A stretch of DNA of 64,000 nucleotides. It comes from Microscillaceae bacterium (GTDB taxonomy: Bacteria > Bacteroidota > Bacteroidia > Cytophagales > Microscillaceae). Numbering within the stretch: position 1 is the stretch's first letter; the number at the start of each line of letters is the position of its first letter. Position numbers and translations under genes: made by a program. The stretch lies in the NCBI GenBank assembly GCA_025054775.1, contig JANWZA010000058.1, positions 1 to 64,000 on the forward strand. Reading direction: 5' to 3'. Shown in pieces: positions 1 through 64,000 of the stretch. The notes under the pieces were generated by a model. That model was not told where the DNA came from. It did no database searches and was given only the letters and a program-made list of their open reading frames with translations.

Positions 1-8
1 TTTTTTGT

Positions 9-17
9 TATCTTTGC
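9..17 (+). promoter_or_regulatory. Promoter -7 element of the crotonase gene
   Basis: TATCTTTGC is a full match to the Bacteroidetes -7 consensus. It sits 39 bases before the ATG at 57, so the start lies in a short leader. The -33 part falls at or beyond the window edge. Confidence 0.6.
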
Positions 18-56
18 GAGGCATAACTTTTGAAAGCATCATATTATTATAACATT

Positions 57-842
57 ATGTCTTACACTACCATACTCTACGAAAAACAAAGCAGCGTCTT
101 AACTATTACCTTAAACAGACCTGAAAAGTATAATGCAGTTAATAGAACTTTGGCTCAAGAACTACAACAAGCTATGCAACAAGCTGAGCAAGATAGTGAA
201 GTGCGTGTGGTGGTAGTTACAGGAGCAGGCAAAGCTTTTTGTAGTGGGCATGACCTCTCTGCCCCTGAAAATTTAGAACCAGAGTATACACCATCCAAAG
301 CCGTTTATCAAAATTACTTTCCACTTATCCCTCTTATGAGAAACATGCCCAAACCGATTATTTGTAGGTTGAATGGTATTGCAGCAGGAGCGGGTTGTTC
401 GCTGGCTTTGGCTTGTGATATGATCATTGCTGACGAAAATGCTGAATTGAGCCAAATTTTTATCAACATTGGCTTGGTGCAAGATGCAGGCTCAGCTTAT
501 TTCCTTCCACAACTTGTAAGCCGTAACCAAGCCTTCGAATTAGCTACCATGGGAACAAGACTCAAAGCCAAAGAGGCTGAAAGATTAGGAATTGTGAACA
601 AAGCCGTTCCCACAGAGCAATTAGATGAAACTTTGAAAAAATATACCGAGTACTATGCTAATGCACCAACCAAAGCAATAGGTATGCTCAAAAAATTGCT
701 TAATCATTCATATCATAGTAATTTAATGCAAATGCTTGAATTAGAGGCTACTTATCAAGACCTCGCAAGCAAAACCCAAGACCATACCGAAGGGGTAACT
801 GCATTTTTGCAGAAACGAAAACCCGTATTTAAGGGAAGATAA
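57..842 (+). CDS. Enoyl-CoA hydratase/isomerase family protein (crotonase fold, PaaG-like)
   Basis: 261 residues, the usual size for a single-domain crotonase. The frame is open from a TTG at 30, but the ATG at 57 gives the standard N-terminus and fits the promoter at 9-17. The two oxyanion-hole segments are visible: CSGHDL at about residues 62-67 and GIAAGAG at about 107-113. In the catalytic helix region the sequence reads LVQDAG (about 140-145), with an Asp as in PaaG-type ring-epoxide isomerases and some enoyl-CoA isomerases, and without the Glu pair typical of classical hydratases. A role in fatty-acid or aromatic acyl-CoA breakdown in the cytoplasm follows from the family; the exact substrate is not deducible, and no other paa gene is nearby. 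Confidence 0.85.
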   Translation: MSYTTILYEKQSSVLTITLNRPEKYNAVNRTLAQELQQAMQQAEQDSEVRVVVVTGAGKAFCSGHDLSAPENLEPEYTPSKAVYQNYFPLIPLMRNMPKPIICRLNGIAAGAGCSLALACDMIIADENAELSQIFINIGLVQDAGSAYFLPQLVSRNQAFELATMGTRLKAKEAERLGIVNKAVPTEQLDETLKKYTEYYANAPTKAIGMLKKLLNHSYHSNLMQMLELEATYQDLASKTQDHTEGVTAFLQKRKPVFKGR

Positions 843-872
843 AGCTATCTTATTTTTACTCTACTAAACTTT

Positions 873-1847
873 ATGAAGCATATTAAAGTAGCTATCGTAG
901 GAGGGGCTGGCTATACTGCAGGTGAATTACTGCGAATTTTGATACATCACCCATATGTAGAAATAGCTATGGTGCATAGTAAAAGCTATGCAGGAAGGCC
1001 CCTGTATGCAGTACATAAAGATTTGTTAGGAGATACCGATTTGTACTTTACTCACGAATTACCCAAAAATTGGAATGAAATTGATTTATTATTCCTATGC
1101 CTTTCGCAACAAGAGAGTTATCAATTTTTAGCAGAAAATGCTCTTCCTGATTCTTTGAAAATCATTGATTTAACACAAGATTTTAGAGATGAAAGTAGAA
1201 ATTTCGTTTACGGTCTGTGTGAAGCCAACCGAGAGCGAATAAAGCAAGCCACACGTATCGCAAACCCAGGCTGTTTTGCTACTTGTATTGAGCTGGCACT
1301 ATTACCTTTGGCAAAGAAACAACTTTTGCAAAAAGAAGTACACATCTCAGGGATTACGGGAGCAACAGGGGCAGGAAGACAACTTTCTGAATTTCAGCAT
1401 TTTAGTTGGAGAAATAATAACGTTGCAGTTTACAAGCCTTTTGAGCATCAGCATTTAGCAGAAATACGTATGGTGTTGAGCCAACAGCAAGGCAAGCCTA
1501 TTCCCACACTTAATTTTATTCCATTTAGAGGAAATTTTAGCAGAGGAATTTTTGCCACACTTTACACTGAAATAGATTTGTCTTTGGCAGAGGTGCAAAA
1601 CATCTATCAAGAGTGCTATTCAAGTGAACCTTTTGTGCACATCAGCCCACAAAATTTGGATTTGAAACAAGTAATCGGTACGAATAAATGCTTTTTATAT
1701 TTGGAAAAATTTGATAACAAATTGCTCATTATCAGTCAAATAGATAACCTCTTAAAAGGCGCCTCAGGGCAAGCAGTGCAGAACATGAACCTCATGTTTG
1801 GCTTACCTGAAACCACAGGGCTACATCTCAAATCAATTGCATTTTAG
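873..1847 (+). CDS. argC: N-acetyl-gamma-glutamyl-phosphate reductase
   Basis: 324 residues, full length. The enzyme makes glutamate semialdehyde (acylated) from the acyl-glutamyl phosphate, the third step of arginine biosynthesis, using NADPH. Seen: N-terminal Rossmann motif GGAGYTAGE at residues 10-18, the NPGCFAT active-site motif with nucleophilic Cys134, and the FEHQH stretch that carries catalytic His further on. Some Bacteroidota use N-succinyl rather than N-acetyl intermediates here; the sequence does not tell which. It follows the crotonase by 30 bp on the same strand; no other arg gene is in the window. Confidence 0.95.
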   Translation: MKHIKVAIVGGAGYTAGELLRILIHHPYVEIAMVHSKSYAGRPLYAVHKDLLGDTDLYFTHELPKNWNEIDLLFLCLSQQESYQFLAENALPDSLKIIDLTQDFRDESRNFVYGLCEANRERIKQATRIANPGCFATCIELALLPLAKKQLLQKEVHISGITGATGAGRQLSEFQHFSWRNNNVAVYKPFEHQHLAEIRMVLSQQQGKPIPTLNFIPFRGNFSRGIFATLYTEIDLSLAEVQNIYQECYSSEPFVHISPQNLDLKQVIGTNKCFLYLEKFDNKLLIISQIDNLLKGASGQAVQNMNLMFGLPETTGLHLKSIAF

Positions 1848-1876
1848 GTTTCATTTATTTTCGTATAATTTTACCT

Positions 1877-4339
1877 ATGAAAATAACACGTCTATTTATA
1901 GTTTCCTTATTATGTGTAGGGCTATATATTGGATTAGACACGCCTTGGGGCAGAATTCCTGCCTTAGGTAAATTACTTAATCCGTTTGAAGGTTTTTGGC
2001 AAAATGCCGAACCTAAGCAAATCCCTGATGGACTAAACCTTGACCTGAAAGGACTACAAGCCAAAGTAGATATTGTATTTGATGATAGACTCGTGCCACA
2101 TGTCTTTGCCCAAAATGACCACGACGTATATTTTGCCCAAGGTTACATTACAGCGAAATATCGGCTTTGGCAAATGGAAATTCAAACACGCGCCGCTGCA
2201 GGTAGATTGAGTGAGATCTTAGGAGAAGACCTGTTAGAACATGATCTGGAAAAACGTAGACGTGGGATGCTCATGGCAGCTGAAAATTCGCTTAAAGGTA
2301 TGATACAAGATGAACGCACTCGTAATGCCATAGAGGCTTACTCCAAAGGTGTAAACGCTTATATCAGAAGCCTAAAGCCTAAAGATTATCCGATAGAATA
2401 CAAACTTTTAGGTTATGCTCCCGAAGAATGGACCCCCCTCAAATCTGCCCTATTGCTAAAAATGATGGCAGCTGACCTCTCTCTGAACGAAAATGATTTA
2501 GAAAACACAAATATTTTGAGAAAGTATGGTAAAAAAGTGGTGGATCAATTATTTCCCAACTATCCGAATGTAAGCGAGCCGATAATCCCTGTAGGTACAA
2601 AGTGGGATTTTCAACCCGTAAATATTCCAAAAAAGCCTGAAAAATATAGTATCATTCCTGAGAAAATCATTCCTTCTAAAAAGGAAAAAAATGCAGAAAA
2701 TAAAAATGCTGGAAGTAATAACTGGGCAATTTCGGCTGAAAAATCGGCAACAGGTTATCCTATCTTAGCAAATGACCCACATTTGAATTTACAACTTCCT
2801 TCTATTTGGTTTGAAATTCAGCTAGTTACACCTGACATGAATGTCTACGGCGTTTCTATTCCAGGTGCACCTTGCGTAATTATTGGTTTCAATAAGGAGG
2901 TAGCTTGGGGTGTTACGAATGTAGAGTCCGATGTATTAGATTGGTATCAAATCAAATTTAAGGACAATTCTTTGAAAAGTTATTGGCACGATAATACTTG
3001 GAAACCCACACAACAAAGAGTAGAAAAAATATACCTTAAAGGAAAAAAAGAACCTAAAATAGACACACTTATTCTAACGCACCACGGCGTAGTAGTGGCT
3101 AAACCTAATGAAATAGACTTAGCTACCAACTGGGGTGTGCCGATAGGTGCCGCTATGCGTTGGACCGCTTTTGAAGTAGGAAACGAACTACTTACATTTT
3201 ACTTGCTTAACCGCGCCCGCAATTACGAGGATTACCGAAATGCCTTAAAATCTTATGTCTGCCCTTCCCAAAATTTTATTTTTGCTGACGTGAACAAGGA
3301 TATTGCCATAACCTCTAATGGAAAACTCCCACTTAAATGGAAAGAGCAAGGTAGGTTTATCCTTGACGGCTCTAATCCACAGCATGACTGGCAAGGTTGG
3401 ATACCTTATGAACATCTTCCTACTATCAAAAATCCTGCACGAGGGTTTGTAAGTTCAGCAAATCAGTTTCCTGCTGACACTACTTACCCCTATTATTTAC
3501 ACTCAGATTTTGCTTCATATTACAGAGCAAAGCGCATTAACGAACGCTTAACACAAATGACCAAAGCTACTCCCGATAGCTTGCGAATGCTACAAAATGA
3601 TAATGTAAGTGTAATTGCCCGCGAAGTATTGCCTAAATTGCTTTCTTACTTAAATAAAGAAACCTTGAAAAATAACTTTTTGAAAGCCTTTGAATTCTTA
3701 AAAACTTGGAACTATGCTTACAATGCGGAAGACATAGCTCCGACCATTTTCCAAAATTGGTGGTTAAAAATAGAACATGCTATCTGGAACGACGATTTTG
3801 GCAATGCAAAAAATAATGCCGATGCTATGCGTTTTCCCGCTACAGAAAAGACTATACAACTTATTTTATTAAATGATAGTTTACCTTCGCCTTGGTTTGA
3901 TGATGTAAATACAATAGAAAAAGAGGATTTGAGATTGATTATAAATCGTAGTTTTCAGCAAGCAATTGAGCAGTTGGAAAAGGAATGTGGAAAAACGATA
4001 AGTGAAAAATGGCAATGGGGTAGATATAAAAACACCACTATCCGACATATTGCTCGCATACCTGCCTTTGGACGCGAAGGAATTTTGATAGGTGGAAATA
4101 AAAATATTATCAATGCGACTGCCTCCAAAAGTGGGGCATCGTGGCGTATGGTGGTAGCTTTGGGTAAAAAGCCCCAAGGCTATGGCATTTATCCTGCAGG
4201 GCAATCGGGTAATCCAGGCAGTTTCTATTATGATAACTTTATAGAAACTTGGCAAAAAGGAGAACTTGCACCGCTTCTATTCCTACAAAAACCTAACGAC
4301 TTACATGAGAGAATAAAAGGACGAATTATATTGAATTAA
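1877..4339 (+). CDS. Penicillin acylase family protein (Ntn hydrolase precursor)
   Basis: 820 residues. An uncleaved-looking hydrophobic N-terminus (residues 1-20) suggests export or membrane anchoring. The family is made as one chain that cuts itself to expose a Ser at the N-terminus of the beta subunit; here that is Ser280 in GSNNWA, followed by the conserved NDPHL element. The alpha segment (about 45-270) and a beta segment of about 540 residues match acylases such as penicillin G or acyl-homoserine-lactone acylases. Members hydrolyse amide bonds of acylated amines in the periplasm; the natural substrate cannot be told by eye, and quorum-signal acylase activity is only a possibility. It starts 29 bp after argC. 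Confidence 0.9.
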   Translation: MKITRLFIVSLLCVGLYIGLDTPWGRIPALGKLLNPFEGFWQNAEPKQIPDGLNLDLKGLQAKVDIVFDDRLVPHVFAQNDHDVYFAQGYITAKYRLWQMEIQTRAAAGRLSEILGEDLLEHDLEKRRRGMLMAAENSLKGMIQDERTRNAIEAYSKGVNAYIRSLKPKDYPIEYKLLGYAPEEWTPLKSALLLKMMAADLSLNENDLENTNILRKYGKKVVDQLFPNYPNVSEPIIPVGTKWDFQPVNIPKKPEKYSIIPEKIIPSKKEKNAENKNAGSNNWAISAEKSATGYPILANDPHLNLQLPSIWFEIQLVTPDMNVYGVSIPGAPCVIIGFNKEVAWGVTNVESDVLDWYQIKFKDNSLKSYWHDNTWKPTQQRVEKIYLKGKKEPKIDTLILTHHGVVVAKPNEIDLATNWGVPIGAAMRWTAFEVGNELLTFYLLNRARNYEDYRNALKSYVCPSQNFIFADVNKDIAITSNGKLPLKWKEQGRFILDGSNPQHDWQGWIPYEHLPTIKNPARGFVSSANQFPADTTYPYYLHSDFASYYRAKRINERLTQMTKATPDSLRMLQNDNVSVIAREVLPKLLSYLNKETLKNNFLKAFEFLKTWNYAYNAEDIAPTIFQNWWLKIEHAIWNDDFGNAKNNADAMRFPATEKTIQLILLNDSLPSPWFDDVNTIEKEDLRLIINRSFQQAIEQLEKECGKTISEKWQWGRYKNTTIRHIARIPAFGREGILIGGNKNIINATASKSGASWRMVVALGKKPQGYGIYPAGQSGNPGSFYYDNFIETWQKGELAPLLFLQKPNDLHERIKGRIILN

Positions 4340-4366
4340 GCTCAATAAAGCTTTAGATAGTGATTT

Positions 4367-4391
4367 GAGGGGGGGATAAGCATTTCCCCTC
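4367..4391 (+). terminator. Possible terminator after the acylase gene
   Basis: GAGGGG pairs with CCCCTC across a 13-base loop, 27 bases after the acylase stop. The stem is GC-rich for this genome, but the run that follows is A-rich rather than T-rich, so a Rho-independent terminator is uncertain. Confidence 0.4.
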
Positions 4392-4413
4392 TAAAAATAT
4401 GGTTAATGGTTCA

Positions 4414-5164
4414 GTTTTCGGTATTGTTAAAATAGTATAGATAAATCATTCATTAAAAGTTTAACTGAATAGACTAGCATATAAACAACTTTAGAGTAAC
4501 ATCTAGTTTTCCTTCTTAATCGTGCTAAAAAATGACGAAAAAGACTATTATATCCTTCAACCGTAAAGGTATCCGCTTTGGATTGTATATGTATATCGTC
4601 TGGCATAAATGCTTCATATGCCTTCTAATAATCTGTACAAACCTTTCCCTTTATCTTCGGTTCAATCTTCTTCCAAAGTTTTTCACAAGTTCCAGTTCCC
4701 CTGGTACCAACTTCGCAATTGATGAGTCTACGCCCATCTCTATCAACAGCAATCCATATCCAACAATAGTTTTTTTTGAACCAATATATGTGTGCATCTC
4801 ATCTATTTCAACAACTTCAATAGCATCACTGCTCCGAATTTCATCAAGTTTTTTTCCGTATGCCTTAATCCAATTAAAGACTGTAACGTGACTAACTTTT
4901 AAGAAGCGACCAATGGAGCGAAATCCTAGACCTGCAAGATATAATATTAATGCATCACGTTTTAATTTTTCAGGTTTTCCTATATGTTCTACTGTAAAAC
5001 GAAAACTGCAGTCTTTACATTTGAACCGTTGTTTGCCTTTAACTATACCATCTTTACAAAATTTTGTTGATTTGCATTTGGGACATCGTTCCATAGTTTC
5101 AGGGTTATAGTAATTTTTTTTTGCAAAAATAAAAAATCTATACAAAATTAACAATACCAAAACC
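4414..5164 (-). mobile_element. IS1-family insertion sequence, degenerate
   Basis: About 750 bp, the usual IS1 size. Imperfect terminal inverted repeats of about 29 bp are seen: the left end at 4414-4442 and the right end at 5136-5164 share GGTATTGTTAA and GTATAGAT cores. Inside lies one transposase gene on the minus strand with an InsA-like zinc-finger part and an InsB-like catalytic part in the -1 frame. No 8-9 bp target duplication can be recognised in the flanks (AATGGTTCA against ACAGTCCAA), which suggests an old insertion or later rearrangement. The right end abuts the dispersed repeat at 5161-5260. Confidence 0.8.
4427..5094 (-). pseudogene. IS1-family transposase, inactivated
   Basis: Translation starts at the ATG at 5094 (MERCPKCKS). 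Residues CPKC and CKDC form the zinc ribbon, followed by a helix-turn-helix, then DEMHTYIGSKK. At A8C (bases 4769-4777) the frame must move -1 to continue as NYCWIWIAVDRDGRRL, the InsB part; IS1 elements use a programmed -1 shift at an A-rich site like this, so the shift itself need not be damage. In the -1 frame a TAG at 4625-4627 replaces the Tyr codon expected in DYYKAY, after which the frame stays open through FTVEGYNSLFRHFLARLRRKT to a stop at 4427. The amber codon makes the product truncated and most likely inactive. No intact copy is in the window. Confidence 0.85.
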
Positions 5165-5260
5165 ACAGTCCAAGAGTTTAATCATTTTTTCAATTACTCA
5201 AAATCTTTTTCATAAATAATTGTCTATCAAAACTTTAGTCTTATGACTTGCGTCAAAGTA
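5161..5260 (+). repeat. Dispersed repeat, copy A
   Basis: Bases 5161-5236 match the reverse complement of 50385-50460 with three mismatches; after a one-base gap the similarity continues through CGTCAAAG to 5257. No coding frame is conserved. Copy A lies between the right end of the IS1-family element and the engB promoter. Confidence 0.85.
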
Positions 5261-5273
5261 AAGAAAAGTACAA

Positions 5274-5282
5274 TTACTTTGC
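5274..5282 (+). promoter_or_regulatory. Promoter -7 element of engB
   Basis: TTACTTTGC, one base off the consensus, 52 bases before the chosen engB start. Confidence 0.45.
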
Positions 5283-5334
5283 CCAAAAATTCCTAACTTG
5301 CGAAAAAATGTAATACTTGGGTGTTGAGAAAGAT

Positions 5335-5940
5335 ATGTGGATAAAAAAAGCAGTTTTTGTAAAAAGTAGTAAATCAATTAGGCAATGTCCTCCTGCCGAT
5401 AAGCCCGAATTTGCTTTTATTGGGCGTTCTAATGTAGGTAAGTCCTCCCTTATTAACCGTTTAACCAACCATAAGGGACTAGCTAAAACCTCGCAAACAC
5501 CAGGAAAAACACAACTTATCAATCACTTTTTGATAGACGACTCTTGGTTTTTAGTAGATTTACCTGGCTATGGTTATGCCAAAGTAGGCAAGGAACAGAG
5601 AACTGAATTTGAGAACATGATAAAAACTTACCTCGCCTACCGTTCTAACTTATATTGTGTTTTGGTGCTGATAGACTCTCGCCTTGAACCACAAAAAAAC
5701 GATCTAACTTTTTTGGAATGGCTCGGTACGAACCAAATTCCTTTTGTTATCGTATTTACTAAAGCAGATAAAAATTCTAAAACAAAATTACAACATAATA
5801 TTGAACTTTTTAAGCAAAAACTGAGCGAAACTTGGGAAGAGCTCCCTCAAATGTTTATTACCTCTTCTGAAACTGGGGAAGGATGTGAGGAGTTGGGGCA
5901 ATTTTTAATTGAAGTACAACGAAATGGCAATCAGATTTGA
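5335..5940 (+). CDS. engB: Ribosome biogenesis GTP-binding protein YihA/YsxC/EngB
   Basis: 201 residues from the ATG at 5335; an in-frame TTG at 5317 would add six residues with no family counterpart. The protein is an essential TrmE-Era-type GTPase that helps mature the large ribosomal subunit. Nucleotide-binding motifs are all present: G1 GRSNVGKSS (30-38), G3 DLPGYG (75-80), G4 TKAD (142-145), and a SS switch near residue 173. It stands alone between the IS remnant and the giant secreted protein, with its own promoter. Confidence 0.95.
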   Translation: MWIKKAVFVKSSKSIRQCPPADKPEFAFIGRSNVGKSSLINRLTNHKGLAKTSQTPGKTQLINHFLIDDSWFLVDLPGYGYAKVGKEQRTEFENMIKTYLAYRSNLYCVLVLIDSRLEPQKNDLTFLEWLGTNQIPFVIVFTKADKNSKTKLQHNIELFKQKLSETWEELPQMFITSSETGEGCEELGQFLIEVQRNGNQI

Positions 5941-6066
5941 GCAATTTTGTACCTAGTAAGCTAACTTAAACTAGTAATCTGTATAATTTTTGCCAAATTT
6001 ATATTAAACCTTCCTTTCAAGAATTTGTCTGTTTTAATTGAGAAAATTAAGGGTGTTTTTTCAACT

Positions 6067-9000
6067 ATGGCTGTTCTACAACTATCCATAAAAAAATTAT
6101 TATTACTCTTTTGGAAAAGGGTAGTTTTAACGGTTTATCTACTTGCACTTTTCCAAATAAGTTTTGCCCAACTTAGTACTGAGGGGCGCGAATTTTGGGT
6201 AGGTTTTATGGAAATTATTCCCAATCAGCCCCCTGTGCAGAAACTTTACATCACGTCTAAGGTGAATACTACGGTAACGGTTACGATGGGAAGCCCTAGC
6301 TCACCTACGGTAATCGCAAATAATCAACCTATTACAGCAAATCAAATTACGACAATTAGTCTTCCTTCCACAGCCCAAGCTACGGGTTCAGAAACTAAAC
6401 AAACCATAGGGGTACGAGTTACCAGCCCTGATTTTATTAGCGTATTTGCAAGCAATGAGTCTAATGCCCGTAGTGAGGCTTCAGTGGTTATTCCTGTAAA
6501 TTCCTTAGGTGGAAATACGGAGTATATTGTAGCAGCTTACCAAGGTTCATCAGTAGGAACTTCAGGTGGTACTCCCCGCTCAGAGTTTTTAATCGTAGCT
6601 CTGGAGGATAATACTGTGGTTAATATTACACCCACTGCTGCCACTCGTGGAGGTAGACCTGCCAATGTAGTTTTCAGTACACCGACTCTCAATAGAGGTG
6701 ATGTTTATCAGGTACAAGCCAGTAGTGTTACGGCAGATTTAACAGGCACGCGTCTTGTGGCTTCAGGTAGTTGCAAACCTTTTGCTGTATTTGCAGGAGC
6801 AAATGCAACCCTTACTAACAATTCGTGCAATGCGTGGGAGCATCTTTATGAGCAACTCACTCCTATTCAAACCTGGGGCAGAGATTATTTGGTTACTCCT
6901 TTCAAATTTGCTTCCCAAGGGTATAGTTATCGGATTATTGCCAAAGATAACAATACAGTGGTAAGTATCAATGGTACACCTACTTACACACTGAATAGTG
7001 GGCAAGTGCAAGAGGTACAAGTGCCTAATGAAGCCGCCTTTTGTGTGCAGGCTGATAAACCTATTTGTGTAGCTCAATACAAAAAAGGGCAGGATTGTAA
7101 TGGCTTCCCGCCTGCGGGTTCTACACGTTTAGGAGACCCTGCTTTGCTTATTCTCAATCCTTTGAACCAAACCATTAAAGACATTTCTTTTTTTACTTTC
7201 CCTTTGCAAGGAGGCGCTATTGCCCGATATTTTGTGAATATAGTAACGCGTACTGCTAGTATAGCAAGAATTAAACTCAACGGAGTACCTATTTCACCTA
7301 CGTCATTTACGGCTTCCCCGTGTGGTAATTATTCTTATGCAAGTATAGAAATTTCTAATAGTAATCACAGACTCTCTTCGGATAGTAGTTTTATTGCTTA
7401 TGCCTATGGTTACGGGCAAGCCGAAGGATTTGCTTATAGCGTGGGAGGAGCTTTTGAGAATCAAGAATATAACTTTCACCTTCCTGCCACAGCCTGCGTA
7501 GGGCAAACTATAAACTTGCAAGGAACAGGCAATGTATTAGGTTTTAGTTGGAATTTTGGGAATGGACAAACTGCCACAGGGCAAAATGTTTCCGTAACTT
7601 ATACTTCACCTGGCTTCTATGAGGTAACTATGACCGTAACTATAAGTGGTGGTTGTGGAACAGATTTTGTCCGCAAAACGATTGAAATTTTACCTTATCC
7701 TACTGTAAATTTAGGACCTAATCGTGCCATCTGTCCTAATACTACCACTACGCTTAGTGCAGGCACACAACCCGCAGGAACCACTTACCTCTGGTCAAAT
7801 GGAGCCACCACACCCACTATTACTGTGGGAGCAGGTACTTACACCGTTACCGTTACCAATAGAGCAAATTGTAGTACTACAAGCAACCCCGTTACAATTT
7901 CGTTTCACCCTGTTACCTCTGTAACTACCAATGTACAAGCAGAATACTGCACCAACTCGCCTGCTTTTAGTATGAGCGGTACCCCTGCAGGGGGCAGTTT
8001 TACCATTAACGGTACTCCTGCTACGCAATTTGATCCAAGTGCTTTGGGAGCTGGCACTTTCACCGTAGTTTATACTGCCCAAGATGCTAATAATTGTACG
8101 GTAAGCAGTACACAAACCGTTACTATTAAACCTGCTGCAAATCTAACTTCTAACTTAAATACCGCAGGTTATTGTGTAAATGCACAAGCCGTTACCTTGC
8201 AAGGCACGCCCGCAGGCGGTAGCTTTACCATCAATGGCAACCCTGCTACACAATTCAACCCAAGCGTTTTGGGGGTGGGTACGCATACCGTGGTTTATAC
8301 CTACAATAATCCTAATGGCTGCATCAGTACTTTGCAACAAAACATTCAAGTTTTTCCTAAACCTAACCCAGTGATTGTAGGAGCTACCTCAGTGTGTGTA
8401 GAAACGGTGCAGACATATAGCGTGGCTTCAGTTGCAGGCAATACTTATCAATGGCAGGTAACTGATGCCGTAGGAACAATTTTGAGCGGACAAGGAACTC
8501 ACCAAATTACAGTGCGCTGGGACGCTCCCCTAAGCAATGCAGGTTTACAGATTACTCAAACTAATAGTAACAATTGTGCAGAAACTGCTACAATTGCTAT
8601 CGTAGTAAATCCGAAACCTACGGTACAAATTACAAATTTAAATCCAAGCTATTGCATCAATACTCCTGCTTTCAATTTGACAGCTACTCCCGTAGGTGGT
8701 ACATTTACCATCAATGGAAACAGTGCTAATCAATTTAATGCAAGTGCTTTGGGTGTAGGTAATCATACTGTAGTATACAGTTTCACAGATAACAACGGCT
8801 GTACCAATACCGACACTAAAACTGTACAAATATTTCCACTTCCCGTACTAACTATCAACGGCTTGGCTAATAGATATTGTATAGATAACGCTCCTATTAA
8901 CCTAACAGCCACGCCCGTAGGTGGTAGCTTTACTATCAATGGGAACGCTGCCACACAATTCAACCCAAATGTTTTAGGTGTAGGAACTCATATAGTTCGT

Positions 9001-10686
9001 TATACTTTTACAGATACTAATAACTGTACTAATACCTTAGAACAAAGCGTAGAGGTAGTACCGTTGCCTACGCTTGCTTTTGTAGGTTTGCAAAATCACT
9101 ACTGTATTGACGTACCTGCTTTTGTGCTAAGTGCTACTCCTGCAGGAGGAACTTTTAGGATAAATGGTAATGTAGCTACGCAATTCAATCCAAGCGCCTT
9201 AGGAGTAGGAACACATACTGTACGATACGAATTTACGGACAATAATAATTGCCGAAATACTATCGAGCGAAGTGTTGTGGTTAATCCGTTACCTACGCCA
9301 AGCATTGTGGGTTTAGCCCCAATTTATTGCTTGAACAGTGGGATTATTCAATTGGTAGGTAGCCCTGCGGGTGGTGTATTTAGGATAAATGGTAATGTAG
9401 CAACACACCTTAATCCGAGCATTTTAGGAATTGGTAATCACACCGTAACTTATACCTACACCGATGCTAATGGATGTACCAAACAAGTAAGTCAAAATAT
9501 TTCTATTGAAGAACCACGTGCCGATGTGCAAATTACAGGTTTGGGCTTTACCTATTGTATCAATGCCAATCCTTTTGAACTCACTGCCACACCTGCTGGC
9601 GGTGTGTTTACTATTAACGGCAATGTGGTTACCCACGTTAAACCTTCAGAATTAGGGGTAGGAGTCAAAACCGTATTCTATACTTATACTGACCCACGAA
9701 CTAACTGCTCAGTAACAGTTTCCAAAGATTTTGAAATTTCCAGTTTACCTTCAATAAGTATTGTTAATATTTCAGGATTAAACAATCAATATTGCCTTAA
9801 TGCTCCTCCTTTTAATTTGATAGCTAATCCCGCGGGCGGCGTTTTTACTATCAATGGAGTAGTAAAAACCCAACTTAATCCTGCCGAACTCGGACCTGGA
9901 CGGCACGTAATCATTTACAATTATCAAGACATAAATGGTTGCACTAACACCGACTCCAAAGTAATTACTATTCCTGAACTCCCTAATGTGACTTTAGCAT
10001 TGAAAGAAGCCTATTGCACGCAAAACCCTGCCATTACCTTGCAAGTAAGTCCTCCTAATGCGGGTAGCTTTACCATCAACGGTTTACCTGCTACGGTATT
10101 CAATCCGCAAGCCTTAGGAGTGGGAGAATTTATAGTTCGCTTCGTAGATCCAACAGGTTGTGTAGATTTGAGCAAAAAAGTTAAAATAAAAGCACCACCA
10201 GAACCAACCAAGTATGAAAATTTACGTATATGCTCTAACAGCGAAGACACTTTGCGGCTGACAGCTACCGAAGGCAAACGATACCGCTGGAATACAGGGG
10301 ACACCACGCGTACCATTGCCATACGAAAGTCAGGAAGGTACACTATACGTGTAATTGACGAGTTGGAGTGTTTTTCTGAAAGTACAATTGATGTTATTGA
10401 CGAGTGTTTTCCTGGTATCTATGTTCCTACTGCTTTCACACCTAACGGTGATGGATTGAACGATAAACTAGAAATTTTTGGAAGACATTTTGACAAATTT
10501 GAAACTTGGATTTTTAATAAGTGGGGAGAGGTTGTATTTCGTTCTAATGACCGCTACGTGAATTGGGACGGTACTTATTTGGGTAAAGAAGCACCTCCTG
10601 ACGTATATGTTTGTAAAATACGCTTCCGCTATTTGCCTAATAGCCCTATGCTGGAAAGAGTTTTCTCCGTAACGTTAATAAGATAA
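6067..10686 (+). CDS. Giant secreted repeat protein with IgGFc-binding-like and type B T9SS C-terminal domains
   Basis: 1539 residues from the ATG at 6067, which begins a clear signal peptide (hydrophobic core LLLLFWKRVVLTVYLLALF, cut after FAQ); the TTG at 6025 is rejected. Order of parts: an N-terminal region opening with GREFWVGFM, as in IgGFc-binding-like domains of Bacteroidota (about bases 6170-7480); a PKD domain with the WNFGNG core (about 7520-7690); an Ig-like spacer; nine Cys-containing modules of about 75 residues (7930-10190); and a C-terminal gliding-motility-type domain with YVPTAFTPNGDG (10420-10686), the signal for type IX secretion, type B. It is therefore predicted to be exported and held at or released from the cell surface as an adhesin or gliding-related filament. 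Ligand unknown. Confidence 0.85.
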   Translation: MAVLQLSIKKLLLLFWKRVVLTVYLLALFQISFAQLSTEGREFWVGFMEIIPNQPPVQKLYITSKVNTTVTVTMGSPSSPTVIANNQPITANQITTISLPSTAQATGSETKQTIGVRVTSPDFISVFASNESNARSEASVVIPVNSLGGNTEYIVAAYQGSSVGTSGGTPRSEFLIVALEDNTVVNITPTAATRGGRPANVVFSTPTLNRGDVYQVQASSVTADLTGTRLVASGSCKPFAVFAGANATLTNNSCNAWEHLYEQLTPIQTWGRDYLVTPFKFASQGYSYRIIAKDNNTVVSINGTPTYTLNSGQVQEVQVPNEAAFCVQADKPICVAQYKKGQDCNGFPPAGSTRLGDPALLILNPLNQTIKDISFFTFPLQGGAIARYFVNIVTRTASIARIKLNGVPISPTSFTASPCGNYSYASIEISNSNHRLSSDSSFIAYAYGYGQAEGFAYSVGGAFENQEYNFHLPATACVGQTINLQGTGNVLGFSWNFGNGQTATGQNVSVTYTSPGFYEVTMTVTISGGCGTDFVRKTIEILPYPTVNLGPNRAICPNTTTTLSAGTQPAGTTYLWSNGATTPTITVGAGTYTVTVTNRANCSTTSNPVTISFHPVTSVTTNVQAEYCTNSPAFSMSGTPAGGSFTINGTPATQFDPSALGAGTFTVVYTAQDANNCTVSSTQTVTIKPAANLTSNLNTAGYCVNAQAVTLQGTPAGGSFTINGNPATQFNPSVLGVGTHTVVYTYNNPNGCISTLQQNIQVFPKPNPVIVGATSVCVETVQTYSVASVAGNTYQWQVTDAVGTILSGQGTHQITVRWDAPLSNAGLQITQTNSNNCAETATIAIVVNPKPTVQITNLNPSYCINTPAFNLTATPVGGTFTINGNSANQFNASALGVGNHTVVYSFTDNNGCTNTDTKTVQIFPLPVLTINGLANRYCIDNAPINLTATPVGGSFTINGNAATQFNPNVLGVGTHIVRYTFTDTNNCTNTLEQSVEVVPLPTLAFVGLQNHYCIDVPAFVLSATPAGGTFRINGNVATQFNPSALGVGTHTVRYEFTDNNNCRNTIERSVVVNPLPTPSIVGLAPIYCLNSGIIQLVGSPAGGVFRINGNVATHLNPSILGIGNHTVTYTYTDANGCTKQVSQNISIEEPRADVQITGLGFTYCINANPFELTATPAGGVFTINGNVVTHVKPSELGVGVKTVFYTYTDPRTNCSVTVSKDFEISSLPSISIVNISGLNNQYCLNAPPFNLIANPAGGVFTINGVVKTQLNPAELGPGRHVIIYNYQDINGCTNTDSKVITIPELPNVTLALKEAYCTQNPAITLQVSPPNAGSFTINGLPATVFNPQALGVGEFIVRFVDPTGCVDLSKKVKIKAPPEPTKYENLRICSNSEDTLRLTATEGKRYRWNTGDTTRTIAIRKSGRYTIRVIDELECFSESTIDVIDECFPGIYVPTAFTPNGDGLNDKLEIFGRHFDKFETWIFNKWGEVVFRSNDRYVNWDGTYLGKEAPPDVYVCKIRFRYLPNSPMLERVFSVTLIR
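7930..10190 (+). repeat. Nine-copy protein module within the secreted protein
   Basis: Each module has a YC pair, then a core close to PAGGSFTINGNPATQFNP, then LGVGTHTVVY and a second Cys (NGC or NNC). YC pairs fall near bases 7945, 8170, 8650, 8874, 9098, 9325, 9554, 9788 and 10011. Modules 3-8 are spaced by about 225 bp; an Ig/PKD-like spacer (8370-8620) separates modules 2 and 3. The paired Cys residues suggest one disulfide per module. Confidence 0.85.
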
Positions 10687-10715
10687 AAATTGGAAAAGCA
10701 AAATGCTAAAATCTT

Positions 10716-10810
10716 GGAGTAGTGCCGTAGTATAGTGATACTTCGAAAATTAAGACAAAATCTGCCAAAGGCAGATGTCCCTTTCGCACTATACGCTTGT
10801 TGCCTACTCC
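10716..10810 (+). ncRNA. Candidate Y RNA (Ro-binding non-coding RNA)
   Basis: About 95 nt lying 43 bp before the Ro/TROVE gene on the same strand. The ends pair: GGAGTAG (10716-10722) with CTACTCC (10804-10810). After an asymmetric internal loop (TGCCGTA on the 5' side, GCTTGTTGC on the 3' side) a second perfect 8-bp helix pairs GTATAGTG (10730-10737) with CACTATAC (10787-10794). Inside, GACA (10754-10757) and TCTGCC (10761-10766) pair with GGCAGA (10770-10775) and TGTC (10776-10779) over an AAA loop. A T-rich tail follows at 10811-10829. This layout, end helix, bulged loop containing CCG, then a helix ending in AGTG/CACT, is that of the Ro-binding stem of animal Y RNAs as I remember it. Assignment is inference from structure and context; expression is untested. 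Confidence 0.6.
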
Positions 10811-10853
10811 TTTCTATTTTTTATTTATTGAATTATCTCAATCCTGATAATCT

Positions 10854-12377
10854 ATGCGTTTTAATACCCAAGCTCAAAATAAGGATTTAACTATAAACCA
10901 CGAAGGTGCAGAAGCCTATTACCTCCCCGTGAAAATGGACTTGTACACCACTGTGGTAACTTCGGCTTTGTCAGACCAATTTTATGAAAAAGCAGACAAG
11001 AGAATAGAACGCCTAAGAGAACTTATTAAGCAATGCGAGCCAACCTTTGTAGCCAAACTCGCTATTTATGCTCGTGAGCAAATGTATTTGCGTTCTGTTC
11101 CGTTGGTGCTTGCCGTAGAACTTGCTAAAATTCATAAAAACGATAACTTAGTGAGCCGTTTGGTTGCCCGCATTGTGCAACGTGCCGATGAGATTACCGA
11201 ATTGTTGGCATACTATCAATTAGCCAATGAAAGGAATGGTACGAAAAAATTAGGTAAACTTTCCAAACAAATTCAAAAAGGTTTGGCACAAGCCTTTAAT
11301 AAATTTGACGAGTACCAATTTGCCAAGTACAACCGTAAAACGGAGATAAAACTTCGTGATGCGTTGTTTTTGGTGCACCCCAAAGCCAAAAATGAAACCC
11401 AACAAGCAATTTTTGATAAAATTGTAAAAGACGAGTTGCAGACACCTTATACGTGGGAAGTGGAACTTTCGGTACTAGGGCAACAAACTTTTGCTACCGA
11501 GCAAGATAAACAACAGGCATTCCAAGCCAAATGGGAGGAGTTGATTGATAGTGGTAAAGTGGGCTACATGGCATTGCTTCGTAACTTACGCAATATCCTT
11601 CAAGCGAAGGTAAGTGCGACGCATCTACAAAAAGTGGCTACACGCATAGCTAACCAGCATGAAGTAGCTAATTCTAAGCAGTTACCTTTTCGCTTTTTAG
11701 CAGCATACAAGGAACTGATTAACCTTGAAGAACCCTCTCCTTTTGTAAGTTTACTTCTGGAGAGTTTAGAACAAGCCGTGAAAGCCAGTGTAGTCAATTT
11801 ACAAGGTTTTGATGCTCAAACTACAGTGCTATTAGCGTGTGATGTTTCAGGTTCAATGCAACGACCTATTTCTCCAAGAAGCAAAATTGAGAACTATGAT
11901 ATTGGGTTGATATTAGCTATGCTTTTACAATCCGAATGTCAGTCTGTAATTAGTGGCTTTTTTGGAGATACGTGGAAAGTAGTTAATTTACCTTCAAGCC
12001 ATATACTTTCTAATTGTAAGGAATTGCGTCGTAGAGAGGGCGAAGTGGGCTATTCTACCAATGGCTACAAAGTGCTAGAGTATTTAATTGAAAATAAACT
12101 TGCCGTAGACAAGGTAATGTTTTTTACTGACTGCCAAATGTGGAACAATAAAAATACTGATACTACATTTGCAGGCACTTGGCAAAAGTATAAAAAAATT
12201 GCCCCCCGAGCCAAATTATACTTGTTTGATTTAGTAGGTTACGGAAATACACCATTGCAAATAGAAAGACAAGACGTGTACCTAATTGCAGGTTGGTCAG
12301 ACAAGATTTTTGAGGTATTAGAAAATTTAGAAAAAGGAGAAGATACTTTGGCAATGATAGAAAATATTAGATTTTAG
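10854..12377 (+). CDS. rsr: Ro60-like TROVE domain ribonucleoprotein (Rsr)
   Basis: 507 residues. The first ~300 form the TROVE HEAT-repeat ring (conserved helices such as REQMYLRSVPLVLAVEL and KLRDALFLVHPKAKN at about 165-179); the C-terminal ~190 are a von Willebrand A fold with an intact metal site DVSGSM at residues 330-335. The family binds Y RNAs on the ring's outer face and misfolded or single-stranded RNA ends through the hole; in Deinococcus and Salmonella Rsr works with PNPase in RNA decay and stress survival. No PNPase, RtcB or other RNA gene is adjacent here. The start is the ATG at 10854, 43 bases after the candidate Y RNA; no separate promoter is evident between them, so the two may share a transcript. 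The next gene is convergent, with 9 bp between stops. Confidence 0.92.
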   Translation: MRFNTQAQNKDLTINHEGAEAYYLPVKMDLYTTVVTSALSDQFYEKADKRIERLRELIKQCEPTFVAKLAIYAREQMYLRSVPLVLAVELAKIHKNDNLVSRLVARIVQRADEITELLAYYQLANERNGTKKLGKLSKQIQKGLAQAFNKFDEYQFAKYNRKTEIKLRDALFLVHPKAKNETQQAIFDKIVKDELQTPYTWEVELSVLGQQTFATEQDKQQAFQAKWEELIDSGKVGYMALLRNLRNILQAKVSATHLQKVATRIANQHEVANSKQLPFRFLAAYKELINLEEPSPFVSLLLESLEQAVKASVVNLQGFDAQTTVLLACDVSGSMQRPISPRSKIENYDIGLILAMLLQSECQSVISGFFGDTWKVVNLPSSHILSNCKELRRREGEVGYSTNGYKVLEYLIENKLAVDKVMFFTDCQMWNNKNTDTTFAGTWQKYKKIAPRAKLYLFDLVGYGNTPLQIERQDVYLIAGWSDKIFEVLENLEKGEDTLAMIENIRF

Positions 12378-12386
12378 TCGGTTTGC

Positions 12387-13724
12387 TTAACCTACCGAAG
12401 CATCGTGGGAGTTACTTACCGCATTTTGAGGCACTTTCATTTGCACAACGGCTATTTTTTCAGAGGTGGCTGTTTTCTTTTTCAAGATAGTGAATTCATA
12501 TCCTTGAATTAACACGGTTTCCCCTATTCGGGGGGTTCTTTGGCCGATAAAGTTCAAGAGCATTCCTGATACAGTTTCATAGTATTCACTTTCAGGAAAA
12601 CAAGCTTCAGGAAGAATTTTATTTAGCTCTGAAACTGAAAGTAGTCCGCTAAGCATGTATTCACCTTCACCAATTGCAATAATGTTGCTCTCATCGGTTT
12701 CGTCATAAATTTCGCCTAAAAGTTCCTCTATGATATCTTCTATGGTTACTAATCCAATCAGTTCTCCTGCATCATTCTTTACTACAGCCATGTGCCGCCG
12801 CTTTTTTTGAAATTCCTCTAACAAATCTCCTACCCGCTTGTTAGGAGAAGTAGTGTGGATAGGCATTCGTAAATCATGTAAGCTAGTAATCTCATGGTTG
12901 TTAGCAAGTAATTTTAGCAAATCTTTGGTATAGAGTAGCCCTTTGATATTATTTATATCACCTTGATAGAGGGGAATACGCGAATAGCCCTCAAAAATAG
13001 CTGTGCTGATTACCTCTTGCAGGGGAGTGTCAATATCTAAGGCAACAATTTTGTCTTTAGGCATCATGATTTGCTTGACAAATTTATCATCAAACTTGAA
13101 CACCTGGTCAAGTAATCTACTGGTAGATTTTTCAATTTCTCCTTCTTTGCTACTCTCTTCAATCAAGATGCGTAATTCCTCTTCAGAATGTACAGACTCG
13201 TGTGAAGCAGCGGGTACACCAATGGCATTAAGAACGAAATTAGCAAAACCGTTAAAAGTCCAAATAAAAGGTACAAAAACGAAATAAAAGAAACGTAGAG
13301 GCAAAGCCACGGCAATTGTAGTAGGTAAAGAATACCGAATGGCAAAAGATTTGGGTACTAATTCTCCGAATACTACGTGCATAAAAGTTATGAACACAAA
13401 GGCAATTGTAGTAGAGAGGCTACGTAATTGTATGGGATTGATATCTATGTGAAAGTAGTGAAAAATCCCCAGTACTACTTCTTTGGCGACCTCTTCACCA
13501 ATAAACCCTAACCCGATACTGGCAATAGTAATACCTAATTGTGTGGCAGCTAAATAAGCATCTAAGTGGCTAGTAATATGTTTAGCAATCCTTGCTAAAG
13601 TGGCATCTCGGTGGGTTTTGAGGTCAAGTTGAGAAGAGCGTACCTTTACAATAGCAAACTCTGCAGCTACAAAAAAACCATTGAGAGCCACTAAAAATAT
13701 GGTGAGCAGTATGTCTATAATCAT
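12387..13724 (-). CDS. CNNM/CorC-family transporter-associated protein (DUF21, CBS pair, CorC_HlyC)
   Basis: 445 residues, full length. N-terminal DUF21 membrane part (about 1-190, with four hydrophobic segments beginning at IDILLTIFLVALNGFFVAAEF), a CBS-domain pair (about 200-330), and a C-terminal CorC_HlyC transporter-associated domain (about 345-430). Relatives are often named hemolysins, but the family is now tied to Mg2+/Co2+ export or its regulation, CBS domains sensing ATP-Mg; which ion this one handles is inference. It has its own promoter (13754-13762). Confidence 0.9.
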   Translation of the reverse strand: MIIDILLTIFLVALNGFFVAAEFAIVKVRSSQLDLKTHRDATLARIAKHITSHLDAYLAATQLGITIASIGLGFIGEEVAKEVVLGIFHYFHIDINPIQLRSLSTTIAFVFITFMHVVFGELVPKSFAIRYSLPTTIAVALPLRFFYFVFVPFIWTFNGFANFVLNAIGVPAASHESVHSEEELRILIEESSKEGEIEKSTSRLLDQVFKFDDKFVKQIMMPKDKIVALDIDTPLQEVISTAIFEGYSRIPLYQGDINNIKGLLYTKDLLKLLANNHEITSLHDLRMPIHTTSPNKRVGDLLEEFQKKRRHMAVVKNDAGELIGLVTIEDIIEELLGEIYDETDESNIIAIGEGEYMLSGLLSVSELNKILPEACFPESEYYETVSGMLLNFIGQRTPRIGETVLIQGYEFTILKKKTATSEKIAVVQMKVPQNAVSNSHDASVG

Positions 13725-13753
13725 ACAAAGGAATAAAGCCTACAGAATTAGGT

Positions 13754-13762
13754 GCAAAGTTA
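13754..13762 (-). promoter_or_regulatory. Promoter -7 element of the CNNM/CorC gene
   Basis: Reads TAACTTTGC on the minus strand, 29 bases before the ATG at 13724. Confidence 0.6.
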
Positions 13763-14133
13763 TATATTTTGTATCGTTGCTTCTGTTTCGCGGTTTTACT
13801 GCCTAAAATTATTAAAAATGTAGCAAAACATGAAAAAAGGTAATGAACTTTTTTTTTGATATTTTTGATAGTAGTGTGAAATGTATGATATTGTAAAATG
13901 GCTACAAAATTTCATTAAAAATGAGACTCAATGTATGTATGAACATAGAACGCATATGGTAATCTTGAACTAATGCTGATTATCAATAGGCAAAAGGCGA
14001 TCTTTGCAGAACTTTGCTCGTACTTCGGTAATTTACACCAAGCTCTTTGGGCTTTTCCTTTCAATTCCTAATGCGTTTGTTAGAATTTGAAAGCCTGTAA
14101 ATTAACAAAAGCACTTTACGTTGGGTGTTCTGG
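13763..14133. other. Intergenic stretch without recognisable gene
   Basis: AT-rich sequence between the promoter of the CNNM gene and the terminator of the glutaryl-CoA dehydrogenase gene. I found no open frame with protein-like content, no RNA gene and no clear repeat. Confidence 0.6.
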
Positions 14134-14172
14134 AAAAAACAAAGAAGCAAGTTAGCTTATTCGTAACTTGCC
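14134..14172 (-). terminator. Rho-independent terminator of glutaryl-CoA dehydrogenase gene
   Basis: GCAAGTTA (14147-14154) pairs perfectly with TAACTTGC (14164-14171) over a 9-base loop; on the minus strand the stem is followed by TTCTTTGTTTTTT. It lies about 35 bases past the stop codon at 14206. Confidence 0.8.
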
Positions 14173-14205
14173 TTTTGAAACTAACTATTTTTTATTTTCA
14201 CTTAA

Positions 14206-15432
14206 TTATCTAAAGGCAGGGATGCCTGTAATCTCATGCCCTAAAATAAGTAGGTGAATATCGTGTGTACCTTCGTAAGTAATTACAGACTCGAGGTTCA
14301 TCATATGTCGCATAATGCTATACTCACCTGTAATACCCATGCCTCCTAGAATTTGTCTTGCTTCACGAGCTATGTTGAGAGCGATTTCTACATTGTTTCG
14401 TTTCGCTAACGAAATTTGAGCGGTTGTGGCTTTACCTTCGTTTTTAAGCACACCTAAACGCCAGCAAATTAGTTGAGCTTTGGTAATTTCGGTAAGCATT
14501 TCTGCTAATTTTTTCTGCACAAGTTGAAACGAAGCAATGGGTTTATCAAATTGTATTCGCTCTAAAGCATAGCGACGGGCTGTATCGTAGCAATCCATCG
14601 CCGCACCTAATGCCCCCCAAGAGATACCATAACGTGCCGAGTCTAAACACTTTAAGGGACCCTTTAAGCCTGAAATGTTAGGTAATAAATTTTCTTTGGG
14701 GACTTTCACATTATCAAATACAAGTTCACCTGTACAACTTGCCCGCAAAGACCATTTGTTATGAATTTCAGGTGTAGAGAAACCTTCCATACCTCGTTCC
14801 ACGATTAAGCCATGTATCCTTCCCTCTTCATTTTTTGCCCATACTATGGCGATATCAGCTTCAGGGGCATTGGAAATCCACATTTTAGAACCATTAAGTA
14901 GGTAGTAATCACCTTTATCCTCAAAGCGTGTTCGCATGCCACCTGGGTTGGATCCATAGTCAGCTTCTGTAAGCCCAAAACAGCCTAATAGTTCACCACT
15001 TGCTAAACGAGGTAAATATTTTTGGCGTTGTAATTCTGAACCAAAGGCATAGATAGGAAACATAACCAAGGAGCCTTGTACAGAAGCCATAGAGCGTATG
15101 CCCGAGTCCCCGCGTTCTATTTCTTGCATCATTAAGCCATAACTGATATAGTCTAAACCGCCGTTAGGGTTGTATTCTGGAGGAATAGTTGGACCAAACA
15201 ACCCCATTTCACCGAATTTTTTTACCAAGTGTTTTGGAAATTTGGCTTCTTGGGCATATTGTTCTATAATAGGGCTGACTTCTTTTTTAATAAACTCGCG
15301 CACTGAAGCGCGTATCATTTTTTGCTCATCGGTTAGCAAATCGTCTATTTGATAAAAATCGGGGGAGGTAAAGTTATCTTGCTTTACCGCTTTTTTATCT
15401 TGTAATTGGGCAGTTGTTAAGGTTTTTTCCAT
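14206..15432 (-). CDS. gcdH: Glutaryl-CoA dehydrogenase
   Basis: 408 residues, full-length acyl-CoA dehydrogenase. Closest family by motif is glutaryl-CoA dehydrogenase: SVQGSLVMFPIYAFGS, LTEADYGSNPGGM, ARYGISWGALGAA, and YEGTHDIH, where Glu387 is the catalytic base. The enzyme oxidises and decarboxylates glutaryl-CoA to crotonyl-CoA with FAD, in lysine and tryptophan breakdown. The acetoacetyl-CoA thiolase and a longer acyl-CoA dehydrogenase in this window could act on the products, though they are not linked. Promoter at 15466-15474 and terminator at 14134-14172 make it a single-gene unit. Confidence 0.9.
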   Translation of the reverse strand: MEKTLTTAQLQDKKAVKQDNFTSPDFYQIDDLLTDEQKMIRASVREFIKKEVSPIIEQYAQEAKFPKHLVKKFGEMGLFGPTIPPEYNPNGGLDYISYGLMMQEIERGDSGIRSMASVQGSLVMFPIYAFGSELQRQKYLPRLASGELLGCFGLTEADYGSNPGGMRTRFEDKGDYYLLNGSKMWISNAPEADIAIVWAKNEEGRIHGLIVERGMEGFSTPEIHNKWSLRASCTGELVFDNVKVPKENLLPNISGLKGPLKCLDSARYGISWGALGAAMDCYDTARRYALERIQFDKPIASFQLVQKKLAEMLTEITKAQLICWRLGVLKNEGKATTAQISLAKRNNVEIALNIAREARQILGGMGITGEYSIMRHMMNLESVITYEGTHDIHLLILGHEITGIPAFR

Positions 15433-15465
15433 ATTTTTGTGGGTAATTCTATTTAAGTTTATATT

Positions 15466-15474
15466 GCAAAGTTA
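15466..15474 (-). promoter_or_regulatory. Promoter -7 element of gcdH
   Basis: Reads TAACTTTGC on the minus strand, 33 bases before the ATG at 15432. It lies in the 59-bp divergent gap with the cupin gene. Confidence 0.7.
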
Positions 15475-15491
15475 CTGATTTTTCCTAAAAT

Positions 15492-15998
15492 ATGAAAAAA
15501 GATGCTGACTACTGGATTGAAAAGTTACAACTTACAGCTCACCCCGAGGGGGGATATTTTAAGGAAATCTACCGTAGCGTAGGTAAAGTGGGTGAAGCTT
15601 GTCTCCCCCAAGGGCTATATGGAGAGAGAAACTACGCTACAAGCATTTACTTTCTGTTAGAAAGTCATCAATTTTCGGCTTTTCATCGTATTGCATTTGA
15701 TGAAATTTGGCATTTCTACGAAGGTAGCCCTGTAGGAATTTATGTTATTGATATTCAAGGTAATGTAAACAAATATCTTTTAGGGCGTGATATTGAGCAA
15801 AAGCAACAATTTCAAATAATTATTCCTGCTAATCACTGGTTTGCAGCAGAGGTAATAGAACCTGAAAGTTTTTCTTTGGTAGGTTGCACGGTTAGTTTGG
15901 GATTTGACTTTCAAGATTTTGAATTAGCACGCAAAAATGAACTATTATCACAATTTCCCCAAGCAAAAGATTATATTGAACGGTTTTGTATCTTATAG
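15492..15998 (+). CDS. DUF985 cupin-domain protein
   Basis: 168 residues, the whole length of this single-domain family. Seen: N-terminal LQLTAHPEGGYFKEIYRS, the cupin stretch FHRIAFDEIWHFYEGSPV (about 70-87), and VGCTVSLGFDFQDFEL near the C-terminus, all hallmarks of DUF985. The His/Glu residues of the cupin core could bind a metal or sugar. Biochemical function of the family is not well established and neighbours do not help: gcdH is divergent and the next gene lies past a 350-bp gap. Confidence 0.85.
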   Translation: MKKDADYWIEKLQLTAHPEGGYFKEIYRSVGKVGEACLPQGLYGERNYATSIYFLLESHQFSAFHRIAFDEIWHFYEGSPVGIYVIDIQGNVNKYLLGRDIEQKQQFQIIIPANHWFAAEVIEPESFSLVGCTVSLGFDFQDFELARKNELLSQFPQAKDYIERFCIL

Positions 15999-16134
15999 CC
16001 AACTTTGCAATAGCTTTACAGGGCTAATTCTACCTCAATCTTAAAATCATTCTACTCCTACTAATTCTTTTCATTTTCTACATACTTGCTACCTTACAAC
16101 ATAAAAAATAAGCACCTAAAAATGCCTCCATATA

Positions 16135-16231
16135 ACTCCTGCAATGCCTTCCTCAACAAATATTCCAAGATGCCTTGAAACAAGTCAGTGAAAAGATTGC
16201 TAAAATCATGATTGAGCGTAAAAGAACTTAA
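16135..16231 (+). other. Possible gene remnant
   Basis: In one frame the sequence reads as a 31-residue tail, FQDALKQVSEKIAKIMIERK with flanks, ending in TAA at 16229-16231; it looks amphipathic and protein-like, but a stop precedes it at once and no family is recognised. The rest of the 15999-16352 gap shows only two similar CAATAGCT-containing motifs and the promoter at 16279. Confidence 0.25.
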
Positions 16232-16278
16232 AATTAATCTTGTATCAGCAAAATAGCAGTTTATCTCTCAAAAATAAC

Positions 16279-16287
16279 TAACTTCGC
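16279..16287 (+). promoter_or_regulatory. Promoter -7 element of the glycosyltransferase gene
   Basis: TAACTTCGC, one base off consensus, 65 bases before the proposed start at 16353. A similar AACTTTGCAATAGCT stretch occurs at 16001-16015. Confidence 0.4.
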
Positions 16288-16352
16288 AATAGCTAAAAAT
16301 TTCCTGTTAATTGCATTCAGAAAGTTACATTTTAATTTCATCTTTGGTCGCC

Positions 16353-17339
16353 TTGCAAATTTCCATAGTTATTCCTTTACTCAACGAAGCTGAGTCCTTG
16401 CCTGAATTAATAGCTTGGATAGAGCGTGTCATGGCTCAGAATCATTTCACTTACGAAGTGCTTTTAATAGATGATGGTAGTACGGACAATTCTTGGGAGG
16501 TAATCAAAGAACTAAGCAAACAAAATACTGCTATCAAAGGCATACGTTTTAACCGCAACTACGGTAAATCGGCTGCTTTGAATACAGGTTTTGAAGCTGC
16601 ACAAGGCAATGTAGTGATTACTATGGACGCAGACCTCCAAGATAGCCCTGACGAAATACCTGCCTTGTACCAAATGATCGTGCAAGAGCAATATGACCTC
16701 GTTTCAGGTTGGAAAAAGGAACGCAAAGACCCACTTTCTAAGACTATTCCCACTAAATTATTTAATGCTGTAACTCGTTGGTTTTCAGGTATCTATTTGC
16801 ACGATTTTAATTGTGGGTTGAAAGCTTATCGTAAAAATGTAGTAAAGAATATTGTAGTCTATGGTGAAATGCATCGTTACATTCCTGTAATTGCTAAGTG
16901 GGCAGGTTTTAAGAAAATTGGTGAAAAAATAGTTAAGCACCAAGCCCGCAAGTATGGCAAAACTAAATTTGGGTTAGAACGCTTTTTATACGGCTTTTTA
17001 GATTTGCTTTCTATTACTTTTGTAACTCGCTTTCGCAAGAGACCTATGCACTTTTTTGGCTCTATGGGCGTGCTCTCGTTTATGTTTGGGTTCTTTATGA
17101 CCTCTTGGCTTGTGTTGGATAAAATTTATCGCATCTTTATCCAAAATATCCCTACTAAAAATTTAGGGAGAGATATTACTCAACAGCCTATTTTTTATTT
17201 GGCTTTGGTGGCAATTATTATTGGTGTCCAACTATTTTTAGCAGGTTTTTTAGGAGAAATGATTACTACCAACTCGCACCGAAGTAATGATTATGTGATT
17301 GCCGAAAAATTAGGTTTTCCTAATTCCAATGAATACTGA
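16353..17339 (+). CDS. Family 2 glycosyltransferase, membrane-anchored (DPM1/GtrB-like)
   Basis: 328 residues if translation starts at the TTG at 16353 (then LQISIVIPLLNEAESLPEL, the standard family start); an in-frame TTG at 16311 would add 14 residues. Catalytic features: nucleotide-sugar motif DDGSTDNS (about 37-44), TMDADLQDSPDEIP (about 90-103), and ARKYGKTKFGLERF before two C-terminal membrane helices (about 238-262 and 280-310). Such enzymes move a sugar from UDP- or GDP-sugar to a polyprenyl phosphate for glycan assembly. The exact sugar is unknown. Its end overlaps the start of anmK by 11 bp, so the two are probably co-transcribed. Confidence 0.88.
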   Translation: MQISIVIPLLNEAESLPELIAWIERVMAQNHFTYEVLLIDDGSTDNSWEVIKELSKQNTAIKGIRFNRNYGKSAALNTGFEAAQGNVVITMDADLQDSPDEIPALYQMIVQEQYDLVSGWKKERKDPLSKTIPTKLFNAVTRWFSGIYLHDFNCGLKAYRKNVVKNIVVYGEMHRYIPVIAKWAGFKKIGEKIVKHQARKYGKTKFGLERFLYGFLDLLSITFVTRFRKRPMHFFGSMGVLSFMFGFFMTSWLVLDKIYRIFIQNIPTKNLGRDITQQPIFYLALVAIIIGVQLFLAGFLGEMITTNSHRSNDYVIAEKLGFPNSNEY

Positions 17340-18498
17340 TATTGCCAAACTCTACCACATAGCCCAAGCTAACAGGAGAACAATTTTAGGACTCATGTCA
17401 GGCACTTCACTTGACGGTTTAGACCTTGCCTTGTGTCACTTTGAGGGCTGTGGCACAAGTACAAAAGTGCAATTACTTCATTTTCAAACTATTACATACT
17501 CAATAGAAACAAAAAATTTAATCCGAGAAGTTTTTGCCCAAACGCAAATTGACTTGGGTAAATTGACTTTACTACATAATTTTTTAGGAAATTTATTTGC
17601 TGAAATGGTATTAGAAACCTTGCAAACATGGAAAGTAAAACCTGCTGAGATTGATTGCATTGCTTCGCATGGGCAAACTGTTTTCCACGCACCTAAACGC
17701 TTGCATCAACAGCCCAATTTTGGAAATGCTACTTTGCAAATAGCCGATGCTGACCAAATCGCCACAAAAACAGGGATAATCACTTTGAGCGACTTTCGGC
17801 AAAAGCACATTGCCGTAGGAGGTGAGGGCGCCCCTTTGGCTATTTATGCTGATTATTTACTTTTCTCTTCTCCCCAAGAAGACCGAATTTTACTCAACAT
17901 TGGTGGAATTGCTAATTTTACTTATCTGCCAAAAAACCAAAACGCTAATCAAATTATTGCTACCGACGTGGGAGTGGGAAATACTTTTTTGGATTATTTT
18001 TGCCAAAAGTATTTCGATATACCTTTTGATAAGAAAGGACAAATTGCCCAAACAGGAAAACTTATTCCTGAACTATTACAACAACTTTTCACACTTGATT
18101 TTTTTGAGCAACCTTTTCCTAAAAGCACAGGGCAAGAAACTTTTGCAAATGCTTGGGTAGAGCAAATTATTCAAAGTGATTTTCAAGCAATTAGCCCACA
18201 AGATTTGCTCTGTACGCTCACGCATTTTACCGTAGAAGGAATATGGCAAGCTATCCAAAAATTGAATTTAACCGAAAGTACACTCTACGTAAGCGGCGGC
18301 GGCGCATACAATACTTTTATGATGAACTTACTTAATCAAAAAATAAAAACTTATTTGTTTGACCACTTGGGCATACCTGCCGAAGCCAAAGAAGCCGTAC
18401 TTTTTGCCTTGCTTGCCAACGAAACACTTGCAGGAAGTACCATAGCTTTGGGAAATATCTCCAAAGTTTGCATGGGAAAAATTTCATTACCTAATTGA
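17329..18498 (+). CDS. anmK: Anhydro-N-acetylmuramic acid kinase
   Basis: 389 residues, full length. The phosphate-binding motif GLMSGTSLDGLDLA lies at residues 21-34; IASHGQTVFHAP and LNIGGIANFTYLP further in are family hallmarks, as is YVSGGGAYN near the C-terminus. The enzyme opens and phosphorylates 1,6-anhydro-MurNAc using ATP, giving MurNAc-6-phosphate, a step in cell-wall recycling in the cytoplasm. Translation is coupled to the glycosyltransferase upstream through the 11-bp overlap. Confidence 0.95.
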   Translation: MNTDIAKLYHIAQANRRTILGLMSGTSLDGLDLALCHFEGCGTSTKVQLLHFQTITYSIETKNLIREVFAQTQIDLGKLTLLHNFLGNLFAEMVLETLQTWKVKPAEIDCIASHGQTVFHAPKRLHQQPNFGNATLQIADADQIATKTGIITLSDFRQKHIAVGGEGAPLAIYADYLLFSSPQEDRILLNIGGIANFTYLPKNQNANQIIATDVGVGNTFLDYFCQKYFDIPFDKKGQIAQTGKLIPELLQQLFTLDFFEQPFPKSTGQETFANAWVEQIIQSDFQAISPQDLLCTLTHFTVEGIWQAIQKLNLTESTLYVSGGGAYNTFMMNLLNQKIKTYLFDHLGIPAEAKEAVLFALLANETLAGSTIALGNISKVCMGKISLPN

Positions 18499-18570
18499 AT
18501 TTTAAGTTAAAAAAAATAACAGCAGATATTGAGTAAAAGATAAACCATTACACCTAAAAAAATTAAGTTT

Positions 18571-19665
18571 ATGTTTCCACAAAAGACATTTTTTACAGCG
18601 GGACCTGCCCAACTTTATCCTAATTTTGAGCAGATAGTACAAAAAGCTATTCAAAATCATATCGGCTCTATCTCGCACAGAAGTAAGCAATTTAGAAATT
18701 TATACCAAGAAACTTTTGAAAATCTTTCTACTTTACTTAATCTCCCTAAAGATATAGGCGTATTTTTCTTAGGTTCAGCTACTGAAATATGGGAACGCAC
18801 TTTGCAAAATTTGGTAGAAAAATATAGTTTTCATTTTGTAAATGGATCTTTTTCTAAAAAATACTATGATTTTTCGGTGCAATTAGGTAAAAATGCTCAA
18901 AAGTATGAAGTGGCTTTGGGCAAAGGTTTTAGCCAAGTTGAAGTATCTATTCCCGCTGAAACTGAATTACTTTGCCTTACCCAAAATGAAACCAGCACAG
19001 GAGCAATGATGAGTGTGGAAAAAATACACGCATTCAAAAAAGCCTATCCGCAAACGTTGGTAAGTGTAGATATGGTTTCCTCTGCACCTTATCCTGCTCT
19101 GGATTTTAGTTTGATAGATACAGCCTTTTTTTCGGTGCAAAAAGCCTTTGGGTTGCCCGCAGGCTTGGGGGTTTGGATAGCTAACGAGGCTTGTTTGGAA
19201 AAAGCCCAAAAGTTGCAAAAAAAGCAAATTTCTATTGGAACTTACCATAGTTTACCTACTTTGTGGCAAAACTTCAAAAATTTTGAAACGCCTGAAACGC
19301 CCAACGTGTGGGCTATTTTCCTTTTGAATGAAGTTTTGAAAGATATGCTACAAAAAGGCATACAAAATATCCGCTACGAAACCGAACAGAAAGCCAAAAA
19401 ACTATACCAACTCTTAGAAGAGAGTCCTCATTTTCAACCTTTTGTAAAAGAAAGTGCCGATAGGTCGGCTACGGTTATCGTGGCAGAGACCAAACTTAAA
19501 TCCGATGTAATTATCCAACAATTAGCCCAAAAAAATGCTATTGTAGGAGCGGGATACGGCAATTTGAAAGACTACCAAATTAGAATTGCGAATTTTCCTG
19601 CTATTCGTTTTGAAGAGGTAGAAAAACTAATAAACTTGCTTGCAAACATAGAAATAGAACGGTAA
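18571..19665 (+). CDS. Class V aminotransferase (phosphoserine aminotransferase-like)
   Basis: 364 residues. It opens FFTAGPAQLYPNFEQIVQ and has SHRSKQF (about 35-41), as in phosphoserine and alanine-glyoxylate aminotransferases. The PLP lysine is Lys191 in FFSVQKAFGLPAG; VSVDMVSSAP (164-173) carries the ring-binding Asp. In SerC-type enzymes this makes 3-phosphoserine for serine synthesis; because the sequence diverges from canonical SerC and no serA is near, the substrate stays open. Its stop is adjacent to that of the convergent TPR gene, with no spacer. Confidence 0.8.
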   Translation: MFPQKTFFTAGPAQLYPNFEQIVQKAIQNHIGSISHRSKQFRNLYQETFENLSTLLNLPKDIGVFFLGSATEIWERTLQNLVEKYSFHFVNGSFSKKYYDFSVQLGKNAQKYEVALGKGFSQVEVSIPAETELLCLTQNETSTGAMMSVEKIHAFKKAYPQTLVSVDMVSSAPYPALDFSLIDTAFFSVQKAFGLPAGLGVWIANEACLEKAQKLQKKQISIGTYHSLPTLWQNFKNFETPETPNVWAIFLLNEVLKDMLQKGIQNIRYETEQKAKKLYQLLEESPHFQPFVKESADRSATVIVAETKLKSDVIIQQLAQKNAIVGAGYGNLKDYQIRIANFPAIRFEEVEKLINLLANIEIER

Positions 19666-20436
19666 TTACCAAAGCGGTTTGCCCTGAGGTGGAGGAGTAG
19701 CAGTATATTTTCTTTGTTGCAGATATTGTACCTCGTGGTTTCGCATGGCTTCAAGAATTTGATTAGCTTTGTCAATATCTAAATTGATTTGCCTTAACTT
19801 ATTGATTTTGAGTGATTTATTTACCTGCTCTTTATCTTTTTTTCCTTGATTGGCTTGTTTGTCAGTTTGTTCTTTGCCTTGTAGATTAGCTTGTAAAGTC
19901 ATTTTTTTTTGAAGTTGTGTATTCACTTTTTGCAGAGCATTAGCGAGCAGTTTTGTAGTTCTTCCGTTCCTGTTTATTTGAGAAGGTCGTTCAGGTAAAG
20001 AAGCGTCGCTGTTAATGCGTTTTTTCAATAATTCATAGTTGTAACGTGCTATGGCATTAGCAGGATAAATCAAAATAGCTTTTTTGAGCAGTTGTAAAGC
20101 ATCTTCTATATTTCCTTCATTTTCAGCAATGACGGCTAATTGCAATAAAGCAGTAGCCTGTAGATTAGGTTTGTTAGTTTGTAAAGCAAGATTGTAGTGT
20201 TCAATCGCTTTACTGAAATTTTGCATCAAAAAATAAGAGTGAGCCATATTCAAATGCAGGTATTCATTTTCAAAACGGTATTCTTTAATAAGTGTTTCTG
20301 AGAGGCGTATTACTTCTGTATATTTTTCCTGTTCATAGGACTGAAAAATGGCTCTTTGTAATTGGTTAATATTACGAATGTAAAAGATAGGATTTATCCA
20401 AAGATTAACCACAAAGATCAAAGTTATCCAATACAT
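19666..20436 (-). CDS. TPR-repeat membrane protein (BatC-like)
   Basis: 256 residues from the ATG at 20436, which follows the speD-like stop by two bases; the longer frame to 20478 would overlap that gene and start before the hydrophobic segment. Seen: N-terminal membrane or signal segment (YWITLIFVVNLWINPIFYI), three tetratricopeptide repeats (about 45-150), a Gln/Lys-rich middle, and a C-terminal helix NLDIDKANQILEAMRNHEVQ. That tail resembles the end of BatC-type aerotolerance TPR proteins of Bacteroidota, but no other bat gene is nearby, so this is only a resemblance. Likely a periplasmic or envelope scaffold. Confidence 0.65.
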   Translation of the reverse strand: MYWITLIFVVNLWINPIFYIRNINQLQRAIFQSYEQEKYTEVIRLSETLIKEYRFENEYLHLNMAHSYFLMQNFSKAIEHYNLALQTNKPNLQATALLQLAVIAENEGNIEDALQLLKKAILIYPANAIARYNYELLKKRINSDASLPERPSQINRNGRTTKLLANALQKVNTQLQKKMTLQANLQGKEQTDKQANQGKKDKEQVNKSLKINKLRQINLDIDKANQILEAMRNHEVQYLQQRKYTATPPPQGKPLW

Positions 20437-20438
20437 TT

Positions 20439-20741
20439 TTAACAGACCTGCTGAATGGGTGTAACTAATTTTTGGCAAAAGTGATGATATTTTTCCTCAT
20501 CGCAACTGCTTAATTCTAAGTAAGTTTTGTTCGCTTCAGGGAAGGTATGAAGGGCAAGATGGCTTTCTGCCAAGAGCCAAATACAGGTATACCCTTGCGG
20601 TTGAAAGTGATGCTCAACGTGCTGAATAATTGTAAAACCTACTTCACGCAGAAGATTTTGAAAATATTCAAAAAGCCATTGCGAGTTCGTTTCTAATAGC
20701 CATGTCCTGTAGTTATAGATTTGTGCTTTTTGTGCTTTCAT
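20439..20741 (-). CDS. S-adenosylmethionine decarboxylase (SpeD) family, short form
   Basis: 100 residues from the ATG at 20741, chosen because a good promoter lies 22 bases upstream and the longer frame to 20882 adds an unrelated hydrophobic lead. The pyruvoyl-enzyme core is intact: AESH with self-processing Ser60, HTFPE with His65, and Cys80 in ELSSC. Spacing Ser+5 His and Ser+20 Cys is the same as in the Thermotoga enzyme (63/68/83, from memory). The C-terminus is about 25 residues shorter than usual. SpeD makes decarboxylated SAM for spermidine; no speE is in the window. Followed at two bases by the TPR gene. Confidence 0.75.
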   Translation of the reverse strand: MKAQKAQIYNYRTWLLETNSQWLFEYFQNLLREVGFTIIQHVEHHFQPQGYTCIWLLAESHLALHTFPEANKTYLELSSCDEEKYHHFCQKLVTPIQQVC

Positions 20742-20763
20742 AATAAGGCTAACGGATGTATTT

Positions 20764-20772
20764 GCAAATATA
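20764..20772 (-). promoter_or_regulatory. Promoter -7 element of the speD-like gene
   Basis: Reads TATATTTGC on the minus strand, 22 bases before the ATG at 20741. It decides the start of the speD-like gene because the longer frame would place its promoter inside the coding region. Confidence 0.6.
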
Positions 20773-20882
20773 AACAAAAAAATAAGAAATGTTACAAAAG
20801 CGTAGCTTTTCAATTGAATACATAAGATATGCCGTACCAAATCAAGAGTTTCTAAAAAATGAGATTTTATGAGTTTAAGCAA

Positions 20883-21863
20883 TTATTCTATGGTCAGGTA
20901 TGGACTTATTTGCTCTAGTTTTGTACTGTCTATGGCTTTTATTTTTTTCAATTGAGCAATGTCTGTAAATTTACCGTTATTTTTGCGGTAATTCACTAAG
21001 GTAGAGGCTAGTTTAGCACCAATATAAGGATGTGCTTTTAATGTTTCAAAAGAGGCGGTATTTAGGTTTATTTTTTGATGTGAATTAGGGCTAATGAAAG
21101 CATATTTTTTGATTTCTTCTATTGTTTGAGGTTTTTCCTTCAAAAGATATATTTCACTAAGTTGCTCTAAACTCACAAACCCACCTAATTTCTCTCTATA
21201 CTTGATTATCTGTTGGGCAGTTTTCAAGCCTACTCCCCTAATTTTTACAAGGTGAGTAGTGTCGGCTTGGTTCAGGTCAAAAGATGAAATAATAATTTGA
21301 GAGTTTAATTTTTCTTTTTTTAAGGTATTTCTCTCTTTGTGAGAAGAGGTAAAAGTATCTCGTTTTGCCATAGCTTTTTTTTCTGTAAAAACTCTTTGCG
21401 ATAGGCTAGGCAGTTGAATAAATGACTCTATTTCTTTGTAGAAATCAGTAGGAAAGCCATAAATTTTAAGCAAATCCTCTTTTTTTTTGAATTTTCCACC
21501 TTTCTGCACGAAGTGTGTAATACGTGCTGCTAATTTAGGAGAAGCACCCAAGTTTACCCAAGATACCGAGTCCATTTCATTAGGGTTGAATGGTGAGTAA
21601 ATCTCTCGCTTTACTAATTGCAAACTATCCGCTCGTTGCTTTTCTTGTTGGGCTAATTTTGCTAGAATTACTTGGGCTAAGATTTGCTCTTTTCGGTAGG
21701 CCTCTTGCTGTGAAGTGTAAAGTAGTTTTTCCAAAAGCCAAGGTAAGAATAGAAGTGCACTCATGGAAACCATAATTACCCAAAAACCGCGCATTTCTTT
21801 GTGCGAAAAACCAAATGTATTTCTCAACCATTGGTTAAGAATATGAAGTCGATTTTTGAGCAT
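20883..21863 (-). CDS. Membrane-anchored helix-hairpin-helix (ComEA-like) protein
   Basis: 326 residues. One membrane helix near the N-terminus (residues 26-45, GFWVIMVSMSALLFLPWLLEKLL), a charged linker, then helix-hairpin-helix DNA-binding units: a degenerate one near 115-145, KIRGVGLKTAQQIIKYREKLGG (about 205-226) and LKAHPYIGAKLASTLVNYRK (about 276-295). This layout is that of ComEA proteins, which hold incoming DNA on the outer face of the inner membrane during natural transformation. A role in DNA uptake is inference; no comEC or com operon is near. Confidence 0.8.
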   Translation of the reverse strand: MLKNRLHILNQWLRNTFGFSHKEMRGFWVIMVSMSALLFLPWLLEKLLYTSQQEAYRKEQILAQVILAKLAQQEKQRADSLQLVKREIYSPFNPNEMDSVSWVNLGASPKLAARITHFVQKGGKFKKKEDLLKIYGFPTDFYKEIESFIQLPSLSQRVFTEKKAMAKRDTFTSSHKERNTLKKEKLNSQIIISSFDLNQADTTHLVKIRGVGLKTAQQIIKYREKLGGFVSLEQLSEIYLLKEKPQTIEEIKKYAFISPNSHQKINLNTASFETLKAHPYIGAKLASTLVNYRKNNGKFTDIAQLKKIKAIDSTKLEQISPYLTIE

Positions 21864-22090
21864 AAATTCGCTATTATTTGAGTTAGTACGTTAGCATATG
21901 TAAAAGCAAAGAAGCTTTACGAGTTTTTTAGGGTTTTACGAGTTTTTCAAAGTTAAATTTAGGTGGAAATAAAGCTTTTTTAATTAAGCTTATTAACTAG
22001 AAATAACTATCCTAATACGTAAAAAGAAAATATTTGTTACAAAAGAATGACAAAAAAGGGAAAAAAAATTTGCATATCAGAAAAAATTGT
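21864..22090. other. Upstream region of divergent ComEA-like and barrel genes
   Basis: AT-rich, with two near-copies of TTTTACGAGTTTTT (about 21918-21953). No gene is seen. It carries the control regions of the two divergent genes. Confidence 0.5.
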
Positions 22091-22099
22091 TATATTTGC
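22091..22099 (+). promoter_or_regulatory. Promoter -7 element of the barrel-protein gene
   Basis: TATATTTGC, with a TTTG about 20 bases upstream (22069-22072) that fits the -33 element. The start codon is 170 bases downstream, giving an unusually long leader. Confidence 0.6.
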
Positions 22100-22268
22100 A
22101 TCATAAAGAAAATAAACAAAACTTAGGAAAGGGTTGAAAACTATAATAGCATAAAGAAAATTTGAATGGATAAACAAAATTAGTTAAAAATTTTAACAAT
22201 TATATAGCCATTCCCTGAAAACAAAGCTAAAATACAACATAAACTAAAACTAAAAATTTTTTAAGGTT

Positions 22269-23456
22269 ATGCGAAAACTACTGCAATCCGTTATTGGAGT
22301 GCTGTTCTTTTGGTGTATGGCGGAAAGCTATGCACAAATACCAGCACTTACTAGTCTTAGGCCTAGTGTGCGGAAAGATAACTACTGGAGTATTGGAATT
22401 CAAGCGAATGCTTTGAACTACTTCGGTGATTTGAATCCTAAAAGTCAGTATTTAAGTACTGACCTAACCCTGACACGCCCTCAGTTCGGGCTTCAAGCAA
22501 TTAAGAAGTTAAATCCTAACTTTTATCTGCGAGGCTCGTTATTCTTTGGACGCTTGCAGGGTGATGACTTCACCGCTGCCTCAGTAGGTCTTACTAACAA
22601 TGCTACAGCACCACCTTTGAAAGATAACGTACCTGATTCTAAAGAACGAATCAACCGTTATGCACGTAATTTGAGCTTCCGTAATGACATAGCCGAATTT
22701 GCAATAAGTGGTATCTATGAATTTGGAGCGAGCCGAGGGCGCTTCTACCGTAGAACTTATGTCGCACCTTATTTAGTGGCAGGAGTGGGCGTATTTTACC
22801 ACAATCCTAAAGCGAAACTACCTGAGACCATAGGAGATTTATTAGGTAATAGAGTAGTCGTACCTAATGGTGGCAAATGGGTAGCTTTGCAACCTTTGGG
22901 AACGGAAGGGCAAAGAAATCCTAACCCTAGACCTTCTACATTACCTGAAGCACCCTACAATAAGCCTTATTCCTTAGTGCAAATGGCTGTGCCTATGGGG
23001 GCAGGAATTCGCTTCAGAATTGCTGATCAATGGGACTTGTCCTTTGAAATGGCTCTCCGTGTTACTACTACTGATTATATTGATGACGTAAGTGGAAACT
23101 ACGCAGATATACGAGATATTCCAACAGTGGAAGGTAGAATTTTGGCAGACCGCTCTGCCGAAGTTGTAGCAGTAATGACAGGACAAACCCGTCCTCTAGC
23201 ACAAATACAAGCGCACGTTGGCGGAGTTTCACCTAACTTCGGGGGATATGCAGGTAGAAGACCTGATGGTGGGTTTGATGAAATAGTACAAACCGCTTCC
23301 TTTAGTCCCGCAGATAACAATCCATATGCACGTCTAGCAAGCTATGGGTTAAGAAACCAAATTAGAGGTTGGTCAGGCAAGGTAGATGTATACTTGGTTT
23401 CTGGTTTTCACTTGAATTATATTCTTAAAACAGCTCGCAGTCCTAAATTTAATTAA
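22269..23456 (+). CDS. Outer-membrane beta-barrel protein (PorG/DUF6089-like)
   Basis: 395 residues with a signal peptide ending at SYAQ. The mature start, DNYWSIGIQANALNYFGDLNP, followed by alternating strands such as PQFGLQAIKKLNPNFYLRGSLFFG and a C-terminal HLNYILKTARSPKFN, fits the barrel family to which the type IX secretion protein PorG belongs. Being followed by a PorE-like gene on the same strand strengthens an envelope or T9SS role, but I cannot separate PorG from other DUF6089 barrels by eye. A loop region of about 140 residues in the middle is longer than in small barrels. A strong terminator follows. Confidence 0.65.
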   Translation: MRKLLQSVIGVLFFWCMAESYAQIPALTSLRPSVRKDNYWSIGIQANALNYFGDLNPKSQYLSTDLTLTRPQFGLQAIKKLNPNFYLRGSLFFGRLQGDDFTAASVGLTNNATAPPLKDNVPDSKERINRYARNLSFRNDIAEFAISGIYEFGASRGRFYRRTYVAPYLVAGVGVFYHNPKAKLPETIGDLLGNRVVVPNGGKWVALQPLGTEGQRNPNPRPSTLPEAPYNKPYSLVQMAVPMGAGIRFRIADQWDLSFEMALRVTTTDYIDDVSGNYADIRDIPTVEGRILADRSAEVVAVMTGQTRPLAQIQAHVGGVSPNFGGYAGRRPDGGFDEIVQTASFSPADNNPYARLASYGLRNQIRGWSGKVDVYLVSGFHLNYILKTARSPKFN

Positions 23457-23515
23457 TTAGTTGAAAAAAAAAAAATTTGATACACGAGAATGAGAATATG
23501 TATAGCTAGAGCTTC

Positions 23516-23542
23516 AAGCCAATCTGAAAAAGATTGGCTTTT
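23516..23542 (+). terminator. Rho-independent terminator after the barrel gene
   Basis: A perfect 10-bp stem AAGCCAATCT/AGATTGGCTT with a 5-base loop (GAAAA), followed by TT. The 5' flank GCTTCAAGCCAA recurs in a hairpin at 55976. Confidence 0.8.
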
Positions 23543-23619
23543 AACTATCAAAATTATAATAACGAGTAACTTAGAATTGCTAATCAAGCATTTTCAAGTA
23601 TTTGAAAGTTAATTAAAAT

Positions 23620-23645
23620 TTGAATCATTAAATTGAATCATTAAA
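23620..23645. repeat. Tandem duplication of 13 bp
   Basis: TTGAATCATTAAA occurs twice in direct tandem about 100 bases before the next start codon. Either a slippage product or a paired binding site. Confidence 0.8.
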
Positions 23646-23743
23646 ATTTTTCAAAAAAACTTGCAAACTCTTTAAGAGATGGCACCCATATTGTACCTAA
23701 TTTTTGTAATAAGATAATCTTTTACCCTATTTTAGTCAAGAGT

Positions 23744-25534
23744 ATGAGAAAACTAACACTATTCTTATCAACCTTTTTGTGCTTTTGTAGTTATCAAGTA
23801 GCGTTAGCACAAAAAGAAGCTAAAAGCGCGAAAGAAATTCAAAAATTAATGCGTGATGCAAATATGACGCAAAAGTATGGAGAACACACTCTTGCTATTG
23901 ACCTCTACAACCAACTTTTAGCTGCAGACCCTGAGAATTTAGAAGCTAATTACGGCATAGGTAAGTCTTACCTTGCTATTAGCATGAGCAAGGAAGCAAC
24001 TCCTTACTTGGAAAAAGCATATAAAGTAGACTCTAAATACAAAAATGTAGCGTATTTACTAGCACAAGCTTACCAAAGGGCATATCGTTTTGAAGAAGCC
24101 AAAGCCAAATACAAAGAAGCAAAAACTAATTTTGAGTCTGAAAAATCAAATTTATCTTCAATAACTCCTAAAAAGTCTAAAGATAGGAAAGCAAAAGAAG
24201 CACGCTTGAAAGAATTAGACTTCTTAATCAAAGATGCCGATCGTAAGTTACAAGAGTGTGATAATGCTATATTCTTAAATGCACAACCCGTAAATGCTAC
24301 TATTGAAAATGTGGGTGATAAAATTAATACTGCTTACGATGAATATGTGCCATTAGTGAATGAAAAAGGAGATCTAATGATTTATACAGCCCGCAGACCC
24401 GAAACTAAAGGTGGAAATGTAGATTTGAAAGATGGACGCTTTTTTGAAGATGTTTACATTTCCAAAAAGACAGGAGATAGTTGGGGCCCAGGTACACCTT
24501 ATAGATACAACAAGAGGTTCCATGATGCTGCAGCAGCTATTAGTCCTGATGGTAAAATAATTATCCTTTACAGAGACAACCCTCGCACAAAAGGAGATTT
24601 ATACGAGTCTGATTTTGATGAAAAGAAAGGTGAATTCGGAAAAGCAAGAAAAATGAATAAAAATATCAATACAAAGTATCAAGAAACTTCCGCTTGCTTT
24701 ACCGAAGATGGCAAAACGATGTACTTTACAAGTAGCAGACCAGGAGGCTTAGGGGGGTTGGATATTTACGTAACTAAAAAAGAAGGCAATAGTTGGGGAC
24801 CGGCTAAAAATATCGGTGCTCCCGTGAATACTGAATATGACGAGGAATCTCCTTTCATTACCTACAATGGCAAAGCCTTATATTTTAGTTCTAAAGGGCA
24901 TAACTCTATGGGAGGGTATGACGTATTTAAGTCTGTGATTGGAGAAGATGGTAAGTTCGGGCCGCCTGAAAATGTAGGAACACCTATCAACAGCCCTGAA
25001 GATGATTTATTCTTTACACTTTCAAAAGACGATAAACAAGGATTTTACACTTCTGCACGTGAAGGTGGTAAAGGACAAAGAGACATCTATGTTTTGTATG
25101 CTCCTAAGCCCGTGTTAGCTTCTCTGAATAAGAAAGATTTGCAAAGTACTCCTAAACAAGAGCCATCTGACCGTGATAAAGATATAAAAAATTTTGCCTT
25201 CCGAGTATTCTTCGGCTTTGACCAAGATTTTACCTATAATAATGAGTATAACAAAGGACGCTTAGAATACCTACGCGATTTCATGAAAAAATATCCTGAC
25301 TTGAAAATTGAGCTCTCAGGACATACTGACATTATCGGTCCTTTCTATTACAACCAACTCTTGTCAGAAAGGCGTGCTAAATATGTCTACAACTATTTGG
25401 TAAAGGAAGGTGTAAACAAAGATATGCTACAAATAAAAGGATACAGCTACTCTAAACCTATTGATACTAATGCAACAGATAAAGGACGTTACAATAACCG
25501 TCGCGTTGATGCCGAGATTATCAGCGGATTTTAA
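23744..25534 (+). CDS. PorE-like TPR/beta-propeller/OmpA protein
   Basis: 596 residues. A signal peptide (residues 1-22, ending VALAQ) is followed by TPR units (about 35-150), a WD40-like PD40 propeller (about 190-455, with repeats such as YFTSSRPGGLGGLDIYVT and YFSSKGHNSMGGYDVF), and an OmpA peptidoglycan-binding domain (about 490-596, LSGHTDIIGPFYYNQLLSERRA). This order is that of PorE, which ties the type IX secretion machine to peptidoglycan; this copy lacks the carboxypeptidase-regulatory domain that the paralogue at 42105 has, and lacks a lipobox Cys. It may be a T9SS component or a related gliding-envelope protein. Confidence 0.75.
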   Translation: MRKLTLFLSTFLCFCSYQVALAQKEAKSAKEIQKLMRDANMTQKYGEHTLAIDLYNQLLAADPENLEANYGIGKSYLAISMSKEATPYLEKAYKVDSKYKNVAYLLAQAYQRAYRFEEAKAKYKEAKTNFESEKSNLSSITPKKSKDRKAKEARLKELDFLIKDADRKLQECDNAIFLNAQPVNATIENVGDKINTAYDEYVPLVNEKGDLMIYTARRPETKGGNVDLKDGRFFEDVYISKKTGDSWGPGTPYRYNKRFHDAAAAISPDGKIIILYRDNPRTKGDLYESDFDEKKGEFGKARKMNKNINTKYQETSACFTEDGKTMYFTSSRPGGLGGLDIYVTKKEGNSWGPAKNIGAPVNTEYDEESPFITYNGKALYFSSKGHNSMGGYDVFKSVIGEDGKFGPPENVGTPINSPEDDLFFTLSKDDKQGFYTSAREGGKGQRDIYVLYAPKPVLASLNKKDLQSTPKQEPSDRDKDIKNFAFRVFFGFDQDFTYNNEYNKGRLEYLRDFMKKYPDLKIELSGHTDIIGPFYYNQLLSERRAKYVYNYLVKEGVNKDMLQIKGYSYSKPIDTNATDKGRYNNRRVDAEIISGF

Positions 25535-25622
25535 TTAGAAATATAAAAAGGTGCTATCTGTTTATATACTTGTAAAATTAGGAAAAAATTAGCGTTGGTG
25601 TTGTATTGCTACTTAGCGAAAC

Positions 25623-25691
25623 AGACAATCCAGCCTTTACTTTTGCGTTACGTGTTAAATAACGACAAAAGTTGGGCTGTCCTTATTGTCT
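25623..25691 (+). other. Long imperfect hairpin, function unknown
   Basis: AGACAAT/ATTGTCT, CAGCC/GGCTG, ACTTTTG/CAAAAGT and CGTTA/TAACG nest in order, 24 pairs over 69 bases with a 9-base loop. It is not followed by a T run. It lies 90 bases after the PorE-like gene and before the antiporter remnant. Candidates are a terminator, a structured RNA or the relic of a small mobile element. Confidence 0.6.
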
Positions 25692-25770
25692 TAGGATAGA
25701 GATAGTAGAAAAGATGATCTTGAAAAAGATAAAGCAAAAAATTTTTTGTGTAGAATAGTTTAGAATAATA

Positions 25771-26351
25771 CTGTGGGAAGCGATTTCAGAGCCATTGCCA
25801 GTAATTTTAGGTAAGCTCAAATAATCGGCAAAGTAAGCGTGTATTAAGCTGCAGTTGAAGTATCGCAGTTGAGATACTATTGTTGTTTAATGATAGTGTA
25901 ATAGTAGTCGTATTTTTGAGTATTAAAAATTGCTGAAAAAAGAGCAGACAGACTTGGTGCTTTTCGATATTGGTTTGCTTTTTGTGCAAGAGGTGTCAGG
26001 GGGTATTGCTTTTGGGCTTCTGTTGGGCGGGCTTACTTATTGCTCAAAACGATTGATGCATATAATATTGAAGTCTTAATTACGATTGCTTTTGTGGTTA
26101 GGGCTTATTCTTTAAGCTACTTATTTGCATATATCGCATCCGTTAGCGTGGTAATCATAGTTTGTGGAGGGTTATTTTGCTTGTCTTAGCCCTATCCATT
26201 ACTGCTAAAATGCCTCATGAAATGATTTTGACTATAACCCTACGCAGTGATTATTTTTTCTATCCTTGTGCAAAGGCTTACTGTTAGGATATTTGGTAAA
26301 GGTATTCCCTCTAACGAACAGATTGGGGAAGAAAAAACTGATGAGCTTTGA
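25771..26351 (+). pseudogene. CPA1-type Na+/H+ antiporter (NhaP-like), pseudogene
   Basis: The C-terminal half of a CPA1 antiporter is readable across at least four frame changes: an AIS...PVILGKLK stretch near 25780, LLLFNDSVIVVVFL near 25880 (the ESLFNDG signature), SGGIAFGLLLGGLTY from about 25999, IDAYNIEVLITIAFVV from 26052, LSITAKMPHEMILTIT from 26192, and YAVIIFSILVQRLTVRIFGK from 26241 to a natural stop at 26349-26351. Order and spacing are those of the family's last membrane helices. The N-terminal half is not recognisable; it was lost or has decayed in 25535-25770. A live gene would have exported Na+ in exchange for protons. Recognition is from motif memory. Confidence 0.8.
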
Positions 26352-26401
26352 GTGGGTAGACTTGCAAAAAAAGTAAATAATAAGATTAGCACAAAAATAC
26401 T

Positions 26402-27502
26402 TTAAATCTTAAAATCTATCCCTAATTTTTGGGCTAAATTTCTCAAATCTTGTACTACGGTTTCTAACAAAGGAATACCTGTTTTCTTTCGTTTGTTTTC
26501 CATTTCATATTCAGGCTCGCCAGGGATAATCACTCTCTGCCCCTTTATAGCTTTAGCATTACGAAAAGTACGTATCCAATTGTCCATATCTTGCTTAAAG
26601 TCTCGTACGGGGCGAAAAGCATCTATTCGCATTGCCCCTAAAAAATGCCCTGTACCTTTGCCCACTGAGTCGGTGCGGTAGGTAGTTATGCCTGCTGTAG
26701 CAAATGGTGGCACCCAAGGTCCGTAGTTTGCCCCTGAAAGTACTCCTGACAAAATATCTACCATAGCAGCTAGAGCATACCCTTTGTGGCTACCGTGCTC
26801 ACGGTCTGTACCTAAGGGTAACAAAGCCCCTCCGTTCTTGAGGGCGTGGGCATCTGTGGTAGAATTTCCTTCGGCATCTTGTACCCAGCCTATGGGGGCG
26901 GGTTCGTTTCTACGTTGCAAAATTTGTAATTTGCCATAAGCCACTGCTGTGGTTGCAAAATCGGCTACAAAAGGAGGTTCCTGCAAAGCAGGAATAGCAA
27001 TGGCAATAGGATTTGTGCCTAATAAGCGTTCTAAACTAAACGTGGGGGCAACCAAATTAGAGGCGTGTGTCATTGCCCAACCTATCATATCTTTGGGGAG
27101 AGCAAGCATGGCATGGTAGCCTGCAATGCCAAAATGCCCTGAGTTTTGCACGGCGACCCAGCCCGTCCCTACTTGTTCGGCTTTGTCTATGGCAATACGC
27201 ATGGCTTCTTGGGCAGCTACCAACCCCAGCCCTCGGTCTGCATCAAGCACTGCTGTAGAGGGCGTCTGATGCAAAATTTGAAATTTAGGTTTAGGATTAA
27301 GGTTTCCTATTTCCCATTGTTTGACATACCCGCTTAAACGGGCAACCCCATGCGAATCTATGCCACGCAAATCGGCAGCTATCAATACTTGGGTGGCTTG
27401 GTGAGCCAGTGTAGCCTCGCAACCTATTCGCTCAAAAACGGCTTGCACAAAAGCAGCTAAAACAGTGGGTGAGACTACTGTTTCTTGGTTAGGTTCGTTC
27501 AT
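26402..27502 (-). CDS. Ldh family oxidoreductase (malate/L-lactate/ureidoglycolate dehydrogenase type 2)
   Basis: 366 residues, full length. Family marks: DLRGIDSHGVARL (about 49-61), NSGHFGIAGYHAM (about 121-133) with the catalytic His, GTNPIAIAIPA (about 163-173) and HGSHKGYALAAMVDILSG. These NAD(P)-dependent enzymes interconvert 2-hydroxy and 2-oxo acids and do not resemble classical LDH. Substrate cannot be deduced. The ATG lies 14 bp inside the 3' end of lspA on the same strand, so translation of the pair is probably coupled. Confidence 0.88.
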   Translation of the reverse strand: MNEPNQETVVSPTVLAAFVQAVFERIGCEATLAHQATQVLIAADLRGIDSHGVARLSGYVKQWEIGNLNPKPKFQILHQTPSTAVLDADRGLGLVAAQEAMRIAIDKAEQVGTGWVAVQNSGHFGIAGYHAMLALPKDMIGWAMTHASNLVAPTFSLERLLGTNPIAIAIPALQEPPFVADFATTAVAYGKLQILQRRNEPAPIGWVQDAEGNSTTDAHALKNGGALLPLGTDREHGSHKGYALAAMVDILSGVLSGANYGPWVPPFATAGITTYRTDSVGKGTGHFLGAMRIDAFRPVRDFKQDMDNWIRTFRNAKAIKGQRVIIPGEPEYEMENKRKKTGIPLLETVVQDLRNLAQKLGIDFKI

Positions 27503-28235
27503 TTTTAGTAGGTAGGTTATCGTTAGGCAAGGGGATGTTTTGAGAGTCTTTTGGGCTAATTTCGTTTGGACTTGCTTCCTGAATAGAATTTTCTTGGTTC
27601 ATTGGTTGAATGGCTGGCTGATGGCTCCCTTCGATTGCATTAGCGGGAGTTGGGGATTTAGGTTTAGGAAAAAATGTCCCTTGAAAAACTAAAATACTAA
27701 CCACACCGATAAAAATAGCTGCATCCGCTACGTTGAAAATGGGAAACAGTGCTACGTCCATTCCACCTAAAAGAGGTATCCATTGAGGTAACTCTCCGCG
27801 CCAAATATCAAAGTAAAACATATCGATTACTTGCCCATAAAACCATGGCGTGGGAGCGTTAGGAGGAGCATTGTCTAAATACACACCATAAAACGTACTA
27901 TCGATTACGTTGCCTGAGGCTCCTCCTAAGATCATTGCCATACAAAAGATAAAGCCTTTGTGTGCCTGCTTGTCTACAAGATATTTGATATAAAAGGCAA
28001 TAGCGATTGTGGCAATGATTCTAAACAAGGTAAGTATCAATTTGCCGTATATTGCGTCAAAGGTAATTCCGAAAGCCATGCCAGGATTGAGAATGTAATG
28101 GAGCTTAAACCAATTTCCTAACACGGGAATTTCACCTGTGTTACCCATTTTCATATAAAAATATACCCACAGTTTGAGGGCTTGGTCTATACTAATTACA
28201 AGCAAACTGACACTAAAATACTTTATATATCGCAT
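27489..28235 (-). CDS. lspA: Lipoprotein signal peptidase II
   Basis: 248 residues; the membrane enzyme that cuts signal peptides of lipidated prolipoproteins. The two catalytic Asp residues lie in GGASGNVIDS and FNVADAAIFIG, and four hydrophobic segments are visible. The Bacteroidota-type insert with PPNAPTPWFYGQVIDMFYFD is present. A hydrophilic, Pro/Asn/Gln-rich tail of about 60 residues follows the last helix and is absent from E. coli LspA. Several lipoproteins in this window (41028, 42105, 61910, 63484) are likely substrates. Confidence 0.95.
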   Translation of the reverse strand: MRYIKYFSVSLLVISIDQALKLWVYFYMKMGNTGEIPVLGNWFKLHYILNPGMAFGITFDAIYGKLILTLFRIIATIAIAFYIKYLVDKQAHKGFIFCMAMILGGASGNVIDSTFYGVYLDNAPPNAPTPWFYGQVIDMFYFDIWRGELPQWIPLLGGMDVALFPIFNVADAAIFIGVVSILVFQGTFFPKPKSPTPANAIEGSHQPAIQPMNQENSIQEASPNEISPKDSQNIPLPNDNLPTKNERT

Positions 28236-28293
28236 GAATATTTGCTAAATAGGTAGCAAGTAACTTCCCCTGCTGTTAATTAAAATCAGAAGT

Positions 28294-28302
28294 GCAAAAA
28301 TA
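28294..28302 (-). promoter_or_regulatory. Promoter -7 element of lspA
   Basis: Reads TATTTTTGC on the minus strand, 58 bases before the lspA start. Confidence 0.5.
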
Positions 28303-28392
28303 GCAAAAAGTTGTTTATACCTAAAAACAAAGTAGGTTTTCTTTACATTAAGGAGAAATAAATTTTTAGGGCAATTAAAAAAAATATAAATG

Positions 28393-28406
28393 GTATGCAT
28401 GCATAC
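28393..28406. promoter_or_regulatory. Perfect 14-bp palindrome, likely operator
   Basis: GTATGCATGCATAC, extending to 20 bp with one mismatched pair. It lies 13 bases before the -7 element of the acyl-CoA dehydrogenase gene, in the -33 region, where a bound repressor would block initiation. The form suits a TetR- or FadR-type dimer; no regulator gene is adjacent. Confidence 0.55.
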
Positions 28407-28419
28407 TATTTTTTTTCAC

Positions 28420-28428
28420 TATCTTTGC
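28420..28428 (+). promoter_or_regulatory. Promoter -7 element of the long acyl-CoA dehydrogenase gene
   Basis: TATCTTTGC, a full consensus match, 44 bases before the ATG at 28473. Confidence 0.7.
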
Positions 28429-28472
28429 ATTGAATCTAGTTGAATTGTATTTCTCACTTTTTCCTATTTTAT

Positions 28473-30269
28473 ATGCAAACCGTAGAACAAAAAGAGCTTA
28501 TCAAAGGCGGAGAGTTTTTGATAAAAGATGTTAATTCTGCTCAAATCTTCATACAAGAAGAGTTTACTGAGGAGCAGGCTATGATGGCCCAAGCCTGTTT
28601 GGATTTTCTTAACAAAGAAATTGAACCTCGTTTGGAAGAGATTGACCAGGCCAAGTCGCCAGAGTTGATGAGAAACTTAGTAAAAAAAGCAGGTGAGTTG
28701 GGTTTATTAGCCACTGCTGTTCCTGCTGAGTATGAGGGCTTAGGCATGAGTTTCAATACCTCTATGCTTTTAGCGGATTATGTAGGAATGGCACACTCTT
28801 TTGCGGTGGCTTTCTCAGCTCATACTGGCATAGGTACTTTACCTATCGTTTATTATGGTAATGAGGAGCAGAAGAGAAAATACTTGCCCAAATTAGCCTC
28901 TGGGGAGTGGATTAGTTGCTACTGTCTTACCGAACCTGACTCTGGCTCTGATGCTAATTCAGGAAAGACCAGAGCTACGCTTTCTGCGGAGGGCAAGCAC
29001 TATATCATTAACGGACAAAAGATGTGGATAACTAATGCAGGTTTTGCGGACATCTTTATCGTGTTTGCCAAAATTGATGATGACAAAAACCTTTCAGCCT
29101 TTATTGTAGAAAAGGGCTTTGGAGGCATAACCATGAACGAACCTGAAAAGAAATTAGGTATCAAAGGTTCGGATACGCGCCAAGTATTCTTTAACGATTG
29201 CCACGTCCCCGTAGAAAACTTGCTTTCTGAGCGCGGAAATGGCTTCAAGATAGCGGTAAATATTCTAAATATTGGACGCATCAAATTAGCTGCTTCATGC
29301 AACGGCGCGGCAAAAAAAGCCCTTGAGCATTCAGTACGATATGCCAAAGAACGCAAACAATTCAATACAGCTATTGCCAACTTCGGGGCCATCAAAGAGA
29401 AAATTGCCAAACAAGCTACCCTGATTTTTGTGAACGAAAGTGCCTACTATCGTGCAGGGCAAAATATTGACGATTGTATTGAGGCATTTATTGCTAATGG
29501 TATGCCCGAGGCAGAGGCTAAACTCAAGGCCTTTGAGCAATTTGCCATTGAGTGTGCTATTATGAAGGTATTCGGTTCTGAAACTTTGGACTATTGCGTG
29601 GATGAAGCCGTACAAATTTTCGGCGGCATGGGCTACTCTGCTGAAGCACCCGTAGAGCGTTGCTACCGAGATTCCCGCATTAACCGCATTTTTGAAGGCA
29701 CTAACGAAATAAACCGCATGCTTTGCGTTGGCACTATCGTGAAACGTGCCATGAAAGGTGAATTGAACCTTATGCCTGCTATCATGGAAGTGCAAAAGGA
29801 ACTTATGAGCGGAGGTGGTGATTTGCGATTTGATAATTCGTTTATGAGTTATGAAAAAGCCGTATTGAAGAATTTGAAAAAAGCTACGCTCATGACGGCG
29901 GGTGCAGCCGTGCAGAAATTCACTACCAATTTGCAGAACGAGCAGGAGGTGATGCTTAACCTTGCCGATATGCTTATTCAAGTATATACTCTTGAGTCTG
30001 CTATTTTGCGGCTAGAGAAGTTAGCTAGCATACGGGGCCAGGCGTCTGTAGCTATCCAAGCTGATATGGTACGTAGCTTTTTGCTAGAGGCTGCAGATAC
30101 AGTGTATATCTCAGGCAAAAATGCTATCAATGCCTTTGCCGAAGGTGAAATGCACAAGGCTTTGATGGGAAGTTTGCGTAAGTTGAGCCGTACTGAGGCA
30201 TACAATGCCAAAGAAGCGCGCCGTCGTATTGCTGATTTCATACTCGAACAAGGTAAATATCCTTTCTAA
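28473..30269 (+). CDS. Long-form acyl-CoA dehydrogenase
   Basis: 598 residues from the ATG at 28473; a TTG at 28440 would add 11 residues but sits too close to the promoter. The first ~400 residues are a standard acyl-CoA dehydrogenase: YCLTEPDSGSDANSGKT, MWITNAGFADIF, and FEGTNEINRML with the catalytic Glu. A helical extension of about 190 residues follows, as in Bacillus FadE-type and VLCAD-like enzymes. It does the first step of fatty-acid beta-oxidation with FAD. No etfAB is adjacent. The upstream palindrome suggests control by acyl-CoA or a similar ligand (inference). A strong hairpin follows the stop. Confidence 0.92.
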   Translation: MQTVEQKELIKGGEFLIKDVNSAQIFIQEEFTEEQAMMAQACLDFLNKEIEPRLEEIDQAKSPELMRNLVKKAGELGLLATAVPAEYEGLGMSFNTSMLLADYVGMAHSFAVAFSAHTGIGTLPIVYYGNEEQKRKYLPKLASGEWISCYCLTEPDSGSDANSGKTRATLSAEGKHYIINGQKMWITNAGFADIFIVFAKIDDDKNLSAFIVEKGFGGITMNEPEKKLGIKGSDTRQVFFNDCHVPVENLLSERGNGFKIAVNILNIGRIKLAASCNGAAKKALEHSVRYAKERKQFNTAIANFGAIKEKIAKQATLIFVNESAYYRAGQNIDDCIEAFIANGMPEAEAKLKAFEQFAIECAIMKVFGSETLDYCVDEAVQIFGGMGYSAEAPVERCYRDSRINRIFEGTNEINRMLCVGTIVKRAMKGELNLMPAIMEVQKELMSGGGDLRFDNSFMSYEKAVLKNLKKATLMTAGAAVQKFTTNLQNEQEVMLNLADMLIQVYTLESAILRLEKLASIRGQASVAIQADMVRSFLLEAADTVYISGKNAINAFAEGEMHKALMGSLRKLSRTEAYNAKEARRRIADFILEQGKYPF

Positions 30270-30276
30270 CACGAGA

Positions 30277-30313
30277 ATAACTTTCCAAAAGTGCTATACT
30301 TTTGGAAAGTTAT
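30277..30313 (+). terminator. Strong hairpin after the acyl-CoA dehydrogenase gene
   Basis: A perfect 16-bp stem (30277-30292 with 30298-30313) around a 5-base loop GCTAT, 7 bases past the stop. No T run follows, so it may end transcripts on either strand weakly or shield a processed 3' end. Confidence 0.6.
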
Positions 30314-30532
30314 GATATAATGTAAACACACTCCTTGACAATTCTCAAGCCTCCTGCAATAATGCTCCACTTTTCTGCTTACCTCTGCATTCATAAGCAA
30401 GTAAAATTATTCGCCTAATATTCAGATTCAAAACTACTTCTCTATTTTGTAAAACATTGACCAACTTTTGAAAGCTTTCTTAAAAGAATGATTAACCATC
30501 GTTAGTATAAAGATATTCAAAAATACTAAAAG

Positions 30533-30973
30533 CTTAGTTTTTAGTACTTAATGTTAAGTTTTTAGTATTAAATGCTTATTTTTTATTATTATATGTATAG
30601 TTAATAATACTAAATGTTTAGTTTTTGATAATTAATGTTAGGACTTTATTACTTAATATTTAATAATAAATATTAAATGTTAAATCTTAAGTATTTAATG
30701 TTAAATTTTTAGTATTTAATGTTTATTATCAAGTATTAAGATTGTACTTTTTAATAATAAAAATTATACATTTACTATTAAATAACGTGCTTTAACTATT
30801 AAAAATTATACATTTACTATTAAAAGTTGTAACTTAATCTTTGTAAATTATACTTTTAATATTAAAAATCATACATTTATCATATAAAATTATACATTTA
30901 TTACCAAAAACTATACATCTATCATTAAATATTACAATTTAACTATTTATAGGTATATATTTAAGCTTATAAG
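30533..30973. repeat. Array of 21 degenerate 21-bp tandem units, non-coding
   Basis: The segment splits into 21 units of exactly 21 bp with no indel. The left ten units resemble TTAAGTTTTTAGTATTAAAT plus G; the right eleven resemble TTATACATTTACTATTAAAA plus A or G. The two types agree at 14 of 21 places in direct register and at about 16 of 21 when one is reversed, complemented and rotated. Units 2, 9, 12, 14 and 18 are closest to the consensus. The period equals two helical turns and puts a T5 or A5 tract on the same face each time, so the DNA should be curved. Stops occur in all frames. A possible further unit at 30512-30532 is weak. Confidence 0.85.
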
Positions 30974-31107
30974 CTATGTTTTGATTTTATTATATTCAGA
31001 TTATATTGCTTTTTATATGCTATTAGTTTGAAGGATATTTTGTAATTTTGTTACGTTATTAGTATTTCCTGTGAGAAGGAAGCGGATTAGAAAAATATTT
31101 GAAACAT

Positions 31108-31959
31108 ATGATTATTAGCCCTCAGCAAGTAGTAGAATATTATGAGAAGTGCGAAGTGGCCTATCGCGATGTGTGGGACTTGAACAACAGCCTTGCTATG
31201 CATTATGGCTATTGGGACGCAAGCGTTAGGAGGTTGCCGCAGTCGCTTCATAGAATGAATGAAGTGTTAGCCCAAGTAGCCTGCGTGAGGCGTGGTGAGC
31301 GGGTGTTGGATGCGGGGTGTGGGGTGGGCGGTTCGGCTATTTTCTTGGCAAAGCAATATGGCTGTGAGGTAGAGGGGATAACTTTACTTGAAACGCAGGT
31401 CCAAAAAGCGATAGTTTACGCTCAACAACGGGGTGTGAGCGACAAAGTGCGTTTCAGTGTGCAGGATTACACACAAACGGGCTTTGAAGCGCGTAGTTTT
31501 GACCTTGTGTGGGCAGTAGAAAGCGTGTGCCATGCTATAGATAAGCAGGCGTTTTTGCAAGAGGCGTATCGGTTGCTTAAAAAAGGCGGTAGGTTGTTAG
31601 TAGCTGACGGTTTTTGTACAGATAAAGCACTCAGCCCCAAAGAAAGTGCACTTTTGCTCACTTGGACAAGCAACTGGGCTATTCCACACTTGGCTTCGGT
31701 GCATAGTTTTGAACACAAAATACGGCAAGTGGGCTTCCAAGCCGTAAATTTTCAGGATTTTACACCTAATATCTTCCCCTCTTCGCGAAGGCTTTACTTT
31801 TTTGCCCACTTGGCACTGCTTTACGGATATTTGTGTAAACTCGTGGGCAAGCCGTATGGCAACCCTCATACCATAGCTAACACCCGCGGGGCAAAGGCTC
31901 AATACCAAGCCTTAAAGAGAGGTCTGTGGAAATATGGAGTATTTGTAGCAAAGAAGTAA
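31108..31959 (+). CDS. SAM-dependent class I methyltransferase
   Basis: 283 residues from the ATG at 31108 (a TTG nine bases earlier is also possible). Motif I VLDAGCGVGGSA, then DLVWAVESVCHAID (motif IV region) and LKKGGRLLVADGF (motif VI) place it with the tocopherol/sterol C-methyltransferase-like group of small-molecule methyltransferases; the N-terminal NNSLAMHYGYWD is typical there. Substrate unknown. Its codons are visibly richer in G and C than those of its neighbours, and it follows the 21-bp array and a very AT-rich stretch, so lateral acquisition is plausible. TAATTTTG at 31043-31050 may be its -7 element. Confidence 0.85.
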   Translation: MIISPQQVVEYYEKCEVAYRDVWDLNNSLAMHYGYWDASVRRLPQSLHRMNEVLAQVACVRRGERVLDAGCGVGGSAIFLAKQYGCEVEGITLLETQVQKAIVYAQQRGVSDKVRFSVQDYTQTGFEARSFDLVWAVESVCHAIDKQAFLQEAYRLLKKGGRLLVADGFCTDKALSPKESALLLTWTSNWAIPHLASVHSFEHKIRQVGFQAVNFQDFTPNIFPSSRRLYFFAHLALLYGYLCKLVGKPYGNPHTIANTRGAKAQYQALKRGLWKYGVFVAKK

Positions 31960-31996
31960 GCTTTGCCGAAGAAGTTCCATTTTTTTGAAAAAGTGT

Positions 31997-32004
31997 TAGT
32001 TTTG
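31997..32004 (+). promoter_or_regulatory. Promoter -7 element of the DinB-family gene
   Basis: TAGTTTTG, 33 bases before the ATG at 32038. Confidence 0.45.
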
Positions 32005-32037
32005 TAGCCCAAATTTCGTTTGAATTACAATTCTTTT

Positions 32038-32505
32038 ATGAAAGAGTACTTTTTACGTTTGTTTGCTTACAATCTATGGGCAAATGAAATTACATTAGAT
32101 AGTCTAAAAAAGTATAAAATCACCGATGACTATTGCCTGCAGATGTTTAGCCATATAGTGAATGCGCAATATATTTGGCATAGACGCCTTACCGAACAGC
32201 CTAATGACTACAAGATTTGGGATAAGTGGAGCATTGAGCAAATGCAAAACGCTTTAACAGAAAACCACGCATTGTGGCAAACTTATTTGAATAAGCTGAC
32301 ACCGCAGGAACTTTCGCGTACATTTGAGTATAAAAATTCAGCAGGAGATACTTTTACAAATAACGTACAGGATTGTCTTGTTCACTTAATAAATCATGCT
32401 ACTTACCATCGCGCTCAGGTGGCTAAACGTCTTCGCGAATTAGGCTTTGTGCCTCAAAATACAGATTACATTACTTATTGCCGCTTGATAGGTAGTAAAA
32501 TCTGA
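32038..32505 (+). CDS. DinB-family protein
   Basis: 155 residues from the ATG at 32038 (a TTG at 32020 is less likely). Four-helix bundle pattern of the DinB/YfiT group: LFAYNLWANE at the start, FSHIVNAQYIWHRRL (about 37-51) with the first metal His, and LINHATYHRAQV (about 120-131) with the other two His residues. Relatives are metal-dependent thiol transferases or of unknown role, often stress-linked. Its stop lies 4 bp from that of the convergent aminopeptidase gene. Confidence 0.85.
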   Translation: MKEYFLRLFAYNLWANEITLDSLKKYKITDDYCLQMFSHIVNAQYIWHRRLTEQPNDYKIWDKWSIEQMQNALTENHALWQTYLNKLTPQELSRTFEYKNSAGDTFTNNVQDCLVHLINHATYHRAQVAKRLRELGFVPQNTDYITYCRLIGSKI

Positions 32506-32509
32506 ACGT

Positions 32510-33574
32510 TTACTTAAACCATTCCCCAAAGGGGGGGTACTTGTTACGAAGGAATTGAATGTAAGCCCGTAGGTTACCGTTGAATTTTTGTTGGAATTCT
32601 GTCTCAAAATCTCGCTGTTTGCTCCTGTATCGTACAAAGTGCATAAAAAAGGCATTGTTAGGGAGTTCTTTTTCAAACATTTTAGTAAAGCGTTTGGGCT
32701 GTTGGAAAGGTAGGCGTGTAAATTCACTTACAATTTGTCTTATTAAGCTATCTTTTTTTGCTTTTTTTTTGGCAAATGGCATAGCCAGAGAGAAGTTTTT
32801 GTATAGTTGTTGAAGCCGTTGCGTAGCTTGCAAAAAGAATTGGTAAAATTGTTCGGAGTCCTGTTTAGCTTTTTGATAGTTTTGATATTGAGGTGAATGC
32901 TTACCGAAGTGTTGTTTCAGGAATAGTTCAGCTCCTTTATCGCCAATGAAGTCAGCAATATTTTCATTTAAGGTTACGTCATTTTTTACGTAGATAGTGC
33001 TATGGCTTAATTCGTGAATAATCAAATTAGCTAAACTGCCTTCACTGCGTTTGAGCATGTTACTCAATACGGGATCCTTAAACCAACCCAAAGTTGACCA
33101 GCCTGCTACCTCGTCAATATCTACATCGTAACCTTGTGTTTTAAGTTCTTGATAAAGTGCCTGAGCTTCCTGTAAATTAAAGAAGCCTTTATAACTCATA
33201 TTTCCTAGAAAGGCATAGTTCCATTCTTTGGGCTTAAAGTCAAAAGGTTCACAAGCGGTAACTACCCAAAGAATAGGCTGGTTTTGTTGGTCAAAAAAAG
33301 TGGTATAGTTGTCTACTTTTCGCAAGCCTAGACTATCAAAGGCAAATTGACGAATAGCTTGGACAAGTCGTAACTTAGCTTTAAGCGAATCAGGCAAAGT
33401 ATTTTGGGCTAACACTTGCTCAATGGGTTGGCTATTCCATAGGATACGCATTTGTCCATAGCCTTGCCTAAGGGCATATACTATAAGCTCGGCATAGAGC
33501 AGTACTAATATTAAAAGGACTCCTAAGATTGTAAAGAATGTATATTTAAACCATTTCTTACATTTACGACTCAT
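32510..33574 (-). CDS. Putative zinc aminopeptidase (PF10023-type)
   Basis: 354 residues from the ATG at 33574, which follows the DUF3078 stop by one base; the longer frame to 33610 would overlap that gene. One N-terminal membrane helix (WFKYTFFTILGVLLILVLLY) anchors it. The zinc site is HELSH in LIIHELSHSTIYVKND with a downstream NENIADFIGDKGAELFL supplying the third ligand, as in the family annotated as predicted aminopeptidases. YDVDIDEVAGWSTLGWFKDP is another family mark. Substrate unknown. Probably co-transcribed with the DUF3078 gene. Confidence 0.8.
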   Translation of the reverse strand: MSRKCKKWFKYTFFTILGVLLILVLLYAELIVYALRQGYGQMRILWNSQPIEQVLAQNTLPDSLKAKLRLVQAIRQFAFDSLGLRKVDNYTTFFDQQNQPILWVVTACEPFDFKPKEWNYAFLGNMSYKGFFNLQEAQALYQELKTQGYDVDIDEVAGWSTLGWFKDPVLSNMLKRSEGSLANLIIHELSHSTIYVKNDVTLNENIADFIGDKGAELFLKQHFGKHSPQYQNYQKAKQDSEQFYQFFLQATQRLQQLYKNFSLAMPFAKKKAKKDSLIRQIVSEFTRLPFQQPKRFTKMFEKELPNNAFFMHFVRYRSKQRDFETEFQQKFNGNLRAYIQFLRNKYPPFGEWFK

Positions 33575-33575
33575 T

Positions 33576-34490
33576 TCAAAACTTAAATCCAACGTTGATA
33601 TTAAGAACATGCTTAAACTGAACGAGAAGTTTTTGACTTCCGCCAGGTTGTGGAATTAGCACGTTATGGTCATAGAAAAGTTGTGTAGTAAAGCTTGCAA
33701 AAAAGTATTCATTTACCTTGAAGACTAGAAGGTTATCCCAGTTAACTACTCCAGTTTGCAAGTTATCATAAGGAGAGAATAAATTGAAATTCGTTTTGTA
33801 AGTAATGTTTTTGATGGGTTTCCAAGTCCAATCAAAGCCTATGGCATAGCCGAGATTATATTGTAATTTTTTACCAGGTTGTACGCCGAATGCACCTGCC
33901 TTTGAGAGCGAGTCATCAAGTACTAATACGATACGATTTGCCAGAGGTGAGATGGTTGCCTTATAGTCTTTATATTTATACTGAAAGTTCAAATTAGGAG
34001 TAATGAACGCGGGAGCGAAGGCTTTTGAGATAGTGGCTTTAATAAACTCTTTGCCTGTGGTTAGGTCTTTATCAAAGATGTAACCAGGAGCAAGTTGTGT
34101 TCTTAACATTATTGAGGCATTAAAGTTCCAATGTTCTTGCAGCTTATAACCATAGATTGAACTGAAAGTGAGTTGGTCGTCAGTTTTTTTGAATAAGTTA
34201 TCTTTATTTCCAACTCTTGCTACACCGAAAGCAATATTAAGCTTAGTTTCCCAGAATGATTGTTTGGTTTCACGTTTTACTGCACCATCAAGAATAGAAC
34301 CCAAAGAGATAGAGTTTTGCCCTCCACCTACCCAGTTTTCTAATCCTACATTCGAAAAACTGAAACTCACTGAACCGTTATGTTTCCAAATTGTTTTAAT
34401 ACTGTCTTCTTTAACTTCTTGGGCAGTACTTTTGCCATACCTTATTGCTATAACAAATAGTAATAAGGAGGCTTTATAAAAGGTTTTCAT
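33576..34490 (-). CDS. DUF3078 outer-membrane protein
   Basis: 304 residues from the ATG at 34490, the start of a signal peptide (MKTFYKASLLLFVIAI, cut near STAQ); the frame runs further upstream but without sense. Mature sequence begins with FSNVGLENWVGGGQNSISLGS, the hallmark of DUF3078, then regular amphipathic strands to a C-terminal Phe (NVGFKF), as in outer-membrane barrels. Function unknown. The next gene starts one base after its stop. Confidence 0.85.
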   Translation of the reverse strand: MKTFYKASLLLFVIAIRYGKSTAQEVKEDSIKTIWKHNGSVSFSFSNVGLENWVGGGQNSISLGSILDGAVKRETKQSFWETKLNIAFGVARVGNKDNLFKKTDDQLTFSSIYGYKLQEHWNFNASIMLRTQLAPGYIFDKDLTTGKEFIKATISKAFAPAFITPNLNFQYKYKDYKATISPLANRIVLVLDDSLSKAGAFGVQPGKKLQYNLGYAIGFDWTWKPIKNITYKTNFNLFSPYDNLQTGVVNWDNLLVFKVNEYFFASFTTQLFYDHNVLIPQPGGSQKLLVQFKHVLNINVGFKF

Positions 34491-34590
34491 TAAAGTTTGA
34501 TTAGATTTTTGATTGAGGATACGAAAAGTCAATAAAAGCCACTAATAATTTGTTTTTAAGAGTCTGCTATTTATCTTATCAATTTTCAGA

Positions 34591-35706
34591 CTATTCGTGC
34601 TGGTTAATAACCAGATGCCCACCATCTTTGAGATACTTATCTCGCTTGAAGAGTTCTAAATCAGCTTGTACCATTTCTTTTACTAGCATGGGTAGGTCGT
34701 ACTTAGGTTTCCAGCCTAGTTGTCTTCGGGCTTTTTCGGGATTTCCGATTAGCAAATCTACTTCTGTAGGGCGATAGTAACGCTTGTCAATAGCGACTAC
34801 TTCTTTTCCAATAGGTAATTGATAATCAGGGTTTTGGCATTCTGCAATAATTCCTTTTTCATTTTCACCTTTTCCTACGAAATCAAGAATAATACCCACT
34901 TCTGCAAAAGCCATACGCATAAAATCGCGCACACTGGTAGTTACTCCTGTAGCAATTACGTAATCGTCGGGTTTATCTTGTTGGAGCATGAGGTACATGG
35001 CTTCTACGTAGTCTTTGGCATGTCCCCAGTCGCGTTTTGCATCGAGATTTCCCATGTAGAGTTTATTTTGCATACCAAGTACAATTTTAGCCACGCCGCG
35101 GGTAATTTTGCGAGTTACAAAGGTTTCTCCCCTAAGGCTGGATTCGTGGTTAAAAAGAATACCATTGCAGGCGTACATACCGTAAGCCTCTCGGTAGTTG
35201 ACGGTTATCCAATAAGCATATAATTTGGCAACAGCATATGGGGAACGTGGGTAAAAGGGGGTTTTTTCAGTTTGTGGAATTTCCTGTACTAAGCCATACA
35301 ACTCTGAAGTAGAGGCCTGGTAAATGCGCGTTTTGTGTGTTAGGCCTAATAACCTTACAGCTTCTAAAATACGGAGCGTGCCAATGCCGTCGGCATTAGC
35401 AGTGTATTCGGGAGTGTCAAAACTTACTTTCACGTGAGACATGGCACCGAGGTTGTAAATTTCATCAGGTTGCACCTCTTGTATGATACGAATTAGGTTA
35501 GTGGAGTCTGTAAGGTCGCCGTAGTGCAGTTTGAAGCGAATGTCGCTTTCGTGCGGATCTTGGTAGATGCTGTCAATACGTGCTGTGTTGATAAGAGAGG
35601 AGCGCCGCTTAATACCGTGCACGGTATAGCCTTTCTTGAGAAGGAACTTGGCTAAATAGGCACCATCTTGCCCTGTAATGCCTGTAATAAGTGCTACTTT
35701 TGACAT
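34591..35706 (-). CDS. gmd: GDP-mannose 4,6-dehydratase
   Basis: 371 residues, full length. It converts GDP-mannose to GDP-4-keto-6-deoxy-mannose, the entry to GDP-fucose and related deoxysugars. Short-chain dehydrogenase marks: [15 protein letters not shown] at residues 8-22, STSELYG with the catalytic Ser/Thr and Glu, and [10 protein letters not shown] with the Tyr and Lys of YxxxK. GDP-fucose synthase, the usual partner, is not in the window; the divergent heptose kinase also serves surface sugars. Confidence 0.95.
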
Positions 35707-35742
35707 AAATTTTTGTTTTTAGACAACATAATGTTTAAGAAT

Positions 35743-35751
35743 GCAAAAATA
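35743..35751 (-). promoter_or_regulatory. Promoter -7 element of gmd
   Basis: Reads TATTTTTGC on the minus strand, 36 bases before the ATG. Confidence 0.55.
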
Positions 35752-35857
35752 CAATATTTTTGAAACTTTATTAGCAAATGTGCGGTCTGCTAAAAAATGT
35801 TAAGGATAAAGATAGTGAGCTTTTTCTTACATAGCTATTCATTTGCAATTCCTTTGC

Positions 35858-35865
35858 TACTTTTG
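35858..35865 (+). promoter_or_regulatory. Promoter -7 element of the heptose kinase gene
   Basis: TACTTTTG, 31 bases before the ATG at 35897; it argues against the in-frame TTG start at 35843. Confidence 0.55.
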
Positions 35866-35896
35866 TGGTCATTTTAGTTTATCAATTTTCTTCTAT

Positions 35897-36910
35897 ATGC
35901 AATATTCTAGTATAGAGAGTATTTTTGAGGCATTTGAGCGCCTTCGGGTTTTAGTAATTGGTGATGTAATGATTGACTCTTATATTTGGGGCAGAGTAGA
36001 GCGAATTTCCCCTGAAGCTCCTGTACCAATTGTGCAGGTACAAAAACGCGAAAAACGGCTCGGTGGGGCGGCGAATGTAGCTACTAATTTACAGAGTCTT
36101 GGAGCAAAACCAATTCTTTGTAGTGTAATTGGTGAAGACACAGATGCTGAGGATTTTTTTCAAATTTTAGCTGAGCAGAACCTACCTTCAGAAGGTGTAT
36201 TGAAAAGCCCTCATCGCATTACTACCGTTAAGCATCGTATCATTGCTGGTACGCAACATCTTTTGCGCGTGGACTCTGAAATTACCAAACCTATTACCCT
36301 ACAAGAAGAGCAAAATTTAATAGCTCAAATCAAAAAATTAGCTCTTGGTTGTCAGGTGATTATCTTTGAGGATTATGACAAAGGTACTATTACCCCTACC
36401 CTTATTCGTGAAGTAATTGACTTTGCTAACCAACATAACATTCCTACAGTAGTGGATCCCAAAAAAGATAATTTCTTACACTATAAAAAAGCAACGTTAT
36501 TTAAGCCTAATTTGAAAGAACTAAAAGAGGGCTTAAAAATAGATATTGATGCCAAAAATCCTGATGAGTTGTATCAGGCGGTAGCTCAACTTCGGCAACT
36601 ATTAGAGTTGAAATACGCTTTGCTCACACTTTCAGAGCGTGGCGTGTATATTGATGATGGGCAAACTCAATTTGCACGCCCTGCTCACTTGCGAAATATT
36701 GCTGATGTCTCGGGAGCAGGGGATACAGTGGTAAGTGTGGCGGCTTTATGTGTAGCCTTGCAATTAAGCACACCTTTTATTGCCGCGCTCTCTAATTTGG
36801 CTGGAGGCTTAGTGTGTGAATTTGCAGGAGTTGTGCCTGTGGACAAGCAGAGTCTTCTGTCAGAGGCGAAAAAAAATCGGTTTTTTGAGATGTATATGCA
36901 AAGTAAATGA
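35897..36910 (+). CDS. hldA: D-glycero-beta-D-manno-heptose-7-phosphate kinase (RfaE/HldA-type, PfkB family)
   Basis: 337 residues from the ATG at 35897. Kinase domain only, without the nucleotidyltransferase half of fused HldE. Marks: VIGDVMIDSYIWGRVERISPEAP at the start, KRLGGAANVATNLQSLG (PfkB signature 1), VVDPKKDNF and DVSGAGDTVVSVAAL with the catalytic Asp. It phosphorylates heptose-7-phosphate at C1 on the way to ADP-heptose for lipopolysaccharide. No gmhB or hldC partner is adjacent. dapD starts 37 bp downstream and may share the transcript. Confidence 0.88.
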   Translation: MQYSSIESIFEAFERLRVLVIGDVMIDSYIWGRVERISPEAPVPIVQVQKREKRLGGAANVATNLQSLGAKPILCSVIGEDTDAEDFFQILAEQNLPSEGVLKSPHRITTVKHRIIAGTQHLLRVDSEITKPITLQEEQNLIAQIKKLALGCQVIIFEDYDKGTITPTLIREVIDFANQHNIPTVVDPKKDNFLHYKKATLFKPNLKELKEGLKIDIDAKNPDELYQAVAQLRQLLELKYALLTLSERGVYIDDGQTQFARPAHLRNIADVSGAGDTVVSVAALCVALQLSTPFIAALSNLAGGLVCEFAGVVPVDKQSLLSEAKKNRFFEMYMQSK

Positions 36911-36947
36911 TAGTTTTCATATTTCATTATCAATTTCACATAAAGCT

Positions 36948-37760
36948 ATGTTAGCAGAGATTATAGAACAAACTTGGCAAGATAGAGCCTTATTGTCGCA
37001 AGCCCACACACAAGAAGCTATACGTGAAGTAATTGCTCAATTAGATGTGGGCAAATTGCGGGTAGCCCAGCCCCAGCCTGACGGCACCTGGCAAGTAAAT
37101 GAATGGGTAAAGAAGGCAGTTATCTTATACTTTCTTATCCAAGAGATGCAAGTTTTAGAGGTGGGAATGTTGGAATTTCACGATAAAATTCCCTTAAAAC
37201 GAAATTATGCTTCTCTTGGGGTGCGTGTGGTGCCTCATGCTATTGCACGTTACGGTTCTTTTTTAGCTAAGGGAGTAATTTTAATGCCTTCTTATGTAAA
37301 TATTGGAGCTTACGTAGACGAAGGCACAATGGTAGATACGTGGGCAACTGTAGGAAGTTGCGCCCAAATTGGTAAAAATGTGCATTTGAGCGGTGGAGTA
37401 GGGATCGGGGGAGTGTTGGAGCCTGTGCAGGCTGCACCTGTTATTATAGAAGATGGGGTTTTTGTAGGTTCGCGTTGTATTGTGGTAGAAGGGGTGCGGG
37501 TGGGCAAGGAAGCCGTTTTAGGGGCAAATGTGGTACTTACGGCAAGTTCTAAAATTATTGATGTAACTCAACCTGAGCCTTTAGAATACAAGGGCTACGT
37601 GCCTGAACGTTCAGTGGTTATTCCAGGGAGTTATGCTAAAACTTTTCCTGCAGGGCAATACCATGTACCTTGTGCCTTAATTATCGGCAAACGCAAAGAA
37701 AGCACAGACCTTAAAACCTCGCTCAATCAGGCTTTGAGAGAAAATAATGTTTCAGTGTAA
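36948..37760 (+). CDS. dapD: 2,3,4,5-tetrahydropyridine-2,6-dicarboxylate N-succinyltransferase
   Basis: 270 residues from the ATG at 36948, matching the usual 270-275; the frame runs on upstream into hldA without sense. The enzyme adds succinyl from succinyl-CoA to tetrahydrodipicolinate in lysine and meso-diaminopimelate synthesis. The N-terminal helical part is followed by left-handed beta-helix hexapeptides (VIILMPSYVNIGAYVDEGT, VGSCAQIGKNVHLSGGVGIG, about 110-200), and VWEP-like GVLEPVQAAPVIIEDGVFVG is typical of DapD. Lone lysine-pathway gene here. Confidence 0.93.
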   Translation: MLAEIIEQTWQDRALLSQAHTQEAIREVIAQLDVGKLRVAQPQPDGTWQVNEWVKKAVILYFLIQEMQVLEVGMLEFHDKIPLKRNYASLGVRVVPHAIARYGSFLAKGVILMPSYVNIGAYVDEGTMVDTWATVGSCAQIGKNVHLSGGVGIGGVLEPVQAAPVIIEDGVFVGSRCIVVEGVRVGKEAVLGANVVLTASSKIIDVTQPEPLEYKGYVPERSVVIPGSYAKTFPAGQYHVPCALIIGKRKESTDLKTSLNQALRENNVSV

Positions 37761-37960
37761 TACTTCTTGAATGAAAAAAGATATGAAGCTTGACCAAAAT
37801 TTGTATCCTACAAGAAAAAAGTATAACTTTACAAGCAATAAAACAACTAACAAAGAATGGGCTTTATCCTCAAAGAACAAAATTAACTAAGCATTAACTT
37901 TTTTTATTCACCAAATTAAAAATTATTTAACTTTATACACATTTTCACTAATTCAAACAA

Positions 37961-39139
37961 ATGAAATCGGTTTATATTGTCTCTGCGGTACGTACCCCCA
38001 TAGGCAGTTTCATGGGCAGTCTTTCTAGTTTATCAGCCACTCAACTTGGGGCTATCGCTATTAAAGGAGCTTTGGAAAAAGCTCAACTCGCTCCTACAGA
38101 GGTGCAAGAGGTGTATATGGGTAATGTCTGCTCGGCAGGCTTAGGGCAGGCGCCTGCACGTCAAGCGGCTGTTTTTGCAGGGTTACCTCATAGTACAATA
38201 TGTACTACGGTAAATAAAGTGTGTGCTTCTGGTACTAAAGCTATTATGCTTGCCGCACAAACTATTATGCTGGGCATACACGAGGTAGTAGTAGCAGGGG
38301 GAATGGAAAGTATGTCTAATGTACCGCATTATTTACCCAAGTCAAGATTTGGTTACAAATACGGTGATTTTCAAGCAATTGATGGCTTGGCTTACGATGG
38401 TTTGACTGATGTTTACAACCCCGTAGCTATGGGCGTGTTTGCCGATGCTACTGCCAAAAAATTTGAAATTAGCCGACAGGAACAGGATGAATTCGCTATC
38501 CATTCTTACAAGCGAAGTGCAGAAGCAACGCAAAAAGGCTTTTTCAAAAATGAAATTGTGCCTGTACCCGTACCACAACGTAAAGGTGAACCTATAATAG
38601 TAAGTGAGGACGAGGAGTATAAAAATGTAAAGTTTGACAAAATTCCGCAGCTTTCCCCTGCTTTTAGTAAAGATGGAACCGTAACTGCTGCAAACGCCTC
38701 TACTATCAATGACGGAGCAAGTGCTCTGGTATTGGTAAGTGAGGAGAAAATGAAAGCTCTCGGCTTGAAGCCACTTGCCAAAATAACCGCCTTTGCTGAT
38801 GCCGAACAAGAGCCTGAATGGTTTACCACCGCTCCCACTAAAGCCGCTCCCAAAGCCTTACAATTAGCTAATTTACAAATGCAAGATATAGACTTAGTAG
38901 AAGTAAACGAAGCCTTCGCAGTAGTTGCTCTAGCTTTTATGAAAGAACTCAATGTGCCACACGAGAAAACTAACATCCATGGAGGTGCTGTCTCTTTAGG
39001 ACACCCCCTCGGCTGTTCAGGAGCGCGCATCGTAACTACGCTCATCCACGCTTTACACCAACACGATAAACAGTTTGGTTTAGCAGCAATTTGCAACGGT
39101 GGCGGCGGTGCCTCATCACTTATTGTAGAACGTGTGTAG
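37961..39139 (+). CDS. Acetyl-CoA C-acetyltransferase (thiolase)
   Basis: 392 residues, full length. Nucleophilic Cys88 in NKVCASGTKA, His in GGAVSLGHPLGCSGAR, and the acid-base Cys in AICNGGGGASS form the complete active site. The short covering loop is that of biosynthetic or acetoacetyl-CoA thiolases (AtoB/PhaA group), which join or split two acetyl units. Whether it serves degradation or synthesis is unclear; the acyl-CoA dehydrogenases and crotonase in the window could belong to the same metabolism. A strong terminator follows. Confidence 0.92.
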   Translation: MKSVYIVSAVRTPIGSFMGSLSSLSATQLGAIAIKGALEKAQLAPTEVQEVYMGNVCSAGLGQAPARQAAVFAGLPHSTICTTVNKVCASGTKAIMLAAQTIMLGIHEVVVAGGMESMSNVPHYLPKSRFGYKYGDFQAIDGLAYDGLTDVYNPVAMGVFADATAKKFEISRQEQDEFAIHSYKRSAEATQKGFFKNEIVPVPVPQRKGEPIIVSEDEEYKNVKFDKIPQLSPAFSKDGTVTAANASTINDGASALVLVSEEKMKALGLKPLAKITAFADAEQEPEWFTTAPTKAAPKALQLANLQMQDIDLVEVNEAFAVVALAFMKELNVPHEKTNIHGGAVSLGHPLGCSGARIVTTLIHALHQHDKQFGLAAICNGGGGASSLIVERV

Positions 39140-39157
39140 CTATCTGCTTATTCCCAT

Positions 39158-39200
39158 AATCCCCAAAATTAGTGATAATTTATTCTCACTTTTGGGGATT
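39158..39200 (+). terminator. Terminator after the thiolase gene
   Basis: AATCCCCAAAA (39158-39168) pairs with TTTTGGGGATT (39190-39200), then TTT. GTGA and TCAC inside can extend the stem. Confidence 0.8.
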
Positions 39201-39341
39201 TTGCATCTAATCAGATTAAATAAATCAAAAAAGCCGATAGAGCATAAAATTAGATGCGTTTTAGATATGTTTAGGATTGTAACTTATTGATTTTTAAGGC
39301 TAATTTAATTTCTATATTTCTGTTATAAGTGAAATTACGAT

Positions 39342-39788
39342 TTATTGTAGCTTATAGAAGTTATAGTCTTCGTATCGTCGTAAAAGTTCACTTACTGAGA
39401 TTAGTCCATTACTAAAATCTTGTCCTGTTTCCAAATAGCGAATGGTACCGTAGGGGGCAAAGTGCATCGCTATCAATAAGTTAGTGCGATGTAAAAGAAT
39501 TCCCTTATAATACCTAAATTCATACTTTTCAATATTGAGCATCTTTTCATACATATCAATCAATTTGAGCATGAGTTTATCTTGCTGTTCGCAGGTCATA
39601 GGTATAGTATAGCCGTAGGTACGGATAAGATGCTCTGTAATTTGGTATTTTCCATAGGTAATATTGTATGGGTCACGGACTTGGCATTGAAATCGGCTTT
39701 CTTTTTCGGCAATTACATATAGCAGGCGGTCATAATCATACTTTAAGTCAATGCCTAACAAGAAATGCAACAATATTAAATAAATCAT
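39342..39788 (-). CDS. Small lysozyme-like protein, hypothetical
   Basis: 148 residues with a short hydrophobic start that may be a signal peptide (MIYLILLHFLLGI). The stretch VIAEKESRFQCQV followed about ten residues on by ITYGKYQIT resembles the ExS...GxxQ pattern of the lytic transglycosylase fold, with a Glu near residue 28 as possible acid. The rest (helices with HRTNLLIAMHFAPYG) could complete a small helical lysozyme-like domain. No family is recognised with confidence and no neighbour suggests a role; other readings, such as a plain helical lipid-binding protein, remain open. Confidence 0.5.
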   Translation of the reverse strand: MIYLILLHFLLGIDLKYDYDRLLYVIAEKESRFQCQVRDPYNITYGKYQITEHLIRTYGYTIPMTCEQQDKLMLKLIDMYEKMLNIEKYEFRYYKGILLHRTNLLIAMHFAPYGTIRYLETGQDFSNGLISVSELLRRYEDYNFYKLQ

Positions 39789-40213
39789 ATCATTTTTGGT
39801 TTAGTTATACAATGATAAATGGTTTTTTAAGTGTTTTTTAGTGTCGTTTTGAATACAGGTTAGTTATTTCACACTCAACTATATGAAGGTTCAACAGAGA
39901 TAGTCAAAACTTTAGGTTTTTATCTATCTTTATTTTTGTTTTATGGCTTTTTCATGTTTTGATAACTGTCCTCACGTCTTCTGCCCCTAACTATGAGCAT
40001 GGATAATTGAATTATTCTTTTTATCTTATTGAAAGGAACTTATGTTCAATGCTTGCAATTATTTACAGGTGTTATGTTTACAAGTGATAGATTGGCAAAA
40101 GAGATAAAAATATAAAAGTAAAAGTATAAGAGCAATTTTCGTATTCGGTGTGATGTGTTCAGAGCATAGCGTTTTACTTTGTGCTACGTAAGATTTAATA
40201 AAACATAAAAAAG
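39789..40213. other. Intergenic stretch, nothing recognised
   Basis: AT-rich, with short A/T runs. I see no open frame of protein-like content and no hairpin of note before the tRNA. Confidence 0.6.
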
Positions 40214-40297
40214 TACCCAGGATCGGAATCGAACCGATACGGCATTGCTGCCACAGGTTTTTGAGACCTGCGCGTCTACCAGTTCCGCCACCTGGGC
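40214..40297 (-). tRNA. tRNA-Leu (anticodon CAA)
   Basis: 84 bases on the minus strand. Acceptor stem GCCCAGG pairs with CCTGGGT (first pair G-U), discriminator A. The anticodon stem CAGGT/ACCTG encloses the loop CTCAAAA, giving CAA, which reads UUG. A long variable arm (about 13 bases, GTGGCAGCAATGCC region) confirms a class II tRNA, and the T arm TCGGTTCGATTCCGA is standard. CCA is not encoded. Confidence 0.96.
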
Positions 40298-40320
40298 ATC
40301 TTATTTTTTAATAAACATCA

Positions 40321-40329
40321 GCAAAGATA
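40321..40329 (-). promoter_or_regulatory. Promoter -7 element of tRNA-Leu
   Basis: Reads TATCTTTGC on the minus strand, 23 bases before the mature tRNA 5' end. Confidence 0.65.
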
Positions 40330-40506
40330 AGGGCTTTTTTGATATTTACCAAATAAAATTTTGATTTTTTTTTTCTTTTTTACCATTTAACTACTCAAAT
40401 TTATATTTTTTTAGGCTAATTTGAATATTTTTAAGATTTTACTCTACTTTTTTACCAAGCTGCAAGTTTTACTTGTTACTAAAATGAGATATATTGCACC
40501 TCTTTG

Positions 40507-40545
40507 TAGTTTAGTTCTATTACTTTAGTTTAGTTCTATTACTTT
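40507..40545. repeat. Tandem duplication of 19 bp
   Basis: TAGTTTAGTTCTATTACTT occurs twice without a spacer. It sits in the long gap between the tRNA and the OmpA gene and has no coding content. Confidence 0.85.
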
Positions 40546-41027
40546 CTCTTACTGAAAAGTTATATCTCCACCATGCTTGTTATAGTTATCCACCCCAAGC
40601 AAATTACTGACCTCCACGAAACTCCAAAACATCCTAATTATACACCTCTACCCTAATACTTTGCCATTCCAAATTACGAAATACTTAACCTTATATGAAA
40701 TACCCAAAATGGTTTTCCTTCCAAAAGGCTTTTGTTGTCCTGAAACCTAATTCCTGTAAAAGCTCAAAAAGAATTTTTTAGCCCTTGCAGTTTTTTCTTT
40801 TTGCGGGATAGGTTACATTTTTCTAATACGAGAAAAAAAGTAAGAAGCAAATTGCTGAAATTTTAAGAAATCCTATAATTTCAACACTTATGCACCAACT
40901 TTTTCATAAACTTTATCTAATTTCGCAAAACAAAACGTATACAATTTCTATTTTCTATGCATTATAGCGTAGTGTTTATTTTTTGATAACTTACTCTTAA
41001 TATCTTAACAGTTAAGTCAATTTGTAA
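40546..41027. other. Intergenic stretch, possible decayed sequence
   Basis: No intact gene. On the minus strand near 40550-40680 one frame reads EVSNLLGVDNYNKHGGDI, which looks protein-like but lies between stops and matches no family I know. Otherwise AT-rich sequence leading to the OmpA gene. Confidence 0.4.
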
Positions 41028-41945
41028 ATGAATATGCAAAAGTTTTTTTTATTCGCTCTTTTATTCTTATTTTCTATTGCTTTTCAGGCTTGCGTACCCA
41101 AAAAGCAATATGTGGCAGCCGAGGCTAAAATTAGAGAATCCCAACTTGCCCTTACTAAAAGCAAAGAAGAATGCGACAAGCTACGAAAAGAACTTACCGA
41201 AGCGCAAGCTATGCTTAAAGTACGTGAGGCAGAGATACAAGGGGAGCGTTCTAAAAATCAATCCTATGAACGACAAATAGAAAACCTAAAATCCACTAAC
41301 CAAAATCTACTTGACCGCCTTTCTGACCTTTCTGTGGTTAGCAAAACAGGAGCAGAAAATATTAAAAAAAGTCTAGAAACTTTGAGCCAACAAAGTAAAT
41401 ATATTAAAGACCTAAATGCTTCTATTCAACGCAAAGACTCGCTCAATTTAGCCCTTGTTATGGCTATTAAACGCTCTTTGGATAATATCAATGACCCTGA
41501 CATTAACGTAGAGGTGAAAAAAGGAGTGGTGTATATTTCTATTGCGGATAAGCTTTTGTTCAAGTCAGGTTCTGACGAAATATTACCTGACGCAGAACGT
41601 GTATTGAGCAAAATTGCTAAAGTGGTAAATGACCATAAAGATTTTGATATTTTAGTAGAGGGACATACCGATAATGTACCTATCAAAACCGCTTGCTATA
41701 ATGATAACTGGGATTTGAGTGCCAAGCGCGCTACCTCTATCGTAAGGTATTTGCAACAACGCCACAATGTTCGCCCTGAACGAATGACCGCTGGAGGTAG
41801 AGGTGAGTATGTACCCAAAGCTACTAATGCCACTGCCGAAGGTAGAAGCCGCAACCGCAGAACAGAAATCATAATCTTACCTAAATTAGATGAGTTTTTC
41901 CAACTTCTAGAAAATCAGCCCAAAGAAATGTCTAATAAAAAATAA
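41028..41945 (+). CDS. OmpA-family lipoprotein with coiled coil
   Basis: 305 residues. Signal peptide with lipobox FQAC, lipidated Cys22. Residues about 30-135 form a long coiled coil (AKIRESQLALTKSKEECDKL onward). The C-terminal ~120 residues are an OmpA/MotB domain with VEGHTDNVP, NWDLSAKRATSIVRYL and GRSRNRRTEI, which bind meso-diaminopimelate in peptidoglycan. A lipoprotein that spans from the outer membrane to the wall is the likely picture. It precedes the PorE-like gene by 159 bp on the same strand. Confidence 0.88.
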   Translation: MNMQKFFLFALLFLFSIAFQACVPKKQYVAAEAKIRESQLALTKSKEECDKLRKELTEAQAMLKVREAEIQGERSKNQSYERQIENLKSTNQNLLDRLSDLSVVSKTGAENIKKSLETLSQQSKYIKDLNASIQRKDSLNLALVMAIKRSLDNINDPDINVEVKKGVVYISIADKLLFKSGSDEILPDAERVLSKIAKVVNDHKDFDILVEGHTDNVPIKTACYNDNWDLSAKRATSIVRYLQQRHNVRPERMTAGGRGEYVPKATNATAEGRSRNRRTEIIILPKLDEFFQLLENQPKEMSNKK

Positions 41946-42033
41946 ACTTGGAAATGAACAAATATAGCGTTTTTGCTAATTTTATTAAAGTCTAATGGAT
42001 GTAGGTTGTTATAGGTTGTAAGAATACAGGGTA

Positions 42034-42068
42034 AAATATGGCAAAAAATTGATAATTTTGCCATATTT
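42034..42068. promoter_or_regulatory. 13-bp inverted repeat overlapping the PorE-like gene promoter
   Basis: AAATATGGCAAAA (42034-42046) pairs with TTTTGCCATATTT (42056-42068) over 9 bases. The right arm overlaps TAATTTTG (42053-42060), the likely -7 element, 45 bases before the ATG at 42105. It may be an operator, a terminator for the OmpA gene, or both. Confidence 0.6.
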
Positions 42069-42104
42069 ATTCTTGTATTCTTAATTCAAATTAGAAAAAC
42101 TCAT

Positions 42105-44036
42105 ATGAAACAAAGTTTTTCAACTATTTTTTTAGCCCTTATTTGCCTGTATTTGCTAGATGCCTGTTCTTCACAGATGCAAACTGCTAAAAAGAAATTT
42201 GATATGGGCGAATACCAACCAGCAATCATGCTTTACAAGCAATTAGCCCAAAAGCCCGAGCATGCCGCTAAAAGTAATTTCTTTATTGCTGAAAGCTACC
42301 GGCTTTCTAACCGCTTAGATAGTGCTGAAATCTATTACCAAAATGCTATTGCTCAGGGCTATACGCGTGAGGATACAAAATTCCACTATGCTATGAGCCT
42401 TAAAATGGCAGGAAAATATAACCAAGCTGCCCAAATTTTAGAAGAGTATGTTAAAACAGGAAAATCTAGTGAATATGTAAAACGTGCCAAACGTGAAATA
42501 GAAAATTTGAAGCAAATTAACACCATCCTGAACCAAAAAAATTATTATGAAGTGCAAAACCTTGAAAGTGTGAATACTCCCCAAACCGAATTTTCTCCTG
42601 TTATCTTTCAAGACAAACTTCTCATTAGCGCCTCGCGAAAAGAAGACCTATATACTGCAACAGGTATGGGCTATTTAGGTATTTATGCCTATAATTTGGC
42701 AGACTTGAAAAATGAAAAACCGAGTAGTCAAATTTTTGACCAAAAAATTTGGAAAGATGAAGTAAATGAAGGCTCTCCCACCTTCTCGCGTGATGGCAAA
42801 TTAATGATCTTTGCACGAGGCAACCCAGGAGGCTGGAATCAAACTCAACGCGATGTAGATTTGTATTTTTCTGTACGCCAAGCCGATGGCTCATGGGACG
42901 AACCCAACCTCCTCGCTATCAGTATTCCCGATGCTTGGGACGCATGCCCTTTTATCCACCCCAACGGTAAAACGCTTTATTTCGCTTCTAACCGTAAAGG
43001 AGGCTACGGGGGAATCGACCTCTATGTCTGTGATATCACTAATACAGGCAAAGCTACCAACGTGAGAAATCTAGGTAAAGATATTAACACAGAAGGCAAT
43101 GAAATGTTTCCTTTTGTAGCAGATAATGGCAAACTCTACTTTGCTTCTGACGGACATGCAGGACTCGGAGGTTTAGATATTTTTGAAGCCACGCGAAGTG
43201 GCGGAAAAATTACAATTAGGAATATGGGTAAGCCACTCAACTCTTCTTCTGATGACTTTTCGCTCATCTTTGATACTGACACCACAGGCTACTTCGCCTC
43301 TAACCGAGCAGGCGGCAAAGGTGATGACGATATCTACCGCTTCCGTGATGCTACTCCTAACACAAAAATCGTGAATTACTTTTTAACTATTACTACCATT
43401 ACACGTAATGATGATGGCACTGAGCAAATCGTCCCACAAGTTAAAATTGAATGGAAGGATAATAACAAACAACTATTACAAACTTTTGTCTCTGATGAAA
43501 ATGGAAAAATTAAGCCCTTCCCTGTAAAAATTAGTACCGACTATAACTTTACAGTCTCCAAAGAAGGATTTTTCAAAAAAGATGATTTTTACACCACTTA
43601 TGGAAAAGCTATCCCCCAAGAATTACTTACCAAAGCCGTGACCGATACTATTCTGGAACTAAAAGTAGAGCTTGAACCCATTGTCATTGACAAGCCCATT
43701 ATCTTGCAAAATATCAATTACGATTTTAATAGCGATGCCATTCGGCCTGATGCCGCCTTGGAGTTAGATAAGTTAGTGAAAATTATGCAAGATAATCCTG
43801 ATATTATAATTGAACTAAGTTCACATACTGATGCTGTTGGTTCGCGTGAACGCAATCTTGACCTTTCACAACGCAGAGCTAAAAATGCCGTAGCTTACAT
43901 CGTTTCAAAAGGAATTTCCGAAGACCGACTGATTGCCAAAGGCTATGGTGAGGATAAGCTGTTGGTACAAACGCAAGAGGCTAACGAACAAAACCGTAGA
44001 ACAGAGTTCAAGGTAATTCGCATTAAAAAAGAGTAA
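42105..44036 (+). CDS. porE: PorE-like lipoprotein (TPR, propeller, CRD, OmpA)
   Basis: 643 residues with lipobox LDAC, lipidated Cys21. Domains in order: TPR units (about 24-135), PD40 beta-propeller (about 155-425; YFASNRKGGYGGIDLYVC, YFASDGHAGLGGLDIF, YFASNRAGGKGDDDIY), a carboxypeptidase-regulatory-like fold (about 440-525), and OmpA domain (about 545-643; ELSSHTDAVGSRERNLDLSQRRA). This four-part order, including the lipid anchor, is that of PorE, which links the PorK/N and translocon parts of the type IX secretion system to peptidoglycan. The 596-residue protein at 23744 is a shorter relative. The giant protein at 6067 would be a client of the system. Confidence 0.75.
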   Translation: MKQSFSTIFLALICLYLLDACSSQMQTAKKKFDMGEYQPAIMLYKQLAQKPEHAAKSNFFIAESYRLSNRLDSAEIYYQNAIAQGYTREDTKFHYAMSLKMAGKYNQAAQILEEYVKTGKSSEYVKRAKREIENLKQINTILNQKNYYEVQNLESVNTPQTEFSPVIFQDKLLISASRKEDLYTATGMGYLGIYAYNLADLKNEKPSSQIFDQKIWKDEVNEGSPTFSRDGKLMIFARGNPGGWNQTQRDVDLYFSVRQADGSWDEPNLLAISIPDAWDACPFIHPNGKTLYFASNRKGGYGGIDLYVCDITNTGKATNVRNLGKDINTEGNEMFPFVADNGKLYFASDGHAGLGGLDIFEATRSGGKITIRNMGKPLNSSSDDFSLIFDTDTTGYFASNRAGGKGDDDIYRFRDATPNTKIVNYFLTITTITRNDDGTEQIVPQVKIEWKDNNKQLLQTFVSDENGKIKPFPVKISTDYNFTVSKEGFFKKDDFYTTYGKAIPQELLTKAVTDTILELKVELEPIVIDKPIILQNINYDFNSDAIRPDAALELDKLVKIMQDNPDIIIELSSHTDAVGSRERNLDLSQRRAKNAVAYIVSKGISEDRLIAKGYGEDKLLVQTQEANEQNRRTEFKVIRIKKE

Positions 44037-44182
44037 TTCTTTTACTATTCTATTCATAAAAACTATAACTTTTTCAAGAATTTTTGCCTCTTGTTATATA
44101 CTTTTTGCTTAAAAACAAAGTTTTTTCATCAAAATTCTTAACTTTACTCTATTATTTTGTAACCTACTTGCCTCCAACAGCT

Positions 44183-45283
44183 ATGAAACTCGACTTGCTA
44201 GAAATTCAACCCTTGGAAAGTTGGATTAAAACCAAAAAGCGCAAACCCTTAGTGATTGCAGGACCTTGCAGCGCCGAAAGCGAAGAGCAAATGCTTCAAA
44301 CCTGCCTCCAACTCAAAGAGTTGCAAGTAGATATGCTTCGGGCAGGAGTCTGGAAACCGCGCACTCGCCCTAGTAGCTTTGAGGGCTACGGCGAAAAAGC
44401 TCTGCCTTGGGTGAAAGCTGTAAAAGAAGCTACCCAACTGCCTATAGCAATTGAGGTAGCTACCCCACAACACATAGAATTAGCCCTCAAATACGAAGTA
44501 AATGTACTTTGGATTGGAGCAAAAACAACCGTAAACCCCTTTAACGTACAAGAAATTGCTAATGCCTTGCGCGGCGTAGATATTCCTGTTATGGTGAAAA
44601 ACCCTGTCAATCCTGACCTCGCCCTATGGATCGGAGCCATGGAACGACTTTACCGAGCAGGTATTCGCAAGTTAGTAGCTATTCACCGAGGCTTTTCTAC
44701 CTTTCAAAAAAAGAGATACCGCAACGAACCAATGTGGCAAATCCCTATTGAACTAAAAACCTACCTTCCTAATCTACCACTTATTTGCGACCCCAGCCAT
44801 ATTACAGGAAACCGTGAATTGTTACAAGAAATCGCCCAAAAAGCCCTTGACTTAAACTACGAGGGACTTATGATTGAGGCTCATTTCAATCCCACCCTTG
44901 CCCTTAGTGATGCTGAACAACAGGTTACCCCACAAAGATTAGGACAAATTTTGAGCGAGCTCAAAGTACGACTAGTTACCACAGATAACCTCGAGTTCCT
45001 TAACCAATTAGAGGAGATTCGTGCTAAAATTGATAACATCGACCGGGAATTGATTGAAATTCTTGCTGCACGTATGGCTTTGGTAGAGCAAGCGGGAGAG
45101 TATAAACGTGAAAATAACATTACCATTTTTCAATTAGAACGCTGGGACGAAATTTTTAGAACACGCCCTGAATGGGGCAGAAAAATGGGGCTTTACAAAG
45201 ATTTTATTGCCGAAATATACAAGCTCATCCACGTAGAAAGCATACGCAAACAAACTGAAATCATGAACAAGCAGATCGCCTAA
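44183..45283 (+). CDS. aroF: Bifunctional DAHP synthase/chorismate mutase
   Basis: 366 residues from the ATG at 44183; the frame is open to 44084 but that lead lacks sense. The first ~260 residues are a type I-beta DAHP synthase (VIAGPCSAESEEQM, RAGVWKPRTRPSSFEGYG, DPSHITGNRELL), and residues about 275-366 an AroQ chorismate mutase (EEIRAKIDNIDRELIEILAARM). It joins erythrose-4-phosphate and PEP, the first shikimate step, and turns chorismate to prephenate. Fusion lets the mutase domain act as feedback sensor for prephenate in known relatives (Bacillus, Porphyromonas). A hairpin terminator follows. Confidence 0.92.
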   Translation: MKLDLLEIQPLESWIKTKKRKPLVIAGPCSAESEEQMLQTCLQLKELQVDMLRAGVWKPRTRPSSFEGYGEKALPWVKAVKEATQLPIAIEVATPQHIELALKYEVNVLWIGAKTTVNPFNVQEIANALRGVDIPVMVKNPVNPDLALWIGAMERLYRAGIRKLVAIHRGFSTFQKKRYRNEPMWQIPIELKTYLPNLPLICDPSHITGNRELLQEIAQKALDLNYEGLMIEAHFNPTLALSDAEQQVTPQRLGQILSELKVRLVTTDNLEFLNQLEEIRAKIDNIDRELIEILAARMALVEQAGEYKRENNITIFQLERWDEIFRTRPEWGRKMGLYKDFIAEIYKLIHVESIRKQTEIMNKQIA

Positions 45284-45311
45284 AACCTGACAAAGAGGCA
45301 TATGTTTTTCT

Positions 45312-45359
45312 AAAAAACTGACAATAAGATACCGTTTCGTGTCTTTTTGTCAGTTTTAT
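45312..45359 (+). terminator. Terminator after the DAHP synthase gene
   Basis: AAAACTGACAA (45314-45324) pairs with TTGTCAGTTTT (45347-45357); AGATAC and GTGTCT extend it inside with one G-U pair. TTATT follows. Confidence 0.8.
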
Positions 45360-45479
45360 TCTTGATTTTCCCTGCCAAAAAGGGCTTGGCATACAAAATG
45401 CTATCTTACTCGGTAGAAATTCAATTTTTTAGGTTCAACAATTAAAATAACATAAACTTTTATAGTACTATTTAAGATA

Positions 45480-45770
45480 ATGGCATTAAATATCAAGCCT
45501 TTGGCAGACAGAGTTCTAGTAGAACCTGCGCCAGCAGAAGAGAAAACCGCCTCTGGTATCATTATCCCTGATACTGCAAAAGAAAAGCCACAGAGAGGGC
45601 AAATCGTAGCAGTAGGAGAAGGTAAAGTTTCAGATAATGGTACAATTGTGAAGCCCCAAGTAAAAGTGGGTGATACTGTGCTTTATGGCAAATATGCAGG
45701 CACAGAAATCACAATTGATGGTAAGGAGTATCTCATTATGCGTGAGACTGATATTTTTGCAGTTATTTAA
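45480..45770 (+). CDS. groES: Co-chaperonin GroES (10 kDa)
   Basis: 96 residues, full length. Begins [20 protein letters not shown] and has the mobile loop [18 protein letters not shown] (about 22-39), whose IIIP contacts GroEL, and [18 protein letters not shown] at the end. It caps the GroEL chamber for protein folding. groEL follows on the same strand, though with an unusually long gap of 282 bp. Confidence 0.97.
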
Positions 45771-45783
45771 TCTATAAAACCTT

Positions 45784-45944
45784 GAAATTTTGTTCTGTGA
45801 AGCAACCTTATTTTTAGATGCCTATTTTTTAGCGGTGTCACTCGCATTTTTTAAGAAATAGCACCCATTTTTAGTGAGTAAAAAAACTATAAAGAACTAT
45901 TTTTTGCAAGGTATACCTTAGGTTGCGTAGCAAAGCAAAATTTC
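45784..45944 (+). other. Structured spacer between groES and groEL
   Basis: GAAATTTTG (45784-45792) pairs with CAAAATTTC (45936-45944), and after a symmetric 9-base internal loop GCAACCT (45802-45808) pairs with AGGTTGC (45920-45926). Inside are the perfect 12-bp palindrome AAGGTATACCTT (45908-45919) and shorter stems. If transcribed through, this folds into one domain that ends about 108 bases before the groEL start. Function unknown. Confidence 0.55.
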
Positions 45945-46043
45945 TAAAAAAAATATAAACAAATTTCAACTATTTTCAATCTTCACTTCCTAATTTAATC
46001 TCTTAGTAAATAACAATTGAGTGTAAAACAAAATAAAAGTTAA

Positions 46044-47684
<1,641 letters not shown>

Positions 47685-47719
47685 TAACCTAATCGCTGCC
47701 TAAGTTAGTGTACATTACC

Positions 47720-47757
47720 AAGCCTGCAAGATTTTCTCAATCTTGTAGGCTTTTTTA
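47720..47757 (+). terminator. Rho-independent terminator of groEL
   Basis: AGCCTGCAAGATT pairs with AATCTTGTAGGCT (one G-U) over a short loop, then TTTTTATT. Confidence 0.9.
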
Positions 47758-48007
47758 TTGTGAAAATACCTTACTTCAAGTAATCTTATAAATCGCCCTA
47801 ATAATCCTTAACAAAGGAAAAAGCAACTTAAAAAATCTTTGAGTAGAACGGAAGATTTTTAAGTTTCTGGAAACCAATCACTTAATTCTTCTCTAAATTC
47901 ATAAAAATTTTCAGTAAGGGCACTTACATTAATGTTGCTAAATTCTAAATTAGAAATTAAATATTTACCTTTGAAATGCTTTTGTAAAGAAATTTTACTA
48001 AAAAAAC
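47758..48007. other. Gap between groEL terminator and gcvT promoter
   Basis: AT-rich. A 61-codon frame on the minus strand (47859-48044) overlaps the gcvT promoter and is not supported as a gene, although its tail (ENFYEFREELSDWFPE) looks protein-like. Nothing else seen. Confidence 0.5.
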
Positions 48008-48016
48008 TACCTTTGC
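48008..48016 (+). promoter_or_regulatory. Promoter -7 element of gcvT
   Basis: TACCTTTGC, 46 bases before the ATG at 48063. Confidence 0.65.
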
Positions 48017-48062
48017 TAAAAATATTTTTCTCAAAAAAGCACACGCAACCTTCGTAGAAAAC

Positions 48063-49154
48063 ATGAGTCTAAAACATATTCCTTTGAATGATTTACACAT
48101 AGCACTTGGGGCAAAAATGGTAGATTTTGCGGGCTTTTATATGCCTTTACGTTACACCTCTGAAAGGGAAGAGCATTTAGCTGTTCGGCAGAGTGTAGGC
48201 ATTTTTGACGTTTCACACATGGGTGAGTTTTTTATCAAAGGGGAAAAGGCTCTGGATTTACTGCAATATGTAGTTTCTAACGACGTAGCTACCTTACCTG
48301 TAGGAAAAGCCCAATATGCCTACATGCCCAACGACGTGGGTGGTATTGTAGATGATTTGCTCATATATCATTTAGCTGAAAAAGAGTACATGATGGTAGT
48401 AAATGCGGCAAATATTGACAAAGATTGGCAATGGATAAACCACTATAATACCTTCGGAGCAGAGCTTGAAAATGCCTCTGATAAAATTTGTCTATTTGCA
48501 GTGCAAGGTCCTAAAGCTGCTGAAACTTTACAAAAACTTACTTCTTACAACCTTATTGAAATGCCTTATTATGCCGTGCGACGCATTCCTTTGGCAGGCT
48601 TAGAAAATGTTATCGTAGCTTCCACAGGTTATACCAAAAAGGGCTCGGGAAGTTTTGAGGTATTTGTACCTAATGAATATGCACGTGAAGTATGGGAAAA
48701 GATTTTTGAAGCAGGCAAAGAATTTAATATCAAGCCTGCAGGATTAGGTGCTCGCGACACGCTCCGTTTGGAAATGGGGTATTGCTTATACGGTAATGAA
48801 ATCAATGATTATACCTCTCCTTTTGAGGCAAATCTAGGCTGGGTGACCAAATTTACCAAGAAATTCGTCAATTCAGAAAACTTGCTTAAAGCCAAAGAAC
48901 AAGGTGTGAAACGTAAGCTTGTAGCTTTGGAAATGATTGAAAAGGGCATACCTCGTAGCCATTATGAAATTTACAGCCTCAACCAAGAAAGAATTGGCGA
49001 AGTAACCTCTGGTAGCATATCACCTGTGCTTAATGTAGGAATATGCTTGGGCTATGTACCCAAAGAATTTGCAGAAATAGATACGCAAGTATATATCAAA
49101 ATTAGAGATAGCTTTGCTAAAGCAAAAGTAGTGAAGTTACCATTTGTGAAATAG
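48063..49154 (+). CDS. gcvT: Glycine cleavage system aminomethyltransferase (T protein)
   Basis: 363 residues, full length. It passes the methylene group from the lipoyl H protein to tetrahydrofolate, releasing ammonia. Marks: MVDFAGFYMPLRYTSEREEHLAVRQ at the N-terminus, FDVSHMGEF, and GLGARDTLRLEMGYCLYGNE with the catalytic Asp (about residue 230). The gcvH and gcvP genes are not in the window. The DUF58 gene follows 11 bp downstream on the same strand. Confidence 0.96.
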   Translation: MSLKHIPLNDLHIALGAKMVDFAGFYMPLRYTSEREEHLAVRQSVGIFDVSHMGEFFIKGEKALDLLQYVVSNDVATLPVGKAQYAYMPNDVGGIVDDLLIYHLAEKEYMMVVNAANIDKDWQWINHYNTFGAELENASDKICLFAVQGPKAAETLQKLTSYNLIEMPYYAVRRIPLAGLENVIVASTGYTKKGSGSFEVFVPNEYAREVWEKIFEAGKEFNIKPAGLGARDTLRLEMGYCLYGNEINDYTSPFEANLGWVTKFTKKFVNSENLLKAKEQGVKRKLVALEMIEKGIPRSHYEIYSLNQERIGEVTSGSISPVLNVGICLGYVPKEFAEIDTQVYIKIRDSFAKAKVVKLPFVK

Positions 49155-49165
49155 CTTTTAATGAT

Positions 49166-50074
49166 ATGGATTTGCAAAATTTAGCCCAAATTCGTGAATT
49201 TGGCAATATTGAGTTTTTGGCCAAACAGTTAGTAGAAGGGTTTATTACAGGATTACACCGCTCTCCTTTTCACGGCTTTTCGGTGGAATTTGCCGAACAT
49301 CGGCTCTATAATACAGGCGAAAGCACCCGCCATATTGATTGGAAAGTATATGCCAAAACCGACCGCCTTTATACCAAACGCTACGAAGAGGAAACGAATT
49401 TGCGTTGCCAACTGCTTTTGGACGTATCTTCATCTATGTACTATCCTACCGAAAACAAAGGCAAAATTACCTTTAGCATTATGGCAGCAGCAGCAATAGC
49501 TTATATGCTTCAAAAACAGAAAGATGCTATTAGCCTTTGTACTTTTTCTGATAAAATTGAAACCCACACGCCCACTAAATCTACGCCTTCCCACGTACAT
49601 AAGCTATTTTTGCAACTGCAAAACCTGTTAGCTCAAGAAAGTAAAGGCAAAACTACCATCATCGCTGACACCCTGCACGAAATAGCCGACAAAATTAACA
49701 AACGCTCTTTGGTAATTATTTTCAGCGACATGTTTGCTCATTTCCAGCAAACCGATGCCCTTTTCTCCGCCCTCCAACATCTTAAACACAACCAACACGA
49801 AGTATTGCTTTTTCACGTCTTTGACCAACAAACCGAACTCATTTTTGATTTTGAGGATAGACCTTACGAATTTATTGACCTTGAAACAGGGCAACGTCTT
49901 AAACTCCAACCAGCCCAAATAAAGCAATACTACCAACGGCAAGTAGAAATTTTTTACCAACAACTTAAACTCAAATGTGGGCAATATAAAATAGATTTCA
50001 TTGAAGCCGACATTGCACGAGGGTTTGACCAAGTCCTTTATGCTTACCTTATTAAGCGGAGCAGAATGAAATAA
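49166..50074 (+). CDS. DUF58-domain protein (vWA-like)
   Basis: 302 residues. The HRLYNTGESTRHIDWKVYAKTDRLYTKRYEEE stretch (about 45-76; central RHIDWKVYA) is the DUF58 signature, followed by LLLDVSSSMYYP (about 83-94), a MIDAS-type metal site, and FSDMFAH later. In Bacteroidota such proteins sit beside MoxR ATPases and BatA/B proteins and may act with them in envelope or stress functions; here moxR is not adjacent, so this is a lone copy, probably co-transcribed with gcvT. Confidence 0.88.
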   Translation: MDLQNLAQIREFGNIEFLAKQLVEGFITGLHRSPFHGFSVEFAEHRLYNTGESTRHIDWKVYAKTDRLYTKRYEEETNLRCQLLLDVSSSMYYPTENKGKITFSIMAAAAIAYMLQKQKDAISLCTFSDKIETHTPTKSTPSHVHKLFLQLQNLLAQESKGKTTIIADTLHEIADKINKRSLVIIFSDMFAHFQQTDALFSALQHLKHNQHEVLLFHVFDQQTELIFDFEDRPYEFIDLETGQRLKLQPAQIKQYYQRQVEIFYQQLKLKCGQYKIDFIEADIARGFDQVLYAYLIKRSRMK

Positions 50075-50351
50075 ATTCTTAATAACTGCTCCTCTTACCC
50101 TTTGAGCCACAACTGAAAAGGGAAAAAGAGCTAGCTCTATAAAACTGCTGATGCCTCAGTGCTTTGCACTAAACCTTCAGCTTGCTTTCTTAATCTCTAA
50201 CTCAGGTTTATTACTAATCTTCCAAAATTACTGAACTTTTATAAAGTTTTTCATCTTCGTTGAAAAAGTGGCTTTTAATCCTTAACAAGGTACAGTTCAG
50301 CACAAGCGGAGACGCTTGCATTAGAAAGGAGAAACGATGCTTGTATCTACT

Positions 50352-50460
50352 CTTTGACGTGAGTCATTAAGGTTAAAGTTTTGATAGACAATTACTTATG
50401 AAAAAGATTTTGAGTAATTGAAAAAATGATTAAACTCTTGGATTGTAGTTTTCAAATGTT
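50352..50460 (-). repeat. Dispersed repeat, copy B (inverted)
   Basis: Reverse complement of copy A at 5161-5260; 50385-50460 matches with three mismatches, and 50352-50384 more loosely. Beyond 50460 the reversed flank TACAAGGTTAAACA resembles the IS1 right-end sequence TACAAAATTAACAA that borders copy A, so both copies may abut an IS end, intact in A and decayed in B. Confidence 0.85.
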
Positions 50461-50754
50461 TAACCTTGTAAACTACGCAAAATATTGTACTTATCCAAGA
50501 TTTTGTTGCTTAATTCACATTACTCTTAGTAAGTTCTATAATCTTACTAATGATTTTTTTAAGAACTTTTAGCCCTCAAAATAAGTTTGGCAAAAAGGAA
50601 ATAGTGCAATTCACCACTTGTTAAAATATTTTGTTTATTCTTTTTCTCAAAAAGTTAAACAAAATGAAAGCACACGTGGTTTTTCAAAAGTAAAGCATAT
50701 AACAATACAAATTTTTACAACTTAACTTTTTTTTACTATACTCACATTTTTCAA
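50461..50754. other. Upstream region of folE
   Basis: AT-rich. ATTTTGTTTA and TAAACAAAAT form a 10-bp inverted repeat near 50627-50667. No gene seen. The part of this gap before copy B (50075-50351) holds a short perfect inverted repeat AGTGC/GCACT near 50158 and nothing else recognised. Confidence 0.5.
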
Positions 50755-51444
50755 ATGAAACAAGAAAGAAACCTATCAAGTCCTATTGCTTTTTTGAATG
50801 GACTTACCGCTGAAGACATTGGGAATGAACACCTAAGCACATCTTATGATACACCGCTCCGACCTGATGCCTTTGAGCAAACTGACGAGCAAAAGATGGC
50901 ACAAATTGAATACCATTTTCGCCAAATTATGGAGATTTTAGGCTTAGACCTTACGGATGATAGCTTGAAAGGAACACCGCACCGCGTCGCCAAAATGTAT
51001 GTAAAAGAAATTTTTAGCGGCTTAAATCCTGAAAATAAGCCCAAGGTTGCCCTTTTTGAGAATAAGTACAAATACAATGAAATGCTTGTAGAAAAAAACA
51101 TTACTTTCTATTCTAATTGTGAGCATCACTTTGTACCTATTATTGGAAAGGCGCATGTGGCTTATATTTCCAAAGGCAAAGTTATCGGTTTGTCAAAGAT
51201 TAACCGCTTGGTGCAGTATTATGCTAAAAGACCGCAGGTGCAAGAACGCCTTACAAACCAAATTGGTAATGAATTGATGCAGGCCTTACAAACGCCTGAT
51301 ATTGCCGTTCTGATTGAAGCTCAGCATCTTTGTGTTGCTTCTCGAGGTATACAAGATATCAACAGTACTACCGTTACCACCTTTTATAGCGGAAGGTTTG
51401 AAGAAGAGAATACCCGCAACGAGTTTTTGAAGTATATTGCCTAA
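50755..51444 (+). CDS. folE: GTP cyclohydrolase I
   Basis: 229 residues. It turns GTP into 7,8-dihydroneopterin triphosphate, the first step of folate and pterin synthesis. Marks: GLDLTDDSLKGTPHRVAKMY, the zinc/active site SNCEHHFVPIIGKAHVAYI with Cys and two His, GLSKINRLVQYYAKRPQVQERLT, and a second zinc Cys in EAQHLCVASRGI. The first ~45 residues are a variable lead. The next gene follows 78 bp later on the same strand. Confidence 0.96.
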   Translation: MKQERNLSSPIAFLNGLTAEDIGNEHLSTSYDTPLRPDAFEQTDEQKMAQIEYHFRQIMEILGLDLTDDSLKGTPHRVAKMYVKEIFSGLNPENKPKVALFENKYKYNEMLVEKNITFYSNCEHHFVPIIGKAHVAYISKGKVIGLSKINRLVQYYAKRPQVQERLTNQIGNELMQALQTPDIAVLIEAQHLCVASRGIQDINSTTVTTFYSGRFEEENTRNEFLKYIA

Positions 51445-51522
51445 AAAACTTAAAACGATACAAATGCCTAATTAAATGAGCCTACTTTTGAAAGACTTAA
51501 GGTAGGCTTTTATAGCTTAGCT

Positions 51523-52773
51523 ATGAAAAATGCTGTTTTAGAAAAAAAAATCCAACTTACTACCCTTTGGCACACCGCTATTGCTCAACAAAAAGCTGTG
51601 GCCTTGTGCCGATTGCCTAACCAAACTACGCAACACCTCATCATTGACTTTAGCCCCCAAGTTAGCAAAACCAAACTTCCAATTGAAAGTCCCCAAGAGC
51701 AAGGGTTTGCAATTAGCCCTTTTATCAATCCTAACAATGAACACACTTATTTTATTAGAGCTGATTTGTATTTTCAAGTCCAACAAGGGCAAGCCATTTG
51801 GCAAGATAGTTACGTACAAAGTAGAAACTACGAGTCAATTAATCACTTTTGGCAGCAAATAGAACATGCTCCTTTTACTGAAGGAATAGAAAAAATAGCT
51901 CTTCATTTACCAAGTATTACGACAGGTTTTGCACTTACAGAAAATTACCTACAAGCAGAACGATATTGCCAAATGGTAGCAAAGGCTATTCAGGCAATTG
52001 AGCGGCACGAGTTTCAAAAAGTAGTGCTTTCGCGGTATAAGTGCAAAACAATTACCGAAAAATTGAATGTAATACAACTTTTTGAAACTATATGCCAAAC
52101 CTACCCCACGGCTTTTGTATATATTTGGTATATTCCTTATGTAGGTTGTTGGGTGGGAGCTTCACCAGAAGTTTTAATTAGCATAGATAAGAATGCTATT
52201 TTTCGCACCGTATCTTTGGCTGGAACGCAGGCATACAATCCTAACGTAAAACTTTCTAAAGTAAGTTGGACGCAAAAAGAAATTGAAGAACAGGCACTTG
52301 TAAGCCGATATATTATTAACTGCTTCAAAAAAATTCGCCTACGGGAATTTCAAGAAGAGGGACCAAAAACCGTAGTAGCAGGTAATTTAGTACATCTCAA
52401 AACAACATTTGAGGTAGATATGCAAGCTACTAATTTCCCTCAGTTAGGTAGTGTAATGTTAGATTTGCTTCACCCTACTTCAGCAGTGTGTGGTATGCCC
52501 AAAGAACCTGCCCTTCGGTTTATTCGGGAAAATGAAAACTACGACCGTAGTTTTTATACGGGTTTTGTGGGTATGGTAAATATTGCTCACGAAACGCACT
52601 TATTTGTCAATTTGCGTTGTATGCAAATTTTGCACAATAAACTCATTTTTTATGCAGGAGCAGGAATTACTGAAGACTCCGAGCCCGAAAAAGAATGGCA
52701 AGAAACTGAAATGAAATGTAATACGTTGCTTTCGGTGGTTGAAAGGATATGTCCTACTACTGACTCTTTCTAA
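51523..52773 (+). CDS. Isochorismate synthase (chorismate-binding family)
   Basis: 416 residues. C-terminal chorismate-binding domain is complete: FQKVVLSRYKCK, FVYIWYIPYVGCWVGASPEVLI, HPTSAVCGMPKEPAL, YDRSFYTGFVGMVN and a final YAGAGITEDSEPEKEWQETE with metal-binding Glu residues. It converts chorismate to isochorismate for menaquinone (MenF) or siderophore (EntC). With no men genes adjacent the pathway is inferred; menaquinone is the usual use in this phylum. It draws on chorismate, as does the DAHP synthase/chorismate mutase at 44183. The stop overlaps the cinA stop by 4 bp (convergent). Confidence 0.88.
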   Translation: MKNAVLEKKIQLTTLWHTAIAQQKAVALCRLPNQTTQHLIIDFSPQVSKTKLPIESPQEQGFAISPFINPNNEHTYFIRADLYFQVQQGQAIWQDSYVQSRNYESINHFWQQIEHAPFTEGIEKIALHLPSITTGFALTENYLQAERYCQMVAKAIQAIERHEFQKVVLSRYKCKTITEKLNVIQLFETICQTYPTAFVYIWYIPYVGCWVGASPEVLISIDKNAIFRTVSLAGTQAYNPNVKLSKVSWTQKEIEEQALVSRYIINCFKKIRLREFQEEGPKTVVAGNLVHLKTTFEVDMQATNFPQLGSVMLDLLHPTSAVCGMPKEPALRFIRENENYDRSFYTGFVGMVNIAHETHLFVNLRCMQILHNKLIFYAGAGITEDSEPEKEWQETEMKCNTLLSVVERICPTTDSF

Positions 52774-54023
52774 CTTATTCCACTCAATTTTCTTCGTACG
52801 AGGTCTAACATAACTTTTGCCGTGAGTTGGATATTCAATTGGCGGTCTTGGGTAAAGAATAATTTTTTGGCATAGGCTTCGGTTTCGTCGGCATAAGCTA
52901 CCCAAATGGTGCCGATAGGAGCGTCAGGAGTACCACCATCAGGACCAGCATACCCTGTGCAGGCAATACCTATGTCTGTGTTCATTTTTTTGCGAATTTG
53001 AATAGCCATTTGCTTTGCTACGACTTCGCTTACGGCAGTATGCGTCTCTAACGTTTCTGGCTCAATACCTAACTGCTGAATTTTGACTTGGTTAGTGTAA
53101 GCTACTACTCCTCCCTTAAAATAATATGAACTCCCTGCCACCGAAGTGATGAGGTGAGCAAAATACCCTCCCGTACAACTCTCTGCACAAGAAAGAGTTT
53201 TATTTTGACTTTTTAGTAATCTACCTACAACTGCGTGCATTTCATCATTATCATAGCCAAAAACATATTTTCGTATCAAAGGCAATACTTTTTCTATTTC
53301 TTGGGCTACTTCAGTTTCTAGTTTGGATAAATCCTCGCCGAAGGCTGTAAGCCGTAAACGAAGTTCTCCCCAGTTTGGTAAATAAGCTAGCTTGATATGT
53401 TTGGGCAGAGCATCTTCCCATTCAGCAATAGTTTGGGCAAGCATAGACTCTCCTGCTCCGTATGTGCAAATTACTTTGTGATAAATAACAGGCAACTGGA
53501 AATGGTTTTTTAGGCGTGGCAAGACCTCGTGCTTCATAAGGTTTTTCATTTCTAGAGGTACACCTGGCATAGAAACATACACTTTTCCCTCGTATTCAAA
53601 CCACATGGCAGGGGCTGTTCCCCAGAGATTGTAAAGCACTGTAGCATTTTGCGGCACAGTGGCTTGCAGGCGGTTAAGTTCGGTAAGTTCGCGTCCACGT
53701 TTAGTAAAAAATTCTGTGACCATGGCTAATACTTTCTCATCGGTGCGGAGAGAGGTGTTAAAATATTTGCAAAGAGTTTTTTTGGTAATATCGTCTTTGG
53801 TAGGCCCTAGCCCTCCTGTTATCAAAATAATATCTGCCCGTCGGTGAGCATCATGCAAGGCATACAAAATCTCGGTTTCGTTATCGCCTACGGAAGTCCT
53901 ACGAATTACTCTCACACCAATTTTCCATAATTCTTCACCTATGAATTGTGAATTAGTATCTGTAATTTGACCATAAAGAATCTCGTCGCCAATGGTAAGG
54001 ATTTCAGCAAGTATACTTTTCAT
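52770..54023 (-). CDS. cinA: CinA-family protein (NMN deamidase/ADP-ribose pyrophosphatase type)
   Basis: 417 residues, full-length two-domain form. N-terminal molybdopterin-binding-like (COG1058) domain (1-170: LTIGDEILYGQITDTNSQFI, ITGGLGPTKDDITK) with ADP-ribose pyrophosphatase activity in relatives, and C-terminal PncC-type nicotinamide-mononucleotide deamidase domain (about 250-415: LSCAESCTGGYFAHLITSVAG, GIACTGYAGPDGGTPDAPIG). It recycles pyridine nucleotides; the competence name comes from Streptococcus. The next gene upstream on this strand starts 26 bp after its start side. Confidence 0.94.
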   Translation of the reverse strand: MKSILAEILTIGDEILYGQITDTNSQFIGEELWKIGVRVIRRTSVGDNETEILYALHDAHRRADIILITGGLGPTKDDITKKTLCKYFNTSLRTDEKVLAMVTEFFTKRGRELTELNRLQATVPQNATVLYNLWGTAPAMWFEYEGKVYVSMPGVPLEMKNLMKHEVLPRLKNHFQLPVIYHKVICTYGAGESMLAQTIAEWEDALPKHIKLAYLPNWGELRLRLTAFGEDLSKLETEVAQEIEKVLPLIRKYVFGYDNDEMHAVVGRLLKSQNKTLSCAESCTGGYFAHLITSVAGSSYYFKGGVVAYTNQVKIQQLGIEPETLETHTAVSEVVAKQMAIQIRKKMNTDIGIACTGYAGPDGGTPDAPIGTIWVAYADETEAYAKKLFFTQDRQLNIQLTAKVMLDLVRRKLSGIS

Positions 54024-54049
54024 TATTTTGAGAGCGAAAGTAAAAGTAA

Positions 54050-55840
54050 CTATTTTTTGGGTAAAGTAGAGCTAACTTTAAAAAACTTTTGTGCATTTTT
54101 AACGGTTTTCTCAATCCATTTTTTTTCAACTTCTGGCAAAGCAGGGTCTACGAGTTGATTTTGTTGGATTTGCTTTATATGCCATCTGTAAAATTCGGCA
54201 TTTGTATTTGCTTGCTGTAGAATATGAGGAGAATACTTTTTAGGTATGGTAGATTGCGTAGTTTCTTCTAATCTAATTACTTGCCCTACTTTAATTAAGG
54301 ATGCTTGCTCATAGTTTTCTATGTTATTCAATTGCATCAATTTTTCTAAGGGAATGTTATAGCGCCTGCTGATTTGGTATAAATTCTCTCCTTCTTTTAC
54401 AATGTGGTTTTTTGCTAATGAGACAGGTTGTAGGGCAGTATTTTCAGGGGGAGCAACGTGTAGTACTTGCCCAACGATAATAAGCGTCTGAGTAGCAGAC
54501 ATACCGTTCCATCGGCGAAGGTCGGCTATTGAAATATTATACATACGAGCAATTTTGTAAAGATTTTCGCCGTAGGTTACTGTATGGGTGCGTGGTTTTT
54601 CTAATTCTTTTGGTTGCTTTCGGTCTGTATTTGTAGGTTTTTGTAGCGAGTCAGCATCTGTGGGTAATGGAGTAATAGTACTATTCTGTTCTTCTAATTC
54701 TAAATTGCTCTCTTCGTATGAGTTGTGCTGTTCGTTTTCATTTTTGTTTGCTAGTTGTTTATCATTTTCAGGATTATTGGCATTGAAATCTATTTTCAGG
54801 TCTTCAATAAAAATAGTATTGTTTGTGGGAAATATGTTTTCTTGTGAAACGGGTTTAGGCATTAAAATATCCTCTTGGGTAAAACCTACAATTACTTGTT
54901 TAGAGTTAGGTTGATTAGCATTTTTAGTAGCAGCAGATTGATACGAGATAGAGTCAGGGTTGATGATTTTTTTAGGCAGATATAGTTCGTATTCAGTAGG
55001 GAGCTTGAACTTGTTTTGAGCAAGTAACCAAGGATTGTATTTTTTTATCAAAGCTACATCAGTTTGATATTGTTTAGCTATTTTCCGAAGTGATAACTGA
55101 GTGTGAGAAGGAAGTTGTATTGTGTGAAATTGTATTTTAGGTGGATAGTTATTAAAAAAATAAGTGTGTAAGACACGAAAAACAAAGTAATCTATGATAG
55201 GTTGGGGCATTTTATCATTCACTATAAACGTAGTTTTGCTTTTGTATTCAGAGGCGTTGGGGAAGTAGTTTTGCAAGTAAGTTTCAAAGTTCTCTTGTAA
55301 AAAGAATTTTAGCATTGTGATTAGCCAATTTTGATACACATAGTTATCATTTTTCCATTTATAGGCAACTTTTTGCGTCATGATTTTAGGGTGCTTGCGG
55401 TCGTCAATATAAGCGTTGGTAGTAATTAAGAAAGATCTTACTAAAATATCTTTTCCCAAGACATAATAAATAGGATTTAGTACGTATGCCTCACGTAGAT
55501 ATTGAGTTTCTACTATGGCAATGTACTTGAGCTCGGTAGGTAGCTTTTGTTCTTTGAGGCATTGTTCTATGATAGGTAGATATAAAGCTTGTCGTTCAGC
55601 CATTACTTGGAGAGCGGATAAGTTTTGAGTCGTTAAGAAGTTATAGACTTGTTTTCTTATCTTATTTTGCAGGTCAGGGGTTAGGATACATCGCATGTTT
55701 CCGATTTCAAAAATGGAAGGTACGCTTAAAAAAACCGTATCCCAAGTTGGTGGAAATTTGCCTGTGCCATTTACTTGCGAAACAAACAGGAAAAGAAGAG
55801 CCACTTGTAAAAAAGATAATCTGATTAAGTAAGTTATCAT
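54050..55840 (-). CDS. MltD-like protein with degenerate transglycosylase domain and LysM repeats
   Basis: 596 residues with a signal peptide (cut near VNG). Residues about 75-240 follow the MltD plan (LPTELKYIAIVETQYLREAY corresponds to the usual LKY-A-IES-F, Glu111 kept), but the usual S-GA-GLWQFM block is missing, replaced by IYYVLGKDILVRSFLITTNA, so catalysis is doubtful. A first LysM-like segment lies near 240-290, a linker rich in Asn and Glu follows, then two clear LysM units (about 425-470, TVTYGENLYKIARMYNISI; about 482-530, HIVKEGENLYQISRRYNIPL) that bind peptidoglycan sugar chains. Likely a periplasmic wall-binding protein. Confidence 0.75.
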   Translation of the reverse strand: MITYLIRLSFLQVALLFLFVSQVNGTGKFPPTWDTVFLSVPSIFEIGNMRCILTPDLQNKIRKQVYNFLTTQNLSALQVMAERQALYLPIIEQCLKEQKLPTELKYIAIVETQYLREAYVLNPIYYVLGKDILVRSFLITTNAYIDDRKHPKIMTQKVAYKWKNDNYVYQNWLITMLKFFLQENFETYLQNYFPNASEYKSKTTFIVNDKMPQPIIDYFVFRVLHTYFFNNYPPKIQFHTIQLPSHTQLSLRKIAKQYQTDVALIKKYNPWLLAQNKFKLPTEYELYLPKKIINPDSISYQSAATKNANQPNSKQVIVGFTQEDILMPKPVSQENIFPTNNTIFIEDLKIDFNANNPENDKQLANKNENEQHNSYEESNLELEEQNSTITPLPTDADSLQKPTNTDRKQPKELEKPRTHTVTYGENLYKIARMYNISIADLRRWNGMSATQTLIIVGQVLHVAPPENTALQPVSLAKNHIVKEGENLYQISRRYNIPLEKLMQLNNIENYEQASLIKVGQVIRLEETTQSTIPKKYSPHILQQANTNAEFYRWHIKQIQQNQLVDPALPEVEKKWIEKTVKNAQKFFKVSSTLPKK

Positions 55841-55975
55841 ATTTTTTTCAAAGTTAAATTTTGGTGTACGCTTTTGTGTGCCTTTTAGCTTAAAAAAGAT
55901 AGCTACAAAATTACATAACTCAACGATTTTAACAAAGAAAGTGAGATGGAAAGGTATATTAATTTTATATTAAGT

Positions 55976-56001
55976 GCTTCAAGCCAAATTTTATTTGGTT
56001 T
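55976..56001 (+). other. Short hairpin sharing its flank with the terminator at 23516
   Basis: GCTTCAAGCCAA recurs from 23511-23522; here AAGCCAAAT pairs with ATTTGGTTT (one G-U) over a 3-base loop. It lies between two divergent genes, where a terminator has no obvious job. Confidence 0.5.
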
Positions 56002-56108
56002 TAAGGAATATAGGTAAAAAAGATGTCTTGCAAGAAATTGTAACTCTTGACCTATTATTGTGTTATATGTAAAGCGTACTTTTAACAGCTATTGAATTTT
56101 TGAAATCT

Positions 56109-58499
56109 ATGAACTTTTTACAGAAAAAACCACTCGGCAGTTGGGTGCTTGTCTTAATAGCCTTAAATACATTTGCACAAAGTAAATTTACGATAAGTGG
56201 CTACTTAAAAGACGCTCAAAATGGTGAGGCGTTAATTGCAGCTACGGTCTTTGTAAATGAATTGAAGGTAGGTGTAACTTCTAATACTTACGGCTTCTAT
56301 TCGCTCTCCTTGCCCGCAGGGAGTTATACGCTTACTATTTCGTATATTGGTTACAAAACTCAAACTTTATCCCTGAGTCTAAATCAAAATTTGATTAAAA
56401 ATTTTGAACTCCAACCCGATAACCTCACACTCAGCGAGGTAGAAGTTACTAGCGAAAAATCAGACGAAAATATTCGTAGTGTGGAAATGAGTGTGAATAA
56501 ATTGGATATAAAAACTATTAAAAAAATTCCTGCCCTTTTAGGTGAAGTGGATGTTATTCGGAGTATTCAACTTCTGCCTGGTGTAAGCACCGTTGGCGAA
56601 GGGGCAGCAGGTTTCAATGTACGCGGGGGAACGATTGACCAAAACCTCGTACTTTTGGACGAAGCGCCTGTCTATAATACCTCCCACGCTTTGGGCTTTT
56701 TCTCTGTATTCAACCCTGACTTGGTGAAAGATGTAAAACTGGTAAAAGGCGGCGTTGCGGCTCAATATGGTGGAAGGTTAGCCTCGTTGTTAGATGTAAG
56801 ATTGAAAGAAGGAAACCTCAAAAAGTGGGAAGTGAATGGTGGCATAGGATTGATTTTTAGCCGACTAACCGTAGAAGCTCCTATTATAAAAGACAAAGCC
56901 TCATTCATTATTGGCGGCAGACGCTCTTATTTTGATTTATTTTTTCCACTCTCCAATAACCCTGATGTAAAAAATAGCACAGTCTATTTTTATGACCTAA
57001 CCGCCAAGGCAAACTACATTATCAATGCTCGCAACCGCATTTATGTATCGGGCTACTTTGGGCGCGATGTGTTGGGTTTTGCGGGTGGAAATTTCGGCTT
57101 TGATTGGGGAAGTACTACAGCTACAGTGCGTTGGAATCATTTATTTAGCGATAAATTATTTTTCAACTTAACCACTTTTTATAGCAAATACGACTATCGG
57201 CTCAAAGCAGGCACCCGCGAGAGCGACGATGGCTTTGATTGGCGTTCTAATATCCTGAATTACAGTGTAAAACCCGAACTTACTTGGTTCTTAAATGCGC
57301 AAAATACTCTCAACTTCGGTGGGCAAGCCCTTTTCTATACCTTCAAACCAGGAAGTGCTACTTTTAAGAGTTTAGGCACTACCAACCGTGTGTACCTACC
57401 TGACAAATACGCTCTGGAAAATGCCCTCTACCTGAGCAATGACCAAACCCTCAATGAAAAAATTTTGTTGCAATATGGTTTGCGATACTCATGGTTTAGC
57501 TATTTGGGCAAAGGCACAAGCCAGACTTATGCCGAGGCACCCGCAGGCACGCGCCGCGAATTGATAAGCGAAAAGCAATTTGATATGTGGCAAACCATAC
57601 AACAATACGGCTTTTTAGAACCTCGCTTTTCTATCAATTACAAGCTATCCCCAAAAACGGCTTTCAAAGCAAGCTATAACCGCATGGCTCAGTACATTCA
57701 CCTCGTTTCTAATACCACCGCCTCCATTCCACTTGACGTATGGACACCCAGCACAAACAACATTCGCCCTCAAATTGCCGACCAAGTAGCCCTCGGCTAT
57801 TTCCAAAACTTCGGCGAAAATGATGATTACGAATTTTCTGCTGAGACTTACTACAAAGATATGCAAAACCAAATAGACTACATAGACGGGGCAGATTTAT
57901 TGCTCAATCGTGCTTTGGAAGGCGATTTATTGAACGGCAAAGGGCGTGCTTATGGTTTAGAATTGTATTTTCGTAAAAATACGGGCAAACTCACAGGTTG
58001 GCTCAGCTACACCCTTGCCCGCAGTGAACGCCAAGTGCAAGGCATTAACCAAGGACGCTGGTATCCGAATAGATTTGACAAAGCACATAATTTTTATGCC
58101 GTTGCTCTTTATCAAATCAACCCGCGATGGAGCGTATCAGCTACGGCAGTATTTGGTACGGGCACACCCACTACCTTTCCAACGGCAAGGTATGAGTTTC
58201 AAGGGCTTATTGTGCCACACAATACCAACGATGAGCGAAACAACTACCGCATACCGCCTTACCACCGTTTAGATATTGCCGTAACCTATACACCAAGCAA
58301 AAATAATAACCGTAGGCTCAAAGGTGAGTGGGTATTTTCCATCTACAACGTATATGCCAGCCGAAATCCCTTTTCTATCTTTTTTAGGCAGAGCATTCCG
58401 CGAGGAGAATTAGCCGCTCTTAATGCTGTTACCGAGGCTATTAAGTTTTCGGTAGTTTCTACACTTATTCCTTCGGTTTCGTATAATTTTAGGTTTTAG
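56109..58499 (+). CDS. TonB-dependent outer-membrane receptor with carboxypeptidase-regulatory domain
   Basis: 796 residues from the ATG at 56109. Signal peptide to about residue 24 (NTFAQS), then a CarboxypepD_reg-like fold (GYLKDAQNGEALIAATVFVN, about 30-110), a plug (VRGGTIDQNLVLLDEAPVYN, about 175-194; GGVAAQYGGRLASLLDVRLK) and a long barrel ending in VSYNFRF. The C-terminal Phe is typical. Such receptors import iron complexes, vitamins or peptides across the outer membrane, driven by TonB. It is not of the SusC length class and has no SusD next to it. Substrate unknown. Confidence 0.9.
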   Translation: MNFLQKKPLGSWVLVLIALNTFAQSKFTISGYLKDAQNGEALIAATVFVNELKVGVTSNTYGFYSLSLPAGSYTLTISYIGYKTQTLSLSLNQNLIKNFELQPDNLTLSEVEVTSEKSDENIRSVEMSVNKLDIKTIKKIPALLGEVDVIRSIQLLPGVSTVGEGAAGFNVRGGTIDQNLVLLDEAPVYNTSHALGFFSVFNPDLVKDVKLVKGGVAAQYGGRLASLLDVRLKEGNLKKWEVNGGIGLIFSRLTVEAPIIKDKASFIIGGRRSYFDLFFPLSNNPDVKNSTVYFYDLTAKANYIINARNRIYVSGYFGRDVLGFAGGNFGFDWGSTTATVRWNHLFSDKLFFNLTTFYSKYDYRLKAGTRESDDGFDWRSNILNYSVKPELTWFLNAQNTLNFGGQALFYTFKPGSATFKSLGTTNRVYLPDKYALENALYLSNDQTLNEKILLQYGLRYSWFSYLGKGTSQTYAEAPAGTRRELISEKQFDMWQTIQQYGFLEPRFSINYKLSPKTAFKASYNRMAQYIHLVSNTTASIPLDVWTPSTNNIRPQIADQVALGYFQNFGENDDYEFSAETYYKDMQNQIDYIDGADLLLNRALEGDLLNGKGRAYGLELYFRKNTGKLTGWLSYTLARSERQVQGINQGRWYPNRFDKAHNFYAVALYQINPRWSVSATAVFGTGTPTTFPTARYEFQGLIVPHNTNDERNNYRIPPYHRLDIAVTYTPSKNNNRRLKGEWVFSIYNVYASRNPFSIFFRQSIPRGELAALNAVTEAIKFSVVSTLIPSVSYNFRF

Positions 58500-58571
58500 G
58501 GTAAAGGTTTTTAGCTCATGTATCATAATGAAAAGAAATTTCTTGTGGTTGAGGGCTACGAAAATTTTTAA

Positions 58572-58603
58572 TAGTTTTACTACTCAATATGATAGTTTTA
58601 CTA
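58572..58603. promoter_or_regulatory. Paired 11-bp sites upstream of susC, 21 bp apart
   Basis: TAGTTTTACTA occurs at 58572-58582 and 58593-58603, exactly 21 bp from start to start. Each is itself a palindrome (TAGT-TTT-ACTA). They lie about 195 bases before the SusC start and could be a double operator. The rest of the 298-bp gap is AT-rich without other features. Confidence 0.5.
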
Positions 58604-58797
58604 TCAAAAAAAACAAAATAAATACATAAAAATAAAAAAAATGAAAATTAAACTTTGAAAAGTTATATATCAGAAAAAAAAACTAAAAATATAAAAGTTA
58701 TTTTCTAACAAAGAGCAACAAAATATGCTTAAATTAGCAAGCAAAATTTAATACTTTCTTAATATACAGCATTTCAAGTTTAACCCATTGTAAAATT

Positions 58798-61700
58798 ATG
58801 ATGAAAAAACAGTTACTATTTACCTTTTACTGCTTGCTTGGGTTGCTGTGGCAAGCCTGGGCACAGGATAGGACGGTAACAGGGCGCGTTACTGATGCTA
58901 AAACAGGTGAACCGCTGCCAGGAGTAACCGTCATAGTAAAAGGTACTTCTAATGCAACAGCTACCGACTTTGACGGAAACTACAAAATCAATGTAAAGCC
59001 AGGAGCTGTTCTAGCTTTTTCAAGTATTAGCTATGTTGCTCAAGAGATTGCCGTGGGAGTTGCCTCGGTAATTGACGTAAAGTTACAACCTGATACCAAA
59101 CAGCTTGAAGATGTGGTGGTAATAGGGTATGGAGTGCAAGAACGTAGAGAAGTCTCTGGTTCGGTAGGTTCAGTAAAAGGAGAGGATATTCGCAACCTGC
59201 CTATTCCTAGTGTGGATAGAGCTATCCAAGGACGCGTAGCAGGGGTGCAAATTACAGGGGTGAATGGCATTCCTGGCGGCGCTACCCAAGTGCGTATCCG
59301 TGGTATAGGTTCTGTTAATGGTGGCAACGAACCACTTTACGTGATTGATGGCGTACCTATGACCGCAGGGGATAGAAGCCGACGTATTGCCTCTTCAAAC
59401 GTATTGAACGTTTTGAATAATAATGACATTGAATCTATTGAAGTATTAAAAGATGCCTCTGCCGCCTCTATCTACGGAGCGCAAGCCGCTAATGGTGTAA
59501 TTTTGATTACTACTAAAAAAGGAAAAGCGGGTAAAACTAAATTTGATGTAAATTATTATACAGGTTACTCTGATGTTATTCGGAAGATCCCTTTACTAAC
59601 TGGACCTGAATGGATAAGAATGCGAATTGAAGCTACAAGAAATAGATATACCTATCACTTTATTGCAGACCCCTTTGTACCAGGCTCAGGGCAAGATTTA
59701 CAGCGACCTTCACGTTGGGCTATTACAGAGGTACAAAGCACATACGGTTCACCTGAAGTAGCTCCTAACTATGATTGGCAACAAGCCGTTACCCGTAGAG
59801 GCGCTATCCAAAACTTGGAGTTTTCTGCAAACGGTGGAACCGATAACGTAAGGTATTTTTTAGGTGCCTCTTACAATGAACAGAGAGCCCAACTAATTGC
59901 AACCGATATTCGTAGAGTTACCCTAAGGGCTAACCTTGATGCTAAACTTACTAAGAAGTTGAGTTTTGAAGGAAGGTTTAACTTTACTAACAACAAACAA
60001 GACTCACCTTTTAATAATGCCTTTAACACAAACAACCAAATTGTAACTGCTTTGGGAATAATCCCTTTGAATAGTCCATTCTTACCTAATGGTGCTATTA
60101 ATGCTTCCTTCGCTTACCCAGGTGTACTAGGGGCATCTTCTAATCCGCTCTTGCAGTCTGATGTAAATATTCTTGTAGGACGTACTAACCAACTTATCGC
60201 AAATACTTCATTTGTTTATGAACTTGCCCCTGGACTTAGTTTCAGGTCTAATTATGGTGTAGACTTCAACGATGTAGTAGAAGATGCCTACTTTGACGCT
60301 CGTACCCCCGGAGGAGCAGCAGCAGGAGGAGGTAGTGTAAGTGCTTTCCAAACACGTGTTATCAATATAAACACCGACCAACTGCTCACCTATGATAGGG
60401 CTTTTTTAGATAGAAGGCTGAAACTAAACTCAATCCTAGGGTTTAATTATCGTAGAGAGGAGGTTACAGGCTTTAACGCAGCCGGTACCGGAGTACTTTT
60501 ACCTGCTTTTGGGCAAACTATGGCAGGAACCACACCTTCTACTGTAAACACAGTGTATTCCATCTTTAAGTTAGCAGGTTATTTTGGTAGAGTAAATCTC
60601 ACTTTTGATGATAAGTACATTTTAGCTGCTACCATCAGACGCGATGGTTCTTCACGTTTTGGAGCAGACAGACGCTTTGGTACCTTCCCTGCCGTTTCAG
60701 CCGCTTGGCGTTTGTCAGAAGAACAATTTATGACCAACGTAAAAAATATTTTTACTGATTTGAAACTTCGGGTAAGTTACGGACAAACTGGAAACCAAGA
60801 TATAGGAGGTAGCTTCCCCTCGCTGGTGTTAGCCTCTACAGGGGTAGCTTTTGGTGCTAACGGCTTGTCTGGTATCGGTTTAACGCAGTTAGGAGTACGC
60901 ACTCTCGGTTGGGAAACTAACGAAACTATTAACTTAGGATTAGATTACGCTTTCCTTAAAGGACGTATCTCAGGTACAGTAGAGTACTTTTGGAGAAATA
61001 CAAAAAACTTATTACTTTTTGAACCCCAATCTTCTATAAGTGGGTTTAGCTCTACTCTGCGTAACGTAGGAAAGTTACAAAACCGAGGAGTAGAACTTTT
61101 GGTGATTACTCGTAATATTGACAGCGAATTTAAGTGGACTACGGATTTCAATATTACTTTTGTAAAAAATGAAGTGAAGCGATTGCTCAACCCTGGTGAA
61201 GATTTACCTAACAACGGGCTTTGGCTCGGAAGACCTCTCGGGCAACAATGGGTGGCTCGCTATGCAGGGGTAAATCCCGCCGACGGACGTGCCTTCTGGT
61301 ATGATAAAAATGGAGAAATTACCTACCAACCCGTAGCCAATGATCGCGTATTTATCAATCGTGCTTCTGGCTCTACCCTCGTCCCTATTCACTACGGAGG
61401 TATTACTAACACCTTTTCTTACAAAGGTTTTGAACTTATTGCCTTCTTCCAGTGGAACTATGGACAGCTAGCCTACGCTACTCAAAATGCTAATCTTTTG
61501 AATGACTTCCGATTTGTAGCAAACCAAGAGCGTAGAATTTTTGATCGCTGGACCCGCCCCGGACAGATTACCGACTATCCACGCCTATATCTTGAAGCAG
61601 TTGAACCTGGTTCAGCTCCCTCACTTTTTGGCGCCTCAGGAGTAGGGCATGACCGCTTCCTAGAAGATGCTTCCTACATTCGTTTGAAGCAACTCACATT

Positions 61701-61893
61701 CTCATATAATGTACCGCAAAGCTGGGCATCAAGACTTAAAATTGCAAATGCAAAAATCTATCTTCAAGGGGTAAATCTATGGACTAGGACTAATTTTACA
61801 GGTCTAGATCCTGAATTTGCTATAGGTACTTCTGATATCGGAGTAGTTCCACAAGGTAAGAATTATATCATAGGTATTCAAATCGGATTTTAA
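58798..61893 (+). CDS. susC: SusC/RagA-family TonB-linked outer-membrane protein
   Basis: 1031 residues. Signal peptide to about residue 22 (WAQ), CarboxypepD_reg fold (TGRVTDAKTGEPLPGVTVIVKGT, about 27-49), SusC/RagA plug marks (VVVIGYGVQERREVSGSVGSV; GGATQVRIRGIGSVNGGNEPLYVIDGVP; ILKDASAASIYGAQAANGVILITTKKG), then the barrel. Paired with the SusD lipoprotein 16 bp downstream it forms a lidded importer for glycans or peptides. No glycoside hydrolase or sigma/anti-sigma gene is visible in the window, so the substrate is open. Confidence 0.96.
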   Translation: MMKKQLLFTFYCLLGLLWQAWAQDRTVTGRVTDAKTGEPLPGVTVIVKGTSNATATDFDGNYKINVKPGAVLAFSSISYVAQEIAVGVASVIDVKLQPDTKQLEDVVVIGYGVQERREVSGSVGSVKGEDIRNLPIPSVDRAIQGRVAGVQITGVNGIPGGATQVRIRGIGSVNGGNEPLYVIDGVPMTAGDRSRRIASSNVLNVLNNNDIESIEVLKDASAASIYGAQAANGVILITTKKGKAGKTKFDVNYYTGYSDVIRKIPLLTGPEWIRMRIEATRNRYTYHFIADPFVPGSGQDLQRPSRWAITEVQSTYGSPEVAPNYDWQQAVTRRGAIQNLEFSANGGTDNVRYFLGASYNEQRAQLIATDIRRVTLRANLDAKLTKKLSFEGRFNFTNNKQDSPFNNAFNTNNQIVTALGIIPLNSPFLPNGAINASFAYPGVLGASSNPLLQSDVNILVGRTNQLIANTSFVYELAPGLSFRSNYGVDFNDVVEDAYFDARTPGGAAAGGGSVSAFQTRVININTDQLLTYDRAFLDRRLKLNSILGFNYRREEVTGFNAAGTGVLLPAFGQTMAGTTPSTVNTVYSIFKLAGYFGRVNLTFDDKYILAATIRRDGSSRFGADRRFGTFPAVSAAWRLSEEQFMTNVKNIFTDLKLRVSYGQTGNQDIGGSFPSLVLASTGVAFGANGLSGIGLTQLGVRTLGWETNETINLGLDYAFLKGRISGTVEYFWRNTKNLLLFEPQSSISGFSSTLRNVGKLQNRGVELLVITRNIDSEFKWTTDFNITFVKNEVKRLLNPGEDLPNNGLWLGRPLGQQWVARYAGVNPADGRAFWYDKNGEITYQPVANDRVFINRASGSTLVPIHYGGITNTFSYKGFELIAFFQWNYGQLAYATQNANLLNDFRFVANQERRIFDRWTRPGQITDYPRLYLEAVEPGSAPSLFGASGVGHDRFLEDASYIRLKQLTFSYNVPQSWASRLKIANAKIYLQGVNLWTRTNFTGLDPEFAIGTSDIGVVPQGKNYIIGIQIGF

Positions 61894-61909
61894 CTAAATT
61901 TTATATAAA

Positions 61910-63472
61910 ATGAAAATGAAAAGAAATTTCTTAGCTTTTTTACTATTGTCAGGAATACTATGGGTATCTTCCTGCCAACAAATGTTTGAGGTAACACCAC
62001 GTAACCAACTTGCAAGGAAATTTATCTTGAATGATATTACTACTACGCAAGGTATTCTCAACTCTTGTTATGCCCGTTTAAGAGATTTGAACTACTATGG
62101 GCGCTCGCTGATACTGCTCCCCGAGCTTCTAGCCGATAATTGTACGCTGGCTAATCCTGCTGCACGGAGTGGGCGTGGATTGAACGAAGCTCAAAACCTT
62201 CCTGGGGCACATATGGTGCATTGGCAGGTGTGTTATTTTAATATCAATTCTTGTAATTTAATATTAGATAACGTAGATAATATCCCTAATACTACAGCGG
62301 CAATACCCTTGCAAAAAAATGCTATCAAGGCACAAGCCCATTTTTTAAGAGCATTAGCATATTTTGACTTGATTCGTACCTATGCTTACAACCCTAACTA
62401 CGTGCAAAACGGTTTTGATTTAGGAGTGCCTATTGTTCTTAAAGGAGTAGATGATTATACAGCCATTCCCAAACCTGCACGTGCTAAAATTGTAGATGTC
62501 TATAAGCAGATTGAAAAGGATTTACAAGATGCTATTAACTTCGCTATCCTCACTGGTACTCCCGATGCAGCTTTTGGTGGTGCAGCAAACGCAAGATTTG
62601 TGGGTACCCGAACAGCGGCGCACGCACTACTGGCACGTGTTTATTTGTACTGGTCAGGTGCCTTGCCCTCTAATACCGCTTTGTTGGAGGCCGCCCGAGA
62701 TAATGCAATTATCGCAATAAACAATGCAGGACTTCTTGGAGCAAACATGACCAATGCAGCAGGACACGTAAGTGCTTGGACAGTCAGACCAATCGCTGGA
62801 CCGCACCAAGAGTCTCTTTTTGAGGTAAATATCAATTCGCTCGCCGAAGCTAATGCAGCTGGTATCAATTCAGATGGCTCTTTACAAGGATGGTATAATC
62901 GCCACCTGCTCCCTAGTGGTGCTACTGTTGGCTGGGGAGATGTTATTGCTTCCCCTGATTTAGTGAACTTCTTAACTGCTAATTTAACAGATGTGAGGCA
63001 CAATGATGCCCTCTTAGCACCCACACAGGCTGGTGCAAGGGTAGGCGAACCAGCCACCACGCGTGAAACACGTAAGTATTCAGTTCCTGTGCCTCCTACT
63101 GCGGCACGTCCTTTTGGACTTATCAATATTCCAATCATAAGACTTGCAGAGATGCACTTAATTTTAGCAGAAGCAAGGGCTTTATTAGGTGATGGTGTTA
63201 ATGCAAGTACTTCACTTAATACAGTGCGTACCAACAGAGGACTTGCAGCATCTACCTCGTCAGGACCAGCTCTTTTACAAGAGATTTATGACGAAAGAAG
63301 ACGCGAGTTTGCTTTTGAAGGACACCGCTGGTTTGACTTTACTCGCCGAGGACTGGGGGTAAGAAAACCAGACGGCTCAATAATTCCTTTCTCTGATTTT
63401 AGAATTTTACCACCTATTCCTTTGGTAGATATACAGTCTAATAAAAATTTAGTGCAAAACCCTGGATATTAA
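61910..63472 (+). CDS. susD: SusD/RagB-family nutrient-binding outer-membrane lipoprotein
   Basis: 520 residues with lipobox VSSC, lipidated Cys22. N-terminal SusD part (QQMFEVTPRNQLARKFILND, ILNSCYARLRDLNYYGRSL) with TPR-like helices (AQAHFLRALAYFDLIRTYAY) and C-terminal RagB-type block (RLAEMHLILAEARALLGDG, LLQEIYDERRREFAFEGHRWFDFTRRG). It forms the hinged lid over SusC and captures substrate. Translational linkage with susC is likely from the 16-bp gap. Confidence 0.96.
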   Translation: MKMKRNFLAFLLLSGILWVSSCQQMFEVTPRNQLARKFILNDITTTQGILNSCYARLRDLNYYGRSLILLPELLADNCTLANPAARSGRGLNEAQNLPGAHMVHWQVCYFNINSCNLILDNVDNIPNTTAAIPLQKNAIKAQAHFLRALAYFDLIRTYAYNPNYVQNGFDLGVPIVLKGVDDYTAIPKPARAKIVDVYKQIEKDLQDAINFAILTGTPDAAFGGAANARFVGTRTAAHALLARVYLYWSGALPSNTALLEAARDNAIIAINNAGLLGANMTNAAGHVSAWTVRPIAGPHQESLFEVNINSLAEANAAGINSDGSLQGWYNRHLLPSGATVGWGDVIASPDLVNFLTANLTDVRHNDALLAPTQAGARVGEPATTRETRKYSVPVPPTAARPFGLINIPIIRLAEMHLILAEARALLGDGVNASTSLNTVRTNRGLAASTSSGPALLQEIYDERRREFAFEGHRWFDFTRRGLGVRKPDGSIIPFSDFRILPPIPLVDIQSNKNLVQNPGY

Positions 63473-63483
63473 AGATAATAAAA

Positions 63484-64000
63484 ATGAAAAAAATAATAAA
63501 CACTTCAATAATTGTGATAGCCTTATTTGTCATATGGGCTTGCAAAAAAGAACGTTTGGTGTACAACGGTCCGCTTCAATTAGAGTTTAAGAACATTTAC
63601 CTAGAAATGCAAGCATCGTTAGGAGCGCCTACTGTTAGGAGTTTTGGTATTATTACCGAATTCAATACTACGCTCACAAGCTTGACCGTCTCAAGAGGAG
63701 GAGTAGCTAATATTTCTCCTTTTACAGGAACAAGTCAACCCGTATTGTTTGATAGCATTAGAGTACAACTCATCGGACCACACCAAGAGCAACCTATTAC
63801 GGTCAATTATACCGTAGAAACTGAAAGCACGGCACAAGCTGGCATACATTATAATTTTGTTGAGAGCATTCGGCATATTAACAGGAGAGCTAAAACTACA
63901 CTAGGAGCAGTTTTGGTGGGAAGTGTAATTGCAGGTGGGTCTACCGTAATACCTGCCAATTCAAGCCACGGATACATTTATTTGCAAATCCCTAATACAG
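63484..64000 (+). CDS. Lipoprotein of the SusCD locus, partial
   Basis: The first 172 codons of a gene cut by the window edge, starting 11 bp after susD. MKKIINTSIIVIALFVIWAC is a lipoprotein signal with Cys20. What follows (RLVYNGPLQLEFKNIYLEMQ, then predicted beta strands such as SIRVQLIGPHQEQPITVNYT) fits the surface lipoproteins, DUF4843/SusE-like, that often come third in these operons and add binding capacity. A confident family cannot be named from this part. Confidence 0.7.
   Translation, partial: MKKIINTSIIVIALFVIWACKKERLVYNGPLQLEFKNIYLEMQASLGAPTVRSFGIITEFNTTLTSLTVSRGGVANISPFTGTSQPVLFDSIRVQLIGPHQEQPITVNYTVETESTAQAGIHYNFVESIRHINRRAKTTLGAVLVGSVIAGGSTVIPANSSHGYIYLQIPNT

What the first reader, a model, noticed from the sequence alone, without database searches (positions are those of the whole stretch)
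10716..12377. Candidate Y RNA directly upstream of a bacterial Ro60/TROVE gene
Seen: a ~95-nt stretch whose ends pair (GGAGTAG/CTACTCC), followed after an uneven internal loop by a perfect 8-bp helix (GTATAGTG/CACTATAC), an inner hairpin and a T-rich tail, 43 bp before an intact TROVE gene. Known: Ro proteins bind Y RNAs through a bulged lower stem, and bacterial Y RNAs often lie next to rsr. The similarity to the animal Ro-binding stem (CCG on the 5' bulge, AGTG/CACT above, CUUG on the 3' side) is from memory. Inference: this is the partner RNA of a Ro/Y RNP in a Bacteroidota lineage, where such RNAs are little described. It lacks an obvious tRNA-like YrlA module, so it may be a different class.
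Basis: partly seen in the sequence, partly recalled or inferred. Interest (0 to 1): 0.75.

Follow-up and report, generated by a model that had tools for sequence, protein, structure and literature searches.

The report
Short Y RNA beside Ro60 gene
Right next to a bacterial version of the human lupus autoantigen Ro60 sits a gene for a small "Y RNA"; many pair-preserving mutations in relatives show that the RNA is real, and unusually this genome seems to hold only this one stripped-down copy, without the tRNA look-alike part that most relatives carry.

Summary
Window 10716-10810 (+) encodes a ~95-nt RNA 43 bp before an intact Ro60/Rsr gene (10854-12377). It folds far better than shuffles (z -5.4). 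Its core recurs 268 times in 64 Bacteroidota rsr loci, always on the rsr strand; 16 of 17 stem pairs show compensatory changes. A covariance model hits 16 of 17 related genomes with full-length rsr (the exception is cut by a contig end) and 0 of 40 others. An invariant unpaired C (10726) lies where the Ro-contacting C9 of animal Y RNAs would be. Long relatives carry a permuted tRNA-like module and match Rfam YrlA below cut-off, so the family is homologous to YrlA. The window copy has a plain hairpin instead, and no second Y RNA was found in this 99%-complete genome; only 6 of 64 loci lack a tRNA-like copy.

It is a Y RNA, a known kind; the solitary non-tRNA-like form is the variant. Rsr binding is inferred; PNPase tethering without the tRNA mimic is open. 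By-products: Y RNAs abutting tRNA genes, a conserved operator and WYL regulator at many rsr genes, and matching Y RNAs in 44 of 62 rsr-bearing viral contigs.

The parts
10716..10810 (+). Y RNA (about 95 nt), short form
   Evidence: Covariance model R1 hit 10714-10813, 70.2 bits, E 7.8e-17 in the window (R1 was trained with this copy included); model R2, built from long forms only and without the window, finds it independently at 63.3 bits; fold z -5.4
10716..10722 (+). lower stem, 5' strand (GGAGUAG), pairs with 10804-10810
   Evidence: this stem was not used to select homologues and still gives several of the strongest covarying column pairs in 211 cores; 8 of the 9 pairs of this helix have double changes
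10723..10723 (+). single-nucleotide U bulge
   Evidence: U in 262 of 268 homologues
10724..10725 (+). 2-bp step G-C, C-G with 10802-10803; the second pair switches C-G/U-A among relatives
10726..10726 (+). invariant unpaired C, placed like the Ro-contacting bulged C9 of animal Y RNAs
   Evidence: C in 265 of 268 homologues; role of C9 from PMC4030889; the positional equivalence is inference
10730..10737 (+). upper helix, 5' strand (GUAUAGUG), pairs with 10787-10794
   Evidence: all 8 pairs have double compensatory changes; register of this helix was used in picking homologues
10739..10745 (+). conserved UACUUCG segment above the upper helix
   Evidence: near-invariant among homologues; it was part of the search anchor
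10746..10785 (+). effector end: plain hairpin (GACA..UCUGCC AAA GGCAGA..GUC), in the place of the tRNA-like module of long relatives
   Evidence: fold; no T arm or D arm; model R2 and Rfam YrlA do not align a tRNA module here
10787..10794 (+). upper helix, 3' strand (CACUAUAC)
10795..10803 (+). conserved 3' internal-loop strand GCUUGUUGC
   Evidence: U10800 conserved in 263 of 268
10804..10810 (+). lower stem, 3' strand (CUACUCC)
10811..10828 (+). T-rich tail, possible 3' end or terminator
   Evidence: sequence; no terminator called there by the consensus scan
10854..12377 (+). rsr, Ro60 orthologue: TROVE + vWA (MIDAS DVSGS) protein, 507 aa
   Evidence: Pfam PF05731 3e-33 and PF25045 7e-8; AlphaFold model pLDDT 88, Foldseek top hits Xenopus Ro 1yvr/1yvp, TM up to 0.76

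Best explanation
10716-10810 encodes a Y RNA, the dedicated RNA partner of the adjacent Rsr (Ro60). Shown: it is a conserved, pair-constrained RNA whose presence tracks rsr, with the same core as the YrlA-type Y RNAs of other Bacteroidota. Inferred: Rsr grips the lower stem, the 2-bp step and the invariant unpaired C, as in animal Ro/Y complexes; the RNA is probably transcribed with rsr or from a nearby promoter and trimmed. Inferred with less confidence: the Y RNA occupies the outside of the Rsr ring, stabilises it and controls which other RNAs enter (gate). Because the tRNA-like module that contacts PNPase in known bacterial Y RNAs is replaced by a plain hairpin, in this organism the RNA acts mainly as a gate/stabiliser, or tethers an exonuclease through the hairpin in a way not yet described. 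The stated confidence is for 'a Y RNA that partners Rsr'; for gate-only against tethering I give about 0.55 to 0.45.
For: Covariation: 91.9% of cells paired against 65.0% in shuffles, 16 of 17 pairs with compensatory change, slid registers fall to 41-51%; mutual information on 211 cores, with the lower stem not used for selection. Co-occurrence with rsr: 16 of 17 relatives with full-length rsr, 0 of 40 without; phylum sample 9 of 11 against 1 of 137, where one of the two misses has Y RNAs on a more sensitive rescan and the single extra is a Y RNA beside a truncated rsr. All 268 copies on the rsr strand. Invariant unpaired C in 265 of 268. R2, built without the window, finds the window copy at 63.3 bits. 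Rsr has the Ro fold. The genome encodes PNPase. Single copy in the whole 99-kb contig and among scored genome candidates.
Against: No expression or binding data. Rfam's Y_RNA and YrlA models do not recognise the window copy. The window RNA lacks the T-arm-like hairpin implicated in PNPase contact (PMC6181284), so the RYPER part of the mechanism may not apply. No convincing promoter or terminator was recognised.
Confidence: 0.93

Rival explanations
1. It is a cis-regulatory leader of rsr (a structured 5' UTR, perhaps bound by Rsr for feedback) and not a free RNA.
For: It lies 43 bp before rsr on the same strand, with similar spacing in two relatives; no clear promoter or terminator separates it.
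Against: 233 of 268 homologues lie downstream of rsr and none on the opposite strand; many form head-to-tail arrays or abut tRNA genes, which a leader does not explain. The two roles could coexist in the window.
Confidence: 0.05
2. Y RNA that works exactly as in Deinococcus: it tethers Rsr to PNPase (RYPER) through its hairpin, without needing tRNA mimicry. This is a sub-case of the main explanation, not exclusive of it.
For: PNPase is encoded; [quoted passage not shown] radiodurans (PMC6181284, PMC7790460).
Against: The T-arm-like hairpin said to contact PNPase is absent from the window copy.
Confidence: 0.35
3. Decaying relic: the last remnant of a former Y RNA array, its tRNA-like domain already lost.
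For: Close relatives carry several Y RNAs with tRNA-like modules; the window genome has one short copy.
Against: Core, stems and invariant bases are intact (70.2 bits, among the best scores of the family) and rsr is intact; short forms recur widely (about half of the 92 copies without a T arm are under 90 nt).
Confidence: 0.05
4. A chance hairpin or terminator of the upstream adhesin gene.
For: It starts 29 bp after the stop codon of the upstream ORF and ends in a T-rich tract.
Against: Covariation and co-occurrence with rsr.
Confidence: 0.01

Closest known systems
YrlA, Rfam RF02553 (bacterial Y RNA-like A, e.g. Salmonella; PDB 6CU1)
   Same: Beside rsr; end-to-end stem for Rsr; long Bacteroidota relatives of the window RNA match the model at up to 47.8 bits, E 5.6e-8, and carry T arm, acceptor-like hairpin and D arm
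   Different: Window copy has no tRNA-like module and no RF02553 match; even the long relatives scanned stay below the 69-bit gathering score
Deinococcus radiodurans Y RNA of the RYPER complex
   Same: Partner of a TROVE/vWA Rsr; stem-based Ro site; genome also encodes PNPase
   Different: D. radiodurans effector end has two hairpins, one T-arm-like (PMC6181284); the window has one plain hairpin
Animal Y RNAs (Rfam RF00019)
   Same: Lower stem, unpaired C on the 5' side, upper helix; animal C9 is the primary Ro60 contact (PMC4030889)
   Different: No Rfam match at E<=10; an extra U bulge and a different internal loop; the sequence likeness itself is from memory
Bacteroides thetaiotaomicron Ro60/Y RNA RNP (Greiling et al. 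2018, via PMC11277228)
   Same: Bacteroidota Ro60 with co-precipitated Y RNAs

Membership tests
Bacterial Y RNA | Encoded next to an rsr/Ro60 gene | tested here: met
   43 bp upstream of rsr, same strand; 268 of 268 homologues on the rsr strand
Bacterial Y RNA | Long stem formed by 5' and 3' ends, conserved by compensatory change | tested here: met
Bacterial Y RNA | Conserved unpaired/bulged C in the stem (Ro contact) | tested here: met
   C10726 invariant in 265 of 268; that it contacts Rsr is not testable here
Bacterial Y RNA | Distribution follows rsr | tested here: met
   16/17 against 0/40; 9/11 against 1/137, the extra having an rsr remnant
Bacterial Y RNA | Stable transcript bound by Rsr | not testable with these tools
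   needs Northern blot and Rsr pull-down
Bacterial Y RNA | Tethers PNPase (RYPER) | not testable with these tools
   PNPase gene present, interaction unknown
YrlA (RF02553) | tRNA-like module (T, D, acceptor arms) | tested here: not met
   absent from the window copy; present in 176 of 268 relatives by T-arm test
YrlA (RF02553) | Rfam gathering score 69 bits | tested here: not met
   no match in own genome at E<=0.001; best relative among five loci scanned 47.8 bits
Animal Y RNA (RF00019) | Rfam model match | tested here: not met
   no match at E<=10
Rsr/Ro60 | TROVE + vWA domains with MIDAS DxSxS | tested here: met
   Pfam PF05731, PF25045; D330, S332, S334 invariant in 37 relatives
Rsr/Ro60 | Ro ring fold | tested here: met
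   Foldseek 1yvp TM 0.76, 2nvo TM 0.58; profile search finds 1yvp and 2nvo
Rsr/Ro60 | NCBIfam NF041674 equivalog cut-off | tested here: not met
   31 bits against 900: a divergent orthologue that current naming rules miss

The most novel reading that the evidence does not exclude
A complete Ro RNP system with a single Y RNA that has no tRNA mimicry: the tRNA-like effector is dispensable, so Ro/Y function here rests on gating Rsr or on an unknown partner bound by the plain hairpin. The same lineage would show that tRNA-mimic and plain Y RNAs are two interchangeable modules on one Ro-binding core shared by Bacteroidota and viruses.
Probability: 0.4. Interest if true: 0.7.

Novelty: new variant of a known kind. 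Interest (0 to 1): 0.56.

Why it matters
Bacterial Y RNAs are known as tRNA mimics, and from memory of Chen et al. 2014 at least one Y RNA per species has the tRNA-like domain. A genome with only a plain Y RNA is a natural test of what that domain does. The covariance models made here find Y RNAs beside rsr across Bacteroidota and in viral contigs, where Rfam's YrlA stays below its cut-off and NCBI's Rsr model does not name the protein. Since Ro60 orthologues of gut Bacteroidota are discussed as triggers of anti-Ro60 lupus autoimmunity (PMC11277228), being able to name the RNA half of those RNPs is of practical use.

Tried and rejected
Second, tRNA-like Y RNA in the same genome: pattern with up to 3 mismatches, R1 and R2 genome searches, and full scans of the whole 99-kb contig gave only this locus; the other R2 hits inspected are ordinary tRNA genes. 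Limit: the genome searches score only the best 150 candidates. Bacteroidota promoter motif TTG-N17-23-TANNTTTG upstream of isolated Y RNAs: 0 of 114, against 0.17 in shuffles. Animal Y RNA membership by Rfam: no match. Orphan Y RNA in G184: explained by an N-terminal rsr remnant directly beside it. L006 at first looked like another relative without tRNA-like Y RNAs, but that genome has four more Y RNAs on another contig. The rsr operator/WYL regulator as control of the window locus: operator absent here. The key papers (Chen 2014, Sim and Wolin reviews, Greiling 2018) are not held.

Full report
Observation. The sequence is as described: GGAGTAG (10716-10722) pairs with CTACTCC (10804-10810), GTATAGTG (10730-10737) with CACTATAC (10787-10794), with an inner hairpin, a T-rich tail and a 507-codon TROVE gene from 10854. 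The stretch folds at -34.9 kcal/mol, z -5.4 against dinucleotide shuffles. Rfam has nothing convincing for it.

The protein. Pfam gives TROVE (3e-33) and vWA_Ro60 (7e-8). A model from 37 relatives (mean pLDDT 88) matches Xenopus Ro (1yvp, TM 0.76) and D. radiodurans Rsr (2nvo, TM 0.58). The vWA MIDAS residues are invariant in the 37-sequence alignment. NCBI's Rsr model scores only 31 of 900 bits, so it is a divergent orthologue.

Homologues. Relatives were collected by protein only. Anchoring on TGCCGTAG-N8-TACTTCG ... CGCTTGTTGCC found the same core one to several times in most loci. In 211 distinct cores, mutual information picks out the two stems almost exclusively. The lower stem had played no part in choosing the sequences; the upper helix had been used to set the register. 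On a sequence-only MAFFT alignment of 24 short forms, 91.9% of cells pair against 65.0% in shuffles, 115 cells have double changes against 32, and slid registers collapse.

Models. R1 (short forms, window included in training) hits the window once, 70.2 bits. R2 (26 long forms, window not included) also finds it, 63.3 bits, an independent confirmation. R1 hits 16 of the 17 related genomes with full-length rsr and none of 40 others. In the missing one the locus is cut by a contig end and a truncated hit is visible there. In a phylum sample it hits 9 of 11 TROVE genomes and 1 of 137 others. One of the two misses (G130) has three Y RNAs on a more sensitive rescan. The extra (G184) has about the first 134 codons of an rsr left beside the Y RNA. 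Only G149, with a 30%-identical Rsr, has none, perhaps a different Y RNA class.

Anatomy. From the outside in: a 7-bp lower stem, a bulged U (262/268), two pairs (the second switching C-G/U-A), an unpaired C (265/268) followed by GU, an 8-bp helix, UACUUCG, then an effector end. Animal Ro60 contacts a conserved bulged C9, said to be retained in bacterial Y RNAs (PMC4030889). The unpaired C at 10726 is placed alike; this equivalence is inference.

Effector end. In 176 of 268 relatives this end holds a T arm. The long-form alignment shows T arm, acceptor-like hairpin, then D arm, i.e. a permuted tRNA, and some long forms match Rfam YrlA up to E 5.6e-8, below its cut-off. The window family and YrlA are therefore homologous. 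The window copy has a plain hairpin instead. 58 of 64 loci have at least one copy with a T arm; the exceptions are the window, L006, L034, L041, L078 and L081. L006's genome has more Y RNAs elsewhere and several other loci are cut short, so the count of true exceptions is uncertain. For the window the whole 99-kb contig was scanned and the genome with two models. The genome scans score only the best 150 candidates, so 'only one Y RNA' is likely but not proven.

Location. 233 of 268 Y RNAs lie downstream of rsr, 35 upstream, all on its strand. In several near relatives they lie upstream, in two of them 44-45 bp from rsr, much like the window.

Mechanism. [quoted passage not shown]). PNPase is encoded here. 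Rsr binding by the window RNA is inferred from conservation and co-occurrence. Whether it tethers PNPase without the T arm is open; I lean to a gate/stabiliser role, with tethering through the hairpin as the main alternative.

Novelty. Y RNAs next to bacterial Ro60 are known, also in phages (Chen et al. 2014, known to me from memory and through citations) and in B. thetaiotaomicron RNPs. What is new here is the short, apparently solitary form and a model that reaches the phylum's copies. The tRNA-Y adjacency and the rsr operator (see items noticed in passing) were not found in the papers that could be searched, which is a limited search.

Noticed in passing
L002, L005, L016, L033, L038, L069, L071, L088 (e.g. 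L071:2692-2781 tRNA-Lys, Y RNA 2779-2855, tRNA-Ile from 2855): Y RNAs interleaved with tRNA genes: the tRNA 3' end lies 3-7 nt before the Y core, about the length of the Y lower-stem strand, suggesting that tRNA 3' processing makes the Y RNA 5' end. 29 of 58 Y RNAs in tRNA-bearing loci have a tRNA within 25 nt.
   Followed up: partly
L010, L063, L074, L022 and others: Arrays of up to nine Y RNAs beside rsr, often head to tail; 100 of 204 neighbour gaps are 20 nt or less.
   Followed up: partly
upstream of rsr in 55 of 96 loci, e.g. L058, L065, L067: Conserved palindromic element ACTRCGCA-N7-TGCGYAGT at near-fixed distance before CTTTGTAT, mostly 60-115 nt before rsr (background 0.024 per 350 nt); absent from the window. 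Looks like an operator.
   Followed up: partly
divergent to rsr in 13 of 28 inspected loci, e.g. L067:1864-2874 (-), L036:1848-2888 (-): A ~340-aa regulator; two tested carry WYL and WCX domains. It may control rsr and its Y RNAs.
   Followed up: partly
IMG/VR loci L153-L232: 44 of 62 rsr-bearing viral contigs scanned carry R1 hits (E<=0.01), all on the rsr strand and mostly just upstream of rsr, even where Rsr is only ~33% identical.
   Followed up: partly
L133 (G184:C37), about 4677-5306 (-): rsr truncated to about its first 134 codons with the Y RNA retained beside it.
   Followed up: yes
L135 (G149): Divergent Rsr (30% identity) without any R1 hit; may use another Y RNA class.
   Followed up: no
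window 6025-10686 (+): 1553-aa secreted protein with IgGFc-binding, PKD/HYR repeats and a CHU_C type IX secretion signal directly upstream.
   Followed up: no
window 4651-5166 (-): ORF that looks like an IS1-type transposase, from its zinc-finger-like start (by eye).
   Followed up: no
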